Below, in pieces: positions 1 to 64,000 of a stretch of DNA of 64,000 nucleotides. Location: contig JAGBAA010000036.1 in assembly GCA_017939795.1 (NCBI GenBank), forward strand, positions 1 to 64,000, given 5' to 3'. The DNA comes from Thermoguttaceae bacterium (GTDB lineage: Bacteria > Planctomycetota > Planctomycetia > Pirellulales > Thermoguttaceae). The translations under genes and the position numbers were made by a program. Numbering within the stretch: the stretch's first letter is position 1; each line of letters opens with the position of its first letter. Under the pieces are notes generated by a model, which worked only from the letters and a program-made list of their open reading frames with translations, was not told the origin of the DNA and did not search any database.

Positions 1-1
1 A

Positions 2-1111
2 ACTGTCGACACAAATGGCGATGGAACCGCAGATTCCAAATCAATATTCATCCCCGAAGCCTATCAAACTGCCGTTCAACTTGACGACACCGACTTGACG
101 GACTCCGCCGGTCCAACCGTCACGCACCATTACCTCTGGACACCCAACGCCCAAGATAAACTCCTCGCCGACACGACGGCCGACGGTATTTTGTGGTCCC
201 TCACCGACCATCTTGGCACGATCCGCGACATCCTTGGCGACACATCCACTCACCTGACTTATGACGCCTTCGGAAACCTCACCTCCGGCACGAATCCACT
301 CCTTTTCGGTTACACCGGCAAGGCGTTCGATACCGACACCAATCTCCAAAACAACATCAACCGATGGTACGACGCTGCCGTTGGTTGTTGGTTGAGTACC
401 GATCTAATTGGATTCTTTGGGAATGATACAAATTTGTATCGTTATGTTGGAAATAACCCAAACGATATTGATACTTGGGGATTGATGGAAGATGGATCCA
501 GGGCAGATCTGCTTTTTATTAGAACAGAGGATGACGACGTAAGAGAACTGATAAGAGAACGATACCGGAAAGCGTACCGGTTATTAAAAGAACTCGCAGA
601 AAAATTGAGAAATGGTGATGCGTGGGTATTGAAGTGTTTTAAAACCTGGTACCCAAAATCTATGATTCGTGATTTTTGTCCAAAGGTTGACAAACTGATA
701 GAGGGACTTGAGGAAGGGCCATTATACCCAATCAGAGATACTCAAACTGACAAGAAGTGGTATGTAAGAAAAGTGGAGCGCGGCGAAAGGTTTTTACCTG
801 ATTATATTGGCTATGGCAAAGGTGCGTTGACAAAGGATGGAAAGAAGGATATTGAATATTCCTTAATTCATGAATTCACTCACTTATATCTGTTTTTTAA
901 AGATTATATGTACTATGACTCCGAAAAAAATCGGTATTATACAAGGAAGTCCATCACAGGCAGTACGCAAAACGAGGAAACCTATTGGGTCAATTCCATA
1001 ACAACAGAGCTTTTGGAGAAAAACGCAGATACATTTGAGCGTTTCGTAAAATGTGTTTTTGGTTTTGATAAGGAATTTGAAGTTCCTAAGATAAAAGTTA
1101 AATGGTGGTGA
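2..1111 (+). CDS. RHS-family polymorphic toxin, C-terminal part, with HExxH metallopeptidase-like tip (5' end outside window)
   Basis: The frame is open from base 2 with no stop, so the gene begins left of the window; 369 residues are visible. Residues about 1-155 are RHS repeat-associated core: WTPNAQDKLL, TDHLGTIRDILG, YDAFGNL, LLFGYTGKAFDT, NRWYDA, NLYRYVGNNP. After the core (from about base 484) the sequence becomes A+T-rich and unrelated to the other tips. The tip carries HEFTH (bases 869-883, residues 290-294), the zincin HExxH motif, followed by a Glu-rich helix that could supply a third zinc ligand. Metallopeptidase tips are known in polymorphic toxins. I infer a protease toxin released from the RHS shell. 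The next gene starts 4 bases on and is the likely immunity partner. The core has drifted slightly (GCWLSTDLIG where other copies read GRWLSTDPIG). Confidence 0.8.
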   Translation, partial: TVDTNGDGTADSKSIFIPEAYQTAVQLDDTDLTDSAGPTVTHHYLWTPNAQDKLLADTTADGILWSLTDHLGTIRDILGDTSTHLTYDAFGNLTSGTNPLLFGYTGKAFDTDTNLQNNINRWYDAAVGCWLSTDLIGFFGNDTNLYRYVGNNPNDIDTWGLMEDGSRADLLFIRTEDDDVRELIRERYRKAYRLLKELAEKLRNGDAWVLKCFKTWYPKSMIRDFCPKVDKLIEGLEEGPLYPIRDTQTDKKWYVRKVERGERFLPDYIGYGKGALTKDGKKDIEYSLIHEFTHLYLFFKDYMYYDSEKNRYYTRKSITGSTQNEETYWVNSITTELLEKNADTFERFVKCVFGFDKEFEVPKIKVKWW

Positions 1112-1115
1112 GATC

Positions 1116-1970
1116 ATGAAACATAAACAGAGTTCATTTCGACGGATATTTGTTTTCCTTGCCTGCATCCTCTGTTTGAAGGTCGGATGCTGCGAGAGTT
1201 GGGTATGTGCTCAAAGAAAAATTGACTGGGAATGGGTCTACGCTAATGAAAAAACCGACAAAGATCGTATCGATCTGCTCAATGCGATCCATGCTCGGGA
1301 TCTTGCAAAGATTCGCAAACTTGTAGAATCCGGTGTTTCCGTCACTGCACAGAGGATGGAGGGGCTAACTGTTCCATTATATAACGCGATCGATACGGAT
1401 GATCTCGCAATATTTCTCTATCTTACGGAACACGGAGCGAATCTGTGTCACCCAGACGAATTTTATGGTGATGATGTATATGGGTATTGGCAGCCGACTC
1501 CGCTGGAAGCTGCCGTTGTGGCTGGTGCATTCAATATCGCACGTTATCTGTTCCGCAATTCAGATAAAACAGAAATTGACACATTGCACCTTCTCCAAAG
1601 TGCTATTAATGGAAACAGCTATGAGATCGTTGAATTTATGATAAAAGAGAAGTTTACGAACATAGAAGAATTTAATGAGGCGGTATTGGCCGGTCATCCA
1701 GACCCACATGCTTATGAGAACACTTTACCAGAACATATAAAGACTGGTTTACGACATATGCGTCAACTCGTTCGCAAAGGTCTGGCTGACATCGATGACT
1801 ACGATGATTTAGTGCGGATCCTGGAAGAAGATGTACGCAGTTGGACAAGCAAAGACGATAGAGAAAATTTCATAAGATTTATCCGGCTTGCCGCAGAGTG
1901 GGAAGAGGTTCGGCAAATCACTCCGGAAGAGTTTCGTGAACTTGAGGAGTTCTACCATAAACATAATTGA
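1116..1970 (+). CDS. exported ankyrin-repeat protein, candidate immunity protein for the HExxH tip
   Basis: 284 residues. The N-terminus has a basic start, a hydrophobic stretch (FVFLACILCL) and cysteines (VGCCES), so it is a signal peptide, possibly of a lipoprotein. Residues about 50-190 contain ankyrin-like helical pairs (DLLNAIHARDLAKIRKLVES, PLYNAIDTDDLAIFLYLTEHGAN, PLEAAVVAGAFNIARYLF). The C-terminal third is charged and helical. The ATG is 4 bases after the RHS stop, with a GGTGAG ribosome site overlapping that stop, so the pair is translationally coupled. Position and export point to an immunity role outside the cytoplasm; this is inferred. Ankyrin proteins also occur as general partner-binding proteins. 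Confidence 0.65.
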   Translation: MKHKQSSFRRIFVFLACILCLKVGCCESWVCAQRKIDWEWVYANEKTDKDRIDLLNAIHARDLAKIRKLVESGVSVTAQRMEGLTVPLYNAIDTDDLAIFLYLTEHGANLCHPDEFYGDDVYGYWQPTPLEAAVVAGAFNIARYLFRNSDKTEIDTLHLLQSAINGNSYEIVEFMIKEKFTNIEEFNEAVLAGHPDPHAYENTLPEHIKTGLRHMRQLVRKGLADIDDYDDLVRILEEDVRSWTSKDDRENFIRFIRLAAEWEEVRQITPEEFRELEEFYHKHN

Positions 1971-1989
1971 CGATATTTTCAGTTTTTGC

Positions 1990-2018
1990 TTGACAAATTA
2001 TTCCAGATATATTAAACT
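1990..2018 (+). promoter_or_regulatory. array promoter copy 1 (TTGACA-17-TAAACT)
   Basis: TTGACA at 1990-1995, a 17-base spacer, and TAAACT at 2013-2018, followed by the GAAAACAT block seen after the other array promoters. The RHS leader is missing here; the promoter now lies upstream of the Imm31-like gene at 2164. Bases 2019-2150 hold nothing else recognisable. Confidence 0.7.
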
Positions 2019-2163
2019 GAAAACATTCAAAAACAAAAATGGGTTCATCGGACAAGTGCGTATCAGCTCCTGTAAATCATGAGAAATTTCAGGCAAAAGT
2101 ATTCCGGATCACGAAATTGGATAGTTACATTCCCATTAGTTTATTATTTCATGGAGAAACAAA

Positions 2164-2457
2164 ATGCAAGACGAGGATCCATATGCCAATCAAAAATATT
2201 CATTTTATGAGATCGTGATCATTGATTCAAAAAAAGAACATCTCTCTCAGTATAATGGGAGACGCGGATTTATTGAGGGAAAGTTAGATCCATCTGACTA
2301 TCGTCCCGGCGATGACAAGACAATCAGTTACGGTGTTCGAATTGATGGAGTACGAGAAGGATGGGATATTGATGAGAGGGATCTGAAACCTACTGGTGAG
2401 TTTGTAGATCCGAATAGCCCAGAAATAGAAAAATGGCGGCCATCGGAAACCACTTGA
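2164..2457 (+). CDS. Imm31-like immunity protein (solitary)
   Basis: 97 residues, no signal peptide, so cytoplasmic. The pattern YEIVIIDS...GRRGFIEGKLD...ISYGVRIDG..EGWDIDERDLKPTGE matches what I recall of the Imm31 immunity family of polymorphic toxin systems (small beta-rich proteins ending in a dL..TG motif). GGAG lies 8 bases before the ATG. An array promoter lies about 145 bases upstream and no toxin gene is attached, so it may protect against a toxin that has been lost or is carried by kin. Its stop codon TGA overlaps the -35 box of the next array promoter. Family assignment is from memory of the motif and needs a profile search. Confidence 0.55.
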   Translation: MQDEDPYANQKYSFYEIVIIDSKKEHLSQYNGRRGFIEGKLDPSDYRPGDDKTISYGVRIDGVREGWDIDERDLKPTGEFVDPNSPEIEKWRPSETT

Positions 2458-2482
2458 CAAATGATTTCGGATATGTTAAATT
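2454..2482 (+). promoter_or_regulatory. array promoter copy 2 (TTGACA-17-TAAATT)
   Basis: TTGACA at 2454-2459 overlaps the TGA stop of the upstream immunity-like gene. After 17 bases comes TAAATT (2477-2482), then GAAAACATCC as in the 8.4 kb copy. It drives the truncated leader at 2524 and probably the ankyrin gene at 2722. Confidence 0.75.
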
Positions 2483-2523
2483 GAAAACATCCAGACACCC
2501 TCCCATAAAAGGTCAACATTTCC

Positions 2524-2640
2524 ATGCCGCGTTCCCTAACACACCACCTCAACCATCGCCCGTTATTTTCCCGCTCGTGCCCGCACGAACGAAGGAACAT
2601 GAGGAGCGTTTGGCCTAATTGGGAGGGCGGCGTGTTTTGA
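2524..2640 (+). pseudogene. truncated RHS leader (38 codons), tip deleted
   Basis: The ATG at 2524 aligns with the leader ATGs at 3798, 5409 and 8486, with AAAAGG 11 bases upstream as in two of those copies. It reads MPRSLTHHLNHRPLFSRSC and on to MRSVWPNWEGG, then stops at TGA (2638-2640). The following bases (GCGTGTTTTGAAGAGCGGTA) still match the start of the RHS segment of the 5.5 and 8.6 kb copies, so the core and toxin tip have been deleted. Only the downstream partner gene remains. Confidence 0.6.
2570..2615 (+). repeat. array leader repeat, copy A
   Basis: A 46-base block starting CCCGCTCGTG and ending GTTTGGCC, present in near-identical form at 3844, 5455 and 8532 and in shorter form at 10101 and 11660. 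It encodes SRSCPHERRNMRSVWP in the leader frame. Differences from copies C and D are mainly synonymous in this frame. Confidence 0.85.
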
Positions 2641-2721
2641 AGAGCGGTAACGACACGGTTTCGCACCGCCGCCGCGGGACGCTGACCGCTACTCAGGAGG
2701 GGATTGTAGTAAGGAGTTTGT

Positions 2722-3780
2722 ATGAAATATTTACTTTTCTTTTGTGTTTTTTTGTTTTACAGTTTCAATCTTCATGCGGCGGAGATCGTGACTGCTGACG
2801 ATCTTGGCGTTGGCCGTCTTGGAAGCTGCCGCGGCCATCTGGTACTTTGGTCTAATTTAAAAAGCTGTGATGAATTAATGAAGAAATACCGGCTTCATTC
2901 GCGCCTTCCCATAAATCAGGTGGAGGTGCTGAATATGACGGCTTGGGACACCTACGCGTATCTTTCTATCAAAAAGAAAATGCGTGTTTTTATCGAGTCT
3001 TTTTCTGAGGATGTATTGGTACAGAACTATATCCAGCATCTGTTTTTGGAAAATATCACGGCTCTGGATGAGTTTAAAAAGGCTCATCCGGATTTCAATT
3101 TGAATTGTGAAAAAGGCGTTGCCTGGTATCTGGTCCTGAGGCTGGAACGGTATCTTTCCTATCTTTGGCTTTTGGAAAATGAAGCGGACCCCAATGTAAT
3201 TGTAGACGGACTTATCGTCAACGATCATCATGGAGAGCGAGAGCTTCGAACGCTCGTGATCGAAGATGTGTGCAATAAGGAGGAGTACCTTCTTCCTCTT
3301 TTGCAGCGTCACCCTTATTTGAAAGGCTATGTCAACGACGCGGGAGAGACGCTGTTCCACATGATTCGGAATCAAGCCAGTCATCTTATTCCGACACTGA
3401 CCCTGATGGGCTGCGATAAAGAAATTCTTGAATATAAGGATTGTGACGGTTTGACTCCGCTTGCGTCTGCCGTATACAGAAGACAATATAATGCGGCATT
3501 GCAGTTTCTCTGGATGGGAGCGGACCGAAACTGCCTTTTTGAAAAACATCCGAATGGGGGCTTTCTGGTGGGAGATTTAACGCCAATAGAGCATCTGGAA
3601 AGGGCCTATAAGTTGGACTCGGAATACCTTGCGGCTCCGGATCGTCACTTGGGGCAGTTGGCTCAAGCACAAATGCGGGTCGAACTGGAACAGATGCGGA
3701 ACCTTATTGAGTATATCCGTTTACTTGAAAAACAGGAAAAAACAGGCATTGATTTTAAACCTGCAATTCCCCAAGAGTAA
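2722..3780 (+). CDS. exported ankyrin-like protein, solitary candidate immunity protein
   Basis: 352 residues. A clear signal peptide (MKYLLFFCVFLFYSFNLHAAE) predicts export and cleavage after HAA. AAGGAG lies 5 bases before the ATG. The middle and C-terminal part have ankyrin-like units (YLSYLWLLENEADPN, TLFHMIRNQASHLIPTLTLMG, GLTPLASAVYRRQYNAALQFLWMGADRN), and the C-terminus is a charged helix. It follows the deleted leader at 2524, so its toxin tip is gone. The domain plan is like the product of 1116-1970, but the two sequences are clearly different. The immunity function is inferred from position. Confidence 0.6.
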   Translation: MKYLLFFCVFLFYSFNLHAAEIVTADDLGVGRLGSCRGHLVLWSNLKSCDELMKKYRLHSRLPINQVEVLNMTAWDTYAYLSIKKKMRVFIESFSEDVLVQNYIQHLFLENITALDEFKKAHPDFNLNCEKGVAWYLVLRLERYLSYLWLLENEADPNVIVDGLIVNDHHGERELRTLVIEDVCNKEEYLLPLLQRHPYLKGYVNDAGETLFHMIRNQASHLIPTLTLMGCDKEILEYKDCDGLTPLASAVYRRQYNAALQFLWMGADRNCLFEKHPNGGFLVGDLTPIEHLERAYKLDSEYLAAPDRHLGQLAQAQMRVELEQMRNLIEYIRLLEKQEKTGIDFKPAIPQE

Positions 3781-3797
3781 ACTGAATAATCAGAGCC

Positions 3798-4802
3798 ATG
3801 CCTTTCCACCTCACACACCACCTCAGCCCGCGCCCGTTATATTCCCGCTCGTACCCTCACGAACGCCGGAACATGAGGAGCGTTTGGCCTAATTGGGAAG
3901 GAGGAAACCTGATCCGAACGACGGACGCAGCCGGTGCGCAGACGGTATACACCTACGACACGGAAGGGCAGCTCCTCACGGTCACGGACGCGCTAAACAA
4001 CGTCAAATCCTACACTTACGACGCCTTCGGCAACCTGATTTCCGGTACGAACCCGCTTTTGTTCGGTTTCACTGGCAAAGCATTTGACACCTCTACAAAT
4101 CTCCAGAACAACATCAACCGATGGTATGATGCCACGATTGATCGCTGGTTGAGTGTCGATCCGATCGGGTTTGAGGGGAATGATGCGAATTTGTATCGGT
4201 ATGTTCTAAATAATTCAATAAAATTTATAGACACAATTGGACTTAAGGGAGTTAAGCCAGTAACTATAATTATATGGAATGATACAGATATATATAGAAG
4301 GCCGGATCTGGCTTTTTGTATGTCATTTAAAAATGCAGCCAGTTACTATATGAATTCCCCAATAATTGAAGGTAAAAAAATGCCAATTCCTGCGAGTCAG
4401 GTTAAGGAGCATCTTTGTAATTTGAGTACAGGGCCATATTGTGTAAAGACTGTTATTGTTATTGATCACGGTAATATGGCAGGCTCTCAATTGTTTCAGA
4501 ATCAGCTAATGGAAAAGGCTGATGATTTATTAGAAGCATTAGGAAACGTACTTTGTGAACATACAAGAATAAGATTTTTGCTCTTGGGCTGCGGAGTTGG
4601 AATAAAGAACCATCCTGAGGATATTCCTCCTACAGCTCGAGAACTTATAGATAGATTTTCTCCTCTGCCAAATGGAAAAACACGAAAAGTTATAGTTCAA
4701 GGGTATCCCCGTCGTGTAGACACTTTTATGCCTGGACGTTCAGGCAAAGAAAGCGGTCGGGGAGCTTCAATAAACACATTTCCTAACCCGTATAGTAAAT
4801 AA
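3798..4802 (+). CDS. orphan RHS tip with caspase-like (His/Cys dyad) C-terminal domain
   Basis: 334 residues from the conserved leader ATG (MPFHLTHHLS...MRSVWPNWEGG). The leader joins in frame to one or two YD repeats (NLIRTTDAAGAQTVYTYDTEGQ, TDALNNV), then skips straight to YDAFGNLISGTNPLLFG and the core end (GKAFDTSTNLQNN, RWLSVDPIGFEGNDANLYRY). The unique A+T-rich tip begins at about base 4210. It contains VIVIDHGNMAG (His codon 4467-4469) and, 41 residues later, IRFLLLGCGVG (Cys codon 4590-4592). A strand-HG and a strand-hydrophobic-G-C pair at this spacing resemble clan CD (caspase/DUF4347-like) cysteine peptidases. A peptidase toxin is inferred. An exported partner gene follows 23 bases on. 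Promoter weak: TAAACT at 3778 without a good -35 box. Confidence 0.65.
   Translation: MPFHLTHHLSPRPLYSRSYPHERRNMRSVWPNWEGGNLIRTTDAAGAQTVYTYDTEGQLLTVTDALNNVKSYTYDAFGNLISGTNPLLFGFTGKAFDTSTNLQNNINRWYDATIDRWLSVDPIGFEGNDANLYRYVLNNSIKFIDTIGLKGVKPVTIIIWNDTDIYRRPDLAFCMSFKNAASYYMNSPIIEGKKMPIPASQVKEHLCNLSTGPYCVKTVIVIDHGNMAGSQLFQNQLMEKADDLLEALGNVLCEHTRIRFLLLGCGVGIKNHPEDIPPTARELIDRFSPLPNGKTRKVIVQGYPRRVDTFMPGRSGKESGRGASINTFPNPYSK
3844..3889 (+). repeat. array leader repeat, copy D
   Basis: Same 46-base block with four differences from copy A. In the leader frame three are synonymous (Pro third base, Arg third base, Arg first base) and one changes Cys to Tyr. Confidence 0.85.
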
Positions 4803-4825
4803 TCCGAACCCAAATGGAGAATAAT

Positions 4826-5332
4826 ATGAAAAATACGATTCATGCCTTGATTTTGTTGGCGATGGCCTTTAATCTATTGCCAAGTGATTGTAAAGCAGAG
4901 ACCGACCAAAATGCTCCTGTGGCAGCAGAAGTGGAAGCTGTGATACAACAAGCCTTCTTAGAGAAACCAGTTGAGCTTGTCGTAGTACCGGACCATTCAA
5001 AAAAGCCCTGTTGTTACCCTCTCCCTGGAGAATTGAACAGACAGCTATCGAATTGTTTTTTCATCGAAGATATTGTTTTTATAGAATTTTATCCAGAGAA
5101 TGACGGAAGAATGTGCTATTATGTTCAAACAGAAATATGTATAGACGACGGTAGAATAAATATTTTTCTTGAGCCCTTTGAGAATGAGAACGGTGAATGG
5201 AAACTCGTGCACAACAGGAAAGCTTTCATTCTTTACAAGTGCACGAATGGTGAATATCTTATTCTCGCAAAAGTACCAGACAAATTTGCGCATCTTGTAG
5301 AAAATTTCATCCGCGATAATTTTAACCAATAA
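4826..5332 (+). CDS. exported candidate immunity protein (unrecognised family)
   Basis: 168 residues. The ATG at 4826 is chosen because GGAG ends 6 bases before it and a signal peptide follows (MKNTIHALILLAMAFNLLPS, cleavage near CKAE); the in-frame ATG at 4814 would place the ribosome site inside the gene. The mature part is a single alpha/beta domain with DIVFIEFYPENDGRMCYYVQTEI and NGEYLILAKVPDKF. No family recognised. It lies 23 bases after the caspase-like RHS tip, so it is the probable periplasmic immunity partner. A peptidase inhibitor is one possibility, but nothing in the sequence proves it. Confidence 0.6.
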   Translation: MKNTIHALILLAMAFNLLPSDCKAETDQNAPVAAEVEAVIQQAFLEKPVELVVVPDHSKKPCCYPLPGELNRQLSNCFFIEDIVFIEFYPENDGRMCYYVQTEICIDDGRINIFLEPFENENGEWKLVHNRKAFILYKCTNGEYLILAKVPDKFAHLVENFIRDNFNQ

Positions 5333-5338
5333 GAAAAT

Positions 5339-5367
5339 CCAGTAAGCCGTCCCGGAGACGCTAAACT
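5339..5367 (+). promoter_or_regulatory. array promoter copy 3, -35 box degenerate
   Basis: TAAACT at 5362-5367 with the CCGTCCCGGAGACGC-type spacer of this family. At the -35 position the sequence reads CCAGTA instead of TTGACA, so the promoter is probably weak or dead. The AAAAGG ribosome site and the ATG at 5409 are intact. Confidence 0.5.
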
Positions 5368-5408
5368 GGAAACATCCCGAAACCGTCCCACAAAAGGTTC
5401 CCATCCCC

Positions 5409-6602
5409 ATGTTGCATACCCTCGCACACCACCCCATTCCGCGTCCGTTATTTTCCCGCTCGTGGCCATACGAACGAAGGAACATGAGGAGCGTTTGGCC
5501 GAAGTCGGGGGAACTGCGTGTTTTTAAGAGCGATAACGGCTGCCGCTGGACACCGAACCAGCAGGACAAACTCCTCGCCGACACAACGATCGACGGTGTT
5601 TCATGGTCCCTGACCGACCACCTCGGCACGATCCGCGACGTCCTCGGAACCACCTCCACCCACCTCATCTACGACGCCTTCGGCAACCTCTCCTCCGGCA
5701 CGAATCCGCTTTTGTTCGGCTACACCGGTAAGGCCTTTGACACCGCCACCAACCTTCAAAACAACATCAACCGCTGGTACGACGTGAAAATTGGAAGGTG
5801 GTTAAGTACGGATCCTATTGGTTTTTCTGGTGGATATGACAATCTTTTTAAGTATGTTGCCAATAATCCGGTTTCTGCTACAGATCCTTCCGGATTAGTG
5901 CTTAACTCAATTATAAATTATATTGACACATATTCTCGAGTTACGTCAAAAGTCACAGAAGTTTTTGACAAAATCAAAGGAGCTTTAGGCGGCAAAGAAA
6001 TTCAGGTGTCACCAAACTTCAATATCCAGATTGAATCACGAATGGAAATATGTGAATTAGGTTGTCGGCATGAGATTAAAGAGGTCAGCATTACTGCAAA
6101 CAGTTTAAAAGGGGACATTACAGTAAACCGACATGGGGCGGTTTCTCTTAGTTTTGGCCCAAATTCATTGAAAGTCAACGCGAATGTTTATATCATAGCT
6201 TCCGTTGATTTTAACCTTAAAGCAAAAGCAATTTTTGAGCATAAATGTTTAGGGCATTTCGGTTTGGCTGGAATCTATTTCTATAAAGGTGGGGGAATTG
6301 AATCGCAACGTTTCGATATTGGTATCCAAACGGGGTTTAACCTAAATGGAAATTTAGAAATTAAAGGGGAATCAATAGTAAATGCTAATGCCCAAGCATA
6401 TCTTACTGGAAAAATTGTAGGAAATTTTGAATTCATTCACAAACCGACGATTGCCAATTTCAACCATAGTGGTTTTTTAAGACTTTCAGCACAAGGTGTT
6501 GTTCATGGTGGTGTTACGATAAAAATGAATGGTCAAACATTATATGAGCTGTCTGTAGGAAGTCAAACCCCAGTTTTGGTGTTTGAAACTCAGCTTTTTT
6601 AA
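5409..6602 (+). CDS. orphan RHS tip with unrecognised beta-rich C-terminal domain
   Basis: 397 residues from the conserved leader ATG (AAAAGG 11 bases upstream). The leader (PRPLFSRSWPYERRNMRSVW) joins PKSGELRVFKSDNG and then RHS core (WTPNQQDKLLADTT, SWSLTDHLGTIRDVLG, YDAFGNLSSGTNPLLFGYTG, GRWLSTDPIGFSGGYDN). The unique tip starts at about base 5890 (SGLVLNSI...). It has a short amphipathic helix, then more than 200 residues of alternating hydrophobic/polar strands rich in Gly, Asn and Lys (VNANVYIIASVDFNLKAKA, NGNLEIKGESIVNANAQAYL). This could be a beta-barrel or lectin-like fold. No catalytic motif is visible. Leader and early core are nearly identical to the copy at 8486. The partner gene follows at 6663. 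Confidence 0.65.
   Translation: MLHTLAHHPIPRPLFSRSWPYERRNMRSVWPKSGELRVFKSDNGCRWTPNQQDKLLADTTIDGVSWSLTDHLGTIRDVLGTTSTHLIYDAFGNLSSGTNPLLFGYTGKAFDTATNLQNNINRWYDVKIGRWLSTDPIGFSGGYDNLFKYVANNPVSATDPSGLVLNSIINYIDTYSRVTSKVTEVFDKIKGALGGKEIQVSPNFNIQIESRMEICELGCRHEIKEVSITANSLKGDITVNRHGAVSLSFGPNSLKVNANVYIIASVDFNLKAKAIFEHKCLGHFGLAGIYFYKGGGIESQRFDIGIQTGFNLNGNLEIKGESIVNANAQAYLTGKIVGNFEFIHKPTIANFNHSGFLRLSAQGVVHGGVTIKMNGQTLYELSVGSQTPVLVFETQLF
5455..5500 (+). repeat. array leader repeat, copy B
   Basis: The 46-base leader block with GGCCATAC replacing GCCCGCAC. After it the sequence switches to GAAGTCGGGGGAACTGCG, shared only with copy C, instead of TAATTGGGA of copies A, D and E. There are thus two junction types. 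Confidence 0.85.
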
Positions 6603-6662
6603 GTCGTTTTGTATTGTTTGATGCCATAATTATTGGAATATATGATTTACCAAGGGGGAGAT

Positions 6663-8348
6663 ATGAAACACGTTGTATTTCGAACCATTTTCGTTTTGCT
6701 GTTCCTGGTTTTCGGGTTGCATTCGTCTCTTTGGGCGGAAGTTCGAAATCTGCACATCGAAATGTATCCGTACGTGGTTCAGGCAAATCAGGTTCCGGAG
6801 ACTCAGGCGGTACATGTAGTACCGAGCGGAGCGGCGTATACGGTTTCGGTTCATACACCATCGGAAATCGATGAAGAACTAAATACGAAGATCCGCTCAT
6901 TTTATGAAACTCTTCAGGCAGAGCTTCATGATGGAAGAATTTCGTACGACCAGTATCTGGAACGGCTTGCGTGCTGGTACGCGGATCCGGGACAGAATCC
7001 GTGCGCGGCCTTAAGCGAAGATGGGACACTGGCTGCGATTTCCCGCTGGATGGGAGACGTAACGATCTACGATACGCAAACAGGGAAGAAAAGGTGCGTT
7101 CTGGAAGCTCCGGAATCTTTTCCCTCGGGTTTCGTTCTTCCGAAAATGCAGTTCAGCACAGACGGTACATTGCTGGCGGTGCTGCTTTCGCGTTCAGAGG
7201 CTCCGGATATGATCCTCATTTATGAAACGGAGACCGGCACTCTGCGGCACAAGATCCAGTCTCCGCGTCTCCTTTTCTTTCCTTCAGGGAAAGTTCGGAT
7301 GCTGGCACAAGAGGAGACCTGTTCCAAAGCCGCGGTTTGCGCGAAAGAGGCGATTGCGGTCCCGGCCGATTTGGATTTCAGTCTCCAGTCCGCGTTTGAA
7401 GCAGGCCAGCCGTGGAATCTGCCGTCCGTGACGGATTCCGTCCAGAAACAGGGACAGTTTGCCGCGATACGGAAAGAACTGCTGATTTATGTCATGGATG
7501 TTCCGCGTCAGATGAAGGTCTCCGGCGGTTTCACTTCGATGGAGACTCCGCTGGCCGGGATCATCTGCCTCCATGATCTTCGCAAGCCAGGTGCGGCTGC
7601 ATTTTACCCGGTACTCAATGAAGACGGCGGGGCGGTATGCACGCTGATGAACCCCGTCTTTTCTGAAAAGCTGAACAGCATTCTCTTCACGACAAATACT
7701 GAAAGAATCGTAAAGTTCTCCCTCGACACGCACCAGGCGGAATGGGTGTCCCCCAAAGGAGTCTTTGGCGCGTCGTCCCCCGATCACGCGATTTCGTATC
7801 CCTACCCTCAGAATGCCGCGTTCCTCACGTCGAATCATGGACTTCAGGTCCAGTGCGGTCTCTTGCGTCACCGTTTCGTCATGGACGGAAAGGTCGTCGG
7901 GGAAAGTATCGCGCTGCGCGAAGATCCTCTTAATGAACTGTTCCAGCCGCAGTATGCTCTCGTGAAAAATCATGCTGAGGAGATCCTTTGTGTACAGAAG
8001 CTCCTTCCGGATGGTATTCAAATACTGCGGGAGCTGTTTCCGGGAAAATCGTGCCGTGTTGTCTCCTCCTGCCTGACTTCGGACGGACGATACGCGGCCG
8101 CAGGGATCCAGAACATGGAAAAAGACCTCGAAACCGGATATGTCGTCCTGTGGGAAACGCGGACTGGAAAAGAACTCGCGGTGTGCCGGATGCCGAACAG
8201 GAAGGTGACGTTCAGCCAGCTCCAATTCATGCCGGACGGTAAAACTCTCGTCGTCCTGGCTCTTTCCTGCGGCAATCAGGAATGTACGCTCCAGCACGTG
8301 GAAGTCCCCAGCGGGAAGGTACTGCGGGATTTTCCACTTAAGAAGTAA
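6663..8348 (+). CDS. exported beta-propeller (WD40-like) protein, partner of the beta-rich RHS tip
   Basis: 561 residues. The ATG at 6663 follows AGGGGGAG and opens a signal peptide (VVFRTIFVLLFLVFGLHSSLWAE). Several propeller blades are visible: CAALSEDGTLAAISRWMGDV / TIYDTQTGKK, MQFSTDGTLLAVLL / LIYETETGTL, SCLTSDGRYAAAG / VVLWETRTGKEL, LQFMPDGKTLVVLAL. It starts 60 bases after the RHS stop, the position where other units carry an immunity gene. Its base composition is nearer to the chromosomal genes than to the A+T-rich tips, so it could instead be an older resident gene. It is much larger than typical immunity proteins. A partner role is inferred only from position and export. Confidence 0.55.
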   Translation: MKHVVFRTIFVLLFLVFGLHSSLWAEVRNLHIEMYPYVVQANQVPETQAVHVVPSGAAYTVSVHTPSEIDEELNTKIRSFYETLQAELHDGRISYDQYLERLACWYADPGQNPCAALSEDGTLAAISRWMGDVTIYDTQTGKKRCVLEAPESFPSGFVLPKMQFSTDGTLLAVLLSRSEAPDMILIYETETGTLRHKIQSPRLLFFPSGKVRMLAQEETCSKAAVCAKEAIAVPADLDFSLQSAFEAGQPWNLPSVTDSVQKQGQFAAIRKELLIYVMDVPRQMKVSGGFTSMETPLAGIICLHDLRKPGAAAFYPVLNEDGGAVCTLMNPVFSEKLNSILFTTNTERIVKFSLDTHQAEWVSPKGVFGASSPDHAISYPYPQNAAFLTSNHGLQVQCGLLRHRFVMDGKVVGESIALREDPLNELFQPQYALVKNHAEEILCVQKLLPDGIQILRELFPGKSCRVVSSCLTSDGRYAAAGIQNMEKDLETGYVVLWETRTGKELAVCRMPNRKVTFSQLQFMPDGKTLVVLALSCGNQECTLQHVEVPSGKVLRDFPLKK

Positions 8349-8413
8349 ATTAGAGAAAATGAAACTTTATCGTGCTTTTAGCAAGCAAAAAATACCGATT
8401 TTCTCATCTTTAC

Positions 8414-8442
8414 TTGACAAACGGTCCCGGATGTGCTAAACT
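8414..8442 (+). promoter_or_regulatory. array promoter copy 4 (TTGACA-17-TAAACT), best conserved
   Basis: TTGACA 8414-8419, a 17-base spacer, and TAAACT 8437-8442, then GAAAACATCC. The leader ATG is at 8486, with AAAAGG 12 bases before it. This copy has every element needed for expression of the RHS tip that follows. Confidence 0.8.
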
Positions 8443-8485
8443 GAAAACATCCAAACCCACCCTACACAAAAGGCGATTACCCCCC

Positions 8486-9451
8486 ATGTCGCGTTCCCTC
8501 ACTCACCACCAGCTCCCGCACCCATTATTTTCCCGCTCGTGCCCTCACGAACGAAGGAACATGAGGAGTGTTTGGCCGAAGTCGGGGGAACTGCGTGTTT
8601 TTAAGAGCGATAACGGCAGCCGCTGGACACCGAACCAGCAGGACAAACACCTCGCCGACACGACGATCGACGGTGTTTCATGGTCCCTGACCGACCACCT
8701 CGGCACGGTCCGTGACATCCTTGGAAGTGAAAATGTGCACCTGATTTACGACTCTTTCGGCAACCTCATTTCCGGTACGAATCCGCTCCTTTTCGGTTTC
8801 ACCGGCAAGGCGTTTGACTCCGACACCCACCTCCAAAACAACATCAACCGCTGGTATGATGCCACCGTTGGTCGTTGGTTGAGTACCGACCCGATCGGGT
8901 TTGAGGGGAACGATATGAATCTGTATCGGTATGTTAAAAACAAGGTCTTTTTATTCGTGGACTCGTTTGGATATGAACCATCCACTACAATAGAAACAAT
9001 CACTGTTTTTGGCAGAATTCCAGGAAATCCAGATCCAAAATCAAAAGATATTACCACCCGTTTTACTTTAACCATTACCACCTCATCAGAATGTGGAGGT
9101 GATAGTGGGACTGACCCCAGTATTACCATGGGGTGTGACGATATGAAAACTTGGACCATGAGAAATTTGGAATGGGGTGGTGTTGATATTGGAATTGCCT
9201 CTGTGGATATGACTTTTCATTTTACCCAGAAGGTTAATGTTACCACCGTAGATCGTCCGGATGGACAATCTGGTAAAATCTCATATGCGACATTGTACGT
9301 CAAAATTTATTCAATATTTACAATTGGTGTTGGTCTTAAGATTCCATATCCCCCTATTGGTGGTCATGCAACGGTTCACACTGAAAGACAGGAGCATGGA
9401 ACTTTTACCTTTAAAAGAAAAATTGAATGTTGTTCGACTTGTGACCAGTAG
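8486..9451 (+). CDS. orphan RHS tip with unrecognised Thr-rich beta domain
   Basis: 321 residues from the leader ATG at 8486; earlier in-frame starts lie upstream of the promoter and are rejected. The leader and core (WTPNQQDKHLADTTIDG, DHLGTVRDILG, YDSFGNLISG, GRWLSTDPIGFEGNDMNLYRY) are followed by a unique tip from about base 8950. The tip is Thr/Ser/Gly-rich with strand patterns (TTIETITVFGRI, TRFTLTITTSSECGGDSG, DIGIASVDMTFHFTQKVNV, KISYATLYVKIYSIFTIGVGLKI) and ends in a Cys cluster (CCSTC). No enzyme motif is visible. The pattern suggests a secreted or pore-like beta domain; unproven. A lipoprotein partner starts 32 bases later. Confidence 0.65.
   Translation: MSRSLTHHQLPHPLFSRSCPHERRNMRSVWPKSGELRVFKSDNGSRWTPNQQDKHLADTTIDGVSWSLTDHLGTVRDILGSENVHLIYDSFGNLISGTNPLLFGFTGKAFDSDTHLQNNINRWYDATVGRWLSTDPIGFEGNDMNLYRYVKNKVFLFVDSFGYEPSTTIETITVFGRIPGNPDPKSKDITTRFTLTITTSSECGGDSGTDPSITMGCDDMKTWTMRNLEWGGVDIGIASVDMTFHFTQKVNVTTVDRPDGQSGKISYATLYVKIYSIFTIGVGLKIPYPPIGGHATVHTERQEHGTFTFKRKIECCSTCDQ
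8532..8577 (+). repeat. array leader repeat, copy C
   Basis: The 46-base leader block. It differs from copy A at two bases, both third codon positions in the leader frame (CCG/CCT Pro, AGC/AGT Ser). Confidence 0.85.
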
Positions 9452-9483
9452 AGTGTTGCGCATTAAACGAAAGGAAGATAAAG

Positions 9484-9933
9484 ATGAAATCCTCACTAAT
9501 TATTGCAATAACAGTTATGTTGTCAATCCTAGGAATAGTTGCTTGCAGACCCTTCTCGGCTGCGGTTCCTCAGCATGTATCTTATTCCTCCTTAACCAAA
9601 GAAATTAATGGAACGACCTATATCTTTTTGGGGATGTTTTCTGAAAATTTTTCGGTGATAGTCTTTACCCATAAAAGAATGATTGATGGAGAATTGAATT
9701 CGGAAACACAGAGTGCCTATATTTTTGTGGAAGGAAAGTCGATTCCGTTAGATATGAGTACGGTATATTTTCTCTCAGAAAATGACGATGTTACACCTGT
9801 GTCCAATTATGAAACCATCGGAGTCAAATATGATTTTTCCTCAAAAGAACAATTTTTCAAAAACGTAATCTCGATTATCGAGATGAAATTAAACAAAACG
9901 GGGCTATACTCCACTGGGGTTTGGATAAAATAG
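9484..9933 (+). CDS. lipoprotein, candidate immunity protein (unrecognised family)
   Basis: 149 residues. AAGGAAG lies 7-8 bases before the ATG. The N-terminus MKSSLIIAITVMLSILGIVAC is a lipoprotein signal with lipobox IVAC (Cys 21). The mature domain is a small alpha/beta protein (INGTTYIFLGMFSENFSVIVFTHK, QSAYIFVEGKSIPLDMSTVYF), and the C-terminus has an amphipathic helix. It follows the beta-rich RHS tip by 32 bases, so it is probably co-expressed with it. A membrane-anchored immunity protein is inferred; the family is not recognised. Confidence 0.6.
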   Translation: MKSSLIIAITVMLSILGIVACRPFSAAVPQHVSYSSLTKEINGTTYIFLGMFSENFSVIVFTHKRMIDGELNSETQSAYIFVEGKSIPLDMSTVYFLSENDDVTPVSNYETIGVKYDFSSKEQFFKNVISIIEMKLNKTGLYSTGVWIK

Positions 9934-9962
9934 CTAAAATTAAGTTTTGTAATTCTCCCCAC

Positions 9963-9995
9963 TTGACAGAACGTTGCGGGGGGGGGGGGGAAACT
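9963..9995 (+). promoter_or_regulatory. array promoter copy 5 with 13-G tract in the spacer
   Basis: TTGACA at 9963-9968, then GAACGTTGC, a run of 13 G (9978-9990), then AAACT (9991-9995), which aligns with the end of TAAACT. The distance from TTGACA to AAACT is 22 bases rather than the 18 of the intact copies, so the G run has lengthened the spacer by 4. A homopolymer here can change length by slippage and so switch the promoter. GGAAG and the ATG at 10004 follow. Confidence 0.6.
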
Positions 9996-10003
9996 GGAAG
10001 ATT

Positions 10004-10558
10004 ATGACAAGAAATACTCGAATTTCACAACCATCTCACCTTCATTCTCTCCATCCCCTCTCCCGAAGGAGACGGGGAAACGGTGTCTCGTGTTTCCAAC
10101 ACGAACGAAGGAACATGAGGAGCGTTTGGCCTAATTGGGAAGGAGGAAACCTGATCCGGACGACGGACGCAGCCGGTGCGCAGACAGTATACACCTACGA
10201 CACGGAAGGGCAGCTCCTCACGGTCACGGACGCACTAAATAACGTCACGTCCTACACTTACGACGCCCTTGGCCGTCTCCTCACGACGACCGACGCCCGC
10301 GGAACTGTCACTCGAAACACGTACGACGCAGTCGGAAATCTGCTCCAAACGAAGCAGTATGATCCAACAGAACTGCCACCCCCGGTCGGCACTTGGCTGG
10401 ATATTGAACAGGATTTCAATGGTTCAAGTTCGATCAAAATTTTAGGAGGTAGAGCTGACATAGATTACAAAGTCAGGCTGTTCGTGAAGGGTAAACGCGC
10501 GAGAAGCACGATTGATATATCAGATTACGATCAGTTATACTGCAACTTTACGATATGA
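10004..10558 (+). pseudogene. degenerate RHS fragment: leader plus YD repeats, core end missing
   Basis: 184 codons from the ATG at 10004 (GGAAG 4 bases upstream). After a divergent N-terminus it rejoins the leader (HERRNMRSVWPNWEGG) and YD repeats (NLIRTTDAAGAQTVYTYDTEGQ, TDALNNVTSYTYDALGRL, TDARGTVTRNTYDAVGNLL). The conserved core end (LLFG.TGKAFD...NLYRY) is absent. At KQYDPTELPPP it changes to an unrelated 55-residue piece (GTWLDIEQDFNG...QLYCNFTI) that looks like the remnant of a tip or of another protein. It lacks the self-cleavage region of working RHS proteins, so a functional toxin is unlikely, although the frame is open. Confidence 0.55.
10101..10131 (+). repeat. array leader repeat, copy E (partial)
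   Basis: Identity with the leader block starts at ACGAACGAAGGAACATGAGG and runs through GTTTGGCC. The 5' part is replaced by unrelated sequence that includes a short inverted repeat around CGGGGAAACGGTGTCTCGTGTTTCC. Confidence 0.75.
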
Positions 10559-10615
10559 AGGGTATTATGGAGAGTGTAAGTAGCTGGCGGGTAATTTATT
10601 GAATGAGGTGAGGGT

Positions 10616-11632
10616 ATGAAATTTACATTTGGGCATTTCCTTTGTTGTATGGCAGCTATATTTTTTTACAGCGGTTGCCAAAGTGTAAGTACATGGAGGA
10701 TCGTATTGCCGCAGAGTGAAACAAAAGCCATGGAAATCTCGTATGGGATATTGAAAAATTTACGTTTATCCTGTATCGATACAACACACAAAGAGATCCA
10801 ATCCTTGCAGATTTTCTTTGGAGACTCATTTGGCCGCAGGATGACGCTGTGCGGCACCTCGCAAAACAAACACCTTCAGATTCCAGAAAATATTCAGCCG
10901 AAAACACAGAAAAAAGATCTCAGCCGACATGATGAGCTGCTGATCCTGCTTTCCCGCTCTTTCTGGTTCCAGATCCCCGATCACGAGACGATCGGACTTT
11001 CTGTTCGGAATGTTCTGGACGAGGAAAAGGTCAGGCAAACAAAAGAATATTGTCTGACGATACCTGAAAATCAGAAGTATTTAATAGATTTTACGCCGTT
11101 ATTGTCTTCCCTTCCTGATCCGCAGGAAGTAAGAGTTGCAGTGTGGCGCCATGAAGGGGCCTTATTTTATTACTCGCAGGCTGTAATTTCCGAAAATAAT
11201 ACTGCTGAGTTATTTCTCACGCCAGAACAGGAATATGTATTGTTCCTTTATTATCGAGCATCAGGAAATAAATATGTATACCATTACCAAACCTGGGTCC
11301 CTGGAGATTTGCCGAAACCGGTCGATGAGTACAAGACGTTTACCGTCTCACATTCGGAAATGCCCATTGCACGGGTATATCCAGCACGAGAGTTCCCAAT
11401 TCACCCATCTCGAAATGAATGTACAGACGACTTGCTCGCCTCGCTGGATTTTGCACTATCTCCCTTTGCAACAGAACCAAGGGATGCTATTTTTTGTGCA
11501 TTTTACGAGACCTGCGAAGATGCCGAGCTGTTTGGTCCTCCTGGAACTATTACATTTTCAGCAGCAGGTACTACGTATAACCTGGATTCGAATTACCGGC
11601 CAAAACCATTCAAGCTTAAAGTGCATAACTAA
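10616..11632 (+). CDS. lipoprotein of unknown function, last partner gene of the array
   Basis: 338 residues. GAGGTGAGGG precedes the ATG. The N-terminus MKFTFGHFLCCMAAIFFYSGC is a lipoprotein signal (Cys 21). The rest reads as several beta-rich segments (IVLPQSETKAMEISYGILKNL, QIFFGDSFGRRMTLCG, EVRVAVWRHEGALFYYSQAVIS, ELFLTPEQEYVLFLYYRASG) and a C-terminal GTITFSAAGTTYNLDS. No family recognised. It starts 57 bases after the degenerate RHS fragment and is moderately A+T-rich like other partner genes. It is probably an immunity lipoprotein whose toxin has decayed, but this is positional inference. Confidence 0.6.
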   Translation: MKFTFGHFLCCMAAIFFYSGCQSVSTWRIVLPQSETKAMEISYGILKNLRLSCIDTTHKEIQSLQIFFGDSFGRRMTLCGTSQNKHLQIPENIQPKTQKKDLSRHDELLILLSRSFWFQIPDHETIGLSVRNVLDEEKVRQTKEYCLTIPENQKYLIDFTPLLSSLPDPQEVRVAVWRHEGALFYYSQAVISENNTAELFLTPEQEYVLFLYYRASGNKYVYHYQTWVPGDLPKPVDEYKTFTVSHSEMPIARVYPAREFPIHPSRNECTDDLLASLDFALSPFATEPRDAIFCAFYETCEDAELFGPPGTITFSAAGTTYNLDSNYRPKPFKLKVHN

Positions 11633-11659
11633 TGGGAGTGCTTTGAAATAAATCTTATT

Positions 11660-11692
11660 CCCGCTCGTGGCCGCACAAACGAAGGAACAGGC
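11660..11692 (+). repeat. array leader repeat, copy G (terminal, eroded)
   Basis: CCCGCTCGTGGCCGCACAAACGAAGGAACAGG resembles the first two thirds of the leader block, then diverges. No RHS sequence follows. Together with bases 11700-11968, where I see nothing recognisable, this forms the right boundary of the array. Confidence 0.65.
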
Positions 11693-11968
11693 GGAGTTTC
11701 AGCGGCTGAGGAGCCGGCGCAGCCTCATTCATCCTGACCGCCTGCCGGGAGTTCTCGCTCTCGGCGGACCTTCTTTCAGGGGGTTTTTCTGAGATGCAGT
11801 ATCCTGTGTGCAAGAGATTTGATTTCAGGAGTTTTGTTCACTCACGGACAGATACATTTTGCAGAAGATCCTGAAATTTCCCGAAGGCATTTTGGGCTGA
11901 TTTGGGCGAAACGGGCACCAGGAACAGCGCGGCGGCGTGAGTTCGTGAAAAGATGGGGCGGGTACTCC

Positions 11969-11996
11969 TTGCATTCTTCTGCGAATCCGGTATAAT
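11969..11996 (+). promoter_or_regulatory. promoter of ruvB (TTGCAT-16-TATAAT)
   Basis: TTGCAT 11969-11974 and a perfect TATAAT 11991-11996, 16 bases apart, about 95 bases before the ruvB ATG. This is the first backbone promoter after the array. Confidence 0.65.
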
Positions 11997-12089
11997 GAGA
12001 GAGATCGTGCGAAAAGACGTCCCCAGGAACGCATTTTCGCGCAGGATCCCACATTTTTCATTTTTTCATTCCCTCAGGACAGGTAGACC

Positions 12090-13214
12090 ATGCCGCGCCA
12101 GACCCTTTTATCTTCGGATCCCGGAGACGATTTCGATCCTCATTCCGCGAATTTCATCGAGGACGACATTCCGATGCGTCTGAATATTCCGGCCAAAAGC
12201 GTTTCGGAAGAAAACATTCCGGACGATGACGGGACACTGCGTCCAACGCGGATCAACGAAATGATCGGTCAGCGCGACGTTTACAAACGGCTCCTCATCG
12301 CCATCGACGCGACCAAAAAACGCCGGGAACCGCTGGGACACATTCTCTTTGACGGACCTCCGGGACTCGGAAAGACAACGTTTTCGACGTGCATTCCGCA
12401 TGAACTCGGCGTTTCATGCCAGATCGCGAGCGGCGCGACGCTCAAGGCTCCCAAGGACCTGATCCCCTACCTGACGAATGCCAAGGAGCGTTCTGTCCTC
12501 TTCATCGACGAGATCCACCGAATGCAGAAGGCGGTCGAAGAGTTCCTCTACCCCGCAATGGAGGATTTCCGGATCGACCTGGTCATCGGCGAAGGAAGCG
12601 GCGCACGGACGATCAATATGCAGCTCCGTCCCTTCACGATCATCGGAGCCACGACGCGTGCGGGACTGCTTTCCGCTCCGCTGCGTGACCGGTTCCAGAT
12701 GCGCGAACATCTTGATTTCTACTCGGATTCCGATCTGGCGAAGATCATCGAGCGGAACGCGGCAAAGCTGAAGATCTCCATCGATCCGGAGGCCGCGAAT
12801 GAGATCGCACGCCGAAGCCGCGGGACCCCGCGAATCGCGAACAACCGCCTGCGCTGGGTCCGCGACTATGCGGTAAGCCGGGCGGACGGGAACGTGACGC
12901 TGGACGTTGCGTGCCAGGCGATGGCGATGCAGGAGATCGACATTCTGGGTCTGGACCGGCAGGACAGGAAGTACCTGGACGTCATTCTGCGCGTCTTCGA
13001 AGGCGGGCCGGTCGGCGTGGAAGCAGTGGCGCACACCATGAACGTCGCTCCGGATACACTGGTCGACGAGGTCGAACCGTTCCTTCTCCGCAACGAGCTG
13101 ATCGTCCGTTCTCCCCGCGGCCGAATGCTGACGGAAAAAGCACTCCGACATTTGGGAGTCAGTGATTTCGAACTGCCTGCACAGCCTTCGAGGCGCAAGC
13201 GAAGCGCACAATAA
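12090..13214 (+). CDS. ruvB: RuvB, Holliday-junction branch-migration helicase
   Basis: 374 residues; a AAA+ ATPase that forms hexameric rings with RuvA on Holliday junctions. Seen: IGQRDVYKRLLIAI (start of the AAA+ domain), Walker A GPPGLGKTT (about 89-97), Walker B VLFIDEIHR, the RuvB hallmark EEFLYPAMEDFRIDLVIGEG, sensor-1 GATTRAGLLSAPLRDRF with the Arg finger, RRSRGTPRIANNRLRWVRDYA, and the C-terminal winged helix (GGPVGVEAVAH, EPFLLRNELIVRSPRGR). The N-terminal 45 residues are acidic and longer than in E. coli. After Walker A it reads FSTCIPHELGV instead of the usual A-x-IA-ELG. No ruvA or ruvC is adjacent. Confidence 0.95.
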   Translation: MPRQTLLSSDPGDDFDPHSANFIEDDIPMRLNIPAKSVSEENIPDDDGTLRPTRINEMIGQRDVYKRLLIAIDATKKRREPLGHILFDGPPGLGKTTFSTCIPHELGVSCQIASGATLKAPKDLIPYLTNAKERSVLFIDEIHRMQKAVEEFLYPAMEDFRIDLVIGEGSGARTINMQLRPFTIIGATTRAGLLSAPLRDRFQMREHLDFYSDSDLAKIIERNAAKLKISIDPEAANEIARRSRGTPRIANNRLRWVRDYAVSRADGNVTLDVACQAMAMQEIDILGLDRQDRKYLDVILRVFEGGPVGVEAVAHTMNVAPDTLVDEVEPFLLRNELIVRSPRGRMLTEKALRHLGVSDFELPAQPSRRKRSAQ

Positions 13215-13259
13215 ACCAAAATTCACAAAAACATCAAAAAGTTTTTGAGGAGGGAGTCT

Positions 13260-13293
13260 GAGGGAGGAACAATTTTCAAAATGATCCTCCCTC
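13260..13293 (+). terminator. stem-loop after ruvB
   Basis: GAGGGAGGA (13260-13268) pairs perfectly with TCCTCCCTC (13285-13293); the loop contains a second small palindrome (ATTTTCAAAAT). There is no T run, so it is a hairpin of uncertain type. Bases 13294-13512 hold nothing recognisable. Confidence 0.45.
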
Positions 13294-13512
13294 ACGGCGG
13301 ACGATAGCGCTTCCGCGCGAGGGCATCGCCCCGTTCCCGTTGGTCACTGGTACCGAAAGCAGAAAAACAAATTTCAAAACATTTTCCTACTGTCAGCATC
13401 ATCCAATTTCAATTCTCTGTTTTTTAATTCATCCAAAAATTTCTTCATATCGGTCGTTTTGGCATGATCCTCCAGTGTTTCTCCATTGGCAAAAACGCTT
13501 TGTCCAGCAATT

Positions 13513-14628
13513 TCATAAAAAAATGACCAAAGCAACAAATGACACAAAACACAATAGTGTTAAAATGACCGGAGCGATACGGCAACGCGGAAGGCCGATC
13601 CTGCCGTGTTCGTCGATCTCGATCTGTTTTTCGTTGATCAGGTCGTCCAGGATCCGGCTTTTTTCAGGCGCGTGGACATTGAAAATAACAGTAACTTTTT
13701 GGTTCTTTTTGCCCGAATGGTTCGCTGGCAGAGAGGCTGACCAACAGGAGTTTCCACTGACGTCAAGGTACAGGTAAAATCGGCCTGTCATCCAGTGTTC
13801 ACGAATGATCCCAGGTGCAAGTACTCCATATCGTAAAAGCTGGATCGTTCTCCAGCCTTTCGCAAAACTGCAAAGCCACAAGACAAGGAGAATGGACAAA
13901 AAAACAACGCTCACGACAGCCTTCCAGACAGGATACTGCACAGGACAGTTGGAGCACACCTGAAAGGTTGCGTACAAAATAAAAAAGATGGCAATATAGA
14001 AGAAAAGCAGAAATTCGCACTGTCCCCACGGTATAGGTAAATCGCTGAAATAGAGTCTCCCTCCCATCACTTTCCAACGGCGGCCGCGCATCGAAGTAAA
14101 GTCTTCATACCAATGATTCAGCGGCAGAAGAGAGAAAAGAAAGAGTATCCAGATCGAAAAAGAAACCGGACGCGGAACTGGCGGCATTTTTTCCATCCAG
14201 ACCGTTTGCGAAAGTGACAGCAGATCCTCTTCCCGCATGATTTTTCGGACTTTTTTCTCGTTCCATGTGTTTTTAAGAAAATCTTTCCGTTCCCACCATC
14301 GAATGACGAAACCGATAAAACAAAAGGAGGACACCCCGACAGCAGGAAGCAGAAAAAGAAGAAGATGCCAACTCCCGCTAAAAATCAGGTCATAAAGCAG
14401 CATCCCAGCCCATCCTGCGAAAAAAAATCCCGCGAAAAGGAAAAAAATCCGTTCACCCCGATCATCGCTGCATGGTAAATTTCGATAAGACATGGCATCT
14501 GTCAAAATAAAAAACCCTTTCCCGTCCTCTGTCAGAGGAATCACGTCTGCGACAATTCTACACCACGTTCCGGGAAACCGCAAGGAGTCCCTCCGGGAAA
14601 ATTTGGAAATTTCTGTTAAATGCACCAT
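13513..14628 (-). CDS. multi-span membrane protein of unknown function
   Basis: 371 residues with about five hydrophobic spans: IFFLFAGFFFAGWAGMLLYDL, LLLFLLPAVGVSSFCFIGFVI, FSIWILFLFSLLPL, FLLFFYIAIFFILYATF, AVVSVVFLSILLVLWLCS, plus a C-terminal span (PVILTLLCFVSFVALVIFL). A soluble segment before the last span contains FYLYLDVSGNSCWSASLP and KVTVIFNVHAPEKSRIL, a small beta domain. No family recognised; the plan (TM pairs plus a small beta domain) is like DUF3592-type proteins. The start is uncertain: no strong ribosome site precedes 14628, and the in-frame Met at MSYRNLP is an alternative. Confidence 0.6.
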   Translation of the reverse strand: MVHLTEISKFSRRDSLRFPGTWCRIVADVIPLTEDGKGFFILTDAMSYRNLPCSDDRGERIFFLFAGFFFAGWAGMLLYDLIFSGSWHLLLFLLPAVGVSSFCFIGFVIRWWERKDFLKNTWNEKKVRKIMREEDLLSLSQTVWMEKMPPVPRPVSFSIWILFLFSLLPLNHWYEDFTSMRGRRWKVMGGRLYFSDLPIPWGQCEFLLFFYIAIFFILYATFQVCSNCPVQYPVWKAVVSVVFLSILLVLWLCSFAKGWRTIQLLRYGVLAPGIIREHWMTGRFYLYLDVSGNSCWSASLPANHSGKKNQKVTVIFNVHAPEKSRILDDLINEKQIEIDEHGRIGLPRCRIAPVILTLLCFVSFVALVIFL

Positions 14629-14703
14629 TTCGATCTCGCAGTGATGAAACCATTCTTCCCCGGATCCACGACCGGGCCTTGTATCTGTATGCCGCCCGGC
14701 GTC

Positions 14704-14731
14704 TTGACATTCAAATTCCCTGTGCTATAAT
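14704..14731 (+). promoter_or_regulatory. strong sigma70-like promoter of the GH127 gene
   Basis: TTGACA 14704-14709 and TATAAT 14726-14731, both perfect consensus, 16 bases apart, about 85 bases before the chosen ATG. Confidence 0.8.
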
Positions 14732-14817
14732 GGGAATCATAGTACGGCAGTTTTGGGATAAAAACACGGTTTTTGAAGCTGCCGAAAAACCACCTTCCAT
14801 TCAAGGAAACCCCATTT

Positions 14818-17274
14818 ATGAGACGTGATCTTCTGTTTGCCGTTTTCCCCCTGCTCCTGATACTGGCGGTCTGGCCCTCCCAATCGTACTCCCAAATCGT
14901 GCCCACTCCCGTTCGGGAAGACGCGGTAAATTTATTTCCGCTGTCGGATATTCGGATCACGGAAGGGCCGTTTCTGCAGCTCCAGGAGCTGGACCATGAG
15001 TATCTCCTCACGCTGGATCCGGACCGGCTTTTGTCGTGGTTCCGCCGCGAGGCCGGGCTGATGCAGAAGCAGGAGCCGTACCCGTACTGGGAATCGGAAG
15101 AAGCGCATCTGGGCTGGCCGTTGGCGGGGCATATCCTTGGATTCTATATGTCATCCATGTCCATGATGTATCAGTCGACCGGCGACGCGCGCATTCTCGA
15201 ACGTCTGACTTACGTTCTGGACGAACTGAAAACCTGTCAGGACGCCAATGGGAACGGCTACCTGCTGCCAACGCTCAAGGGGAAAGAACTTTTCAAACAG
15301 GTTCACGACGGCGCCTTCACAACCAACACATGGGCGGTCATCGTTTCAATTGACGGGAAAGAAAAAACCACATGGGAACCCGTTTACGTCATGAACAAGA
15401 TCATGCTGGGGCTGTACGACATCTATACCATGTGCGGTCTGGAACAGGCGAAGCCGATCCTGGTCAAAATGGCGGACTGGTTCGGAACGGATATCATCGA
15501 CGTTCTCAGCCACGACGATATTCAGAAGCTCCTCTACTGCGAACACGGCTCGATCAACGAATCGTACGTCAACGTTTACGAACTGACCGGGGATGAGAAG
15601 TACCTGCGCTGGGCGGAAAAGCTCAACGACGAACGCATGTGGATCCCGCTTTCAAAAGGTGAAGACATCCTCATCGGCTGGCACGCGAATACGCAGATCC
15701 CCAAATTCACGGGATTCAACACCATCAGCAAGTACAATGGAGATGAAAAACTCTCAACGTCCGCGAAAAATTTCTGGGACATCGTCGTCGCGAAACACAC
15801 GTGGGTGAACGGCTCGAACAGCTGCGGAGAGCACTTCTTCCCACAGTCCGAATTTCAATTCAAAGCCCTCTCTTACGGCGGTCCGGAATCGTGCAACTCG
15901 GTCAACATGATGCGTCTGACGGAAAGTCTCTACCAAAGCGCCCCGAAAATGGAGCACGTGGACTACTACGAGAACGTTCTGTTCAATCACGTTCTGGCGA
16001 ACTACGATACGGAACAGGGAATGTGCGTGTACTATACGTCGATGCGTCCGGCACATTACAAAATGTATTCGTCGAAATATGATTCCTTCTGGTGCTGCAC
16101 GGGAACCGGATTCGAAGCCCCCGCCAAGTTTGGAAAAATGATTTACGCGAAGAAGGGAGACTCCGAACTTTACGTCAATATGTTCATCCCGTCTACACTT
16201 GACTGGAAAGAACGGGGGATCAAACTGACGCAGTCGACGCGCTACCCGGACGAAAACGTTTCCGTCCTGACCATCGACACGCCGGAACCGAAGGAATTTT
16301 CGCTGAAGATCCGAGTCCCCAAATGGATCGAAGACGGTTCCATGACCGTAGAGGTCAACGGAGTCCGGACGCAGGAACCGATCGCTGATCCCTACGTCAT
16401 GCTCTCTCGAAAATGGTCTGCCGGCGACACGGTCAGAATCGCGTTCGAGCCAAAATTCGAAGTCGCTCCATTGGTCGACACGGACCGGTTCTATTCGGTA
16501 AAATACGGTGCGATCGTTTTGGCGTCCAAAGTACCAAACACCAATCTGAACCACAACAATTTCCGTCAGGCACGGAGAACGGTCGGAGGGATCATGGCAC
16601 CGATCTCCGACGCTCCAACGCTCTTCGGAACGCCGGAAGAAATCATTCGGAAGATGAAAAAAGAGCCGGGAGACCAGCTCGCCTTCACCTACACCGGACT
16701 GAATGGCCAAACCGCGCGGCTGGTCCCCTTCCACCGGATCCAGTTCAGCCGCTATGCCGTCTACTTCAATCACGCCAACGATCTGGAAGAATATAAAAAC
16801 AAAGTCCAGTTCAATACGTGGGAAGTCGATCCCCAGCTGCCGTACCGAACGCTCCAGTCAGTCCTGATCGGGCTCCCGAAATCGGAAAACGTGCGAGCTC
16901 TCCAAACTCACGGTCCCAACATGTGCGAGCCGCTGGACGATCATCGTTTCTGGCGTCGGGCAGTCAACGGCGGCTGGTTCTCATACACATTTGAAAAACC
17001 GAAGGAAAACGTGAAGATCGCGCTGAATCTGACCATTCGCGTCACCGACCAGGACATCGCGGGAGCGGACGTTTTCGTGAACGACACGAAAGTCTGGACG
17101 ATGGACAGAACACAGCAAACCACGAAAGCGATGGCCACGACGTTCTTCACGCAGACGATTCCGATCCCGGAAGAACTGTACAGAAACGCGGAGTCGCTCA
17201 CCGTCAAAATCGCTGCGAAAAACCACGTCATGACCGGTGACGTCGTTGACCTTCGCATCGTGAAAGAGGAGTGA
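14818..17274 (+). CDS. secreted GH127/DUF1680-family glycosidase (beta-L-arabinofuranosidase type)
   Basis: 818 residues from the ATG at 14818, which opens a signal peptide (MRRDLLFAVFPLLLILAVW...SYSQ) with AAGGAAA upstream; a TTG at 14773 is less likely. The catalytic (alpha/alpha)6 region carries the known GH127 residues: Glu 338 in CGEHFF (acid/base position), Glu 357 and Cys 359 in GGPESCNSV, and the Cys 426-Cys 427 pair in FWCCTGTG. In the characterised family member these form a zinc site with a Cys nucleophile. Early motifs QELDHEYLLTLDPDRLL and WESEEAHLGWPLAGHILGFY fit DUF1680. The C-terminus adds beta-sandwich domains. It probably removes terminal arabinofuranose (or related sugars) from plant or mucin glycans outside the cytoplasm. 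The next gene is 57 bases away. Confidence 0.85.
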   Translation: MRRDLLFAVFPLLLILAVWPSQSYSQIVPTPVREDAVNLFPLSDIRITEGPFLQLQELDHEYLLTLDPDRLLSWFRREAGLMQKQEPYPYWESEEAHLGWPLAGHILGFYMSSMSMMYQSTGDARILERLTYVLDELKTCQDANGNGYLLPTLKGKELFKQVHDGAFTTNTWAVIVSIDGKEKTTWEPVYVMNKIMLGLYDIYTMCGLEQAKPILVKMADWFGTDIIDVLSHDDIQKLLYCEHGSINESYVNVYELTGDEKYLRWAEKLNDERMWIPLSKGEDILIGWHANTQIPKFTGFNTISKYNGDEKLSTSAKNFWDIVVAKHTWVNGSNSCGEHFFPQSEFQFKALSYGGPESCNSVNMMRLTESLYQSAPKMEHVDYYENVLFNHVLANYDTEQGMCVYYTSMRPAHYKMYSSKYDSFWCCTGTGFEAPAKFGKMIYAKKGDSELYVNMFIPSTLDWKERGIKLTQSTRYPDENVSVLTIDTPEPKEFSLKIRVPKWIEDGSMTVEVNGVRTQEPIADPYVMLSRKWSAGDTVRIAFEPKFEVAPLVDTDRFYSVKYGAIVLASKVPNTNLNHNNFRQARRTVGGIMAPISDAPTLFGTPEEIIRKMKKEPGDQLAFTYTGLNGQTARLVPFHRIQFSRYAVYFNHANDLEEYKNKVQFNTWEVDPQLPYRTLQSVLIGLPKSENVRALQTHGPNMCEPLDDHRFWRRAVNGGWFSYTFEKPKENVKIALNLTIRVTDQDIAGADVFVNDTKVWTMDRTQQTTKAMATTFFTQTIPIPEELYRNAESLTVKIAAKNHVMTGDVVDLRIVKEE

Positions 17275-17331
17275 ACGTCCGGGCTTCACTGAAAACGCAG
17301 GAAATTGATCCCCAAACAAAAGGAGCCTTCC

Positions 17332-19275
17332 ATGAATTTGTTTCCCAAAAATCGGCGCGGGCGCGTCTGCTTGTTCGTTCTGGCGTGTGCGGGAGTCTGG
17401 TTTCTGCAGGATCTTTTTGTGAGCGTTCCGCTGAAGATCTCGCAGGAAACGACGAGTTTGACGCAGCCGCTCACAAAAGATGGAACGTTCGTGAACTATT
17501 TCGCGCACGTGCAGTCCCTTGCTCCGAAAGATTCCGCCTCGGACAAAAATCTGATCCGCCGAATCGTCCGGATCCTCGGACCGGCAGAGCTCCCAACGCC
17601 CGAACTGGAAACACTTTTCCTGGAGGCTCTTGACCTTGAATCGGTGAAACCGGCCCTCACGTTTGAATCTGCCGAAGACGCTTTCGTGAAATACTGGACC
17701 GGGACGCACGCGGACTCCGATGCCGCCAAATCGGAGCCTGACGAATGGGGGATCACGCCTCTTGCGCAGGAAGCTCTTGACGAATTTGCGAAAATCGGCG
17801 AGAACGACTTCTCTTCTCCGGTTTTTGAAGATGCCTTTGCCGTCGAGTGGCTCAAGGCAAATTCTCCCGCACTTGACGCGCTCCGGGACGCAGTCCAGGA
17901 ATGTGCTCACTGTTTCGTTCCGCTCGTTTCCGCGTCGGAAATCCCCAAACTGGTCACGGCACTTTCGCAGGAAAGCATGCGGCTGGTCGGTATGGCAGAA
18001 GGATTGGCATTTCGTGCACGGTACCGACTCCTTCACGGTAATTTCGATGGCGCGATGGAAGATAAACTGACGTGCCTCCGGCTCGGACGGATGCTCCAGA
18101 AGGATTCCATGCTGATCATCGACCTGATCCACGGATACAGGATCGAAGGGATCGGAAACGCTCTTCCGCTTTCGGCGTCCCTTGAAACTCCCGTACCGCA
18201 GGAGGTTTTGCTCCGTCTTCGAGAACTTCCGGAATGTCCGGACCGCATGGAACAGTTTAAGCGCATTTTCGAAACATCGGAACTCTGGACGCAGCTGGAT
18301 CTCATTCAGACTTTAAGTCATGCGGATCCGGAAGTGATGGAGCTGCTCATTGAAGACGAACGGCTTCTGTCCGCAGTGAAATATCTGGGGATCGACTGGA
18401 ACCGGGCTGCCGTCAGAGTTCAGCAGCTCTATCGTGAGTATGCTGAGAACTCGACGGACCGGGAACAGCTTCTGAAAACGTCGGAAGGACTGGAAAATGC
18501 TCCGCAATCGACGCACTCTTTGCTGTCCTGTCTCACACGCCGGGGAAGGTCGGAAGAGCTGGCGAATGTTCTGACTCATTTCTTCCCGTCAGGCATTCAT
18601 GCCGGCAGACTCGTTTTCCGTGAGGAAATGTCGGAGTCTCTCACGCGCATCGGCTGTGCTTTTCTGCTTTACCGGCTGGAACATGACGGACAGTTTCCGC
18701 CGGCGTTTACACGAAATGCGGAAGGAACGGCACTCCATTCCTGGCGCGTGCTGATCCTGCCGTACCTCGGTGAAGCGGAAAAGATGCTCTACGAAAAGAT
18801 CCGCCTCGATGAACCGTGGGATTCCCCGTGGAATCGTCAATTTTACGCGCAGATGCCGGAGGTTTACCGGACACCGAACAGAAAAGAAGTACTCTCTTCC
18901 GAATTTCCCGAAGAGGCCCAGACTCGATTCTCGGTCATTCTCGGAGAAAACGGCCTCTTCAATGATCCCGGTATCGGTGCGGATCGCGAGAAACGGAACG
19001 CGGTGCGGGCGGCTCTCGTGACGGAACGCGAGACGGCCGGATGCTGGATGGACCCGAATGGCGAACTTCGCGCGGAAGAGATCCTGAAAGAATTCCCGTA
19101 CCTTCCAGAGGAAAGCTCGGAAGAAATGGAGGAAGCTCGGGAAACGGCGTCCCCGCAGCGCGTCACGCTTTTCCCGCTCGGCAGCGTTTCCACTGTGTTG
19201 CTGGAATCGAAAAAAGAACTGCGTCTCTGGGCTGTTGGCGAGGAGAGCCTTGAAATGGAAGAGTCTGACGAATAA
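17332..19275 (+). CDS. membrane-anchored protein with C-terminal DUF1559-like domain
   Basis: 647 residues. The ATG at 17332 has AAAAGGAG 6-7 bases upstream. The N-terminus is basic, then one membrane span (VCLFVLACAGVWFLQDLFVSV) with no prepilin cleavage motif. Residues about 60-420 are helical and unrecognised (LRLGRMLQKDSMLIIDLIHGYRIEGIG). From about residue 450 it matches the DUF1559 tail known in planctomycetes: YRLEHDGQFPPAFTRNAEG, SWRVLILPYLGEAEKMLYEKI, LDEPWDSPWNRQF, MPEVYRTP, SVILGENGLF. It lies 57 bases after the GH127 gene and is probably co-transcribed. Function unknown; such proteins are common secretome components in planctomycetes. Confidence 0.7.
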   Translation: MNLFPKNRRGRVCLFVLACAGVWFLQDLFVSVPLKISQETTSLTQPLTKDGTFVNYFAHVQSLAPKDSASDKNLIRRIVRILGPAELPTPELETLFLEALDLESVKPALTFESAEDAFVKYWTGTHADSDAAKSEPDEWGITPLAQEALDEFAKIGENDFSSPVFEDAFAVEWLKANSPALDALRDAVQECAHCFVPLVSASEIPKLVTALSQESMRLVGMAEGLAFRARYRLLHGNFDGAMEDKLTCLRLGRMLQKDSMLIIDLIHGYRIEGIGNALPLSASLETPVPQEVLLRLRELPECPDRMEQFKRIFETSELWTQLDLIQTLSHADPEVMELLIEDERLLSAVKYLGIDWNRAAVRVQQLYREYAENSTDREQLLKTSEGLENAPQSTHSLLSCLTRRGRSEELANVLTHFFPSGIHAGRLVFREEMSESLTRIGCAFLLYRLEHDGQFPPAFTRNAEGTALHSWRVLILPYLGEAEKMLYEKIRLDEPWDSPWNRQFYAQMPEVYRTPNRKEVLSSEFPEEAQTRFSVILGENGLFNDPGIGADREKRNAVRAALVTERETAGCWMDPNGELRAEEILKEFPYLPEESSEEMEEARETASPQRVTLFPLGSVSTVLLESKKELRLWAVGEESLEMEESDE

Positions 19276-19279
19276 AAAA

Positions 19280-19296
19280 GGGGGCAGAGATCCCCC
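19280..19296 (-). terminator. terminator of the DUF1559/PEP-CTERM operon
   Basis: GGGGG (19280-19284) and CCCCC (19292-19296) form a stem. Read on the minus strand it is followed by TTTTTTATT, so it ends transcription coming from 19330. Confidence 0.65.
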
Positions 19297-19329
19297 TGTG
19301 TTTGAGTGGACTGTTCCATCGAAAACCGA

Positions 19330-20289
19330 CTACGGCTCGCTCACGATGTCGGCCGCATTGCAGGTGAAGAGGCTGGCGTAAACGTCGAGATCCGTTCCGT
19401 CTGTGATGAACCGGACCGAGCCGTCGGCAAAGCTCGTATTGCATCCGCCCATGTGGAAACTGAACGTTTCGTTCGAATTGTTCACGTTCTGGAATGGAGC
19501 TTCGTGTGAATGATAGTACGCGGCATAATCAGCCCATTTTTCGCCGTCGGTCTTCTGCGTCGTGCTCTGAGCGGTCCCTCTCTTGCAATAATACGGTCGG
19601 CCGGCATCTTCAAAATAGAGCATCGTATTGGACGCTCCGTCACGGATCTCCGCCAGCGTCCGCGGCTTGGCAAGATAGTCGGTCGCCGGGTCCGTATTCC
19701 AGCACCACGGCGAAAGTGCACTTTCCCAGTAGTCCGACCGCGGAGCACTTCGATTGGAAAGCTGCCCGTTATTCCGTGCCGTTTTGATCGTCCCGGAGTC
19801 TGGCCGGATCGCCGTGTTGGCGGCGTAATCTGACGCGTACTCACCGCGCATGGGAGTCGTGGGACATTTGAAACCGTCGATCTCGTGTTTGTACGCGTCG
19901 GCATTGGAGTTTCCCGTACTGTTCGCGGAGGTATCGTACCAGATCTTCGTCAGATCAAACATCTGGTAGATGGCCGTCTGTTCCATCTGCGGCAGGATGA
20001 AGACCAGACCATTGAATGTATTGTACGGGATCTTGTATTTCTTGCGCGTATCCGCCGTCGTGTACGTGTATGCAGGCGGAAGAGTTTTGTTCTGCGATTC
20101 GTAGTTCAGCATCGCCAACGCGATCTGCCGCATGTTGTTCGAGCACGACATTTTACGTGCAGCCTCCCGCGCCTGCTGAACCGCCGGAAGAAGCAGACCG
20201 ACCAGCATTCCAATGATCGCAATGACCACGAGAAGCTCCACGAGTGTGAATCCGCAACGCCGCCGAGCAAAAATGGCTATCTTCTTCAT
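19330..20289 (-). CDS. DUF1559 prepilin-like protein
   Basis: 319 residues. Start chosen at MKKIAIF (CAT 20287-20289), with AAAGGA 8-9 bases upstream. It has a type IV prepilin N-terminus: [35 protein letters not shown], with the G/F cleavage site and Glu at +5. The DUF1559 body follows ([50 protein letters not shown]), ending in [17 protein letters not shown], the H..GG...ADGS signature. Such proteins are hugely expanded in planctomycetes and thought to form surface pseudopili or matrix. It lies 13 bases after the PEP-CTERM gene. The prepilin peptidase at 33269-34573 could process it. Confidence 0.9.
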
Positions 20290-20302
20290 CTTTTGTGTCC
20301 TT

Positions 20303-22657
20303 TCATCTTTTCTTTCGCAGAACGGAAACGCCAAGGAAGGAAAGGGCGGAAACAAGCAGCACAAACGCAGAAGGTTCCGGAACTCCGGTAGAGTGAGTGA
20401 CTCCATAGGAACTCATCAGCGCGAAGCTGAACGCCGTGTCAGTGAGGGTACTGTCAGCTCCCGGAGACATCGCCTCGATGAGGAACCGCACAACGCTTCC
20501 GTCGGCATCCAATTCCGGCTCATACGAAAGGTAGGCCGGGTTTTCAGTGTCGGCAGACGTCAGAAGAAGGAAATAGCTGTCCGCGTCGATCGAATCGTCC
20601 GGCGTGAGTGCCCACTGTCCAACACCAAGGTCCTCGACAGAGATCAGGCTTTCCAGCGGCGTATTTTCAAGCGTTCCGTCCGCCAAGACCGTTCCCGTAA
20701 GGTAGCCGAGGTCCGAGGGAAGGTAAACGAACGAAATTCCGCGGCCGTCGTCGATCCGCGAGGCATTCTGCGCGTTGAGGACATTCAGCGTCCAGCCGTC
20801 TGCATCATTCGGAGCCGCAACGACCAGCGAGCGGGTCTCATTGGAGCGTCCAATGGCCAGAAGTGTGCCGTCTTTCGGACTTCCGCCGTCGATCTTCAGC
20901 GCATACGTACCGGTGCCGGTCTTCGTGATGGTGAAGTCCTCTGTGTTTCCCCAGAGAGAGGAAGCATCCGCATTATTCGTCCGCCCCACGGTCCACGGAC
21001 CCGATTTCGGGAAGAAGGCGGTCGAGAAATTGACGTTCCGTTCCTGTCCGTTTCCCGCATGTTCAATGGAGATCATCCCGCGATAGTTGGGCGCGTCAGC
21101 TTTCGCGACGGCATTGGTTCCGTTTTCGGCGATCGTCGCGAGAATGACGCCTTCGTCTAACATTCCGTTCGTGTCCTCGTCATTCCTGCTCCCCAGCCGA
21201 TTGCCGTTGAGAGCGAACCAGAAATCGCCGTTTTGGCTAAGCGTATCGAGCTTGAGATACTGCGCCGTCGAGGTCATGTTCGAGAAGCATCTGTAGTTGT
21301 TCGAGTTGCCGGAATAATCGAACGTCAGCAGTGCGCCGGAATAATCTGAGGAACCTTTCATTCCCGGATCAAATCCCGGATTGTACGTTTCGGAAAACTT
21401 CGCTTCTCCCAAACCGTCGTTGGAGATGAAGGCGAACGAGAAATTCGCGTCGACCGGGGTCACCGCTCCATTCTGGCCTCTCAGATACTCAAAAGACTGG
21501 ATCGTGTAGGTTTTGTCGTCGTTCGGAACGGCCGTGAACCAACACTTGAAACTGTCGCCGTTTTCATTCTCATTCCAGCCGTTGAAGCCTTCATATTTTC
21601 CGTACCCCTGCGTCGCGAACCCAGTGACGAAAAGCGAGCCGTTCTGAGAGGAAAAGCCGCTTTCATCCGTGAATTTCAGCGTGTACGTTCCCGTATCGGT
21701 ACGCGTGATGGTGAAGTTTTCCGTCGAAGAGATCGAAAAAGATTCCGTGAAGCTGCCGCCGGTCCACATGTCCGAGGTGTGCGTCAATACGATCCCGGCC
21801 GCAAGTCCTTCCGTGCCGTACGGCAAAAACGCATAGTTGATCAGAGTATTCTCTCCCTGATTCGCTCTTTCATGATTGACGGACTGCAGATTGTATCCGG
21901 AACCATCGGCAAGCGGCATCATTTTCGCACTGCTCACGTCGCCATTGCCGTTGGCGGAATTCGCGATCAGAACGCCGTCACGAAGCGAGTTGATCTTCTG
22001 TTCAGCAAATGCAGTCGAGAGGGACGCTTTCGCGTTTTTCAGTGATTCCTGCCCCGCAATGAATCCGGAATCTTTCGGGAAGAAGGCGACGGAATAGCTC
22101 TGCGTCACTTCCGCTTTGTCGTAGAATCGGCCGGTCGTCGTGTACCAGGAGTCTTTGCCGGTCTTGAATGTGCCGGATGCACCGGTCGCCTGATCGATGT
22201 AGTAGTATGTGTAGGATTTGTCCGCGTCGTCACCGAGCGAGTTGCTCGTGACCGTCTGCGAGCCGTCATTCGTGAACGCGATCATGATGCCGTCGTTGAT
22301 ATTCAGTGCCGTGTACGTCCCGCCGCTGAACGGCTGCGAGGCTCCCGTTTTCGTCAGCACGAACGTGTGGTCCCCATTATTCGAAAAACCACAGTATCCG
22401 CCCCCCATGACCGGCATCGCCCAGAGACTTTCGCCGTTCACGTTCGTATTGGATCCCGTAACGCTGATCGAGATCTTATCGCCGCTGGTAAATTCCTGCG
22501 CTCCCGTGACGGTCCCCGTCTCCGTTCGTCCGGAAGTGACCCGGATCTGGGACGTCGTGACCGAAGAAAGCGTACGGGCCTCCAGCACATCTGCCGAAAC
22601 CGCAAATGGAAGCCCTAAAAGCAGTGCGAGTGAAATCGAAACCTTCGAATATTTCAT
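20303..22657 (-). CDS. secreted PEP-CTERM surface protein
   Basis: 784 residues. Signal peptide [24 protein letters not shown] at the start; GAGGGG upstream of the ATG. The C-terminus is a classic PEP-CTERM sorting signal: VPEPSAF, a hydrophobic span ([14 protein letters not shown]) and RKKR, recognised by an exosortase and lost on export. The body is a long beta-rich repeat region in which several motifs recur ([15 protein letters not shown] / [25 protein letters not shown] / [23 protein letters not shown] / [14 protein letters not shown]). It is transcribed ahead of the DUF1559 gene, 13 bases apart. An extracellular matrix or adhesion role is likely but unproven; no enzyme motif is visible. 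Confidence 0.85.
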
Positions 22658-22912
22658 GACCTATCCCCTCTTTATTATTTCAAACTAAATTTATTTTACT
22701 CCGAAATTTTCAAAAATCAAGATTTTTTCAAAAAAAAGAAAAAAAAGAAAAAATCAGGGGAAAGACCGCCCCATTTTCCAAAGGCAGGAAAAAGAGGCTG
22801 GTTTTTCAGGGGACCCTCCTTTTCGGAAAACGAAAGTATGGTATGATATTTCATGAGTGCGGCCGGTTTTGCGGCGGCAGGATCCTTGGAGAAATCAGGA
22901 AAATCGCAGAAC

Positions 22913-23371
22913 ATGAAAAAGAAACTTCCACTTACGGTCATCCTCTTTACCGACGGTGCGTGCAGCGGGAATCCCGGACCGGGAGGGTGGGGATGCATTC
23001 TGAGGCACCTTCCGACCGGAAAGGAGAAGGAAATGTCCGGCTCTGAAACCATGACGACGAACAATCGGATGGAACTAATGGCCGTCATTCAGGGACTGCG
23101 TGTTCTGAACCGGCCAGTCGGCGTTCAGGTCGTCTCGGACAGTCAGTACGTACTCAACGGACTGGAAAAATGGATGGCTGGCTGGAAACGAAAAGGGTGG
23201 AAGCTCGCAGACGGCAAACCGGTCAAAAATCAGGACCTTTGGATGGAACTGGATGAACTGAAAAGCCGACACGACATGTCGTTTCAGTATGTGCGCGGAC
23301 ACGCCGGGCATCCAGAAAATGAACGGTGTGATGAAATGGCCGTCGAGGCGTACCGGAAGCTGAAAAAGTAA
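22913..23371 (+). CDS. rnhA: ribonuclease HI
   Basis: 152 residues; cleaves RNA in RNA/DNA hybrids with two metal ions. All catalytic acids are present: Asp 14 (FTDGACSGNPGPGGWG), Glu 54 (NNRMELMAVI), Asp 76 (VSDSQYV) and Asp 140 (HAGHPENERCDEMA). The basic handle GWKRKGWKLADGKPVKNQDLW is present as in E. coli. An ATG at 22853 would add 20 residues not typical of the family. AGGA lies about 11 bases before 22913, so neither start has an ideal site. Upstream (22710-22760) is an A-rich tract without other features. Confidence 0.93.
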   Translation: MKKKLPLTVILFTDGACSGNPGPGGWGCILRHLPTGKEKEMSGSETMTTNNRMELMAVIQGLRVLNRPVGVQVVSDSQYVLNGLEKWMAGWKRKGWKLADGKPVKNQDLWMELDELKSRHDMSFQYVRGHAGHPENERCDEMAVEAYRKLKK

Positions 23372-23528
23372 CGCACGGTCAAACGAATGCGGACGCACAG
23401 GGAGAAAGAAATACAAACTCTGCATAAATGCCGAAAAGCGGAAACGTGAATGCAGAACAGACACGCAAACTCCGCACAGAAGCCAAAAGAAGCAATGCAG
23501 ACGGGATAGAAAAAGAAAGGGACGGAAA

Positions 23529-23966
23529 ATGAAAATTCTTGTGAGTGCGTGCCTGATGGGGAGACTGTGCAAGTACAATGCGGGGCACAATTTCCGGCAG
23601 GCTGTCGCGGATCTGGCGCAGAAACACGAACTCGTGGAAGTCTGCCCGGAAGTGATGGGCGGACGGACGATCCCAAGAAAGTGCATCGAGATCCGAAACG
23701 GAAGATTCATTGAAGCGGATGGAACGGACGTGGATGCCGAAGTGCGTGACGGAGTCTGCCAGGCACTTGAGATCGCGAAAAAAGAGAACGTGGAACTTGC
23801 CGTCCTGAAATCCCGAAGCCCGACATGCGGAGTACACCAGATCTACGATGGAACATTTTCCGGCACGCTCATCGACGGGCAAGGCGCACTGACCGAAGGA
23901 CTCAGAGCTCTCGGTGTACGCGTGCTCGACGACGAAGAGCTTCTTTCATGCCCGGAACTTCTGTGA
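23529..23966 (+). CDS. DUF523 family protein
   Basis: 145 residues. It matches the DUF523 pattern: ILVSACLMGRLCKYN at the N-terminus, EVCPEVMGGRTIPR, and LKSRSPTCGV. The three Cys-containing motifs are thought to bind metal or an iron-sulfur cluster in related 2-thiouracil desulfidase-type proteins. The exact substrate here is unknown. GGGACGG precedes the ATG. It lies 157 bases after rnhA; the gap holds nothing recognisable. Confidence 0.85.
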   Translation: MKILVSACLMGRLCKYNAGHNFRQAVADLAQKHELVEVCPEVMGGRTIPRKCIEIRNGRFIEADGTDVDAEVRDGVCQALEIAKKENVELAVLKSRSPTCGVHQIYDGTFSGTLIDGQGALTEGLRALGVRVLDDEELLSCPELL

Positions 23967-24009
23967 AGCCCGCAGTCCTCTGATTTCCATGAGCTTTCTT
24001 CCATTTGCA

Positions 24010-24057
24010 TTCAGCCAAGCATCCGTTCAGCCAAGCATCCGTTCAGCCAAGCAGTCC
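24010..24057 (+). repeat. three tandem 16-base repeats
   Basis: TTCAGCCAAGCATCCG twice (24010-24025, 24026-24041) and a third copy ending AGTCC (24042-24057), between two convergent genes. There are no spacers, so it is not a CRISPR array. Confidence 0.85.
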
Positions 24058-24075
24058 ATTCACTGAACTGCGCGG

Positions 24076-24774
24076 TCAGTTCGGCCACTCAGTGAGCCAG
24101 CGGGCTTCCAGGGCATCCTGCGGACGAACGTGCGATTTCCGGTCCTGCGGCGTCACGATTTGGTAGACCCGCGTTTTTTCGGGCTTCAGGAATGCCCGCC
24201 GGACCACGTCGCCGGTCCCTCCGGGTTTCAGACCGTCCGTCACGCCGTCCCAAAGCGCAAGAATGACCGTCGAGCTGTCCGCCAGCTCCGCACCGAGCAG
24301 ATCGTACTGAATGACGCGATCGATCGGTTCCTGCGCCAGAGAACGTTCCCGATTCACGGATTCCAGCGGCAGTTCCACCGACCGGTCCGCAAGCGCGAGA
24401 AGACGGTAAAATGCCCGTCGGGGAGAGTCCGTCTGAACTGCATCCCGTGCCGTTTCTGCATTTACGTCTGACGCGCACTCCGCAAAATCTTCCTCGTAGA
24501 ATCCCAGCGGCATCGGCAGAACTCCCACCAGCGTCAGATTCGGACGCCCGGTACGTTTCAGCTCCAAGACCGCTTCCGCTGCCAGCTGGTCCGCCCCCTC
24601 CGCCAACCCGCTGAGTACCAGAACACGCTCTTCCGGTTGGAAATTCTCAAGAAAAAACGTGCAGATCTTCTCTTTCAGCGTATCGCGATCCTCTTTGAAA
24701 AGATGCCGATGCCCCGTCACGCCGACGACGGCTGAGATAGACGGCGGAAGAGATGGTGTGGTTTCTGAATTCAT
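24076..24774 (-). CDS. SLOG-domain protein (TGHR type), putative nucleotide-binding
   Basis: 232 residues. The N-terminal Rossmann-like fold shows VVGVTGHRHLF, VLVLSGLAEGADQLAAEAVLEL (glycine-rich ligand loop) and, later, SSTVILALWDG, the pattern of the SLOG superfamily (DprA/LOG/YpsA relatives) that binds nucleotides or nucleotide-derived signals. The middle segment (FYEEDFAECASDVNAE) is typical of the TGHR subgroup. Some SLOG proteins work with effectors in defence, but no effector gene lies beside it: neighbours are the DUF523 gene (convergent) and a phosphoesterase. Function unknown. AGGAGAA precedes the ATG on the minus strand. Confidence 0.7.
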   Translation of the reverse strand: MNSETTPSLPPSISAVVGVTGHRHLFKEDRDTLKEKICTFFLENFQPEERVLVLSGLAEGADQLAAEAVLELKRTGRPNLTLVGVLPMPLGFYEEDFAECASDVNAETARDAVQTDSPRRAFYRLLALADRSVELPLESVNRERSLAQEPIDRVIQYDLLGAELADSSTVILALWDGVTDGLKPGGTGDVVRRAFLKPEKTRVYQIVTPQDRKSHVRPQDALEARWLTEWPN

Positions 24775-24957
24775 GAGGTTCTCCTGTGTGGATGGAATGG
24801 ACCCAATACGGATGGGAAATCAAAATAGCCGCAAAAAAGTACGGAACACGTAAACGGCAGCGTTCAGATCACCGCTTTTCTGAAAACACACGGCACTCTT
24901 TCCGCGTCGAGTACCGTGCGCTCATTTTAAACCGGCGGCGTTTCAGACCGGCTTTAC

Positions 24958-25923
24958 TCAGCCAAGATCAAGACGCCAGACAGCCCCCTGTTTCTCGGCC
25001 ATGATCTTTTCGCGCTTCGGATTCGGCTCAAATCCCGGGTATTTATTGCCGGGAAAATAGTCGCGCAGCATGAGCGTGAATGCGGCTTCGTTTTCCGACG
25101 CCCGGCAATTCACCAGCCCGATGTCTCCCCAATGCCCGTTGGACGGAAGGACGAGTGCCTTCATGCCGTCCTGTTCCTTCGTGTTCCACGTGTGGTGGTG
25201 CCCGTTCACGTAGCCGACGACGCAGGAATGCGCTTTCAGAATGTCCGCGACTTTCGTCTCCGCCAGCGAATGATGCGCACCAACGACGACCGGTTTCGTC
25301 TGTTTCTTGAGCGTTTCGTTCAGCCAGTCTTTCTGGTCATCCAAAACCTGTCCGGGCGTGATCCATTTTTTTGGATCTTCCGACTGGATGAGTGAATCGA
25401 GAAGCAGAAAGTCAACGTTCGGTGTCTCGACCTTGAAAACAAGCCGGTCAGAAAGGAGCGATCTGGCCGCATGTTCCGGAAAGATCTCGGTGAAAGTATC
25501 GCGGCGGTCGTGGTTCCCCATGCACGCTGTCCATGGGATCCCGGCATCGGCCAGCGGTTTCATCAGCTCCGTCAGCACGACGTAGTCTTCCCGCTTACCC
25601 CAGAGAAACGCAAAGTCGCCGTAGATCAGAACGTGGGCCGGATGCGGATCCATCGCCGCGATCTCCGCGACCGACTTACGCATGAAATCGATCTGGTGGC
25701 GCAGATTCGGACCGCAGTGAGTGTCGGCAAGCAGCACGACATGGTTCGGATCGACCGGGACGCTGGATGCAGTCTGTGCGGAAAGCGGATTCCAGTTTCC
25801 TGCAGTACCCAGAAGCGTCAGACCGGCTGCGGAGAGACCAAGAGACGCAAGAAATCGACGGCGGTTCAGCGCGAATGCACGCGGTCCAGCAGACAGTATC
25901 CGTTTTTCTTCATTTACGTTCAT
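24958..25923 (-). CDS. Tat-exported calcineurin-like metallophosphoesterase
   Basis: 321 residues. The N-terminus has a twin-arginine signal (NRRRFLASLGLSAAGLTLLG). The metal-binding motifs of the calcineurin-like family appear in order: LLADTHCG, IYGDFAF, CMGNHDRR, VVGAHHS, GYVNGHHHTW. It is a phosphatase or phosphodiesterase folded before export; substrate unknown (possibly phosphorylated glycans, nucleotides or phospholipids). It lies downstream of the GH78-like gene on the same strand with a 156-base gap. Confidence 0.88.
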   Translation of the reverse strand: MNVNEEKRILSAGPRAFALNRRRFLASLGLSAAGLTLLGTAGNWNPLSAQTASSVPVDPNHVVLLADTHCGPNLRHQIDFMRKSVAEIAAMDPHPAHVLIYGDFAFLWGKREDYVVLTELMKPLADAGIPWTACMGNHDRRDTFTEIFPEHAARSLLSDRLVFKVETPNVDFLLLDSLIQSEDPKKWITPGQVLDDQKDWLNETLKKQTKPVVVGAHHSLAETKVADILKAHSCVVGYVNGHHHTWNTKEQDGMKALVLPSNGHWGDIGLVNCRASENEAAFTLMLRDYFPGNKYPGFEPNPKREKIMAEKQGAVWRLDLG

Positions 25924-26079
25924 GGAAATTTCCTTTCATGTGGAAGGTCAGGGGATGAAATCAGGATGGATCATAGGATGGATCTCGAGGAAAACTCGAA
26001 TTAGCGGAGGTCTGCGGATCAAAAAAACGCAGTTCCTCCAGGTCAGTGGTCCACATACACGAAACGCAGACCAACAGGA

Positions 26080-28347
26080 TCAGCGTACGGAAAACGTATG
26101 CGTCCCGGAACCGACTTCACGCAGTTCGGACGTGCCGTCAGAGTGCGGTACCGTGACTTCCGCCGTAACGTTGGCCGGAACCGTGACTTTCAGGCATTCA
26201 AGAGTCCACTCCACGCAGACCGGTCCGCGGATCGTGGGGACTTTGGCGGTGAATGACTTCAGATTTCCCGGCTGCGGCTTCACCTGAATGCGTCCACATC
26301 CCGGTTCCAGCGGCTCAACGCCAACGAGTTTCCGCGGGATGATGTTCGCAGGCGCGGCACCCCACGCATGATTCCAATCCTGATTCGGCTTGTATCGATC
26401 GTCCCACGCTTCCAGCGAAATGGTCGAACCGACGCGGATCATATTCAGCCAGCTTCGCAGATCGTCCGCCGTCATGCGCTCCAGACCATACGCGCCGTCT
26501 CCGCCATTGAAGACTGCGTCAAGAAGGAACTGCGCCCCGTAAACGCTGCACCGCATTCCACGGCTTTTGATGAAATCGGCGACGCTTTTCCGATGCTCCT
26601 CCGGCACAAGACCAAACGCAAGCGGGAAAACGTTCGCGTGCAGTGATGCGTGGTCTGTCGATCCACCATCGCGGTAAATTCCGCGTTCCGGGTCGAAGAA
26701 CGTCTCCTGGTAGGCGCGGTAGACCTGTGCGATGCGTTCACGGAAAAAGACCTCGTCTTCCGTTTTTCCGAGGATCGATGCGAATCGGTACATGGAATTC
26801 AGTGCGAAGTAATGGTACGCATTCACGACTGAGTTGAAGTCCTCGAAAACGAAACCATCCGTCTCGCCGCTCGCTGCATTTTCATTTCCCGCCAGCCCTT
26901 TGTGCGGCCAGTCCACGATGTCGCGGAATTGCGGACCGGAGTGAATGTGGATGCTTTCAAGGAACTCTTTCGTGACCTTGCCCTTCCGTGTGCTGATCAG
27001 GCCATTCGGCTCGGAAAGTGCGATGAGGGACTTCTTTTTCAGCTCCTCGTAAAGCCGCTCCACACCGCGAATGTCCCCGGTGTACAGAAAATCGTACCAG
27101 GCCATCTGGCAGCATTGGAGATTCCATTCCGTCGGCCACGTGGGGTGAAAGATGAGGTACTCCCACGAAAAACGCGCCATGGAGTACTCCCGATCCACAC
27201 CATAGTGCGAGAGCTGGTTCAGAAGCGCGTCCCCTTCATACGGGATCCGTTCCCGGTCGCCGTCAACGTAGACGCCGAGAAAAGTCGTCGCCTTGATCGA
27301 GTATCGGCAAAGATCCCAGACTGCGTTGAGTCTCTCATCCGAAGAGCGGAACTCGCCCGCACTCTCGTCAAAATGATAGTATGCAGAACGCCGCTCGATT
27401 TTTTCAATGCGGACCGGCACATCCAGCTCCTCCACTTCTGCGTACCGGAACGGCATGACCTCGCCAATATACGCCGGCATGAGGAATGCGGCTCCGGAAG
27501 TGTTTCGCTGGTCGCGCCGGGTCTCGATGACGTACTCGTGCATCCCGGACTGTACGGCAACACGGTATTCCCAGAATCGTGTAGATCCCGCCGGTTTCCG
27601 ATCGACGGCCCCGTCGCGGACTCGCTCGCCGACCCGCACGAGGATCTCTCCATCCTTTTCGGCACTCACAGTCAGCGCGATCTGACCAAATGCTGCCTTT
27701 CCGAAATCGAAAAAGGTTTCCTTCGCCCGTTCCGGCACATTCACCGTCCGGACCGGATACTCACGCGCCAGACGGATCGGGTACCGGCTCACTTCGCCAG
27801 ACTGAAGATCCTTCCCCGTTCGGAATCCCTTCGACCGGGACCAGGGAGACATGATGCCGTCGTTCCACGTGCGCACCCGCCAATAGAAAACGCCGTCTTC
27901 GCGCAAAACATTTTTTCCAGCCTCTGGCAGAAAAACGGACGAGGAGGCCGCACTCTCCACCTTTCCGGAGTCAAAAAGAAGCGGATCCATGCTTCGATTG
28001 GAAGAGAGCTGGATCTGCCAGGCCGTTTGATGGACATTCTGTCGTGAATCGCGCACGATCCAGCTGAAAGAAGGAGAAAGCGTCCGAATTTCCGCCCACT
28101 GATGGACACTGGGGATGAGCGTCTCGAGAGTGATGCCGTCCGCCGGAAAACCATTCCGAAAAACGGTTTCCGTGTCTTCCAAAAGATCCGTCAGGAGACC
28201 TTCCGGAGCCTCCGGACCTGCGGTTCCCGGTTTTTCGGTACTCGGGTTTTCAGCACTTGGTCTTTCGGTGCTCGGGGACTCAGCCAACGCTGCGGGAATG
28301 GCGCAAACTGCAAAGCAGAACGCGAGAGTCAAAAAAATGGATCTCAT
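26080..28347 (-). CDS. secreted GH78-like alpha-L-rhamnosidase
   Basis: 755 residues from MRSIFLTLAFCFAVCAIPAALAE (CAT 28345-28347; AGGAGA about 8 bases upstream), a signal peptide followed by a Ser/Thr/Glu/Pro linker (STERPSAENPSTEKPG). An N-terminal beta-sandwich (PSFSWIVRD, AWQIQLSSN, FYWRVRTWNDG) precedes the (alpha/alpha)6 barrel with VYVDGDRERIPYEGDALL (general acid region of GH78), FSWEYLIFHPTWPTEW and STISLEAWDDRYKPNQDWNHAWGAAPANIIPR. The C-terminal beta domain ends the protein (GRIQVKPQPGN, VEWTL). It probably releases rhamnose from pectin, flavonoid or surface glycans. A symporter gene lies 59 bases upstream on the same strand. Confidence 0.85.
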   Translation of the reverse strand: MRSIFLTLAFCFAVCAIPAALAESPSTERPSAENPSTEKPGTAGPEAPEGLLTDLLEDTETVFRNGFPADGITLETLIPSVHQWAEIRTLSPSFSWIVRDSRQNVHQTAWQIQLSSNRSMDPLLFDSGKVESAASSSVFLPEAGKNVLREDGVFYWRVRTWNDGIMSPWSRSKGFRTGKDLQSGEVSRYPIRLAREYPVRTVNVPERAKETFFDFGKAAFGQIALTVSAEKDGEILVRVGERVRDGAVDRKPAGSTRFWEYRVAVQSGMHEYVIETRRDQRNTSGAAFLMPAYIGEVMPFRYAEVEELDVPVRIEKIERRSAYYHFDESAGEFRSSDERLNAVWDLCRYSIKATTFLGVYVDGDRERIPYEGDALLNQLSHYGVDREYSMARFSWEYLIFHPTWPTEWNLQCCQMAWYDFLYTGDIRGVERLYEELKKKSLIALSEPNGLISTRKGKVTKEFLESIHIHSGPQFRDIVDWPHKGLAGNENAASGETDGFVFEDFNSVVNAYHYFALNSMYRFASILGKTEDEVFFRERIAQVYRAYQETFFDPERGIYRDGGSTDHASLHANVFPLAFGLVPEEHRKSVADFIKSRGMRCSVYGAQFLLDAVFNGGDGAYGLERMTADDLRSWLNMIRVGSTISLEAWDDRYKPNQDWNHAWGAAPANIIPRKLVGVEPLEPGCGRIQVKPQPGNLKSFTAKVPTIRGPVCVEWTLECLKVTVPANVTAEVTVPHSDGTSELREVGSGTHTFSVR

Positions 28348-28406
28348 GCCGAATGTCTCCTGAATTTGAATGGTCTTGACAAAATGGAAAGGAAATCGCA
28401 GGGAAA

Positions 28407-29606
28407 TCACGGAGTCGCGGACTTTGTATCCAGAGATCGCGTTTCTTTTTCCTCCGGCATCAGTCTGTCTACTACCTGAGCGATCGCGCCGTCTCCGCAA
28501 ACATTGCACGCAGTTCCGAAGCAATCCGTCGTGAGGTAAAGTGCGATCATCAAACCGACCGCTTCCTCACTGAATCCCAGCATGGACCCCAGAAGTGCAG
28601 CTGCCGCCATGATGGCACCGCCGGGAACGCCGGGGGCCGCGACCATCGTGACGCCAAGAAGCAGAATAAATGGAGCGTAGACCGCCAGCTCTGGAGTACC
28701 GCCGGTCAAGAGCATGATCGCGATCGAAAACGCGGTGATCTTCATCGTACTTCCGGCCAGATGGATCGTGGCGCAAAGCGGGATGCAGAACTCCGCGACC
28801 TGCGGTCTGACGCCGTTTTTCAGGACCTGCGCAAGCGTCACGGGAATCGTCGCGGCAGAGGAAGACGTCCCCAATGCCGTGAAGTATGCCGGAAGCATGG
28901 TCCAGAACATTTTGAAGGGATTCTTGCGTGCAATGGATCCGGACGCAAGGAACTGAAGGGCAAGCAGGAGATAGTGAAGCGCAAAAACGATGCCGATGAT
29001 CCGTCCAAAGACATTCAGGATCTCCCACACTCTGCCGTCCGCGCTCATCGCCAGGAAAATACAGAAAATAAAGAGCGGAAGAAACGGAATGATCGCCTTC
29101 TGGATCAGCTGTTCCACGATCGTGCGGAAGTCGTCTGCCGCTTTCTGAAGCGTTTCAGACTTGACCGCCGCGATCCCGATCCCGAGAACGAACGCAAGAG
29201 CCAGTGCCGTCATGACGCCCATGACCGGCGGGATCTCAATACTGAAAAACGCACCCAAAACCGTTTCCTGTTCTTCCGGCGGCGGAGTAAAGGCCGTCCC
29301 CTGAAGGATCGGCGGAAAAAGTTCCGAACAGGCGAACCAGGTCCCAAATCCCGAAAACATCGTGGATCCGTACGCCAGCAGGACCGTCAGGAGAAAGTAT
29401 TTTCCGGAGTTTTGTCCTAAAGACGAGATCCCGGAAATGACCAGCCCCAGAATGATGAGCGGGATCGCAAAGCCGAGCCATGCGGAAAAAATACTCTGGA
29501 ATGTCGCGAAACTGCGGATCATCCAGACCGGAAGAAGATTCCCCAGAAAAATACCGAGCGCAACTGCGATCAGGATCTGGAGCAGGAGCGGGATCTTTTT
29601 GAACAT
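28407..29606 (-). CDS. dicarboxylate/amino-acid:cation symporter (DAACS family)
   Basis: 399 residues with about ten membrane spans. The start at MFKKIPLLLQILIAVALGIFLGNLLP has GAAGG upstream. Family marks are the serine-rich re-entrant loop GTSSSAATIPVTL, CATIHLAGSTMKITAF (the NMDGT-like helix, altered) and TTDCFGTACNVCGDGAIAQVV (normally DR..N..GD). The second and third motifs differ from GltP/DctA and resemble the subgroup annotated as SstT-like or sodium:dicarboxylate transporters. It imports an acidic or small polar substrate with Na+ or H+. It heads a probable minus-strand unit with the GH78-like gene. Confidence 0.85.
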   Translation of the reverse strand: MFKKIPLLLQILIAVALGIFLGNLLPVWMIRSFATFQSIFSAWLGFAIPLIILGLVISGISSLGQNSGKYFLLTVLLAYGSTMFSGFGTWFACSELFPPILQGTAFTPPPEEQETVLGAFFSIEIPPVMGVMTALALAFVLGIGIAAVKSETLQKAADDFRTIVEQLIQKAIIPFLPLFIFCIFLAMSADGRVWEILNVFGRIIGIVFALHYLLLALQFLASGSIARKNPFKMFWTMLPAYFTALGTSSSAATIPVTLAQVLKNGVRPQVAEFCIPLCATIHLAGSTMKITAFSIAIMLLTGGTPELAVYAPFILLLGVTMVAAPGVPGGAIMAAAALLGSMLGFSEEAVGLMIALYLTTDCFGTACNVCGDGAIAQVVDRLMPEEKETRSLDTKSATP

Positions 29607-29765
29607 GATGTATGCCTTCTGAAATTTCCAATAAAACGGAGGGAGGGTAAAGGGGGCGGAAGGAAGGAAACTCATGCGGGCAGGACCTTAAGATCGAGTC
29701 TTTCAGGTCTGCCCGCGGATCCATTTAACCAGCGAGGATGGTATGCCGCAGCAGACAGACCGATT

Positions 29766-30563
29766 TTATTCCAAGATCCAGGCGTGAAGGATCGGCGAGA
29801 CGGCTTTTGCCCAGATCTCGTATCCAGCCGGCGTCAGATGGAGGAAATCTGGAGCGACCGAGGCCTGAAGAAAACCTTCGTCATCCAGAAGATTCGGCGC
29901 AAGATCCAGGAAAAAGACCGTTTCATTGTCCGCGAGTTTGGCAAGCTCCGTGTTCGCTTTCGAGATCTTTGCGCGATAGGGATCCTTCGGATGGTGCCCT
30001 CGCGGGAAAACTCCGAGCACCAGGATCTTTGCATTCGGCCAAAATTCCCGGACTTTCTTCACGATGGCGGCATTGCCCGCCGCAATTTCTTCCGGAGTTC
30101 CGCCAATGACGTCCCCAGCACGACGTCCTTTCCCCAAATTATTCGTGCCGATCATGACCATGACGGCTTTCGGAGAGATCTTTTCTGCATCGATCGCTTC
30201 CAGCTCCCAAAGGACGTGCTGTGTACGATTCCAGCCCATTCCAAGATTCACCAGCCGGATGTCGCCGAAGTACTTTTTCTGAACCTCTTTCCCCGCATTG
30301 TCCCAGTGATGCGTGATGGAATCGCCAAGGAAAACCAGATCGATATTCCCCTCCGAGACACACTGGGCTTTCTCTTCAAATCGGTCCCGATGGTTGATGT
30401 CCGGATCCGGAATGACGGCAGCTTCCAGTTTCGCGGCAAGAATTTCCGCAGTCTGAGCTTCGGTGAGCGGTTCCGCAACTGAAGTCAACGGGATCAGCAC
30501 AAACAAAGAGAAAACGATGTACGCAAAAGGCAGGATACGCCAGGCTCTGAACTCTTTTTTCAT
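29766..30563 (-). CDS. secreted SGNH/GDSL hydrolase
   Basis: 265 residues from MKKEFRAW (CAT 30561-30563; GGAG 8 bases upstream). A signal peptide (ILPFAYIVFSLFVLIPLTSVAE) is followed by the SGNH blocks: LVFLGDSITHHW (Ser nucleophile), GMGWNRTQHVLW, VMIGTNNLG (Asn) and DFLHLTPAGYEIW (Asp, His). It resembles platelet-activating-factor acetylhydrolase-type GDSL esterases and planctomycete carbohydrate deacetylases. Substrate unknown; deacetylation of glycans would fit the nearby glycosidases. recG is upstream on the same strand. Confidence 0.88.
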   Translation of the reverse strand: MKKEFRAWRILPFAYIVFSLFVLIPLTSVAEPLTEAQTAEILAAKLEAAVIPDPDINHRDRFEEKAQCVSEGNIDLVFLGDSITHHWDNAGKEVQKKYFGDIRLVNLGMGWNRTQHVLWELEAIDAEKISPKAVMVMIGTNNLGKGRRAGDVIGGTPEEIAAGNAAIVKKVREFWPNAKILVLGVFPRGHHPKDPYRAKISKANTELAKLADNETVFFLDLAPNLLDDEGFLQASVAPDFLHLTPAGYEIWAKAVSPILHAWILE

Positions 30564-30735
30564 GAAAAAACTCCGGTCCGCACCAAGGGATCGCGCGGAA
30601 AAATGCGGCAAATACAGTCTGAAAAAATGAAACACTTTCCGGATTATACTTGATGGGGCGTTTTTTGTAAAGGGGGGGGCGGAAGGGATGAAAAACCGAT
30701 CGGGAAGGATGGAAACGATAGGATGAAAGGCAAAA

Positions 30736-33096
30736 TCATCCGACGTCGCCCAGTTCCAATACGGCACCATATTTTTTGAGCATCTGTTTACGCAAAAGTC
30801 GAAGAGACGGCGCAGAAAGTCCCGGATCTTTCCCCATCATCTCCCGGGCGGCAATGCGCGTTTCCTCAAGGATCGCCGCATCACGCAGAAGATCAGCGAT
30901 CAGAAGCGGCGGAAGCCCATGCTGGCGGGTCCCGAACAGATTTCCGGGACCGCGAAGCCGAAAATCGGTCTCGGAAAGCTCAAATCCGTCGGAGGTTTCC
31001 GTAAAGAGCTTCAGGCGTTCGATCGTTTCTTCCTTTTCATTGGAGGCGAAAACACAGCAATAGCCTGCACGCGGACCGCGCGCAATGCGTCCCCGAAGCT
31101 GATGGAGCTGCGCAAGTCCAAAACGCTCCGCACTGTCGATCGTCATGAGCGTCGCGTTCGGAATGTCAACGCCGACTTCAATGACCTGAGTCGAAATGAG
31201 GACCCGGATCTCCCCCGTTCGAAAACGAAACATGACGCTCTCTTTCTCTTCCTGCGTCATCCGTCCATGAAGGATCCCGATCGAAAACTCCGCCAGCGGA
31301 CCGGTAGAAAGTTCCCGGTAGAGTTTCTGAAGATTCGCGACATCCGACTCCTGTTCGGCATCCGCATCTTCATCGTCTTCCCATGAAACAGGCTCTGCGT
31401 TTGGCGGTGACGGTGTCCCGGCATCTTCGGAAAACTTTCCCAAAGCCGACGGTCCGTTCGGCGGAACGTCCGTTCCAAATCCGATCTCCGTCTGAAAGTT
31501 TCCGGCCGTCTCCGTGAGTCCTTCCGTCTCGCCGATCCGCGGCACGACGACATATCCCTGCGCTCCGGCATGGAGTTTCTCTTTGAAGAAAGTCCACCAG
31601 CCTTCCCGATTTTCCTTCTGAGCCAGGTACGTCCTGACTTTTTGCCGGCCGGGCGGAAGTTCCCGGATCGTGGTGAGATCCAGGTCGCCGAACAGCGTCA
31701 TGGAGACAGAACGCGGGATCGGCGTCGCCGTCATGACGAGATAGTGCGGAGATTCTCCCGAACGGCGAAGTGCCGCACGCTGATTCACGCCGAATTTATG
31801 CTGCTCGTCAATGACCACCATCGCGAGTTTCGCAAAATTCACGTCCTTCTGAAGCAAAGCCTGCGTTCCGACCACGAGCTGGGCTTTTCCGGACGCGATC
31901 TTCTCCAGACGCTCACGCCGTTCCGCCGGTTTCAGACCGCCGACCAGCTCCACGATCTCGACGGGACTGTGCGCGAGAAGTTTCCGGAGAGTCCGCGTAT
32001 GCTGACGGGCAAGGACTTCCGTTGGGGCCATGACGGCTGCCTGAAAGCCATGTGCGACCGCCAAAAGAAGCGCGTAGACCGCCACGGTCGTCTTTCCGCA
32101 GCCTACGTCTCCCTGGATCAGACGGTTCATCGGACGGCCTGATGCTGTGTCGCGCGTCACGTCGCCGATCGCTTTGAGCTGGCCCTGCGTCAGATCGTAT
32201 GGAAAGAGCTGACGGATCCGCCGGTCGATCTCCGGGGCAGCTTCCAGGATCGGGGCTCGGAAATCGCACTGCTGCTGGCGTCGGCGGACTTCCAGCGCAA
32301 GCTGAAGAAGAAAAAGTTCCTGAAAAACGAAACGGCGACGCGCACGATCAAGCATTTCCTGTGTTTTGGGAAAATGGATCCCCTGAATGGCTTCCTGAAT
32401 GGAAAGGAGGAAGTATTTTGCACGCAGAGCCTCCGGAAACGCATCTTCGACCAAACCGGAGTACTTCTGGATCACGTTTCGTGCAAGACGCCGGAGTTCC
32501 CATTGATGAACGCCTTCCGTAAGCCGGTAAACGGGCTGAAGCCCAAGAAAAGCAGACGCGGTGGGAAGATCTTCCGGACCGGAGATCGAAGAAACGGACG
32601 CCCCCTGCCCGCTGCGGGCGGCTTCCGGATCGCTCGTACCGATCCGATTCCCGGGGACCGTGTGTGCGTTGATCTGCGCGATCTCTTCATCCGGAAGCAG
32701 ACGCAGGATCGGATGCGTAAACTGCCAGCGGCGTTTCGTCGATTTCGGTTTCCCGCTGATGAGGTAGATCTGCCCGATCTGAAGCTGACGGATGCGAAAC
32801 TGCTGATTGAAAAAAAGAAGTTCCGCCAGTCCGTATGTGCCGTCTTCGATCTCCACGGTCGTCATGGTCCCGCGGCGGGTCGGACGGTTCCGGATCGCTA
32901 TGATACGCGCACAGATCGTCTGAAGAACATCCTCCTCAAGATGCCGAATGTCCGTAAAATTCGAGAAATCTTCGTAGTCTCTTGGAAAAAAGAAAAGCAT
33001 CTCCCCCGGAGTCCGGATCGGCAGTCTTGCCAACTGCTCGGCACGTCTCTCGCCCACGTAGGGTTCAAATGCGATGGAATTGAAAAGGGGGTTCAT
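30736..33096 (-). CDS. recG: RecG, ATP-dependent DNA helicase
   Basis: 786 residues. It reverses stalled forks and migrates branched DNA. Wedge domain: VGERRAEQLARLPIRTPGEMLFFFPRDYEDF and the OB-fold VEIEDGTYGLAELLFFN. Helicase motifs: LIQGDVGCGKTTVA, APTEVLARQH, VVIDEQHKFGV, MTATPIPRS, ISTQVIEVGVDIPNA, QLHQLRGRIARGPRAGYC, and the C-terminal TDFRLRGPGNLFGTRQHG. An acidic insert of about 60 residues (PNGPSALGKF...DDEDADAEQES) lies between VPRIGETEGL and LYREL. Weak ribosome site (GGAAA). Confidence 0.95.
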   Translation of the reverse strand: MNPLFNSIAFEPYVGERRAEQLARLPIRTPGEMLFFFPRDYEDFSNFTDIRHLEEDVLQTICARIIAIRNRPTRRGTMTTVEIEDGTYGLAELLFFNQQFRIRQLQIGQIYLISGKPKSTKRRWQFTHPILRLLPDEEIAQINAHTVPGNRIGTSDPEAARSGQGASVSSISGPEDLPTASAFLGLQPVYRLTEGVHQWELRRLARNVIQKYSGLVEDAFPEALRAKYFLLSIQEAIQGIHFPKTQEMLDRARRRFVFQELFLLQLALEVRRRQQQCDFRAPILEAAPEIDRRIRQLFPYDLTQGQLKAIGDVTRDTASGRPMNRLIQGDVGCGKTTVAVYALLLAVAHGFQAAVMAPTEVLARQHTRTLRKLLAHSPVEIVELVGGLKPAERRERLEKIASGKAQLVVGTQALLQKDVNFAKLAMVVIDEQHKFGVNQRAALRRSGESPHYLVMTATPIPRSVSMTLFGDLDLTTIRELPPGRQKVRTYLAQKENREGWWTFFKEKLHAGAQGYVVVPRIGETEGLTETAGNFQTEIGFGTDVPPNGPSALGKFSEDAGTPSPPNAEPVSWEDDEDADAEQESDVANLQKLYRELSTGPLAEFSIGILHGRMTQEEKESVMFRFRTGEIRVLISTQVIEVGVDIPNATLMTIDSAERFGLAQLHQLRGRIARGPRAGYCCVFASNEKEETIERLKLFTETSDGFELSETDFRLRGPGNLFGTRQHGLPPLLIADLLRDAAILEETRIAAREMMGKDPGLSAPSLRLLRKQMLKKYGAVLELGDVG

Positions 33097-33268
33097 GTTT
33101 TTCCAAATTTCTCAAAATTAAAGTACAGTCAGGAAAGGTGCCTGCCGCCGAAACTGCCCCAAAATGCTCCGCCCGAGGCCCAGCTCTTCCCCTGCTCCGG
33201 ATGTCCGGCCATATGCAGGTCTGTGCGTGGATCTGATCCTCGGACGAGACCGCGGAATGGATCAAAGA

Positions 33269-34573
33269 TCAGGACACGATCCCTAATTTCTTCTCGACCC
33301 ACAGGATGACACTCAGAAGGAGGACCATCAGAAGCCAAAGTCCCAATCCAAGCGTCACCAAAAGGGATCCCAGCTGGAAGATCGGTATGGTGAGGGCCCA
33401 GAGCATCGGCCAGTTCAGCATCGTCAGGAGTGCCGAAGCACAGAGGAAGGGACCGTAGGGTATCTCCGGATCTTTGAAGATCAAAATAAGAAGGAGTCCC
33501 AAAACGATCCCGGCAAACGGCGCAATGAAAAACAGGACGACGCAAGGCTGCCAGCCGAGAAACGCTCCAAACATCGCCATGAGCGTCACGTCGCCAAATC
33601 CCATTGCTTCGCGGTCCAGTCCCAGTCTGCTTCCAAGCCGGACCATCCAAATGAACGCACCTGAGATCCCCATTCCCAGAAGCGCGGACCAGAGGGAAAG
33701 CCACTGCTGCCCGGCCTGCATCCAGATAAAGAGAATGGCGAACGTCCCCAATTCTCCCATCCAGAAGATCCGGCGCGTCGATCTTGTCCGCAAAAGGCGA
33801 AGCCAGAAGATCCTCCAGGCCCAAATCAGTCCGCGTCCTGTATGCCAGCGGCGGTCCATCAGGGCAAAACACCAGCCCCACCAGCAGACGAGTGCAGAAA
33901 TGAGGCCGTACATTCCGCCGAACGGTGAGCGCAGAACATCAAGCGGCGGATTGGGAGACGACGCCGTCAGCGGAACCAGAAGATCCTCTCCGGTCTCCAT
34001 CTGCGTCAGAGGGAAATCGAGAAGACCGTTCACCGGCGCGATCTGAAGCGGGACATCAAAATTCCCCATTCTGCACGTACCAAGATCCAGCGGAAAAACG
34101 GCCGCACAAAGCAGCGCGAAAAGCGTTCCGCCGATCGTGATCCGGTCCGGGATCGTTTTTTCGTCAAAGTCGATGAGTGAAGCGGCAAGCATCAGAGCGA
34201 CCAAAACTGACTGAAAAACAAACCGGGCAATGAGGCTCCAGACCGTGGACGGCGTGACGGGGATCTCATTGACGAAAAGCAGTGCCGCAGGCTCCGCAAC
34301 AGTTTTCTGGAAAAACCAGACCGCAAATACCGCCATCGCCAGCTCAACGAGGAGTGGACGGAACCAGACCCGCCGCCCGAAGCGTTCCGTTTCGTTTCTC
34401 ATGCCGAACCATCCGACGACAGGAATTCGGTACCACCAGGGCGGAGACCATCCGGAGGCACACCATGGATTTTCCCGTCGGGGAGCCCATGCCCACGCAG
34501 ACGCAGCGTAATTCGCGAATGCGCCAAGCAAAATTCCCAGCAGTGCGGAAAGCAGCAAAAACAGAAGCCCCAT
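33269..34573 (-). CDS. A24-type prepilin peptidase, atypical
   Basis: 434 residues from MGLLFLLLSALLGILLG (CAT 34571-34573, GAGG upstream). Many membrane spans. The two catalytic aspartates are visible: SLIDFDEKTIPDRITIGG and GFGDVTLMAMFGAFLGW (the GxGD motif). The N-terminal domain has the shape PPWWYRIPVVGWFGMRNETERFGRRVWFRPLLVELAM but lacks the CxxC...CxxC zinc motif of PilD, so it probably cleaves prepilins without the usual methyltransferase arrangement. A long insert (GTCRMGNFDVPLQ...TRRIFWMGELG) sits between the catalytic residues. Likely substrates are the DUF1559 and other pseudopilins. Confidence 0.85.
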   Translation of the reverse strand: MGLLFLLLSALLGILLGAFANYAASAWAWAPRRENPWCASGWSPPWWYRIPVVGWFGMRNETERFGRRVWFRPLLVELAMAVFAVWFFQKTVAEPAALLFVNEIPVTPSTVWSLIARFVFQSVLVALMLAASLIDFDEKTIPDRITIGGTLFALLCAAVFPLDLGTCRMGNFDVPLQIAPVNGLLDFPLTQMETGEDLLVPLTASSPNPPLDVLRSPFGGMYGLISALVCWWGWCFALMDRRWHTGRGLIWAWRIFWLRLLRTRSTRRIFWMGELGTFAILFIWMQAGQQWLSLWSALLGMGISGAFIWMVRLGSRLGLDREAMGFGDVTLMAMFGAFLGWQPCVVLFFIAPFAGIVLGLLLILIFKDPEIPYGPFLCASALLTMLNWPMLWALTIPIFQLGSLLVTLGLGLWLLMVLLLSVILWVEKKLGIVS

Positions 34574-34823
34574 AAAAAACCTCACGGAACAAAATTTTGA
34601 ATTTTTGGGAAGATCCCGATCCACTATCGTCTATTTTACCCGCGAACGCCATCCATTTCAAGGGGAGGGGGCGAAAATTTCCGCAGGAAACTTCCAAAGC
34701 TGCACGAGCCGGCAGCATTTTCCTTTTGAGAGCAAAACGGGCGATTTATTCTGCGCAAATAGACCGGATTTCCAGAAATTTGAAAAATTTGGGGAAAATT
34801 TGCCTTCATCCCCGTTCCGATTC

Positions 34824-34852
34824 TTGACATTTCACCGCAAAACGGGTAAAAT
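34824..34852 (+). promoter_or_regulatory. promoter of the kinase operon (TTGACA-17-TAAAAT)
   Basis: TTGACA 34824-34829 and TAAAAT 34847-34852 with exactly 17 bases between. The kinase ATG is 270 bases downstream, so the mRNA would have a long A/T-rich leader with no other recognisable element. Bases 34574-34823 hold nothing else I can name. Confidence 0.65.
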
Positions 34853-35122
34853 GGAAAATGTATTTTTTTATTCATGAAAGGGATTTTTGAAATTTCGCGC
34901 AGAAAAAATTGCGAAGTTCCGGGATTTCCGCTTTTTCAAACCGCATTCCGGTCCGATTCGTTTTGTCCCAATCATGATCCAGGTTTCCGCACCTCCGCCG
35001 CAGTCCGGTTTTCATTTCGTTTTTTTATTTCGTTTTCCGTTTCGGTACTCGCGATATGAAAAAACTCCCGGTCTGCAGATTTTCCGCACTGAAAATTCAT
35101 TTTCCAATCAGGAATTCCGACC

Positions 35123-38100
35123 ATGTCCATTAAAGACTCCTCAACTTTGATGAAAATAATCGAACGCAGCAAACTGCTTCAGGCTTCCGAACTGGAACAG
35201 GCGCAGGCTTTGAGCGTCCAGTACCCGGACAGTCAGGGATTTCTCAAGGCACTCTACCGCCGAAAAATGATCACGCGCTGGCAGGCGGGACAGCTTCTTG
35301 CCGGAAATTCTTCATTTTTCCTTGGAAAATACAAACTGGTCGAGCTGATCGGCGCAGGCGGTATGGGAAGAGTCTTCCGTGCGGAACACACGGCCATGAA
35401 CCGAAGTGTCGCGCTGAAGATCATTTCCCGGGAACTGGTCACGGATCCGGAAGCCCAGAAACTGTTCCTGAATGAAGCCCGCGCGATCGCGTCCCTGAAT
35501 CATCCGAATATCGTGCACGCATACAGTGTGGACAAAGAGGGGGACCGGTACTATATCGTGATGGAGTACGTGGAAGGATCCGACCTCGAAAAGATCGTGC
35601 AGAAGGACGGACCGATCGAACAGGGCAAAGCTGCGCGCTTCATTTTACAGGCCGCCGGCGCACTGCACCATGCGCATGAGCGAAACATGATCCACTGCGA
35701 CATCAAACCGGCAAATCTTCTGGTCAACGAAGCGGATCAGGTCAAGATCCTCGACATGGGGCTGGCCCGATTCCAGTCCAAATCAGATTCCAAGGGGAAA
35801 CGCGGAATGGAAAATGCCGCAGATCCGGCAAATGAGGAAGAAGGTACTCCGCAGATCATCGGCACGGTCGACTATATGGCGCCGGAAGTTGCGGAGGATC
35901 AGGCGAATGCGTCGCCGCTTTCCGACATTTATTCTCTGGGATGCGTCATGTACTTCCTGCTGACCGGCCAGATCCCCTTTCCTGGAGACACGATCCCCGA
36001 ACGGATCATCAAGCATCAGTGCGGCGAACCGAAAGATCCGCAGGAACTCCAGCCGGAACTTTCCTCCCATCTGTGCGAGATCTGCCTGAAAATGATGGCG
36101 CGCGAACCTTCCGAGCGTTTCCAGAATGGAGAGGAAATCATGGAGGCTCTGAGCAAATGGCTCGCAGAATCCCGCCATGAAGACAGTGAAGGCTCTTCTA
36201 TCTCTCTGGATTTCTCCCAGTTCATCCAGGCTGGAGATCCTCATTCCAGCAGGATCGGCGCAAGCAAAAAGTCCGGTTTCTTCGGGAAATCAGGGAAACA
36301 GAAGAAATCCGAAGAAACGGAAGCCGCCGAAGGAAGCTGGGCCCTCAGGGAAAGTACGCTTCAAAAAACGACCCAGGATGAACGTTCCGCCGCACAGTCT
36401 TCTTCCAAAAATGAAACGGAAAAAGACATTCCGGACTTCGGAATGCTTGGAGAACTGGTCTCAGGGAAGGATGTACCCAAAGAAGATCTCGATCTCCCGG
36501 ATTTCCTTGGAATGCAGTTCGGCAAAACAGCCTCCGGCTCCAAAGAAAATGTTGAAGCACCCAAGACTTCCGGATCAGAAACCCTCAATGACCTGAAAAC
36601 GAAAAAGGAGAACGAGGAACGGGAAAACGAACCGGCCGTGATCGAGGAGACTGAAATTTCAAAAGAACCTCAAAAATCGGAAGAAGGTCTCTCGGAAGAG
36701 CTCAAATTCACAGAATCGACGCCGAAATCGAAAAAAAATGCAGAAAAAGAAGAAACGGGAACTCCGGGATCTGCAGAACCGTCCGACCGGCTGATCCTGG
36801 ATGAGACGGAAAAAAATGAGGAATCTGACGATACGGTCATCGCAAGCGACGAGGAGCTTGCAGAAGCCGCCGCCTCAGTGAACCGTCCAGATAATTCAGA
36901 AAAATCAAAGCCTCAAACACAGGATCTGATGGATCTCCTGAAAAACGGCATCGTGCAGGAAAAAAATTCGGAAGAGGAACTGGATGTTCCGGAAACATTT
37001 TCCCTCTCTTCTTTTGAGCCCAGGAATTCCCATTCGAAGAAATCCGAAAAGGAAGGAACGAATGAGGACCTTCTGAAAAGCGGATCCGAAAAAGAATCCG
37101 ATCAGTCGGCACGCCCAGTCTTGAAAAAACCGCGTCAAACGTGGAAAAATACGGCAGGAGATTCCGGGATCGAAGCCCCCCAAAAAACCGAGAAGGCTCA
37201 CACATCCGGAAAGAACACAGCGTCCGGAGGCAAGGTCGGCGGACTGACGGCCGTTCTGGCGAAGAGCCGGGACATCCTGGCCAGACTGACGACGTTCTGG
37301 GGAAATTTAACGAGAAAACAGAAGCTCCTCTTCGGCGGGATCGGCGGCGGTATTCTGCTCATTCTTCTGATCGTCCTGATCCTCATTTTCTGTCTTGGCG
37401 GAGAAGATCCTGCAAAAACTGCGCCTGCGGCTTCGGTAAATGAAAGTGAAGAGGTCATCGAGGAGGTCGTCGAAGATGTTTCCGAAGACGACGCTGCAAA
37501 AGATGCCGCAAAAGAGGCCGATCCGGAAAATGCGGAAGCCGCGGAAAATGCGGACGGCTCTGATGAAGCGAAAGGATCGGAATCGGATGGTGCCGGCAAT
37601 TCTGACGAAGCCGGGAATGCCTCTGGAGACGATGCAGTGAAAAAGGCACCGGACGGCGAAGAAAAATCGGCAGACGGGGGATCCGACGAGGAATCGGATG
37701 GTAAATCCAACGGAAAAACCGACGAAACTGAAGATCCCGCAGATGCAGCAGGAAAAGAGAATGCGGAAACTGCTGGAAACGGCGGAGACGAAAACACAGT
37801 CTCAACCGACGGTTCGTCAGAAGAAACGGCTCCGAATCAGGAAGATGCTTCCGCTGAAAGTATCGCAGAAAATGCCGACGGGACAGAAAATGCTTCGGAT
37901 GAAAATGCCGGTGCAGATGCAGACTCTGACGCAGTAAAGGCAGAGGAAGAGGCAAAGAAGGCAGAGGAAGAAAAAGCCAAAGCTGAAGCGGAAGCTAAAG
38001 CCAAGGAAGAGGAAGAAGCCCGGAAAAAGGCGGAAGAAGAAGCAAAGGCAAAAGAAGAAGAGGAGAAAGCTAAAGCGGAAGAGGAAGCGCGCAAAAAGGA

Positions 38101-39238
38101 AGCCGCCGAACCGTTCAAGAACTCTCCGTCTGCCGTTGAGCTTCCGGCCCTGGACGGCGAAAAACTGGAACTGACGCAGATCTCTCATGCGGGGATGGAC
38201 GTTTCGGTCTCGCTGCTTGGCGGCGAAACGGCATTTCCGGTGAAATCAAGCGGCAAGAAACCGGGAACGCAGACCAAATTCTTTACGATTTCGGAAACGG
38301 ACGGCGACGTCCCAACGTGGGAGATCCGCTACCGGATGCGGGAAGAAGAAAGCCTGGCGGCGACCCTGACTCTTGAGGAAAATTCACTTTACTTCCAATG
38401 GAATGCCGCAGAAGAAATTCCTCCGAAAGACCTCCCGGTCCTCGGAAACTGTGCGCTGAAGCTGACGTGCAATGAAAAGGAGCACGTACTGGCCCTGCGT
38501 CAGGCAGTGGAGCTTGAAACGCTCGTTCTCGGCGGCAAGACCGGCGGAGCGACCGTGAAGAGCGGCAAACTGGAGATCCCGTTCCCGTCTCTTGAAACGG
38601 TCTATGTAGAGATAGTGCGGGTCGGAAAATTCCCGGAAGATGCCAAAGTACTTCAGCTTCCGGAACCGATGAAAGCATCCGAGCTCTCCAAGCGGAATCC
38701 GCTAACGGTGAACTTCAAATTTGAGGACGCAAATGGAAACGCCCAGAACCCGCTGATTTTCCAATTCGTCCCAATGTTCTCGAACAATTTCGCGGGAACA
38801 CTGACGCCGGTCCTTTCCATTCCGGGAGGATCACTGATGAAGCAGATCGAAATGGCCAAAAATCCGCAGATCGACATCCAGGTCACCGACTGGAAGAAGC
38901 AGATCACGGCGATCGAGAAGAAAAATGAAGATGTTGCCGCTCATGCACGCAGTCCGCAGGACACAGCGAAGGTCGCGCAGCTGGAGCTTCAGATCTGGTT
39001 CGTGGATGTTCTGAAACAGCTTGACGGCGCAGATTTTGAGTATCGCATCTATGCAGATCTGGATGGAAACCAGGTCGATCTGGTGACCAGCCGCTACATT
39101 TCGCCGGAAGACAAAAAAGCCGCCAAAAAAACGGCAAGATCCTCAAAAGGACGGCGTGCACAGAATGACGGCGGCGATTCGGAAGAAAACAGTGAAGAAG
39201 CCGGCGGATTCGGCGGATTTGAAGGAATGAAATTCTGA
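35123..39238 (+). CDS. membrane Ser/Thr protein kinase with acidic linkers and a duplicated C-terminal domain
   Basis: 1371 residues; AGGA 9-10 bases before the ATG. Residues 1-65 are a helical N-terminal segment seen in planctomycete kinases (RRKMITRWQAGQLLAG). The kinase domain (about 69-345) has IGAGGMGRVF, VALKI (Lys 99), MIHCDIKPANLL, KILDMGLARF (DMG for DFG), GTVDYMAPEVAED and SDIYSLGCVMYFLLTG. The catalytic loop is HCD, not HRD, so it is a non-RD kinase. Residues 370-730 are acidic and disordered, one membrane span follows at about 735-757 (GGIGGGILLILLIVLILIFC), then a Glu/Ala/Lys-rich coil (AEEEAKAKEEEEKAKA). The last 340 residues are a beta-rich domain homologous to the next gene. 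It probably signals across the membrane. Confidence 0.88.
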   Translation: MSIKDSSTLMKIIERSKLLQASELEQAQALSVQYPDSQGFLKALYRRKMITRWQAGQLLAGNSSFFLGKYKLVELIGAGGMGRVFRAEHTAMNRSVALKIISRELVTDPEAQKLFLNEARAIASLNHPNIVHAYSVDKEGDRYYIVMEYVEGSDLEKIVQKDGPIEQGKAARFILQAAGALHHAHERNMIHCDIKPANLLVNEADQVKILDMGLARFQSKSDSKGKRGMENAADPANEEEGTPQIIGTVDYMAPEVAEDQANASPLSDIYSLGCVMYFLLTGQIPFPGDTIPERIIKHQCGEPKDPQELQPELSSHLCEICLKMMAREPSERFQNGEEIMEALSKWLAESRHEDSEGSSISLDFSQFIQAGDPHSSRIGASKKSGFFGKSGKQKKSEETEAAEGSWALRESTLQKTTQDERSAAQSSSKNETEKDIPDFGMLGELVSGKDVPKEDLDLPDFLGMQFGKTASGSKENVEAPKTSGSETLNDLKTKKENEERENEPAVIEETEISKEPQKSEEGLSEELKFTESTPKSKKNAEKEETGTPGSAEPSDRLILDETEKNEESDDTVIASDEELAEAAASVNRPDNSEKSKPQTQDLMDLLKNGIVQEKNSEEELDVPETFSLSSFEPRNSHSKKSEKEGTNEDLLKSGSEKESDQSARPVLKKPRQTWKNTAGDSGIEAPQKTEKAHTSGKNTASGGKVGGLTAVLAKSRDILARLTTFWGNLTRKQKLLFGGIGGGILLILLIVLILIFCLGGEDPAKTAPAASVNESEEVIEEVVEDVSEDDAAKDAAKEADPENAEAAENADGSDEAKGSESDGAGNSDEAGNASGDDAVKKAPDGEEKSADGGSDEESDGKSNGKTDETEDPADAAGKENAETAGNGGDENTVSTDGSSEETAPNQEDASAESIAENADGTENASDENAGADADSDAVKAEEEAKKAEEEKAKAEAEAKAKEEEEARKKAEEEAKAKEEEEKAKAEEEARKKEAAEPFKNSPSAVELPALDGEKLELTQISHAGMDVSVSLLGGETAFPVKSSGKKPGTQTKFFTISETDGDVPTWEIRYRMREEESLAATLTLEENSLYFQWNAAEEIPPKDLPVLGNCALKLTCNEKEHVLALRQAVELETLVLGGKTGGATVKSGKLEIPFPSLETVYVEIVRVGKFPEDAKVLQLPEPMKASELSKRNPLTVNFKFEDANGNAQNPLIFQFVPMFSNNFAGTLTPVLSIPGGSLMKQIEMAKNPQIDIQVTDWKKQITAIEKKNEDVAAHARSPQDTAKVAQLELQIWFVDVLKQLDGADFEYRIYADLDGNQVDLVTSRYISPEDKKAAKKTARSSKGRRAQNDGGDSEENSEEAGGFGGFEGMKF

Positions 39239-39255
39239 TTCGCGAGTTCCGTTTT

Positions 39256-39301
39256 CCCAACGTCCGGACAAATAAAATCCCAACGTCCGGATAAACAAAA
39301 C
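39256..39301 (+). repeat. two direct 23-base repeats between kinase and paralogue genes
   Basis: CCCAACGTCCGGACAAATAA at 39256 and CCCAACGTCCGGATAAACAA at 39279, repeated head to tail with a 23-base period in the 125-base gap. Could be a regulator-binding pair or a simple duplication. Confidence 0.6.
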
Positions 39302-39363
39302 AGGCGAGGCCGATTTCGGACCGAAAAACAAAAATTTGAGTCGAATTGATTTTGGAGTAAAGC

Positions 39364-40605
39364 ATGCTGAAAAAAATGCGTTTTCCTTACGTTTCGTTTT
39401 TCGCGAGTCTTCTGCTGCTCCTGCTTCTTGGCGGGACGGTCATGGCGGGCGTTTTTGACGGAGTTCCAAAATATGTTGCGCTGCCGGACTGCACGAAAGA
39501 GAGCACGGTGAAACTTTTCCCGCTCGCGACAGGAGAGAAAGCCGTGACGGTCGAACTTTTGGGCGGAGAGATCGCCATTCCGCAGAAGGGGACCAAAAAA
39601 AAGAAGAAATCAGATCCGGATGCGCAGACTCCTCCGCCGGCGGAATTCTATTCGCTTGAAGAAGGAAAAGCGAAGGATCCGAAGCTGACGGTCTGGAACA
39701 TCAAATTCAACCAGCGCGGACGAAAGGCAACGTGCGCAACGATCGCACTTGACGGAGAATCCGTAAAATTCAAGTGGCGGACGAAAGTTCCGCAGAAATT
39801 CCTTCTTCCGGTCGGAAACTGTGCGCTGAAATTGACCTGCGGCGAAGAGAAACACTACATTGCGCTGCGTAAGCCGGTTCAGATGGAGTCGATCCTTCTG
39901 AATCCCAAAACGGGGAGCGGTTCCATCAAAAGCCAGAAAATGGAGATCCCGTTTCCGTCTCCGGACGCAATGTTTCTGGAAGTACAGAATCTGGGAAAAT
40001 TCAAACCAGGAGATACTTCCGTCACCTTCCCGCCGGTGACCCGTCTTTCGGATATTTCGCCGCGTGAGCCGCTCCAGATCAATTTCACGTTCACCGACCC
40101 CAATGGAAATGCTGCCCAGCTTTTCTATTTTGATGTTCTGGTGGCGTACAAAACGAACTTCAGTGCATCTCTCATTCCGCCAAAAGAACTGGCTCGGGAT
40201 TTTGGCCAGCGGCTCCAGATCGCGTCAGATCCGCAGGTCGACATTCAGATCACGAACATGCAGAAGAAGATACAGTCGATCAAAAAGAAACTGGACGAAC
40301 AGGAAGCATGGCGGCGAAATGCGAAAGATACGCAGGAGATCGCCATGCTCCAGCAGCAGATCTCAATGATCGAGAAACTGCGTTCCATTCACGATGCAGA
40401 CGCAAAAGTCCGGCTCTTCATCGACTATGGCGAAGCGCAGGCGGACATCATCCTGACGGAAACGCTGACAGTTGAACAGCGTGAAGAAGCGAAGCAGAGT
40501 AAAAGAAAAGGCGGAAAGCAAACTGCAAAAGAAACCGGGAATGCGGACGCCGATGAAGAGGAAGCCGAAGACGGCGAAAATGGTTTTGAAGGGATGAAAT
40601 TTTAG
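39364..40605 (+). CDS. secreted paralogue of the kinase C-terminal domain
   Basis: 413 residues. GGAG lies 7-8 bases before the ATG. Signal peptide: FPYVSFFASLLLLLLLGGTVMAG. From residue 40 on it parallels the kinase tail segment by segment: VTVELLGGEIAIP / VSVSLLGGETAFP, PVGNCALKLTCGEEKH / PVLGNCALKLTCNEKEH, SQKMEIPFPSPDAMFLEV / SGKLEIPFPSLETVYVEI, NFTFTDPNGNA / NFKFEDANGNA, DPQVDIQITNMQKKIQSIKKK / NPQIDIQVTDWKKQITAIEKK. Both proteins end in GFEGMKF. The conserved tail suggests a common partner. Function unknown. It is followed by the HEAT gene 11 bases on. Confidence 0.75.
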   Translation: MLKKMRFPYVSFFASLLLLLLLGGTVMAGVFDGVPKYVALPDCTKESTVKLFPLATGEKAVTVELLGGEIAIPQKGTKKKKKSDPDAQTPPPAEFYSLEEGKAKDPKLTVWNIKFNQRGRKATCATIALDGESVKFKWRTKVPQKFLLPVGNCALKLTCGEEKHYIALRKPVQMESILLNPKTGSGSIKSQKMEIPFPSPDAMFLEVQNLGKFKPGDTSVTFPPVTRLSDISPREPLQINFTFTDPNGNAAQLFYFDVLVAYKTNFSASLIPPKELARDFGQRLQIASDPQVDIQITNMQKKIQSIKKKLDEQEAWRRNAKDTQEIAMLQQQISMIEKLRSIHDADAKVRLFIDYGEAQADIILTETLTVEQREEAKQSKRKGGKQTAKETGNADADEEEAEDGENGFEGMKF

Positions 40606-40616
40606 CGGAGCGAACC

Positions 40617-41915
40617 ATGACGGGTTGCGGGAAAAAGACGAAACGGCAGAATGCGCTAAGCCTGACTCTCGGGGTCCTGCTCGCAGGTTCTGCCGCGTTG
40701 GAAATGAGTCCGACGGCGCAGGCGGAAGGACTTTCGGAGAAAGATGCGGAAACTGCGGCAAATATACAGGGACCGGAGGAACGGACAGAAAAACTGACTT
40801 TGGTCCCGGCTTCCGCCGACCGTCCTGCACTTCAGCCGGTCTGGAAGACGAAGACGGTCGATGAATGGGCAGGCGTTTTAGAGACTGCGGTTCCGGAAGC
40901 CCCAATGGAAGCAGATACGCGTTCGATCCCGACGATCCGTGAGCAATGGTACGCGGCGTACGCACTTGGCGAGTACGGCCAGGAGGCACTTTCTGCCGTC
41001 CCAGTCCTTTTGAAGCGTTTTGCACATGAAGCGGGAAAGGACGACGACGTCCGGGCCTGCATTCTTTACTCACTCGGCAAAATGCAGGCAGAAGACGCAT
41101 TTCCCATACTGCTCGAGGCATTGGAGTCCGACTATCCGCTCATTGCGCGCACGGCAGCACTGGCACTGGGAAGGTACCCCGAACGGCTCGCATCTCCGAA
41201 TGGGAAAGAGGCGGTAAAACGAATGCTCGGGCTCCTCCGGGAAAGTTCTGATCTTCAGATCCCGCTGGCGGCCAATTGTGCCGTGACGCTCTGGGGAGCC
41301 GGCGAGAAAACCGCGGTTTGCGAGTGGCTGATCTCCGCACTGAATTCCGAACGAAAGGACGCATTTACCCGGAATTTTGAAATCTACCAGGGATGCTCGG
41401 TCTGTCTGCAGCTGACGGAGCGTTTTGGAAAGGAAGATGTCCGCACTTCTTTCGAAAGCTGGACAGAAACCGGTCCCAAAGAGCCGCTTCCGAAAAATTC
41501 CCTGCCCGAGATTCTGGCGGAGCTGGCAAAAAGCGGATCCGATCTGGACGTAAAGCTCATCGCGTGCGAAACGTTGGCGAGTTTGGGAAGCTGGGTGCTC
41601 CCGGCAGTCCAAAAGTCCATGGGTGATCCGGAAAAAACGGACGAAATTGCAGACCGCCTGCTTTACGTACTGGCGCAGATCGACGGAGGATCGGCAGAAA
41701 CGGCAAAACTCCTTTTCCGTATCGTTTCAGATGAAAGCGCGCCGCTCCGTGTCCGCACCGCTGCAGTTCGCGGACTGGTATTCCTTTCAAAAGAAAAACA
41801 GAAAACGGCAGCGGAACTTCTGGTGAAGCTCCTGAATGCGGCAGAAGTTTCCGACGTTCTAGCGATGGAAGCCAGATTCATGCTTGATCGTCTGACGCAA
41901 TCTTCGGGAACCTGA
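40617..41915 (+). CDS. exported HEAT-repeat protein
   Basis: 432 residues. The N-terminus (KKTKRQNALSLTLGVLLAGSAALEMSPTAQAE) is a signal peptide. From about residue 105 HEAT-type helical pairs follow: QWYAAYALGEYGQEALSAVPVLLKRF, DVRACILYSLGKMQAEDAFPILLEAL, LIARTAALALGRY, VKLIACETLASLGSWVLPAVQKS, VRTAAVRGLVFLSKEKQKTAAELL. Such scaffolds bind proteins. It starts 11 bases after the kinase-tail paralogue, so the three genes 35123-41915 probably form one operon, and it may bind the shared extracytoplasmic domain. That link is inferred. Confidence 0.75.
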   Translation: MTGCGKKTKRQNALSLTLGVLLAGSAALEMSPTAQAEGLSEKDAETAANIQGPEERTEKLTLVPASADRPALQPVWKTKTVDEWAGVLETAVPEAPMEADTRSIPTIREQWYAAYALGEYGQEALSAVPVLLKRFAHEAGKDDDVRACILYSLGKMQAEDAFPILLEALESDYPLIARTAALALGRYPERLASPNGKEAVKRMLGLLRESSDLQIPLAANCAVTLWGAGEKTAVCEWLISALNSERKDAFTRNFEIYQGCSVCLQLTERFGKEDVRTSFESWTETGPKEPLPKNSLPEILAELAKSGSDLDVKLIACETLASLGSWVLPAVQKSMGDPEKTDEIADRLLYVLAQIDGGSAETAKLLFRIVSDESAPLRVRTAAVRGLVFLSKEKQKTAAELLVKLLNAAEVSDVLAMEARFMLDRLTQSSGT

Positions 41916-42067
41916 ACACCGCATCCGGCAAAAGTCCTCGATTTTCACGCAAAATTCCAGACTGTGCAGAATTTCGGACCATACGGAATTTTAGATTTTT
42001 ATTTCGTCCCTGTTTTCAAATTGTCCTTTTTCAGTTTTTTCGAGATTTCCAATAAAGTTTCCCAGCC

Positions 42068-43741
42068 ATGGCGCGTCGTTTTTCCAAATCAGGCGGTTTT
42101 TCAAGCCTTGAGGTGAAGTGTCTTCTCCTGTTCAGCGTGTTTCTTGTGGGCGTCATGTCCGTGAGTTTCATGCTCTACTGGTACGTCACGGAATCGGTCG
42201 TCGAACAGCGCAACCCGGACACAGCCCGGCTTTTGGCGGATCGGGCGCTTTTGATCCGGCACTGGGGAAAACTGGAGTCGAAGAAGGAATTCCTCTGGGT
42301 CGTAAATCAGCTGACGGACCGGCTTTCCGAGCAGCAATACGAGTGGCGGATGGTCTCCCCCTATGCGCCGGAGGAAGAGAAGGATGAATTTGTCCGCGGC
42401 ATGCTTGCGGAAGCGGAAGCACAACCGGACGTCCAGCTTTCGGCACGCGGAGTGCTGGAGGGGGACAAGTACCTCTACTATCGGCCCGTTTATGCAGAAC
42501 AGACGTGCCTGGACCTTTGCCATAATGACCTGGATGCCGCGCAGCGATTGGCTCTTCCAGAAGACGCACTTCCCAGAGACCTGCTCCAGGTCGGCGATCT
42601 GATGACGATCCTGTGCGTCCAGATCCCCAACGGACCTACGCAGTCGGCGATCAACTGGTTTTGGAATATTCTTCTGACGGTGATGGTCCTGACAGTCTTT
42701 CTGGGGATCATCGCGTTCTACATCACGATCCGGTACGTCATCATTCGCCCGCTCCGTCATCTTCGTCAGGTCAGTGCTGCGATCGCGCACGGAAATATGG
42801 AGGTGCGCGCGGAACTCCACACCGGAGACGAATTTGAGTCGCTCGCTCAGGCATTCAACCGGATGCTTCGCGGACTGATCAATTCCCAGAGAGACCTGCG
42901 CCGCGCCAATCAGACATTGGATCAAAAGATCGAAGAGCTTGGCAGCGTCAACCTTCAGCTGCGCGAGATGAACCGGATCAAGAGCGATTTTCTTGCGACG
43001 ATGAGTCACGAACTTCGCACTCCGCTCAACAGTATCCTTGGTTTCAGTGAAGTCCTTGCGGACATCAAGTCTCTTGACGAACGCCAGAAACGCTACGTAC
43101 ACAACATCCGGAATTCCGGTCAGCTTCTGCTCGGGATGATCAATGACGTCCTGGATCTCGCCAAAATGGAAAGCGGCCGAATGCAGATCCATTTGACGGA
43201 CTTCTCTCTGGAACACATCATTTCCGCGCAGTGCGACATGGTGCGTCCGCTTGCGGAAAAGAAGAGGATCTCTCTTTCCTGGGAAGTTCCGAAGGGGCTC
43301 CCCCCGATCCACCTGGACCAGAACCGCGTACAGCAGATCCTGAACAACCTGCTCTCCAATGCCATCAAATTCACTCCGGAAGGCGGAGTCGTGAAAGTAA
43401 CGGTCATTCCCGAGGACATCGAGGACCGCGGCGACACTCCGCTGGAAAACGTCTTCTTTCGGCTCGAAGTCACCGACACAGGGATCGGGATGACGGAGGA
43501 GGATATGAAAAGCATTTTCGAAAAATTCCGTCAGGGAGCGTCTGCGATCGGTCAGAATCTCATGACGCGCGAGCATTCCGGATCTGGTCTGGGGCTCTCG
43601 ATCGTCCGGGAGATCTGCCGTCTCTTCCATGGAGACATATCGGTCAGCAGTACGCCGGGAGTCGGGTCGACCTTTACCGTACGGCTTCCGTGGCGAGTCC
43701 GGGAAACCGGCAATGAAGCTGAAAATGAAATCTATTTTTAG
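42068..43741 (+). CDS. membrane sensor histidine kinase with CxxxCH-containing periplasmic domain
   Basis: 557 residues. First span about 17-41 (VKCLLLFSVFLVGVMSVSFMLYW). The outer domain (about 42-195) is DUF3365/Tll0287-like: LLADRALLIRHWGKL, YEWRMVSPYAPEEEKDEF, YYRPVYAEQTCLDLCHND. The known family has a CxxCH haem motif after YY.P; here it is C-L-D-L-C-H (bases 42506-42523), a CxxxCH variant. Second span: NILLTVMVLTVFLGIIAFYI; then HAMP (RPLRHLRQVSAAIAHGNMEV), a coil, HisKA with the phospho-His (MSHELRTPLNSILGFSEV) and HATPase motifs (NNLLSNAIKFTPEGG, VTDTGIGM, GSGLGLSIV). It probably senses redox state or a gas. No response regulator is adjacent. Confidence 0.9.
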   Translation: MARRFSKSGGFSSLEVKCLLLFSVFLVGVMSVSFMLYWYVTESVVEQRNPDTARLLADRALLIRHWGKLESKKEFLWVVNQLTDRLSEQQYEWRMVSPYAPEEEKDEFVRGMLAEAEAQPDVQLSARGVLEGDKYLYYRPVYAEQTCLDLCHNDLDAAQRLALPEDALPRDLLQVGDLMTILCVQIPNGPTQSAINWFWNILLTVMVLTVFLGIIAFYITIRYVIIRPLRHLRQVSAAIAHGNMEVRAELHTGDEFESLAQAFNRMLRGLINSQRDLRRANQTLDQKIEELGSVNLQLREMNRIKSDFLATMSHELRTPLNSILGFSEVLADIKSLDERQKRYVHNIRNSGQLLLGMINDVLDLAKMESGRMQIHLTDFSLEHIISAQCDMVRPLAEKKRISLSWEVPKGLPPIHLDQNRVQQILNNLLSNAIKFTPEGGVVKVTVIPEDIEDRGDTPLENVFFRLEVTDTGIGMTEEDMKSIFEKFRQGASAIGQNLMTREHSGSGLGLSIVREICRLFHGDISVSSTPGVGSTFTVRLPWRVRETGNEAENEIYF

Positions 43742-43791
43742 ATTTCTTGCATAAAATTCATGGAAAATTTCGGCTTTTTGCACCTACACCC

Positions 43792-43819
43792 TTGACATTG
43801 GCGGAAAATATGGTATACT
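43792..43819 (+). promoter_or_regulatory. promoter of rho (TTGACA-16-TATACT)
   Basis: TTGACA 43792-43797 and TATACT 43814-43819, 16 bases apart. The rho ATG lies almost 400 bases downstream. Confidence 0.75.
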
Positions 43820-43825
43820 TTCTTT

Positions 43826-44217
43826 GAAATGCTGGTGCAGACATTTTTGCGGAAGCAGATCCTGTCTCCGGCATCGGACCCTGTATTTGCATATGTGCTT
43901 CCATTTTTCATTGATTCTGAAAAATGATTTTATTGAAACATTGAATTTGGGTAAAAGAACCATACGGGCGCACAGAAATTTGTTGGCGCTGGCGACTGCG
44001 GCTGAGACTCTTTTGACTCCTTTCTTTTTTCATCGGAGTGTCTGACGCGTATAGCCCGCCAAATGCAGAAAAGAATTTTGATCATCTTCGGCTACAGGGT
44101 CTATCCTGCTCAAAAATAAAAATTTCTTCGGTGTCCGGCTCTGCCGGCCGCCAGATTGCAGGTTTCTAAAATAAAATACAGTCCAGTTGGAAAAGTCCTA
44201 CAGAGAGGACAAACAAA
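43826..44217 (+). promoter_or_regulatory. long rho mRNA leader, possible autoregulatory region
   Basis: About 390 bases of transcribed, probably untranslated sequence before rho. It contains a T-rich stretch (GACTCCTTTCTTTTTTCATC near 44017) and no convincing reading frame. Rho is autoregulated through its leader in several bacteria; that this happens here is inference. AGAGAGGACAAACAAA precedes the ATG (GAGG ribosome site). Confidence 0.4.
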
Positions 44218-46221
44218 ATGATTAGAAAAAAAATGAGCGGTAACGGAAATCCTGAAAACGGTTCAGAAGCTCCGGCTGCCCCGAATGCCGACACATCGCA
44301 GAATGATGTTTCCAATACGGCAAGTGAAAATTTCAGCGGATTTGCCGATCGGCAGGATAACGACGGCGCAGATTTTGCACGGATGGATCCGATCCGCGGA
44401 GAAAACGGCGGACATGAGGAAGCCGGATTTGCAGAGAATGGATTTTCCGACGCCGGTTTTTCGGGACAGGGCGGATATTCCGGTCGTTATGGATACGGCA
44501 GAAGAATGAATCAGGGTGACCGTTACTATGCCGACCGCACTGAATATGGGGACAGAAATGCGTATTCGGACCGTTCCTATGGCGACCGCGGCGCATCTTA
44601 TGGCGAAACTCAGGGATACGGCGACCGTTCCGGATATGAAGAACGCGGATATGGCGAACGTTTTTCCTATGGCAGCCGTCAGGGATACGGACGCAATTAC
44701 GGAAACCGCCAGGGATACGGAAACAACCGTCAGGGGTACGGAAATTACGGTGATCGTCAGGGGTACGGCGATCGAAATTACGGCGACCGCCAAGGGTATG
44801 GTGACCGCAGCTACAGCGACCGTCAGGGATATGGCGACAGAAACTACGGAGACCGTCAGAACTACGGAAATTATGGAGACCGTCAGGGGTACGGCGACCG
44901 AAATTATGGAGACCGTCAGGGGTACGGAAACTACGGTGACCGTCAGGGATACGGCAACTACGGAAACAATTACCGCTTCAACCGCATGCGTCCCCGCATG
45001 AACAAAATGCGCACGAGCAACGACCCTATCGTTGCGGCAGACCCGTTCAAAACGGATTCTGGTGAAGATCTGCAGGAAATCGCGATCTCCGGAATTCTTG
45101 AACTGCATCCAAACGGCTACGGCTTCCTTCGCAGTCCGGATGTGATGTATACCCGCCAGCTCATCGACCCGTTCGTTCCCGGCAATATGATCGAATGCTA
45201 CGGTCTGCGGGAAGGCGTCTTCTGCACGGGCATCATGACCCCCGGCCGCAAAAATCAGGGACCGCGTCTGAAAGAAATGTTGACAGTGGAAGGTAAGGAA
45301 CCCGAATCGTTCCTGAAAGTCCCCTCTTTTGATGACCTGACGGCCGTCATTCCGGAAAAATGGTACAATCTGGAAACTGGAATGGAGCCGATCACCACGC
45401 GCGTCATGGATCTTCTGACGCCGCTGGGACGCGGGCAGCGTGCTCTGATTGTTGCGCCGCCGCGTACGGGCAAAACGATGCTTCTGCAGCAGATCAGTAA
45501 TGCGATCTCCGTCAATCATCCAGAAGTCAAGCTCTTCGTGCTTCTGATCGATGAACGTCCGGAAGAAGTGACGGATATGCAGCGTGCTCTGAACGGCAAA
45601 GGCGAGGTCATCGCGAGCAGTCTGGACCGCGATATTGAGAGTCACGTACGTCTTTCCCAGCTCATGATCGAACGATGCAAGCGTCTGGCAGAAAACGGTC
45701 AGCACGTGGTCCTTCTGTTGGATTCGATCACGCGTCTTGCCCGTGCGTTCAACAAGTGGGTCGGAAATACCGGACGCACGATGAGCGGCGGCGTCGACAT
45801 CAAGGCAATGGACATTCCGAAAAAACTCTTCGCTACGGCACGTCAATTCGAGAATATCGAGATCGACGGGGAAGTCCGGGAAGGCGGTTCGTTGACGATC
45901 ATCGGGACGGCCCTCATCGAAACGGGAAGCCGAATGGATGAACTCATCTTCCAGGAATTCAAGGGGACCGGCAACATGGAGCTGGTTCTGGACCGCAGAC
46001 TGGCAGACCGCCGCATCTGGCCGGCGATGGACGTCAGTATGTCCGGCACACGCCGTGAAGAGAAACTTCTGAATCCGGAAGTGCTCCACGCCGTCACGCT
46101 CCTTCGCCGAACACTCGCTTCCATGAATCCAACGGATGCCATGGAACAACTGACGCAGAAGCTGCTGAAATACAAATCGAATGCAGAATTCCTCACACGG
46201 ATCCTTCAGGTGCGCGAGTAA
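44218..46221 (+). CDS. rho: Rho transcription termination factor with a large Gly/Tyr-rich disordered insert
   Basis: 667 residues against about 420 in E. coli. The C-terminal 390 residues are standard Rho: RNA-binding domain (ISGILELHPNGYGFLRSP), Walker A APPRTGKTMLLQQI, Walker B LFVLLIDERPEEVTDM, DSITRLARAFN, R-loop region NTGRTMSGGVD, EGGSLTIIGTALIETGSRMDE, DRRLADRRIWPAMDV. The N-terminal 275 residues are disordered: an acidic Asn/Asp/Ala part, then about 170 residues of imperfect GYGDRQ / NYGDRQ repeats. This Tyr-Arg-Gly composition resembles phase-separating RNA-binding proteins. The Rho-N helical domain is not evident. DNA of the repeat (about 44680-44965) is itself repetitive. Confidence 0.95.
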   Translation: MIRKKMSGNGNPENGSEAPAAPNADTSQNDVSNTASENFSGFADRQDNDGADFARMDPIRGENGGHEEAGFAENGFSDAGFSGQGGYSGRYGYGRRMNQGDRYYADRTEYGDRNAYSDRSYGDRGASYGETQGYGDRSGYEERGYGERFSYGSRQGYGRNYGNRQGYGNNRQGYGNYGDRQGYGDRNYGDRQGYGDRSYSDRQGYGDRNYGDRQNYGNYGDRQGYGDRNYGDRQGYGNYGDRQGYGNYGNNYRFNRMRPRMNKMRTSNDPIVAADPFKTDSGEDLQEIAISGILELHPNGYGFLRSPDVMYTRQLIDPFVPGNMIECYGLREGVFCTGIMTPGRKNQGPRLKEMLTVEGKEPESFLKVPSFDDLTAVIPEKWYNLETGMEPITTRVMDLLTPLGRGQRALIVAPPRTGKTMLLQQISNAISVNHPEVKLFVLLIDERPEEVTDMQRALNGKGEVIASSLDRDIESHVRLSQLMIERCKRLAENGQHVVLLLDSITRLARAFNKWVGNTGRTMSGGVDIKAMDIPKKLFATARQFENIEIDGEVREGGSLTIIGTALIETGSRMDELIFQEFKGTGNMELVLDRRLADRRIWPAMDVSMSGTRREEKLLNPEVLHAVTLLRRTLASMNPTDAMEQLTQKLLKYKSNAEFLTRILQVRE

Positions 46222-46233
46222 TTTTGAAATTCG

Positions 46234-46271
46234 CCCGCCGTACAGAAAAAGTGCGGCGGGTCTTTCTTTTT
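46234..46271 (+). terminator. intrinsic terminator after rho
   Basis: CCCGCCG (46234-46240) pairs with CGGCGGG (46254-46260), followed by TCTTTCTTTTT. Rho's own transcript thus ends at an intrinsic terminator. Confidence 0.8.
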
Positions 46272-46283
46272 CAGGAGTACTTT

Positions 46284-47117
46284 ATGTTTGACATTCAGGA
46301 TCCGCGGTATTCACGCATTCTTCAGTTCGTGGGCGAAGAGGGTGTACTGCGGCTTCATGCAGCACATGTGCTGGTCGTGGGACTCGGCGCAGTCGGCAGC
46401 TATGCCGTAGAAGGCCTGGCCCGCGCCGGGATCGGCCATCTTCGTCTCGTGGACTTTGATGTGATCCAGCCATCCAACATCAATCGGCAGCTTTACGCAC
46501 TTGAGAGCACGATCGACAAACCGAAATGTGAAGCAGCCCGGGAACGTGTTCTGGACATCAATCCGGATTGCAAGGTCGAGGCATTGCGGCTTTTTGTGCA
46601 CTCAGACACGATGGAAGAACTGTTTCGAGATTTTCGTCCTGATTTTGTCGTGGATGCCATTGACGCATTAGGTCCCAAAGTCGAGCTGATGGGACATCTC
46701 CAACGCGAAAAGATCCCATTCGTCTCAAGTATGGGTGCGGCACTGCGCACAGACCCGACGCAGGTGCGGATCGGACGGCTTCGGAACGTGACGGGCGACC
46801 CGCTGGCACGAATGGTCAAGAAGTACTTTCGGAATCGCGGATTCAATATGAACTGTGTCTGCGTTTACTCAACAGAAGATATTTCAGCAGTACGGCGAAA
46901 GTGTCTTGGAGCCCCAGAGCCTTCGACGCTGGAAGAGGCACGCAGGGGGCGCGAACGCCACGTTTTGGGAAGTCTGCCGACGATCACGGGGATCTTTGGA
47001 CTCACGATCGCGAATCACGTCATTCAGCAGATCGTGGATCCTCCGCTTCCGCCGCAGGCCAAACCCAAACGGATGCGCTATCCAGGCAAAGGACCGAATG
47101 TGTCTTCGGAGGACTGA
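46284..47117 (+). CDS. tcdA: TcdA/ThiF-family tRNA threonylcarbamoyladenosine dehydratase
   Basis: 277 residues from MFDIQDPRYSRILQF (AGGAG 6-7 bases upstream). An E1-like adenylating enzyme that cyclises t6A37 of tRNAs to ct6A. Seen: VLVVGLGAVGSYAVEGLARAGIG (nucleotide-binding loop), LVDFDVIQPSNINRQLYAL (Arg finger and NxNRQ motif), VVDAIDALGPKVELM, VSSMGAALRTDP, ARMVKKYFRNRG, VCVYSTED and LGSLPTITGIFGL. No ThiS or MoaD partner gene is near, as expected for TcdA. The C-terminus is a short basic tail. Confidence 0.9.
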   Translation: MFDIQDPRYSRILQFVGEEGVLRLHAAHVLVVGLGAVGSYAVEGLARAGIGHLRLVDFDVIQPSNINRQLYALESTIDKPKCEAARERVLDINPDCKVEALRLFVHSDTMEELFRDFRPDFVVDAIDALGPKVELMGHLQREKIPFVSSMGAALRTDPTQVRIGRLRNVTGDPLARMVKKYFRNRGFNMNCVCVYSTEDISAVRRKCLGAPEPSTLEEARRGRERHVLGSLPTITGIFGLTIANHVIQQIVDPPLPPQAKPKRMRYPGKGPNVSSED

Positions 47118-47396
47118 AACTGCGGGCGGCAAACAACAGCGGCCGGCTGATCAGGAACGGAAACCGACCTCTCGGAATTCCGGGAAGGTTTCCTTCTGCG
47201 CCCAATACGTACATTCCCCGCAGCCGAAGGATCTCAATTTGCGGCATCCCCAACGTTTCCGTACTTCCAACTGATTCCCGGAGCGTTTTGTGCTTCTTTT
47301 CCGAAAGTTTCAGGGAACGTTCCTCTAAAATTTCGACCGATTTCATCTTTTTTGACCAACGCAGGAGCAGACTCTGAAAATTTCTGCAAATTGGTC

Positions 47397-47425
47397 TTGC
47401 ATGGAAAAAAAGTTTCTGGTAAACT
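47397..47425 (+). promoter_or_regulatory. promoter (TTGCAT-17-TAAACT)
   Basis: TTGCAT 47397-47402, 17 bases, TAAACT 47420-47425, about 80 bases before the ATG at 47505. This rules out earlier in-frame starts. Bases 47118-47396 hold nothing recognisable. Confidence 0.6.
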
Positions 47426-47504
47426 CCCGTTTATTAAGGATCTGCGGAAATTTATCGTCAAAACACGCAGACATTTGGGGTTTCATCGAATTCAAAGCAG
47501 GATC

Positions 47505-48374
47505 ATGGTACGGTTCGGGAAAAATTTAAGCATTTGGGGAACATTGGGAGTCAGTCTTGGATTGGCGGGCATGGTGCATTTTGCGTCGGGACAGCATTTT
47601 TCTGCGGATTCCTATCGCAATACGCAGCCCGTGCAGGCAGAAGAGATGACCGTCGGAGAAATGCTTGCCGACCAGCCGTTGACGCAGAAATTTACCGGTT
47701 CCGCACAGACACCGGTTCACGTGATCGGCAATTATGCTCCGGAAATCGCAGGCGATGACGGCATGCCGATGGACTGGGCTGCAGTTTCTGCGAACGTCGG
47801 GAAAAATACAGCGTCTCCCATTTCCCGCGCATCGGTTTCCGATCCCGCAGCCGGACAGGATCCGTCTGCCGCAGTCGGAACAATTCGTCAAATGTCGTAC
47901 GAGGCTCCGCGAAATGTTTCCCGCCATACCGTTCAGACCCCGGAAAGTTCCCAAACCTCCGCGGTTTCTGAAACTCCGATCCGTCTGACCTCGCATCAGA
48001 CGGCAGCTTCAGCGCAGCAGGTCCTTGAGAATCCGGTTTCAGAAAAAGCTGTTTCGGGAAAAGCAGTCTCTGCGGAACCTGCGGAACTACCGGCGGATTA
48101 CCCGGCTGGCGAAATGGCACCTCTGGACCAGCAGAACCTCATCGCATTTTCAGAAACGCTCAATCTCTCCAGCGGTCCGATCCAGCAGATCACACTGATT
48201 GATCCGATCCAGAAAGTACTGTGTGTCTACCACATCAGCATGACGACCGGCCAGATCGAGCTGAAAAGTGCGCGCAAAGTCGAATGGGACCTTCAGCTCA
48301 TCTTCCTGAACTCCCGTAAACCGCTTCCTCAGGATGTTCAGGCGATCATTGAACAGAATCACCGGCGGCGATAA
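47505..48374 (+). CDS. planctomycete-type secreted or anchored protein with C-terminal VYHIS-WDLQL motif
   Basis: 289 residues. The ATG at 47505 lies downstream of the promoter; AGGA is close upstream. The N-terminus has one hydrophobic stretch (LSIWGTLGVSLGLAGMVHFASG), an uncleaved anchor or signal peptide. The middle 150 residues are disordered, rich in Ala, Ser, Pro, Gln and Val (VSEKAVSGKAVSAEPAELP). The C-terminus is the conserved part: GPIQQITLIDPIQKVLCVYHIS, TGQIELKSARKVEWDLQL. I recall similar tails (VLAVYHVD...GKIELKSVRNI.WDLQ) in planctomycete proteins of unknown function. Role not known. Confidence 0.7.
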   Translation: MVRFGKNLSIWGTLGVSLGLAGMVHFASGQHFSADSYRNTQPVQAEEMTVGEMLADQPLTQKFTGSAQTPVHVIGNYAPEIAGDDGMPMDWAAVSANVGKNTASPISRASVSDPAAGQDPSAAVGTIRQMSYEAPRNVSRHTVQTPESSQTSAVSETPIRLTSHQTAASAQQVLENPVSEKAVSGKAVSAEPAELPADYPAGEMAPLDQQNLIAFSETLNLSSGPIQQITLIDPIQKVLCVYHISMTTGQIELKSARKVEWDLQLIFLNSRKPLPQDVQAIIEQNHRRR

Positions 48375-48393
48375 ACGGTTTCTTTTAAGTCTT

Positions 48394-48424
48394 CGGGACC
48401 TTGCCTTTCCCGGGGGAGGTCCCG
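48394..48424 (+). terminator. stem-loop downstream of the VYHIS protein gene
   Basis: CGGGACCT (48394-48401) pairs perfectly with AGGTCCCG (48417-48424). No T run follows, so it may be a Rho-dependent or processing hairpin. Confidence 0.4.
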
Positions 48425-48683
48425 CAAAAATGACGGCGAAAGGGGAATAAACATTCCCCAACACCAAATTCAAAAAACATCTAAAACATCGGACTGATCT
48501 CAAAATCGCAGGAGACGTTCCGCGAAAATTTTCTCTATACGAAAATTTCAGCTCTGGAAAGAACGATTTCCGCACACACTTGCGGATTTTTCAATGTCGG
48601 AGCATCAATAATCGCAATGCGAATCGGTACGCAGTCACCCAATAGACCTTCTTTTTTCTCTTTATTTTCTTTTGGCGGGGGGC

Positions 48684-48711
48684 TTGATTTTCCTGAGAAA
48701 ACGGGTAAAAT
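48684..48711 (+). promoter_or_regulatory. promoter of dapB (TTGATT-16-TAAAAT)
   Basis: TTGATT 48684-48689, 16 bases, TAAAAT 48706-48711, 44 bases before the dapB ATG. Bases 48425-48683 hold nothing recognisable. Confidence 0.6.
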
Positions 48712-48755
48712 GAAAGAAAATCAGCAAATGAACTCAAGGAGTGAAAGGAAAAAAA

Positions 48756-49547
48756 ATGAAAATCGCACTTCACGGAGCCGCAGGCCGAATGGGGCAGCGT
48801 CTCGTTGCCTGTGGTGTCGCCGATCCGGAATGGGAAATCGCGGCAGCAGTCGATATTGCATCTCATCCGAAAATGGGGACAGATGCGGGTCTGAATGCCG
48901 GGCTGGAAGCCATCGGCGTGCCGCTCACGTCAGAGATCCCTGCGGACGCGGTACCGGATGCAGTCATCGATTTTTCGCAGCCGGAAGGAGCCGTCAATAT
49001 GCTCCGTGTCTGCTCGGAACGAAAGATCCCGCTCGTTCTGGCGACGACCGGTCTGACGGCAGAACAGGCCGCTCTCATTTCGGAAGCGGCAAAAGAGATC
49101 CCGATCGTGTACGCACCGAACATGAGCATGGGAGTGAACGTCTGCATGAAACTGGCGCAGATCGGTGCACGTGCACTGGCAAACCATGACGCGGATGTCG
49201 AGATCCTGGAACGACACCATCGTTTCAAAAAAGACTCTCCAAGCGGCACTGCTCTAAAAATCGGAGAACTGGTCGCGAATGAGATGGGGATCACGAATTT
49301 CCGCAACGGGCGTGAAGGGATCGTTGGTGAGCGTCCGCATGACGAGATCGCGTACCATGCGATCCGTGTCGGCGACAATCCGGGCGAGCACACCGTCGTG
49401 TTCGGCATGATGGGCGAAACACTGGAAGTGACGGTTCGGTGTTCTTCCCGAGACGGCTACGCAAAAGGCGCATACGCTGCCGCGAAATTCCTTCAGGGCA
49501 AAGAACCGGGACTTTACGACATGTTTGACGTTTTGGGCCTGAAATAG
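48756..49547 (+). CDS. dapB: 4-hydroxy-tetrahydrodipicolinate reductase
   Basis: 263 residues. It reduces the product of DapA with NAD(P)H on the way to diaminopimelate and lysine. The ATG at 48756 has AAAGGA 6-7 bases upstream; a GTG at 48741 sits too close to its own AAGGA. Motifs: IALHGAAGRMGQRL (dinucleotide binding), VIDFSQPEGAVNML, LATTGLTAEQ, APNMSMGVNV, EILERHHRFKKDSPSGTALKIGE (catalytic His and Lys), GEHTVVFGMMGETLEV and the C-terminal KGAYAAAKFLQGKEPGLYDM. Standard length. DapB suggests that this planctomycete makes DAP and so probably peptidoglycan or lysine. Confidence 0.95.
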   Translation: MKIALHGAAGRMGQRLVACGVADPEWEIAAAVDIASHPKMGTDAGLNAGLEAIGVPLTSEIPADAVPDAVIDFSQPEGAVNMLRVCSERKIPLVLATTGLTAEQAALISEAAKEIPIVYAPNMSMGVNVCMKLAQIGARALANHDADVEILERHHRFKKDSPSGTALKIGELVANEMGITNFRNGREGIVGERPHDEIAYHAIRVGDNPGEHTVVFGMMGETLEVTVRCSSRDGYAKGAYAAAKFLQGKEPGLYDMFDVLGLK

Positions 49548-49567
49548 TCCGAAAAAATCCACTTTTT

Positions 49568-49606
49568 CCCGGTCAGTCTTCTTTTTCAGAGGCGGACCGG
49601 GGTATT
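49568..49606 (+). terminator. terminator after dapB
   Basis: CCCGGTC (49568-49574) and GACCGGG (49595-49601), followed by GTATTTTC. Confidence 0.5.
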
Positions 49607-49674
49607 TTCATTCGCCCCCTCTCTTTTACCATTCACTGGCACCATCCCGCCTTTCCATATTCCAGGAGTTTTTG

Positions 49675-50529
49675 ATGAAATATTCTTGTTTGCGTCTCGC
49701 CAGCCTCGGTCCGATATGTATTTGCCTTGCGCTAAGTTTCGGTACACCGTTCCATTCCGCACTTTTCGCGCTGGAGATCCCCAAAACGGTCGCGCACCGA
49801 GGTTTCTCGGCGATCGCTCCAGAAAACACGCTCTCGTCCATCCGCAAGGCGTGGGAAGCAGGTGCGCACGGCAGTGAGTGCGATGTCTGCGTTACGCGCG
49901 ATAACGTCGTCTGTCTGATGCACGACGACACGACGAAACGCACCTCCAACGGCAGGATCGACCTCCGAATGTCGGAGACCGACTGGGAGCAGCTCCAGGA
50001 AGTTTCCGTCCCGGCAGGAAAAGCGGGCTACGAAGACGAAAAGATCCCGACGCTCGTTCAGGCTCTTGAAACGCACAAACAGTGTCCCGGATGTGTGCCG
50101 GTCATCGAGCTGAATGACTCCCGCGCAGCACTCGAAGTACTGAAAGTCCTGAAAAAGACGGAGATGCTCGACAAAGTCTTCATCCTCTCCTTCAGCGGCG
50201 AGGCCGTCAAGACAGTCCGCACGAACAGTAAAGTCCCGACCGCCTGGCTTTTCGGAAGACTCCGAACTCCCAAAGACGTACGAAATGCGGCCCAAAAGAC
50301 GCTTAAAGCCGGAGCGGACATGATCGACATCATGTACCATCCCGGTCTGACCGCCGAACATATCCAGGCAGCCCATGACGAAGGCGTCCTCGTCTGGGTC
50401 TGGACTGTGAATGACCTGGAAGTAATGAAAAAACTACTCGCCATGGGAGTGGACAGCATCACGACGGATCACCCGGACCTGATGGCGGCCGCACTTGCCG
50501 ACTACTCAAACAAAAGCGAAAAAGAGTAA
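49675..50529 (+). CDS. exported glycerophosphodiester phosphodiesterase
   Basis: 284 residues; AGGAG 6 bases before the ATG at 49675. A signal peptide (LRLASLGPICICLALSFGTPFHSALFA) precedes the GDPD TIM barrel: TVAHRGFSAIAPENTLSSIRKAW (HRG and the E-N-T metal site), GSECDVCVTRDNVVCLMHDDTTKRTSNG (E-x-D and catalytic His), PVIELND, WTVNDLEVMKKLLAMGVDSITTDHPDL. It cleaves deacylated phospholipids to glycerol-3-phosphate and an alcohol outside the cytoplasm. The following 50530-50759 holds no gene. Confidence 0.92.
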   Translation: MKYSCLRLASLGPICICLALSFGTPFHSALFALEIPKTVAHRGFSAIAPENTLSSIRKAWEAGAHGSECDVCVTRDNVVCLMHDDTTKRTSNGRIDLRMSETDWEQLQEVSVPAGKAGYEDEKIPTLVQALETHKQCPGCVPVIELNDSRAALEVLKVLKKTEMLDKVFILSFSGEAVKTVRTNSKVPTAWLFGRLRTPKDVRNAAQKTLKAGADMIDIMYHPGLTAEHIQAAHDEGVLVWVWTVNDLEVMKKLLAMGVDSITTDHPDLMAAALADYSNKSEKE

Positions 50530-50759
50530 ACTGCCGATCCTCCCAAAACCTCGAAAAACGCAGGAGAAGGTCTGCCAAATGTATCGGATATTTAATGGAC
50601 ACTTTAATTAAAGATTAAACACAGATCCGCCAAAAATTTAAATCAGCTGGAAACATGAAGCGTACGGTTTTCCTTCCATTTTTTTGCGAAGAAATGCCCG
50701 AATAGTTCCCCAGCCCCAGATAACGGATCACCGGTCCATCCCAACGGAGTTCAGCATAA

Positions 50760-51592
50760 ATGGAAGAAAATGTCCTCAACAATACGCGTCCTTACTCTCA
50801 CGAATGGTACGAAAATGCCTGCGCGGTACTTGGTGAGACAGTTTGCCGGGAGCTCGGTCTGTTCGAGATCCCGGAGGATTTTCTTCTGAGCGTCGTCATG
50901 CCGGTTTTCAATGAGGAAAAAACGCTTCATGAGATCGTCGCGCGGGTCGCCCAGGTCCCGATCCGCAAGGAAATTCTTTTGATCGACGATTTCAGCCGGA
51001 CAAAACGCGCGAAACGATGGAAGAGATCCGGAAATTCTATGAAGAGGATCCGATGAATACTGTCCGCATGTTCTTTCATGAAATCAATCAGGGAAAAGGC
51101 GCGGCACTGCGGACCGGGTTTCAGAATGTCCAAGGAAATGTCGTCATCATTCAGGACGCAGATCTTGAATACGATCCGAACGATTACCCCAAACTGATCC
51201 GCCCGATCATCGAAGGGAAAGCGGACGTCGTTTACGGAAGCCGGTACATTCAGAGCGATCTTCATCGGGTCGTTTACTTCTGGCATACGATGGGCAATAA
51301 AGTCCTGACGTTCCTCTCAAACTGTTTCACGAACCTTCGTCTAACGGACATGGAAACGTGCTATAAAGTGTTTCGGCGTGAGTGTCTTGAGGCCATCCTG
51401 CCTAAACTTCAGCAGAACCGTTTCGGTTTCGAGCCGGAGGTAACGACATATGTGGCGCGGGGGAAACTGCGCGTTTACGAGATCGCCGTCAGCTACGAAG
51501 GACGCTCCTACGCAGAGGGCAAGAAAATTGGCTGCCGGGACGGATTCAAAGCGATCTGGTGCATCGTAAAGTACGGTCTTTTCGCGAAGTAA
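50760..51592 (+). pseudogene. family 2 glycosyltransferase, interrupted by a one-base frameshift
   Basis: The ATG at 50760 starts EENVLNNTRPYSHEWYENAC, then [22 protein letters not shown] and [10 protein letters not shown], the GT2 nucleotide-binding start. At about base 50997 the frame breaks. The continuation one frame back reads [18 protein letters not shown], then [32 protein letters not shown] (DxD), [40 protein letters not shown] and [13 protein letters not shown], as in DPM1-like polyprenyl-phosphate sugar transferases. Restoring one base after GATTTCAGC would give S[10 protein letters not shown] and an intact gene of about 278 residues. Either a recent mutation or a sequence error. 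The next gene is a membrane GT-C-like protein, its likely user. Confidence 0.8.
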
Positions 51593-51677
51593 CGGACCGT
51601 CAGCAGGGCGATCGGAGCAAGTACAGTCGGAACATCTTATCGAGACGCAAATCAAAGATGGAAATACGGCACACAAA

Positions 51678-53240
51678 ATGAGTCAGAACACCAAAAGATT
51701 TTTTCGTTTTTTTGTGATTGCCGGCGCACTGACAGCTCTTTTCTATGCGGTCTGGCTAAGTGTGATCAGCTGCGGGAATCCGGAATATTTGAAAGATTTT
51801 CGGTCTTCCGTCAGTCCGGATGCCGTGACGTACGTCCAGCTGGGAAAAAACATCTGGAACGAGGGCGTTTATTCGCGAAGTATCGGTGAGCCGTTCGTTC
51901 CGGATTTCAAATGGACGCCGACGTTTCCATTTCTTGCGGGGCTGGCGGATCAACTGGCCGGAATTCGCGGAATTCTGATACTGAACATCACTCTGGCTTT
52001 TTTCACAGCCCTGCTTTTGGCGAGGATCGCGTTTTTCTGGACCCGTTCACGAAGCATCTCCTGCCTCATGTTCATTTTTCCTGCGCTCGATCCGCTGCTC
52101 TGGTCTGTGAATCTCCAGGTCATGTCGGACATAATGTTTCTTTTTTTTCTGATCCTCGGCGTTTACTGGACATTTCCGGTCCTTTTCCCGCCTGAAGGTC
52201 TCAAAAAATCCGAAAAGAATGGAAGCACCGCAAGTCCGGAAGCAGTCAGCAGTTCTGAAAAAAACACGGCACACGAAACAAAACAGGCATGGCTGACATA
52301 TGCACAAAGTTTCGGCGGAGGCCTCGCATTTTCCGCAGCGATCCTGACCCGTCCAAGCGGGCTTTACGTCCCGACGGTGCTGACGATCGCGTTCTTTTCG
52401 GCTCCGCTGGTTCGGCATTTTCTGCGTTTCTTCAAGACTCGGAAACCGCATGAGGCATCCGATCCGAAGGTCTCCTTGAAAGAACTGGGAGTTATGTTTC
52501 GCCGTACCGGTCTTCTCGCAGTTTTCCTTGCGGGAGCACTGGGACCGGTCGTCGGCTGGATGGCGAGGAATGCAGAAGTTTTCGGAAAGTTCGCGCTTTG
52601 CGGCAATCAGAACATCGTGATGGTCTACTATTCCGGAGGAGGCGCATGGCAAACGGCTCTCGGATGTCCGCTGGAAGAGGCGCAGGAACGGATCGCGCAG
52701 GAATACGGCCTTCCTCCAAACGTAAAATGCCAGAATCCGGAAGCATTCGGCCTCGATCAGGGGAAAGTCGACACGCAATTGGCGGAATGCAAACGTTCCG
52801 TCCTTTTCCGCTACCCGAAAGCACTCGCATTTTCTTCATGTGTTGGAGTCGTAAAATCATTCCTGGCTCATGAGACCCGGACGCTGTATCAGATCGCCGG
52901 CAACGAAAAGACACAGACTGACGATTTTTCGATCTGGAACTCATGGATCTTCATCTGGTCGATCCTTTTCCAGGGAGCGATCCTTTTGCTGGCGTTTCTG
53001 GCGATCCTGCGGAACGGACGTTCATTCCTGACGTTTTTGGGATCGGATCCGGGTGTAGGGATGGCCCTGCTCGGGTGGAGTGCATATTTCCTGCTGACGA
53101 TGATGCTTTCCGGGATCGACTGCTGCGCAAGATACCGTCTGCCGATGATGCCGGTCCTCTACTTCCTGGCGGCCATGCAGCTGGCGTGGATCTTCACCCC
53201 CCGTACTGGAAACCCGCCGGCGTCGGGAAACGGGAACTGA
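51678..53240 (+). CDS. membrane glycosyltransferase-like protein (GT-C / ArnT-PMT type)
   Basis: 520 residues with about ten membrane spans (FFVIAGALTALFYAVWLSVI, GILILNITLAFFTALLLARIAF, DIMFLFFLILGVYWTFPVLF, AVFLAGALGPVVGWMA and others). The first outer loop has SPDAVTYVQLGKNIWNEGVYSRS and WTPTFPFLAGLADQLAG, a pattern seen in GT-C enzymes (D-A-x-x-Y and a conserved Pro-rich turn), which use lipid-linked sugars. A second soluble loop has CGNQNIVMVYYSGGGAWQTALG. It starts 85 bases after the GT2 gene, which could make its lipid-phosphate sugar donor. Substrate unknown. Confidence 0.65.
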   Translation: MSQNTKRFFRFFVIAGALTALFYAVWLSVISCGNPEYLKDFRSSVSPDAVTYVQLGKNIWNEGVYSRSIGEPFVPDFKWTPTFPFLAGLADQLAGIRGILILNITLAFFTALLLARIAFFWTRSRSISCLMFIFPALDPLLWSVNLQVMSDIMFLFFLILGVYWTFPVLFPPEGLKKSEKNGSTASPEAVSSSEKNTAHETKQAWLTYAQSFGGGLAFSAAILTRPSGLYVPTVLTIAFFSAPLVRHFLRFFKTRKPHEASDPKVSLKELGVMFRRTGLLAVFLAGALGPVVGWMARNAEVFGKFALCGNQNIVMVYYSGGGAWQTALGCPLEEAQERIAQEYGLPPNVKCQNPEAFGLDQGKVDTQLAECKRSVLFRYPKALAFSSCVGVVKSFLAHETRTLYQIAGNEKTQTDDFSIWNSWIFIWSILFQGAILLLAFLAILRNGRSFLTFLGSDPGVGMALLGWSAYFLLTMMLSGIDCCARYRLPMMPVLYFLAAMQLAWIFTPRTGNPPASGNGN

Positions 53241-53470
53241 AAAGATCCGCAGCAGAAAAATTCCGTCCAAACCGACGCCCGTGCTTTGACCGCCATATTT
53301 CGGGCACAAATCACCGACCGCCGGTCAAAGTACGGCGTGTCGCACCGATTGGGACAAAATTTCACCTTAGGAAAAATAGACCAAATAAAATCTTTTTAGT
53401 ATTTGTGGCAAATACTCGGTCCCAATTGGAAATTTTTCCAATTTAATGGCAAAAAATCGAAAAAAGTAGT

Positions 53471-53499
53471 TGACTTTTGAGGCGATTTTGACAATAATT
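53471..53499 (+). promoter_or_regulatory. putative promoter of the HTH/TM protein gene (TTGACT-17-AATAAT)
   Basis: TTGACT 53471-53476, 17 bases, AATAAT 53494-53499, in the A/T-rich part of a 393-base gap. Nothing else is recognisable in 53241-53633. Confidence 0.45.
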
Positions 53500-53633
53500 T
53501 AGGAAGAAGATGAAGTACATATTTCTCTTCCGCACCGAATCCGTTCCTTTCGGTGAAAATATTTTAAAAAAACCGTTCCGGCCGCGTGCTGCCTGAACCG
53601 CTAAAAGCAGTTAGTTTAAACAGGAAATTCATC

Positions 53634-54605
53634 ATGGCAGAAAAATACCTGAGCGTCGAAGATGTCGCAAAAGAACTGAATATCACGATCGAGGACGTCA
53701 TTGCGGCCACAACTCAGCGTCAGTTGAACGGACTTAAGGACGGTACTTCCTGGAAATTCCGCCGTGACGAAGTGAATCGCTACAAGCAGGAACTGCAGGA
53801 CGCCAACGGTGCGGATGACGATTTCGGTTACGGAGACGACTACGAGTTGGACGATGATGAAGTGCTGGACCTTGGCGGTTCCTCGGACATCAACAGTACG
53901 CTCGATAATGACGTCACCTTTTCTCCGGAAGAATCCGGTCTGGCTCTCTCGGACTATGTGGACGATGACGACGATCTGGTCCTCGGCGAAGATCCGGACC
54001 TGACGGGCAGCCAGATCGGCGGAAGTGCTCTTGGCCTGAGCGAACAGAGCGGCATCTCGCTGATGAGCGCAACGGATTCGGGGATCTCTCTGGACGACGA
54101 CGAATCGGGCGAAGTGCTCGAACTTGGCGAAGATGACCTGACGCTCGGCAGCTCTCTTCTTTCCGGCAGTCTCGCGGCTTCACTCTCCGTCGATTCGGAC
54201 GATTTTGCGCTGACGACGGATGATTCCGAAGACGGCGACGATGAAGACAGCGGCTCGCAGGTCATCATGGTCGACGACATGGATGAAGACGGCGGTTTCG
54301 GTATGGACGAACTCGGCGATCCGATGGAGGAAGGTGCGGAAGGCGACGCGTTTGCGATGGAAGGCGGTGAAGGCGGCGAATCGATGGAGCCGATCACGCA
54401 GATGGTTCCACAGATCATTCCGATGGACATGCCGGAAAAACCGTATTCGATCTGGACCATTCTGGGGCTGATCGTCTGCTTCGCATTCCTCACGACAACG
54501 CTTCTCTTCACGGTCGACCTCATCCGAAACATCTGGAGCTGGGATAAAACGCCGTTCTCCAGTGCTCTGATGGACTGGGTCATCGACACATTCATCAACA
54601 AATAG
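53634..54605 (+). CDS. HTH-17 (excisionase-like) domain protein with acidic repeat region and C-terminal membrane anchor
   Basis: 323 residues; AGGAAA 7 bases before the ATG. Residues 1-52 form a MerR/excisionase-type helix-turn-helix: EKYLSVEDVAKELNITIEDVIAA, LNGLKDGTSWKFRRDEVNRYKQEL. Residues 60-270 are extremely acidic and low-complexity with recurring motifs (SGLALSDYV, SGISLMSATDSGISLDDD, DLVLGEDPDLTGS, DDLTLGSS). One membrane span follows (SIWTILGLIVCFAFLTTTLLFTVDLI) and a short C-terminal end. A DNA-binding type domain tethered to the membrane by an acidic linker is unusual. I recall similar proteins in planctomycetes; function unknown. A terminator follows. Confidence 0.75.
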   Translation: MAEKYLSVEDVAKELNITIEDVIAATTQRQLNGLKDGTSWKFRRDEVNRYKQELQDANGADDDFGYGDDYELDDDEVLDLGGSSDINSTLDNDVTFSPEESGLALSDYVDDDDDLVLGEDPDLTGSQIGGSALGLSEQSGISLMSATDSGISLDDDESGEVLELGEDDLTLGSSLLSGSLAASLSVDSDDFALTTDDSEDGDDEDSGSQVIMVDDMDEDGGFGMDELGDPMEEGAEGDAFAMEGGEGGESMEPITQMVPQIIPMDMPEKPYSIWTILGLIVCFAFLTTTLLFTVDLIRNIWSWDKTPFSSALMDWVIDTFINK

Positions 54606-54629
54606 GATGATGCGTTTCTGAAGACACAC

Positions 54630-54666
54630 GATGTTCCCTCGAAATTACGGGGGAGCATCTTTTTTT
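54630..54666 (+). terminator. intrinsic terminator
   Basis: GATGTTCCCTC (54630-54640) pairs with GGGGGAGCATC (54649-54659), followed by TTTTTTT. Confidence 0.8.
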
Positions 54667-54746
54667 ATGGAAAACCGCCATGAACCGAAAAAACAAGCGG
54701 TTCACAGGAAACACTGGGATCAGCCAAACCTTCGGGAGGAACTCCG

Positions 54747-56204
54747 ATGCGCCTTTTTTTCACCCATACCCTGCATTTTCTATCTGCCGTTTCTGTTTTT
54801 CTGCTTCTTTTCGGTGGGATCCCAGGATCGACGGCAGCACAGACACAAAATTTTACGTTTCAGGACACCGGCAAAGCCCTCCAGAATCCGATGATGGGCT
54901 GGACGATGCACTTTTATTCCAACATACCATCGAACTACGGCAGCCAGCTCGCGCCATCCGACACACTCGAGTGGTTTGAAGGATGCTCGACGGTCTATCT
55001 CCGGATCCCGTGGGCGTACATGGAGCCGGAGGAGGGCAAATTCAATTGGGCGATCCTCGACACGCCGGCACAAAGGTGGATCGCGAAGGGGAAAAAGGTC
55101 GCCTTTCGCTTCACGACGTCCGAAAGCTGGCTCGAATACGCCACGCCGAAGTGGGTCTTTGACGCAGGAGCGAAACCGCTTCGGTACTCATTCGGAGAAG
55201 GTCCCAAACCGGACGGCGATCTGTGCGATCCGATTTTTGACGACCCGGTCTACCTTGAAAAGCTCCGTAATTTCCTGCGTGCGGCAGGCAAACGATACGA
55301 CGGCAATCCGAATGTTGCGTTCATTGACATCGGCACCTTCGGAATGTGGGGGGAGGGCCACACGGGCTTCAGCAGCCGCCTGGGACCGAAAGACACGCTG
55401 CGCGTAACGAAGCTCCACATCGACATGCACCTGGAGGCGTTCCCGAAGACCCTTCTGTGCATCAGCGACGACGTGGACGGTCCCCAGAACACGACGGGCA
55501 ACTACCCGGCGACCGATTATGCCCGCTCAAAAGGCGTGACGCTGCGCGACGACAGCATCCTCGTCCAGCCGGCTCCCCGAATGTGGTTCCACGCGGACAT
55601 GGCGGACCGTTTCTGGCGTGAAATGCCGGTGATCCTTGAACACGAACATTTCGGCAGCTCCAAGCACAAAAACGCCTGGGATGACGCGCTCCTGATCCGC
55701 TCCGTCGAAGAATACCATGCCGCCTACATGTCGATCCACTGGTGGCCGCAGGAGGAATGGGAGGCCTGCCGAGAGACGATCCGCAAGATCAACCAGCGGC
55801 TCGGATACCGCATTCAGCTCCGCGAGATCGAGATCCCGGAGTCCATCGAGATCGGGAAACCGTTCACCGTCCGCACACTCTGGGCCAATGCCGGCGTTTC
55901 GCCGTGCTATCCGGGAGGATTCCTGACGCTGACGCTCAAAGACGCCGACGGAGGCATCGCGGCAGTCCTTTCGGACGAAACACTCGATATGCGGACGCTG
56001 GAAGCAGGTCCTCCGGAAGCGATCCCGGTGAGGAGACACGAAAGCACATTCTGTGCGGGGCTGATCGCTCCGACCACCCGGCCGGGGACGTACGAGGTTT
56101 TCGTTTCAGTCGGACAGCGCGACGGCACGCCGATTCTTGAGCTTCCGATGGAAGGAGACGACGGACAGCACAGGTACCGTATCGGAAAGATCGAATTGAA
56201 ATAA
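54747..56204 (+). CDS. secreted TIM-barrel (DUF4832-like) glycoside hydrolase-type protein
   Basis: 485 residues; GGGAGGA 7-8 bases before the ATG. Signal peptide: TLHFLSAVSVFLLLFGGIPGSTAAQ. The body has the pattern of DUF4832 / clan-A-like barrels: LQNPMMGWTMHFY, YLRIPWAYMEPEEGKFNWAILDTPAQRW, KVAFRFTTSESW, NVAFIDIGTFGMWGEGHTGF (possible acid/base Glu), MPVILEHEHFG, AAYMSIHWWP. A C-terminal beta-sandwich follows (SIEIGKPFTVRTLWANAGVSPCYPGGFLTLTLKD), typical of DUF4832. It probably acts on an outside glycan; activity unproven. The small gene at 56262 follows 57 bases later. Confidence 0.75.
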   Translation: MRLFFTHTLHFLSAVSVFLLLFGGIPGSTAAQTQNFTFQDTGKALQNPMMGWTMHFYSNIPSNYGSQLAPSDTLEWFEGCSTVYLRIPWAYMEPEEGKFNWAILDTPAQRWIAKGKKVAFRFTTSESWLEYATPKWVFDAGAKPLRYSFGEGPKPDGDLCDPIFDDPVYLEKLRNFLRAAGKRYDGNPNVAFIDIGTFGMWGEGHTGFSSRLGPKDTLRVTKLHIDMHLEAFPKTLLCISDDVDGPQNTTGNYPATDYARSKGVTLRDDSILVQPAPRMWFHADMADRFWREMPVILEHEHFGSSKHKNAWDDALLIRSVEEYHAAYMSIHWWPQEEWEACRETIRKINQRLGYRIQLREIEIPESIEIGKPFTVRTLWANAGVSPCYPGGFLTLTLKDADGGIAAVLSDETLDMRTLEAGPPEAIPVRRHESTFCAGLIAPTTRPGTYEVFVSVGQRDGTPILELPMEGDDGQHRYRIGKIELK

Positions 56205-56261
56205 ATCGGAAACGTCCGTCATTTAAAAACCAGACTCCCTGGAGTGAGGAGAAGAGAAAAG

Positions 56262-56732
56262 ATGGCACGATTTTACGCGATGAGTGAACTGCCGGACGAA
56301 CCGGTCTTCATCCCATTTCCGAAAAACCAGATCCCGCTGGATGCCGACGCGCTGAGTGCGGAAGACTGGCGGGACCGGTACTCGGCCATGAGGCAGGAGT
56401 TCCAAAAGTACCTCTGGGCCTACTCTCCGGTCTGTTCCAAACGGAAGAAGATGGTGGATCTTCTGCGGCATCTGTGTGTCTGTGCGCTTGAAATGCAGGA
56501 CCACCCGCAGAAAAATGCGCCTCTGGAACGGGTCCGGGATATGGATCTGGTACTTGGAATGATTTCGCAGGAAGAATACGATCAGGAAGTGCAGCACGAG
56601 AACGCAGAAGAGCTGAAATTCGCACTCCGCGACCGCCACGCCAATCAGACACTGGATGACATTTGCGGGGAAATTCTTCGAAATGCAGGGGGAAAAGAGG
56701 GCATTTTTTCCGAAAATCTTCACGAAAAATGA
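56262..56732 (+). CDS. hypothetical protein, 156 residues
   Basis: The ATG at 56262 follows GGAGTGAGGAGAAGAG. No signal peptide or membrane span. The protein is mostly helical and charged (SAEDWRDRYSAMRQEFQKYLWAYSP, KKMVDLLRHLCVCALEM, ERVRDMDLVLGMISQEEYDQEVQ, HANQTLDDICGEILRNAGG). No family recognised. It lies between the DUF4832-like gene and an antiporter gene, 140 bases before the latter. Confidence 0.65.
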   Translation: MARFYAMSELPDEPVFIPFPKNQIPLDADALSAEDWRDRYSAMRQEFQKYLWAYSPVCSKRKKMVDLLRHLCVCALEMQDHPQKNAPLERVRDMDLVLGMISQEEYDQEVQHENAEELKFALRDRHANQTLDDICGEILRNAGGKEGIFSENLHEK

Positions 56733-56872
56733 CAAAATCGATAAAAATTTGTCTTTTTCCGGGGAGGGGGGGCTTGAAAAAATCCAATTTCTGTGTTTCA
56801 ATATAGGGAAATTTTTTCAGTGTGGCCCGTAGAAGGTCATGGAATCCAACGTTTTTCCTTAAGGAGATCAAG

Positions 56873-58888
56873 ATGAGTGAACACGCTCACGCCGGCGATC
56901 CGAGCAGATCCTATCGTCTGGCATCCCTCTCGATCGCAGTGATCATCGCTGCGTACATCGTTGCTCTGGTCCTTGGTTGGCCGCAGAAAGCAACCGACCT
57001 GACTCTTGAAGCAAGCGGTTCCCATGCAGAACCCGCCGCAGTTGTTGAAGAAGCCGCTCCGGCTGCTGAAGCCGCTCCGGCTGCTGAAACCGCTCCGGCT
57101 GCTGAAACCGCTCCGGCCGTTGAAGCCGCTCCGGCCGCTGAAGTCGCTCCGGCCGCTGAAGCCGCTCCGGCTGCTGAAGCCGCTCCGGCCGCTGAAACCG
57201 CTCCGGCTGCTGAAGCCGCTCCGGTCGCGTCTGAAAGCACGACGGCAGTGGAAGAAGCTGCTCCGGCTGCTCCGGCTGAAGCTCCTGCCTCGGAAGCTCA
57301 GGCTGCTCCGGCAGATGCCCACGCAGGCCACACTCACGCTCCGGGCGAAGAATGCCATGAAGGGCACCATCACCATGACGGCGAATGCTGCGAACACGAT
57401 CACGGCCACGCACACGCGACGCCGGTGCTTCCGCAGTACTACATGGTCGCCCCGTTTGCACTCCTTCTCCTGGCCATCGCGATCCTCCCGCTCATCCCGG
57501 CGACCGAGCATTGGTGGGAAAGCAACCTGCACCGCTTCTATGTCGCGGCTGCACTGGGGCTGATCACGCTGATCTACTACGGTTTCGCTCATCCGGGCGT
57601 TCTGGAATCCCATTGGCACGGCATTTCCGCCGCACATACCTGCGAAGCGACTGCCGGTGCCCGTATGTGGACGATCTTCTCCAACGCCATCCTGAATGAG
57701 TTCATTCCGTTCATCGTTCTTCTGTTCGCGCTCTTCACGATCGCCGGCGGCATCCGCGTCGAAGGCAACCTGAAGGCCAAACCGCTGACGAACACTATCT
57801 TCATTGCGATCGGTACTTTCCTGGCCAGCTTCATCGGAACGACGGGCGCCGCGATGCTCCTGATCCGTCCGCTTCTGGAAACGAACCGCGAACGTAAATA
57901 CAAGGTCCACACGGTCGTCTTCTTCATTTTCGCCGTCTGCAACTGCGGCGGATGCCTCCTTCCGACTGGTGACCCGCCGCTCTTCCTCGGTTACCTGAGC
58001 GGAGTCGGCTTCCTGTGGACGATGTGCCTGTGGAAGGAATGGATCTTCGTGAATGCCGTCCTTCTCGCGGTCTACTTCATCTGGGATTCCTGCTTCGCCT
58101 ATCCGAAAGAAACCGGTCTGGATATTGCGCAGGACAATGCGGAAGCCGGCAAACTGAAGTTCCTCGGAATGTTCCCGAACGTTCCGCTTTTGGTCGGCGT
58201 CATTCTCGCTGTCGCGCTTCTCGATCCGTCGAAAGCCGTCCCGGGTACGGAATGGCACGCCCCGATGTACCTCCGTGAGATCGTCCAGCTCGGTCTGGTC
58301 TTCATCTCCCTGACCGTCGGCAGCACTCAGGTCCGTCTGAATAACCGCTTCAATTTCGGTGCCATCACCGAAGTCGCGGCATTGTTCTTCGGCATTTTCA
58401 TCTGCATGCAGGTCCCGCTCCAGATCCTGAATGAAAAGGGCGGCGAACTCGGAATGGGCGTCGAAGACACGCACGCATTCTACTGGGCGACCGGTTCACT
58501 CTCCAGTGTTCTGGACAATGCACCGACCTACGTCGTGTTCCAAACCGTCGGCAAGACCGCCACGTCTGATGCTGAAAAAGCCGGCAAGATCGTGACGTAC
58601 AAAGAAGGTGACGCAGAAGGAAAAGCCGCCGCGGAAGCGAAAGCGAAAGAAATGAACATTGAAGCCGTTTCGACGGAAGCTGGTGTCGCGAGCAAACTGC
58701 TCGTCGCCGTTTCTCTTGGTGCGGTGTTCATGGGCGCGATGACCTACATCGGCAACGGCCCGAACTTCATGGTGAAGGCGATCGCAGAAGAAGAAGGCGT
58801 CAAGATGCCGAGCTTCTTTGGATACATCGGATACAGCGCGCTGATCCTCGTGCCGATCTTCCTGGCCATGACCTTCATTTTCCTTTAA
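56873..58888 (+). CDS. NhaD-like sodium:proton antiporter with Ala-Pro repeat and His/Cys-rich insert
   Basis: 671 residues; AAGGAG 6 bases before the ATG at 56873. One N-terminal span ([18 protein letters not shown]), then about 90 residues of [13 protein letters not shown] repeats, then a His/Cys-rich stretch ([33 protein letters not shown]). The ion-transporter core follows with about eleven spans: [99 protein letters not shown]. These match the NhaD/CitT (IT) superfamily. The His-rich part lies between span 1 and the core and may bind metal or sense pH. Role: Na+ export, pH control. A terminator follows. Confidence 0.85.
57040..57240 (+). repeat. tandem GCTCCGGCTGCTGAA-type DNA repeat coding for Ala/Pro/Glu
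   Basis: About a dozen near-identical 15-18-base units (GCCGCTCCGGCTGCTGAA with small changes) in the antiporter gene. In-frame length change by slippage is possible. Confidence 0.8.
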
Positions 58889-58903
58889 TGGCTGACTGAT
58901 CTT

Positions 58904-58938
58904 CAGGGGCAGACTCTTGGGTCTGCCTCTGATTTTTT
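58904..58938 (+). terminator. strong intrinsic terminator after the antiporter gene
   Basis: CAGGGGCAGAC (58904-58914) pairs with GTCTGCCTCTG (58921-58931), followed by ATTTTTT. Confidence 0.9.
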
Positions 58939-58976
58939 GGAATCTCCTGCCCGCCTTCTTTTCATTTCATTTCCAT

Positions 58977-60179
58977 ATGTCCGAGAAATTCGTCATCATT
59001 TCCACTCCGTCGGAGCTTGCTCGCTGGTGCAGCGAACATACCGGGACCGAATGGATCGGTCTCGACACGGAATTCATTGCCGAACGGTACTATCAGCCCC
59101 ATCTCTGTCTGATCCAGGCCGCGACGCCAAAAGGAAATTTTCTCATCGATCCGATCCAGAATCAGCTTGACGTTTCGCCGTTCTGGAATCTTCTTGTCCT
59201 CGGAGAACACGAAACGATCGTGCATTCCGGACGGTTTGAGATGGAATTCTGCTGGCGCAGTACAGGCCGATTTCCCAAAAACATCTTCGACACGCAGGTG
59301 GCCGCCGGTCTGGTCTCGAACGATTACCCCGCAGGCTACGGAAACATCGTTTCCAATTTCCTGAACATTCAAATGCCGGGGACAGAATCCCGCACAAACT
59401 GGAAATCGCGTCCGCTGACAGCTCGCCAGCTTGAGTATGCGGTCGACGACATTGCGTATCTTCATCCGGTCCGCGAGGTACTTCATACCCAAATGAAGGA
59501 GCGGGACCGACTTGGCTGGTTTGCTTCTGAGATGCAGGAACGCCTTGAAAACATCCTCCACCTTCTTTCGCCGGAACGCTGGCAGCGGATCCTCACGGGA
59601 ACTCACTGGACACAGCGTGAATTAGCGATCGTGTACGCACTTTGGAGCTGGCGGGAATCCATCGCCCAAAAGCGGGACTGCTCTGTCCGTCACGTCCTTC
59701 GGGATGATCTCGTGCTTGAAATGGCCCGCAGAAAAACCTCAGATGTGCGAAGCATCCGCAATATCCGCGGCATGGAACGCGGCGATCTTCGCCCGTATTT
59801 GGAAGAGATCTCCTCTCTCATCGAAACGGCCGTCCATCTTGATGAAAAAGACTGTCCCAGAGTCGAATTTCCCCATCATTGTGCGAAACTGTCGGTTCTT
59901 GGAACGCTCCTTTACTCCATTCTCGGAACGATCTGCCATCAGCACGATCTGGCTCCGGGACTCGTCGGAACTCAAACGGATGTGCGTGACTGGGCGGCAT
60001 GGCGGCTTCAGACTCCGGGATACACCGAAACACGTCCCCGTCTGGCTTCCGGATGGCGTGCTGAGATCGTCGGCGACATTTTCGACGCACTTCTGTCCGG
60101 CGAAAAAATGATCCGGATCGCTCACCCGACAGAAAATTATCCGATCGAATTCGTATCTGTGAAAGGCCGCAAAAAATAA
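58977..60179 (+). CDS. rnd: ribonuclease D (DEDDy exonuclease) with altered metal ligand
   Basis: 400 residues from MSEKFVIIST; no clear ribosome site. 3'-exonuclease for tRNA processing. Exo I: GLDTEFIAERYYQPHLCLIQ (Asp, Glu). Exo II: IVHSGRFEMEFCW; in RNase D this is H-x4-D-L-E, so the catalytic Asp is Glu here (residue 88, bases 59238-59240). Exo III: LEYAVDDIAYLHPV (Tyr, Asp). Then an HRDC-like domain (LWSWRESIAQKRDCSVRHVLRDDLVLEMARR, IRNIRGM) and an unusual C-terminal segment (PHHCAKLSVLGTLLYSILGTICHQHDLAPGLVGTQTDVRDWAAWRL) like the cyanobacterial/plastid-type end. The enzyme may be weaker or use a different metal geometry. Confidence 0.85.
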   Translation: MSEKFVIISTPSELARWCSEHTGTEWIGLDTEFIAERYYQPHLCLIQAATPKGNFLIDPIQNQLDVSPFWNLLVLGEHETIVHSGRFEMEFCWRSTGRFPKNIFDTQVAAGLVSNDYPAGYGNIVSNFLNIQMPGTESRTNWKSRPLTARQLEYAVDDIAYLHPVREVLHTQMKERDRLGWFASEMQERLENILHLLSPERWQRILTGTHWTQRELAIVYALWSWRESIAQKRDCSVRHVLRDDLVLEMARRKTSDVRSIRNIRGMERGDLRPYLEEISSLIETAVHLDEKDCPRVEFPHHCAKLSVLGTLLYSILGTICHQHDLAPGLVGTQTDVRDWAAWRLQTPGYTETRPRLASGWRAEIVGDIFDALLSGEKMIRIAHPTENYPIEFVSVKGRKK

Positions 60180-60237
60180 AGCGGGATGGAGATCTGGAAC
60201 AGAGCCTCGGGATCCTCTCGGAAACAGCGAAAAACAG

Positions 60238-60271
60238 AAAAGCGGAACGCCGATCCATGGTGTTCCGCTTT
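60238..60271. terminator. bidirectional terminator between convergent genes
   Basis: AAAGCGGAAC (60238-60247) pairs perfectly with GTTCCGCTTT (60262-60271). T-rich sequence follows on the plus strand (CTTTTC) and on the minus strand (CTGTTTTTCG). Confidence 0.7.
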
Positions 60272-60318
60272 CTTTTCAAAAAATCAGAAAGTTCTTGGAT
60301 CCCCTGCCAAACAGGTGC

Positions 60319-61323
60319 TCAAACAGTCCCGGTCTCTCCGGAACGGGAAGTAAATGCCTGAAGGAATCCGACGGACGCAAACATCGCGACGCCGGCGATC
60401 AGAAGGGAGATGCCAAGTGCAGTAAATTCATGAGCCGGGGCGGGAGTATTTGCCGCACAGCCAACGACCGCACCGCCGCTGACCAGTCCGAGGATCCCAA
60501 AACACCGAATGCTCGCAAACCAGCCGGCAAGACCTTCATTTGCGGCGGACGGCATGGATCTTCTTTCCGGTTCTTTCCCGGCAAGCAGTTTTCCGAAAGG
60601 ATTTCCTTCATTCGGAGCCGTGAAATGAACGGCAGACGGTTTCTTTTCTTCATTCGAAAGGTTCTGTGCCGACGTACTCGAAGCAGAAGAAGTCTCCAAA
60701 ACGGAGGCAGAAGATCCGGTCTCCTGAACCGCGGAACGACACACTGAGCAGGACGAAACACTTTCAGAAACCGAGGCAAACGCTCCTCTCGGCGGAATGA
60801 ATGCCTGCGCCGCATCGGAATTCAGAAAACGCTCACGTTCTGCCGCAGCAGCAGTCCGTGAAACAACGGAGGCCGCAAATTGGGCTCCCGCAGACTCCTC
60901 AGACGGAGTCGATGAAATCGGGCAATTCTGGGACATTTCCGTTTCCCAATCCCGACTGGCCGAGTAGACCGGCGGTTCAGAGACATACGGATTTCCCTTT
61001 CGCACAAATGCCGCGGAAACTCTGGCAGACGTCTTTCCTGAAATCAAAGAGGAAGTACCGTCCTTCTGGCCGTCTTCACGTACAGTTCCTGCGTCGGATG
61101 AGATCCCGCGGCGCAGTTCCTGCTTGATCTTCGACTGGTAGTTCATGAAGTCCCGCGAAAAATTCGAATTATCCGCAGGCCGGCAGGCGTTCTGGAGCGT
61201 CTCTGAAGGAGCGTGAACATTCCGCGATCCGTCGAGCGATACATTTCGCAGACGCGCAAGAAAATCGCCGCTCTGCAAAGTCTGCTCTGAAGAACGATTC
61301 CGGGCAATATTCTGACTACTCAT
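60319..61323 (-). CDS. hypothetical Ser-rich protein with two C-terminal membrane spans
   Basis: 334 residues from MSSQNIARN (CAT 61321-61323, AGGAG upstream). Residues 1-255 are disordered and rich in Ser, Ala, Glu (SVSESVSSCSVCRSAVQETGSSASVLETSSASSTSAQ). One helical segment (FSRDFMNYQSKIKQELRRG) stands out. The C-terminus has a hydrophobic pair (CFGILGLVSGGAVVGCAA and GISLLIAGVAMFASVGFLQAF) with a short loop. No family recognised. It is divergent from the ketosynthase-like gene; the 300-base gap between them is A/T-rich. Confidence 0.65.
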   Translation of the reverse strand: MSSQNIARNRSSEQTLQSGDFLARLRNVSLDGSRNVHAPSETLQNACRPADNSNFSRDFMNYQSKIKQELRRGISSDAGTVREDGQKDGTSSLISGKTSARVSAAFVRKGNPYVSEPPVYSASRDWETEMSQNCPISSTPSEESAGAQFAASVVSRTAAAAERERFLNSDAAQAFIPPRGAFASVSESVSSCSVCRSAVQETGSSASVLETSSASSTSAQNLSNEEKKPSAVHFTAPNEGNPFGKLLAGKEPERRSMPSAANEGLAGWFASIRCFGILGLVSGGAVVGCAANTPAPAHEFTALGISLLIAGVAMFASVGFLQAFTSRSGETGTV

Positions 61324-61519
61324 TTTTTCACTCCTGATCTGCGTTTTGCCCCTTCGTTTCCAAATCCGGCATGGGGCCTCTTTCCAAATTATCGACAAAA
61401 TCTATCCAGTAAAATAAGAAAACTTTGCTGATTTTTCCAAATTTAACGATATTCCAAATAAAAAAACCAAAATAAGGCAAGAAAAACGTCTAAAAAAGGA
61501 AATTTATTTCTGGAACCCA

Positions 61520-61547
61520 TTGCAGAAGTTTCGTATTGTGGTAAAAT
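61520..61547 (+). promoter_or_regulatory. promoter of the ketosynthase-like gene (TTGCAG-16-TAAAAT)
   Basis: TTGCAG 61520-61525, 16 bases, TAAAAT 61542-61547, about 75 bases before the ATG. Confidence 0.55.
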
Positions 61548-61623
61548 AAGAGTAGGAAAAATCGTGTTTTTTCCCTGGTGGAAAGGAACGCATACTTCAA
61601 TAATTTACCCATAAAAAGAAAGC

Positions 61624-62955
61624 ATGAACGCATTCAGAACAGTCATCACAGGCATCGGAGTCGTGACTCCGTTTGGCAATTCGGTCGAATCCCTCAGTGA
61701 GGGGCTTTATTCCGGCGCGAATGCGGTGAAACCGCTTCCGGAAGAACTCGCGCTCCTGAACGATGTCGTCCGTTTTGGCTCTTTCTGTGAAGATTTTACG
61801 GGAGACATTGCAGACTTTGGCGAACTGGACAAAGAACTGAAGCGTAATGTCCGGAAAAGCTCCAAAATCATGTGCCGTGAAACGCAGATGGCCGTTGCCT
61901 GCGCACAGAAAGCGCTGAATGATGCGGGACTTCATTTCACCGAACCGCAGCAGCGGGTCGGCATGATGTACGGAAGCGACTACATGCTGTCGCAACCGGA
62001 AGCGACTTTTGGTGCGTTTGCCGCGTCTCGGGATGAGGCTGGTGAATTCGACATTCGGAATATGGGAACGGAAGGCAAAGAAAAGGTCGCGCCGCTCTGG
62101 CTGCTGGTCTGGCTTCCGAATATGCCGGCGTGCCATATTTCGATCCTGAATCAATTCATGGGTCCGAATGACTCCCTGACGATGAACGAATCGGCAGCGA
62201 ACGCGACGCTGAAATACGCACATGAAACGATCGCCCGCGGCTGGGCGGATCTGATGATCACCGGCGCAACGGGAACGCGTCTCCAGTCGATCCGTACGCC
62301 GCAGGTCGCTGTCTCGGAAATGATCGCTCCGAAAGACGCGGATCCGGAAACGGTCTGCTGTCCGTTCGACAAACGCCACGCAGGTCAGGTCCTTGGCGAA
62401 GGGGCTGGAACGCTGATCCTTGAATCATTGACGCACGCCCAGGAACGCGGTGCAAAGATCTACGGTGAATTTCTCGCTGGTGCCGATTCGATGGTCGGGA
62501 CCCATACGGACGATCTCACCCGCTTCAATCTGGTACCGGACTATCGCCAGGCATTCGTGAACGTTCTGCGAAAAGTCCTTCAGGATTCTGGAAAAACACC
62601 GGATGAGATCGGATTCATCCACGCCCACGCCCTCGGCGTTCCGGAAGTAGACCGTGCGGAAGCGGAAGCGATCCGTGAAGTGTTTGCATCCCGTTCGACG
62701 CCCATCCCGGTCGTTGCGGCAAAAGCAGCGTTCGGAAATCTTGGAGCCGGTGCAGGTGCGATCGAGCTGGTTGCCGGAATGGAAGCACTCCGCCGCGGAG
62801 TTCTGTTCCCGACGCGCAATTTCCAGGAACCTGCGGAAGGCTGCGAGCTGAATATCGTGACGGATTCCGAGACACCGGCGGGCGACTGCTTCATCAACCT
62901 GAGCACAAACTTCCAGGGACAAACTTCAGCAGCACTGATCGGTCGATGGAACTGA
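61624..62955 (+). CDS. ketosynthase-fold protein without the active-site Cys (FabF/CLF-like)
   Basis: 443 residues. The KAS II fold is clear: VITGIGVVTPFGNSVESL, MAVACAQKALNDAGL, RVGMMYGSDYM, HISILNQFMGPNDSLTMNESAANATLKYAHETIARGWADLMITGAT, PFDKRHAGQVLGEGAGTLILES, GFIHAHALGVPEVDRAEAEAI, VAAKAAFGNLGAGAGAIELVAG. The nucleophile block (normally TACASG) reads MNESAA, with Glu 189 (62188-62190) where Cys is expected. The first His of the triad is kept (HALG) and the second is Asn 372 (FGNLG for GH). It therefore cannot do normal condensation; chain-length factors and KSQ domains have comparable Cys replacements. It may be a decarboxylase or a partner subunit. No acyl carrier or partner KS gene lies in the window. 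Confidence 0.85.
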   Translation: MNAFRTVITGIGVVTPFGNSVESLSEGLYSGANAVKPLPEELALLNDVVRFGSFCEDFTGDIADFGELDKELKRNVRKSSKIMCRETQMAVACAQKALNDAGLHFTEPQQRVGMMYGSDYMLSQPEATFGAFAASRDEAGEFDIRNMGTEGKEKVAPLWLLVWLPNMPACHISILNQFMGPNDSLTMNESAANATLKYAHETIARGWADLMITGATGTRLQSIRTPQVAVSEMIAPKDADPETVCCPFDKRHAGQVLGEGAGTLILESLTHAQERGAKIYGEFLAGADSMVGTHTDDLTRFNLVPDYRQAFVNVLRKVLQDSGKTPDEIGFIHAHALGVPEVDRAEAEAIREVFASRSTPIPVVAAKAAFGNLGAGAGAIELVAGMEALRRGVLFPTRNFQEPAEGCELNIVTDSETPAGDCFINLSTNFQGQTSAALIGRWN

Positions 62956-63000
62956 ATCCTGCGATAACGTCCGCAGGTCTGCCATCCTGAAATTTCAAAA

Positions 63001-63032
63001 GAGACCGTCCCAGTCCGGCGGTCTCTTTTTTT
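63001..63032 (+). terminator. terminator after the ketosynthase-like gene
   Basis: GAGACCG (63001-63007) pairs with CGGTCTC (63019-63025), followed by TTTTTTT. A TTGACA at 63031 with AAATCT 17 bases on could start the next transcript. Confidence 0.85.
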
Positions 63033-63171
63033 GACAAAAAGACTTTGGGACGAAAATCTCCATGGGTCTTCGGAGATCCGGAGATTCAGAAATACTCAGA
63101 GGATCAGAAAGTCTGGAATCAGAGATCAGGAATCTGAAAATTTCAGAAAAATTTGGAAAGAATGGAACAAA

Positions 63172-63987
63172 ATGGAAAACGAGATCCGAAATCGTCTTGA
63201 ATTTGCCGTCAAACTTGCAGAAAAAGCCGGCGAAAACACGCTGAAATTTTTTCAGAAACAGAATTTTGAAGTGGAACTCAAAGCGGATGAGTCTCCCGTC
63301 ACGGTCGCGGACAAAGGGACGGAAAAACTCATGCGGGAATGGATCAGCGAAGCCTTTCCGCAGGATGAGATCCTTGGCGAAGAGTGGCCGACAAAACCCG
63401 GAACGAGCGGTTTTCGCTGGATCCTGGACCCGATCGACGGCACGAAAGCCTTCATTCACGGCGTACCGCTTTACGGAACGCTCATTGGTCTGACGTTTGA
63501 AGAAAAAGCGGTCGCGGGCGTGATCCGGATCCCGGCGCTGAATGAGTGCGTTTATGCGGCACTCGGCTCCGGAGCCTGGTACGTCAACGGAACGGAAGGA
63601 CCCGTCCCGGCACGGGTCTCGAACGTTCGGACACTCGGTGAGTCGCTGATCCTGACTACGGAAGAGAAGACATTCTACCAAACAGACCGCTACGAGAACT
63701 GGAAGGCACTCATGCTGCGTTCCCGACTGGCGCGAAACTGGGGTGACTGCTATGGGTATCTGCTCGTCGCGACTGGACGTGCTGAAGTCATGGTGGATCC
63801 GGAAATGAGCATCTGGGACACAGCAGCACTCATGCCGATCATTCTGGAAGCCGGCGGAACATTCACCGACTGGAAAAACGAACCGTCTTATACTTCGGGA
63901 GACTCCATCGCAACGAACGGACTCGTTCACGCGGAAGTGATGGAAACATTGGGAGTAAATGCCGGAGAAGCTGGCTGTGCAGAATAA
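63172..63987 (+). CDS. hisN: inositol-monophosphatase-family histidinol-phosphatase (HisN-like)
   Basis: 271 residues from MENEIRNRLEFAVKLAEKAGE (weak GGAA upstream). Li+-sensitive phosphatase fold with metal-site motifs: SPVTVADKGTEKLM, ILGEEWP (Glu), WILDPIDGTKAFIHGVPLYGTLIGL (D-P-I-D-G-T), NWGDCYGYLLVATGRAEVMVDPEMSIWDTAALMPIILEAGGTFTDW. The FIHGVPLYGTLIGL and WGDCYGY segments are those of HisN rather than of SuhB or CysQ, so histidinol phosphate is the likely substrate; this is family inference. The gene is complete, ending 13 bases before the window edge. Confidence 0.85.
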   Translation: MENEIRNRLEFAVKLAEKAGENTLKFFQKQNFEVELKADESPVTVADKGTEKLMREWISEAFPQDEILGEEWPTKPGTSGFRWILDPIDGTKAFIHGVPLYGTLIGLTFEEKAVAGVIRIPALNECVYAALGSGAWYVNGTEGPVPARVSNVRTLGESLILTTEEKTFYQTDRYENWKALMLRSRLARNWGDCYGYLLVATGRAEVMVDPEMSIWDTAALMPIILEAGGTFTDWKNEPSYTSGDSIATNGLVHAEVMETLGVNAGEAGCAE

Positions 63988-64000
63988 GCGGCACGTCAGG

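Follow-up and report, generated by a model that had tools for sequence, protein, structure and literature searches.

Does a run of 13 G lying between the two halves of a promoter act as a phase-variable switch for the genes behind it, or is it the relic of a promoter in decay? The site is at 9963-9995 of the window, that is, the whole 64,000-nucleotide stretch of Thermoguttaceae DNA analysed here. It was picked out by a sequence-only reading, which proposed that the loss of about four G would restore normal spacing for the unit carrying a lipoprotein gene. The window is one contig end of an assembly of 4.51 Mb (90% complete, 146 contigs), and its open reading frames include prepilin-like sequences of the DUF1559 type, as expected of Planctomycetota.

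A G13 tract in an array promoter

Orphan rhs tip cassettes are rhs 3' fragments arranged in arrays, with a small gene after each. The region 95-11632 is an array of this same layout; it differs in that most units have their own promoter and in that the unit behind the tract, unit F, is without the Rhs-associated core. Elsewhere in the array this core (NCBIfam Rhs_assc_core) is followed by differing tails, in the units starting at 95, 3798, 5409 and 8486. In the unit at 10004, NCBIfam profiles did not find Rhs_assc_core, and YD repeats alone are present. The features on which the argument turns are the following:

1990-2018, + strand: intact array promoter copy, TTGACA-17-TAAACT
2454-2482, + strand: intact array promoter copy, TTGACA-17-TAAATT
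5343-5377, + strand: array promoter copy, -10 TAAACT kept, TTGACA lost
8414-8442, + strand: array promoter of the unit before, intact (TTGACA-17-TAAACT), a possible source of read-through
9963-9968, + strand: -35 hexamer TTGACA of the site under study, 6/6 (sequence; alignment with eight other array promoters)
9969-9977, + strand: first part of the spacer, GAACGTTGC (sequence, alignment)
9978-9990, + strand: spacer homopolymer G13, its last G at the position of the first T of the -10
9990-9995, + strand: what is left of the -10, GAAACT, where intact copies have TAAACT; spacing 21 against 17
10004-10558, + strand: rhs fragment of unit F, an orphan with YD/RHS repeats and a short unrelated tail (Pfam RHS_repeat, 1e-23; NCBIfam YD_repeat_2x)
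10616-11632, + strand: putative lipoprotein, second gene of unit F; intact open frame of 338 aa, N-terminal hydrophobic stretch ending in YSGC, lipobox-like

What the sequence-only reading had said of the anatomy is confirmed: TTGACA is kept, the 13-G run lies inside the spacer, the -10 part is four bases too distant compared with the TTGACA-17-TAAACT/TAAATT of intact copies, and the first -10 base is G for T. Put otherwise, this T has been absorbed by the G-run (positions 9962-10009 read CTTGACAGAACGTTGCGGGGGGGGGGGGGAAACTGGAAGATTATGACA). The site is also the fifth array promoter, as stated, in the sense of the fifth recognisable one: the copy near 5340 is without TTGACA, and no clear promoter precedes the rhs unit at 3798, the copy at 3750 being damaged. 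Outside the window, intact array promoters with TTGACA-17-TAAACT/TAAATT are found on contigs C7 (two copies), C24 and C54. Most probably, we are dealing with a copy of the sigma-70-type promoter of the rhs-cassette array in which G13 has taken the place of the spacer.

A G-run of 13 or more is expected 0.0014 times in the window under a first-order Markov model, and among the five G-runs of at least 10 in the whole genome this one is the longest. Folding of the leader is unremarkable (z -1.5).

The array promoter TTGACAAACCGTCCCGGATRTGCTAAACTGAAAAYAT is conserved in its spacer besides the hexamers (window 1990-2026, 2454-2490 and 8414-8450; L362, L364, L365, L366). Seven copies are present in the same genome and two in the sister genome G001 (L361, L363), and non-rhs genes lie behind some of them. 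The conserved spacer points to a regulator that binds it or to a mobile segment carrying the promoter. Upstream of the rhs fragments there is also a conserved leader element, CTCGTG....CACGAACGAAGGAACATGAGG, with an imperfect inverted repeat (3842-3881, 5453-5492, 8530-8569, 10084-10123, 11658-11697). The copy at 11658 is solitary, without an rhs frame, and is perhaps a recombination or cassette scar.

The window promoter at different tract lengths

If the locus were a working on/off switch, the loss of about four G (17-nt spacing) or of six G (15-nt spacing) would turn on the rhs fragment and the lipoprotein. The geometry permits this: the -35 hexamer is perfect, 9 G place GAAACT at 17, as the proposed four-G loss demands, and 7 G place it at 15; in addition, sister genomes have tracts as long as G16 at a spacing of 21 beside good -10 hexamers. 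However, restored spacing does not bring back the -10, as the best match within 15-19 nt is at most 3/6 at any number of G. The first T is gone at every tract length. Four to six net deletions would be required. Transcription may also come from the promoter at 8414: between it and the lipoprotein start at 10616, the search for terminator-like sites on the + strand gave no convincing candidate, and thus read-through may express unit F at any tract length. Taken together, a working switch at this locus is rather unlikely.

The tract might instead be read in translation. A frame opening at TTG 9974 places the tract inside the rhs ORF, so that a change in length would throw translation out of frame or affect the ribosome-binding region of ATG 10004; indeed, the frame 9974-10558 is open across the tract at length 13, and ATG 10004 begins 13 nt past it. 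Yet the tract precedes both ATG 10004 and the conserved Met at 10114, neither of which depends on its frame, and in the alignment it falls on the promoter spacer of the other copies, which makes this reading very improbable. An error of assembly in the tract length is only slightly less improbable. The assembly is incomplete and probably metagenome-derived, and homopolymer length is uncertain in such data; against this, the flanks around the tract are unique, the contig end is far away, and the architecture recurs in independent genomes.

The lipoprotein has no match in Pfam, NCBIfam or PHROGs; neither the genus nor 119 family genomes yielded a detectable relative, and the locus is absent from the 118 other family genomes. 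This means that there is no second allele for strain comparison.

Recurrence of poly-G spacer promoters

Among 101 family genomes, six, from two genera only, together contain 11 distinct sites of the pattern TTGACA-Gn-AAA (TTGACA, 3-12 bases, eight G, AAA within 0-3 bases); the reversed control gave 0. In the genus (eight genomes), G-runs that lead straight into a -10-like TANNNT (G9-TANNNT) numbered 89 against 5 in the reversed control, and TTGACA followed by G8 within 1-10 nt occurred at 20 distinct sites against 2. The set of sites as a whole pools several searches that partly overlap, and it does not cover every site. A second, larger group of sites has TGTTAA in place of TTGACA. As a cause of the class of G-tract promoters, pure chance was considered and is ruled out by the 89 against 5, the 20 against 2, the reversed control of 0 and the expectation of 0.0014.

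For the window site taken singly, chance has to be weighed in another form, namely that a dying array promoter gained a functionless homopolymer by slippage. The missing Rhs core domain of unit F, the damaged -10 and the damage to the neighbouring promoter copies at 5340 and 3750 are all in line with such decay. The genus-wide excess of TTGACA-Gn sites over the control speaks against it, as does the same genome, which has two TTGACA-Gn sites and none in the reversed control. We consider this account somewhat doubtful.

One intact site of the same genome is at 54335-54361 of contig C1, TTGACA-TTTGC-G10-TAAAAT (TTGACATTTGCGGGGGGGGGGTAAAATGGG). G12 tracts on contigs C56 and C64 follow TGTTAA at contig ends, upstream of the gene start MKTNTTKLRHALTAF..., which resembles a C64 protein with a PEP-CTERM-like end. 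Both contigs (L028 1-250, L029 1-250) terminate in almost the same signal-peptide gene start, with G12 upstream; the near-identical ends indicate that the assembly is interrupted within a family of repeated surface-protein genes.

The sister genome G005 stands out, with 57 G9-TANNNT sites against 1 in the reversed control and 149 G-runs of at least 9 (e.g. L230, L234, L244, L256, L257, L268). MutS1 restricts slippage. It is present in seven of the eight genus genomes, that of the window included, and was not detected in G005, the genome with the most tracts; as G005 is about 91% complete, incompleteness could account for its absence. The surface-protein repertoire of G005 is possibly hypermutable. 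The promoter-like element TGTTAA-15-TANAAT with a poly-G spacer is commoner there than the TTGACA type (L231, L236, L248, L250-L252, L254, L264 and others). This -35 half is unlike that of sigma-70, and another sigma factor may read it.

The genome of the window is different in this respect. It has 15 G-runs of at least 9, which is not above a simple 25% G expectation, so it is not rich in poly-G and only the longest runs stand out; its single G9-TANNNT site is equalled by one in the reversed control. The low number of runs, the G9-TANNNT count and the presence of MutS1 all count against the reading as a slippage switch.

Spacing is tuned to 15 nt

Tract length offsets the non-G bases that precede the tract: AGTC plus G11, TTTGC plus G10 and GCT plus G12 each sum to 15. 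When tract lengths were permuted, with sites treated as independent although some are paralogues, a spacing of 15 was in excess both at TGTTAA/GTTAA-type sites with a -10-like hexamer (23/30 against 10.8 expected, P<0.0001, 0/20000 permutations) and at TTGACA-type sites (13/27 against 7.1, P=0.003). Spacing held at 15 indicates a role of the tracts as promoter spacers that selection maintains.

The distribution has tails at 14, 16, 17, 19 and 21. In G007 the core TTGACAAATAC is followed by G10 at one site and G12 at another, in G003 by G14 and by G16, with some error on exact lengths, as the genus relatives are draft assemblies. These tails and length differences are what slippage would be expected to leave. 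Close paralogues give a mixed picture, as tracts are unequal in three pairs (L060/L315, G11/G10; L207/L212, G16/G14; L217/L311, G13/G11) and equal in two near-identical ones (L251/L252, both G11; L028/L029, both G12), the equal pairs counting against a switch.

The tuning has a second possible meaning, since a preferred 15 could reflect a fixed promoter design. The poly-G would then be a structural spacer of a promoter class, read for example by a regulator or an alternative sigma factor, with no phase variation. A spacing of exactly 15 at most sites across species and the many sites with the non-canonical TGTTAA both agree with this proposal. On the other hand, tracts of G10-G16 are known to be slippage-prone, the related copies listed above do differ in length, and a fixed spacer does not require one repeated base. 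We regard a fixed spacer as unlikely.

The window site does not follow the rule of the genus class, in which the G-tract abuts TANNNT at about 15 nt: its spacing is 21-22, and AAACTG follows the tract. By this architecture it is an outlier, or a poor member, of the poly-G spacer class.

Surface-protein signatures among the genes behind the tracts

In G005, 9/20 scorable downstream genes have a PEP-CTERM-like end against 9/260 in the background (P=2e-7), as counted by a motif rule on crude gene calls. Profile searches of downstream genes found PEP-CTERM domains, passenger-associated transport repeats (PATR), autotransporter beta-domains and Chlamydia Pmp-type repeats. Of the five sites in the second genus, four precede proteins starting ESLEERTLLAV-like or ESLEDRCLLAV, which is typical of large planctomycete surface proteins; choice-of-anchor Q was the one profile match among the downstream proteins there.

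Discussion

Our results point in different directions for the lineage and for the locus. The poly-G spacer switch proposed by the sequence-only reading is well supported for the lineage by recurrence, orientation, spacing and gene classes, and weakly for the window. By its architecture, we propose, the window site probably falls in the genus-recurrent class in which a G-tract immediately precedes the -10, and within this class it is more likely to be off or decaying than to be an efficient switch. The loss of the first T of the -10 and an rhs fragment without the Rhs core make off or decaying its most likely state, and a fast, efficient on/off switch at the locus is less likely and, in our judgement, quite improbable. 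At its assembled length, the promoter would be off or very weak, given a spacing of 21 against 17 in the array and a class mode of 15. In the class at large, slipped-strand gain or loss of G would alter the distance between -35 and -10 and hence the binding of RNA polymerase, and such changes in spacing might switch surface-protein expression between cells.

There is about an even chance, as we see it, that the uncultured bacteria of this genus use dozens of poly-G spacer promoters as a contingency system. Its promoters would prefer a 15-nt spacing and have -35 halves of either the TTGACA or the TGTTAA type, and it would turn surface proteins, PEP-CTERM proteins and Pmp-type autotransporters, on and off at random. 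The expansion of the system in one species would coincide with no detectable MutS1, and the window site would be an outlying member.

As the sequence-only reading pointed out, poly-G between -35 and -10 is a phase-variation device elsewhere. In Treponema pallidum, the gene tp0126, an OmpW homologue, has poly-G at this position, and its transcription depends on the total spacing, with an optimum of 17 nt (PMC7864442). The sites described here share the poly-G spacer and, in the sister species, the surface-protein gene; they differ in a modal spacing of 15 in the genus and 21 in the window and belong to an unrelated phylum. As touched on in the same paper, porA of Neisseria meningitidis has poly-G between -35 and -10, with spacing controlled by slipped strands (PMC7864442). 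The window site resembles both in its G-tract of at least 8 between -35 and -10 (TTGACA...G13...GAAACT), but porA encodes a porin and has an intact -10, whereas the window site has a broken -10 with an orphan rhs fragment and a lipoprotein behind it.

Two further likenesses are within the PVC group. In Chlamydia trachomatis, lpxC (CT533) has poly-A in the -35/-10 spacer, and the same paper notes that varying poly-tracts have been put forward for the Pmp genes of C. pneumoniae (PMC4514472). The homopolymer is again in the spacer of a PVC-group bacterium; however, it is poly-A at one locus there and poly-G at dozens of loci in the sister species here, some of them before Pmp-type autotransporters. 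For Akkermansia muciniphila, a gut PVC bacterium with a PEP-CTERM system and long homopolymers, phase variation by mononucleotide repeats has been proposed (PMC3048395). It shares this proposal and PEP-CTERM with our genus, but its tracts were described within genes and ours are promoter spacers.

Among the open-access papers searched, we found no published report of poly-G promoter-spacer switching in Planctomycetota. Although the device is of a known kind, what appears to be new is its lineage, how many sites there are and the link to PEP-CTERM proteins. If the proposal is true, promoter-spacer poly-G switching extends to a lineage for which this open-access literature held no report, and a surface repertoire of PEP-CTERM proteins and autotransporters is tied to random switching. 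The window site by itself is of little weight.

Across the species-level genome collection, TTGACA-Gn-TANAAT was found in at least 120 stretches, from gut Clostridia, Treponema, Helicobacter, Moraxella, Lentisphaerae and others, which indicates that the poly-G spacer device is widespread and not specific to one lineage. Such promoters are frequent in assemblies of uncultured gut Clostridia and Bacilli, several genomes being repeated among the matches listed (L080-L159).

What the first reader, a model, noticed from the sequence alone, without database searches (positions are those of the whole stretch)
35123..41915. Kinase tail domain duplicated as a secreted protein in the same operon
The extracytoplasmic C-terminal domain of the kinase and the next gene's product are clear paralogues along their whole length, and both end in GFEGMKF. 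The third gene is an exported HEAT scaffold. This suggests a three-part sensing unit in which the free domain competes with or bridges to the kinase tail. I know of no described system with this layout.
Basis: partly seen in the sequence, partly recalled or inferred. Interest (0 to 1): 0.55.

Follow-up and report, generated by a model that had tools for sequence, protein, structure and literature searches.

The report
Kinase ectodomain copied as secreted protein
In one small group of planctomycete bacteria the outside part of a membrane signalling kinase was copied next door as a separate exported protein, and that outside part turns out to belong to an undescribed domain family that these bacteria attach to several different signalling proteins.

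Summary
Kinase 35123-39238, paralogue 39364-40605 and HEAT gene 40617-41915 lie on one strand; kinase tail and paralogue align over the whole mature length (34% identity, E 1e-67). The old unit is kinase tail plus exported HEAT, neighbours in 8 of 8 genomes of the genus and in 7 others of the family. The secreted copy (FREE) is young: one tandem duplication in the ancestor of 4 of those 8 genomes (clades 100/100 and 100/99). FREE keeps core positions and a C-terminal tip, mostly GG[MLF]xF, on a disordered tether; it lost 12 positions that all four tails keep, none the other way. The domain has a confident model and passes no Pfam or NCBIfam cutoff. Elsewhere in the class it sits behind kinase, J-like, zinc-ribbon-like, GAP1 and TM-only heads, and is secreted head-less a second time. 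Best reading: FREE is a soluble accessory ectodomain sharing one interaction with the kinase tail (perhaps the tip) and lacking another. Competition or bridging is untested: no complex could be predicted. New variant of a known kind.

The parts
34824..34852 (+). promoter-like site upstream of the kinase gene (TTGACA-17-TAAAAT)
   Evidence: consensus match 11 of 12, (4 promoter-like sites in the scanned stretch, shuffles mean 2.5); not evidence of function
35123..39238 (+). membrane Ser/Thr kinase gene, 1371 aa
   Evidence: ORF; Pfam Pkinase 6e-55 at aa 70-334
35330..36124 (+). catalytic domain, aa 70-334; catalytic K, E, D, N and D residues present, HRD reads HCD and DFG reads DMG
   Evidence: invariant in 10 of 10 aligned kinases
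37340..37396 (+). single strong hydrophobic (transmembrane) segment, aa 740-758
   Evidence: hydropathy
38117..39151 (+). extracytoplasmic tail domain, model residues 1-345: Ig-like sandwich (about 1-129), second sandwich (about 130-327) with helical hairpin 240-302
   Evidence: AlphaFold2 model m7dbe21da15bd, mean pLDDT 85.2, pTM 0.80, 10 sequences; VIA-align
39152..39235 (+). C-terminal tether ending in GFEGMKF; the tip is the last 5 residues (39221-39235)
   Evidence: pLDDT under 50 at model residues 348-373; tip conservation
39256..39291 (+). 13-bp unit in two direct copies, 23 bp apart, in the tail-FREE gap; no other copy in the held genome
39364..40605 (+). FREE: secreted paralogue of the tail, 413 aa
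39364..39447 (+). signal-peptide-like segment of FREE
   Evidence: hydropathy, (best 12-residue mean 2.73); no signal-peptide program available
39862..40602 (+). second half of FREE (sandwich, helical hairpin, tether), predicted alone; the tip is 40588-40602
   Evidence: AlphaFold2 model m661c3b326bb0, mean pLDDT 81.4, pTM 0.73, 9 sequences, last 31 residues under 50
40617..41915 (+). exported-looking HEAT-repeat protein, 432 aa; signal-peptide-like segment 40617-40724
   Evidence: Pfam HEAT_2 4.9e-17, three stretches; hydropathy; neighbour of the tail gene in relatives

Best explanation
The conserved unit is a two-gene extracytoplasmic sensing module: a single-pass, non-RD (HCD) Ser/Thr kinase whose outside part is an undescribed planctomycete domain (an Ig-like sandwich, then a second sandwich with a helical hairpin), and an exported HEAT solenoid encoded directly behind it, which probably binds that outside part. 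In an ancestor of four species of this genus the 3' end of the kinase gene was duplicated in tandem and gained a signal peptide, giving FREE between kinase and HEAT. FREE kept core positions and the C-terminal tip on its flexible tether and lost a set of positions that the kinase tail still keeps. The most likely mechanism is that FREE is a soluble accessory ectodomain which still reaches the partner recognised through the tip or core and no longer makes the contact that couples the tail to kinase control, so that it tunes the kinase by sharing or occupying that partner. Shown: homology, one duplication, asymmetric loss, tip conservation, gene linkage of kinase tail and HEAT, a predicted fold. 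Inferred: binding of HEAT to the tail, the tip as a binding site, modulation of the kinase.
For: Tail and FREE homologous over the mature length. Tree of 20 domains: FREE copies of G000, G002, G006, G007 form one clade (100/100), tails of the same four another (100/99), the two are sisters (98/96) inside the genus. RecG and HEAT trees unite these four genomes (100/100 each); kinase catalytic domains unite the three of them that could be included (99/98). FREE is an open frame with a signal-like start in 4 of 4. HEAT follows the tail gene, or FREE, in 8 of 8 genus genomes and the tail gene in G019, G022, G029, G063, G076, G081, G082. Full HEAT orthologues: 16 of 119 family genomes, 16 of 16 with a tail match, 15 of 16 adjacent. 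Of 110 columns identical in three single-copy tails, 27 are kept in all 4 tails and all 4 FREE, 12 kept in all 4 tails and lost in FREE, 0 the reverse, 71 mixed. Last five residues: 65.8% pairwise identity over 11 proteins against 19.3% (residues 6-15 from the end) and 12.5% (16-35). Models: pLDDT 85.2 and 81.4.
Against: FREE is absent from half of the genus, so the module does without it there. No complex, expression or localisation data. The tip is missing in the G005 tail and in the 11 complete tail ends outside the genus that I aligned (one of them, G010, ends in an acidic stretch and KKKFF). HEAT is adjacent in two of these 11 (G022, G029), so the tip is unlikely to be the original HEAT contact. 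Matching of tail and FREE tips within a genome was tested and is weak: the true pairing ties with 3 others among 24, and over all columns 5 of 24 pairings score higher. The HEAT profile was built from genes already known to be adjacent, which inflates the linkage figure. 30 of 46 family genomes with the tail lack a full HEAT orthologue (many are incomplete assemblies). In G005 the gap before HEAT is 306 bp.
Confidence: 0.5

Rival explanations
1. FREE has left the kinase pathway: it is a secreted protein with its own ligand (matrix, cell surface or another protein), and its place in the operon only reflects how it arose.
For: Asymmetric loss of 12 tail-conserved positions and a longer FREE stem (0.46 against 0.25). 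The domain is used head-less and secreted in another family too (L167, L251), with no tail kinase in the 10 kb stretches read there.
Against: FREE stays between tail and HEAT in 4 of 4 genomes that have it, and each FREE copy ends in F like the tails.
Confidence: 0.27
2. The C-terminal xF tip is a degradation or processing mark (for example for a PDZ-type periplasmic protease); FREE and tail share it because both are turned over the same way, not because they bind a signalling partner.
For: A conserved terminal F behind a disordered, charged tether in both paralogues. That PDZ proteases such as DegS and Prc read C-terminal residues is recalled, not tested here.
Against: The exact GMKF-stop form ends no other gene of the held genome, which would be odd for a general mark; looser forms were not searched.
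Confidence: 0.13
3. FREE is a by-product of duplication with little or no function, on its way to loss.
For: Limited to one clade of 4 genomes.
Against: Four intact copies; the other three are 44-50% identical to the window's, with 27 columns invariant across four tails, four FREE copies and three single-copy tails and a confident model for the half that was predicted.
Confidence: 0.1

Closest known systems
Hanks-type membrane Ser/Thr kinases of Planctomycetota with extracytoplasmic C-terminal domains (survey PMC11032199)
   Same: Cytoplasmic kinase, single TM, periplasmic C-terminal domain; the passages read name TPR, WD40, sulfatase-modifying and DUF1080 domains as outside parts.
   Different: The outside domain here passes no Pfam or NCBIfam cutoff and is not among those named in the passages read; a free exported copy and an exported HEAT partner are encoded next door.
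PASTA kinases (PknB/Stk1, NF033483)
   Same: Kinase, TM, outside domain layout.
   Different: 288.5 bits against a cutoff of 450; no PASTA family among Pfam matches at E up to 1.
WalK with its accessory proteins YycH and YycI (PMC7355866, listing and start of abstract only)
   Same: Accessory membrane proteins of a membrane kinase; that they are operon-encoded, extracytoplasmic and resemble each other is recalled.
   Different: There a histidine kinase, and (recalled) the accessories are not copies of the kinase's own outside domain; here one is, and it is soluble.
GTPase-associated protein GAP1-N2 systems (PMC7159879, passages read)
   Same: The same outside domain is fused behind GAP1-N2 and GAP1-M in another planctomycete family (L252, Pfam 94.8 and 57.7 bits); the paper reports C-terminal TMs and sometimes cadherin domains on GAP1.
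   Different: The window has no GAP1 part; whether their cadherin calls include this domain could not be checked.

Membership tests
Hanks-type Ser/Thr kinase | Pfam protein kinase domain above cutoff | tested here: met
   186.9 bits, cutoff 31.7
Hanks-type Ser/Thr kinase | catalytic Lys, Glu, Asp, Asn and Mg-binding Asp | tested here: met
   K99, E118, D193, N198, D211 invariant in 10 of 10 aligned kinases
Hanks-type Ser/Thr kinase, RD subtype | Arg before the catalytic Asp | tested here: not met
   HCD in 10 of 10
PASTA kinase (Stk1/PknB) | NCBIfam equivalog cutoff and PASTA repeats | tested here: not met
   288.5 of 450 bits; no PASTA family in Pfam at E up to 1
HEAT-repeat proteins | Pfam HEAT family above cutoff | tested here: met
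   HEAT_2 62.4 bits, cutoff 27.7, three stretches
Immunoglobulin-like beta sandwich | fold match to Ig-like domains | tested here: inconclusive
   first half: top row 8s80_A, an S-layer protein, Z 6.3, rmsd 2.5, 81 aligned, model 1-128, with antibody and TCR chains filling most rows below at Z 4.7-5.1; second half: 9qbj_D Z 5.0, rmsd 3.6, 105 aligned, and nanobody 6i2g_A Z 4.7, rmsd 3.7, 108 aligned; all below 8; Foldseek no E up to 0.001
Ligand or partner competitor (decoy) of the kinase | FREE binds the same partner as the kinase tail | not testable with these tools
   complexes cannot be submitted; no binding data

The most novel reading that the evidence does not exclude
The tail domain is a shared extracytoplasmic input module of planctomycetes that plugs one kind of outside cue, or one envelope partner, into kinases, GAP1 conflict proteins, J-like proteins and zinc-ribbon proteins; head-less secreted copies such as FREE are diffusible versions that set the gain of that input, in this genus through a C-terminal GG[MLF]xF-type docking tip.
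Probability: 0.2. Interest if true: 0.7.

Novelty: new variant of a known kind. Interest (0 to 1): 0.48.

Why it matters
What planctomycete membrane kinases sense is, as far as I know, largely open. This locus gives an outside domain with a confident predicted fold, a probable protein partner encoded next door, and a natural before-and-after comparison (genomes with and without the soluble copy), so that input and tuning of such a kinase become testable. If the domain means the same thing behind GAP1 heads, a proposed conflict system would share the same unknown outside cue.

Tried and rejected
HEAT burst at the duplication: the first HEAT tree showed a long stem for the four FREE genomes (1.44). 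With RecG, kinase, HEAT and tail trees built alike under one simpler model, the stem is of the size of the tip branches in each; dropped.

Tips matching within a genome as a sign of co-evolution: over the last eight columns the true pairing shares the top score with 3 other pairings among 24; over all columns 5 of 24 score higher. The DNA of the tips differs at synonymous sites. Neither recent gene conversion nor co-evolution is claimed.

Repeat in the tail-FREE gap as a regulatory site: only the two local copies in the held genome; left as an observation.

Fold identification: Foldseek against solved structures gave no E up to 0.001 for either model; VIA-align stayed below Z 8, and for the second model the top rows lie on the helical hairpin alone. 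A missing match is no evidence of a new fold. One of the five models of the second job was poor (mean pLDDT 52.8). A profile of the domain against PDB sequences gave best E 0.0083, over profile positions 229-283 of a release factor, taken as chance.

Linkage statistic: Fisher p 3.7e-8 for HEAT and tail (16 of 46 against 0 of 73 genomes) is not relied on. The HEAT profile was trained on 13 of those 16 genomes (the other three are G007, G082, G060), and the bit-score line (230.8 against the next 159.1) was drawn after seeing the list. One search listed 35 of 119 genomes at E up to 1e-20; the 19 below the line were not counted. They include fragments in G036 (with a tail) and G008 (no tail match), and weaker homologues in G084, G027, G085 (with a tail) and G083 (no tail match).

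Rows dropped in the head census: loci L051, L053, L054, L190, L194, L195, L198 were left out as second copies of other rows (judged by equal contig length or sequence) or as partial; domain rows under 220 residues and matches above E 1e-5 were also left out. Seven rows cut by contig ends stayed in the tree without a head label. The J pattern probably missed J-like heads in L192, L196, L262 and L264, and a zinc-ribbon-like head (L253 1634-3352) and a GAP1-like head (L253 3426-6035) were counted as TM. Of three 'other' rows, L021 is a tail cut off from its kinase by a run of N; L026 and L172 are unresolved. The tree is of the quick kind, with two long branches flagged as joined.

Reach of the genome scans: one search scored at most 6 and at most 5 candidates a genome, so counts there are lower bounds; the order and class samples contain genomes of the family as well.

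Literature: seven answered searches. In the rows listed (one search listed 10 of 43 papers; one search found none) I saw no paper on this layout or domain. Subscription journals and preprints are mostly not held.
Full report
What is there. Three genes run on the + strand from 35123 to 41915. The kinase (1371 aa) has its catalytic domain at aa 70-334, one strong hydrophobic segment at aa 740-758, a long low-complexity stretch, and a C-terminal domain from about aa 999. The next gene (413 aa, here FREE) begins with a signal-like segment and is homologous to that C-terminal domain over its mature length: 34% identity over 382 columns, E 1e-67. A search of the own genome finds no third copy. The third gene encodes a HEAT protein (Pfam HEAT_2 62.4 bits) with a signal-like start. 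The gaps are 125 bp and 11 bp.

Catalysis. In an alignment of ten kinases of this type from the genus and family, the catalytic Lys99, Glu118, Asp193, Asn198 and Asp211 are invariant; the HRD motif reads HCD and the DFG motif DMG in all ten. The kinase looks active but non-RD.

The old unit and the young part. In the eight held genomes of the genus (85-93% complete) the tail domain is found once in four (G001, G003, G004, G005) and twice in four (G000, G002, G006, G007). In the single-copy genomes the tail gene is followed directly by HEAT, so that the absence of FREE at this place is seen and not only inferred from gaps in the assembly; in the others FREE lies between. Kinase head and tail are read without a break in G000, G005 and G006. 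In G003 a run of N interrupts them on one scaffold. In G001, G002 and G004 head and tail are on different contigs, probably broken in the low-complexity linker. For G007 no head of this orthologue was found (best match 47%).

Timing. In a tree of 20 domain sequences the four FREE copies are one clade (100/100), the four tails of the same genomes another (100/99), and the two are sisters (98/96) nested among the single-copy tails. RecG and HEAT trees unite the same four genomes at 100/100, and kinase catalytic domains unite the three that could be included at 99/98. One tandem duplication in the ancestor of the four explains this.

What FREE kept and lost. Of 110 columns identical in the single-copy tails of G001, G003 and G004, 27 are kept in all four tails and all four FREE copies, 12 are kept in all four tails and lost in at least three of four FREE copies, none is kept in all FREE and lost in tails, and 71 are mixed. 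The 12 are, in model numbering, T53, E78, L109, K121, T135, Y163, R168, G227, K300, E308, G317 and T324. The tail is the conservative copy and FREE the derived one.

The tip. Both proteins end in a stretch that the models leave disordered (pLDDT under 50 over the last 26 and 31 residues). In 11 proteins (tail and FREE of four genomes, tails of G001, G003 and G004) the last residue is F in 11 of 11, and the last five residues have 65.8% pairwise identity, against 19.3% for residues 6-15 and 12.5% for residues 16-35 from the end. GG[MLF]xF fits 8 of the 11; the window's two proteins read EGMKF and the G006 FREE copy IEFKF. The tip is absent in the G005 tail and in the 11 complete tail ends outside the genus that were aligned; one of these, from G010, ends in an acidic stretch and KKKFF. 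This is the pattern of a short binding or processing motif; its partner is unknown.

The HEAT link. HEAT lies directly behind the tail gene or FREE in 8 of 8 genomes of the genus and behind the tail gene in G019, G022, G029, G063, G076, G081 and G082 (in G082 only the end of the tail is on the contig). In a scan of 119 family genomes, 16 have an orthologue of 230 bits or more; 16 of these 16 have a tail match, and 15 of 16 are adjacent, G060 being the exception. The profile was built from adjacent genes of 13 of the 16, so only G007, G082 and G060 lie outside the training set. Thirty of 46 genomes with a tail lack a HEAT orthologue of that score, so the pairing is common in parts of the family and not universal.

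The domain. The model of the tail is confident (mean pLDDT 85.2, pTM 0.80, 10 sequences). The first half, residues 1-129, resembles Ig-like domains weakly: the top row is an S-layer protein at Z 6.3 (rmsd 2.5, 81 aligned), and antibody and TCR chains fill most rows below at Z 4.7-5.1. The second half, predicted alone from FREE (pLDDT 81.4, pTM 0.73, 9 sequences), is a sandwich interrupted by a helical hairpin; 9qbj_D scores Z 5.0 over 105 residues and nanobody 6i2g_A Z 4.7 over 108, while the best rows, up to Z 6.7, lie on the hairpin alone. No Foldseek match reaches E 0.001. No Pfam or NCBIfam model passes its cutoff on FREE.

Where else it occurs. A profile finds the domain in 46 of 119 family genomes and 69 of 296 genomes sampled from the order; a broader profile finds it in 53 of 397 genomes sampled from the class. 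The samples overlap, and few candidates a genome were scored, so the last two are lower bounds. Apart from kinases the heads are: a J-like N-terminus (my reading of a recalled motif; L260, L261, L263, L265, L270), zinc-ribbon-like N-termini (L162, L163, L164, L170, L171; Pfam and NCBIfam scores below their cutoffs, for example TIGR02098 at 18.0 of 20.9 bits in L162), GAP1-N2 plus GAP1-M (L252; L257 and L258 by resemblance), TM only, and a J-like head with two FGE-sulfatase stretches (L192; L196 by resemblance). Of 79 domain rows the script labelled 36 kinase, 14 TM, 7 cut, 6 secreted, 5 zinc ribbon, 5 J, 3 GAP1 and 3 other. The secreted form needs two origins on that quick tree: the window's clade, and L167 with L251 in another family. 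L167 is followed by a short protein with a signal-like start and one TPR family just above cutoff (TPR_14, 26.4 of 23.5 bits). L251 is followed by a different, 983-aa ORF that was not searched.

How it most likely works. A domain carried outside the membrane by proteins with very different inside heads is most simply an input or docking module. The HEAT protein is the best candidate partner in this family. FREE arose from the kinase, stayed in the operon, and kept core and tip but not the whole conserved set. I read it as a soluble accessory ectodomain that shares a partner with the tail and tunes the kinase. Binding and tuning are inference.

Organisms. Two genus members have named counterparts of equal contig length: L051 (Planctomycetia bacterium S1R_St_39, as G003) and L053 (S1R_St_60, as G005).

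Literature. Passages of PMC11032199 name TPR, WD40, sulfatase-modifying and DUF1080 domains on the outside of planctomycete kinases. Passages of PMC7159879 describe GAP1 systems with C-terminal TMs and sometimes cadherin domains. PMC7355866 was seen as a listing with the start of its abstract. In the rows listed by seven answered searches I saw nothing on this layout.

Noticed in passing
42068-43741 +: A HAMP histidine kinase lies 152 bp behind HEAT, with a CLDLCH motif in its presumed outside loop; 70% identical orthologues follow HEAT in G001 and G004. Behind two other tail kinases (L060, L186) the next gene is a PAS histidine kinase.
   Followed up: partly
44218-46221 +: Transcription terminator Rho with a long N-terminal stretch rich in Gly-Tyr-Asp-Arg-Gln repeats before its RNA-binding domain.
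   Followed up: no
39256-39291: A 13-bp unit in two direct copies, 23 bp apart, in the tail-FREE gap; no other copy in the held genome.
   Followed up: yes
L252 2519-5071, L257 1444-4008, L258 1263-3848: The same outside domain sits behind GAP1-N2 and GAP1-M domains (Pfam run on L252 only) in another planctomycete family.
   Followed up: partly
L192 2220-5903, L196 5161-8841: J-like N-terminus, TM, two FGE-sulfatase stretches and the tail domain in one protein (Pfam run on L192 only).
   Followed up: partly
L167 4590-6353: A second, independent head-less secreted copy of the domain, followed by a protein with a signal-like start and weak TPR matches.
   Followed up: partly
L253 1634-6035: Two tandem genes carry the domain side by side, one behind a zinc-ribbon-like head and one behind a GAP1-like head; their domains are sisters on the quick tree.
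   Followed up: no
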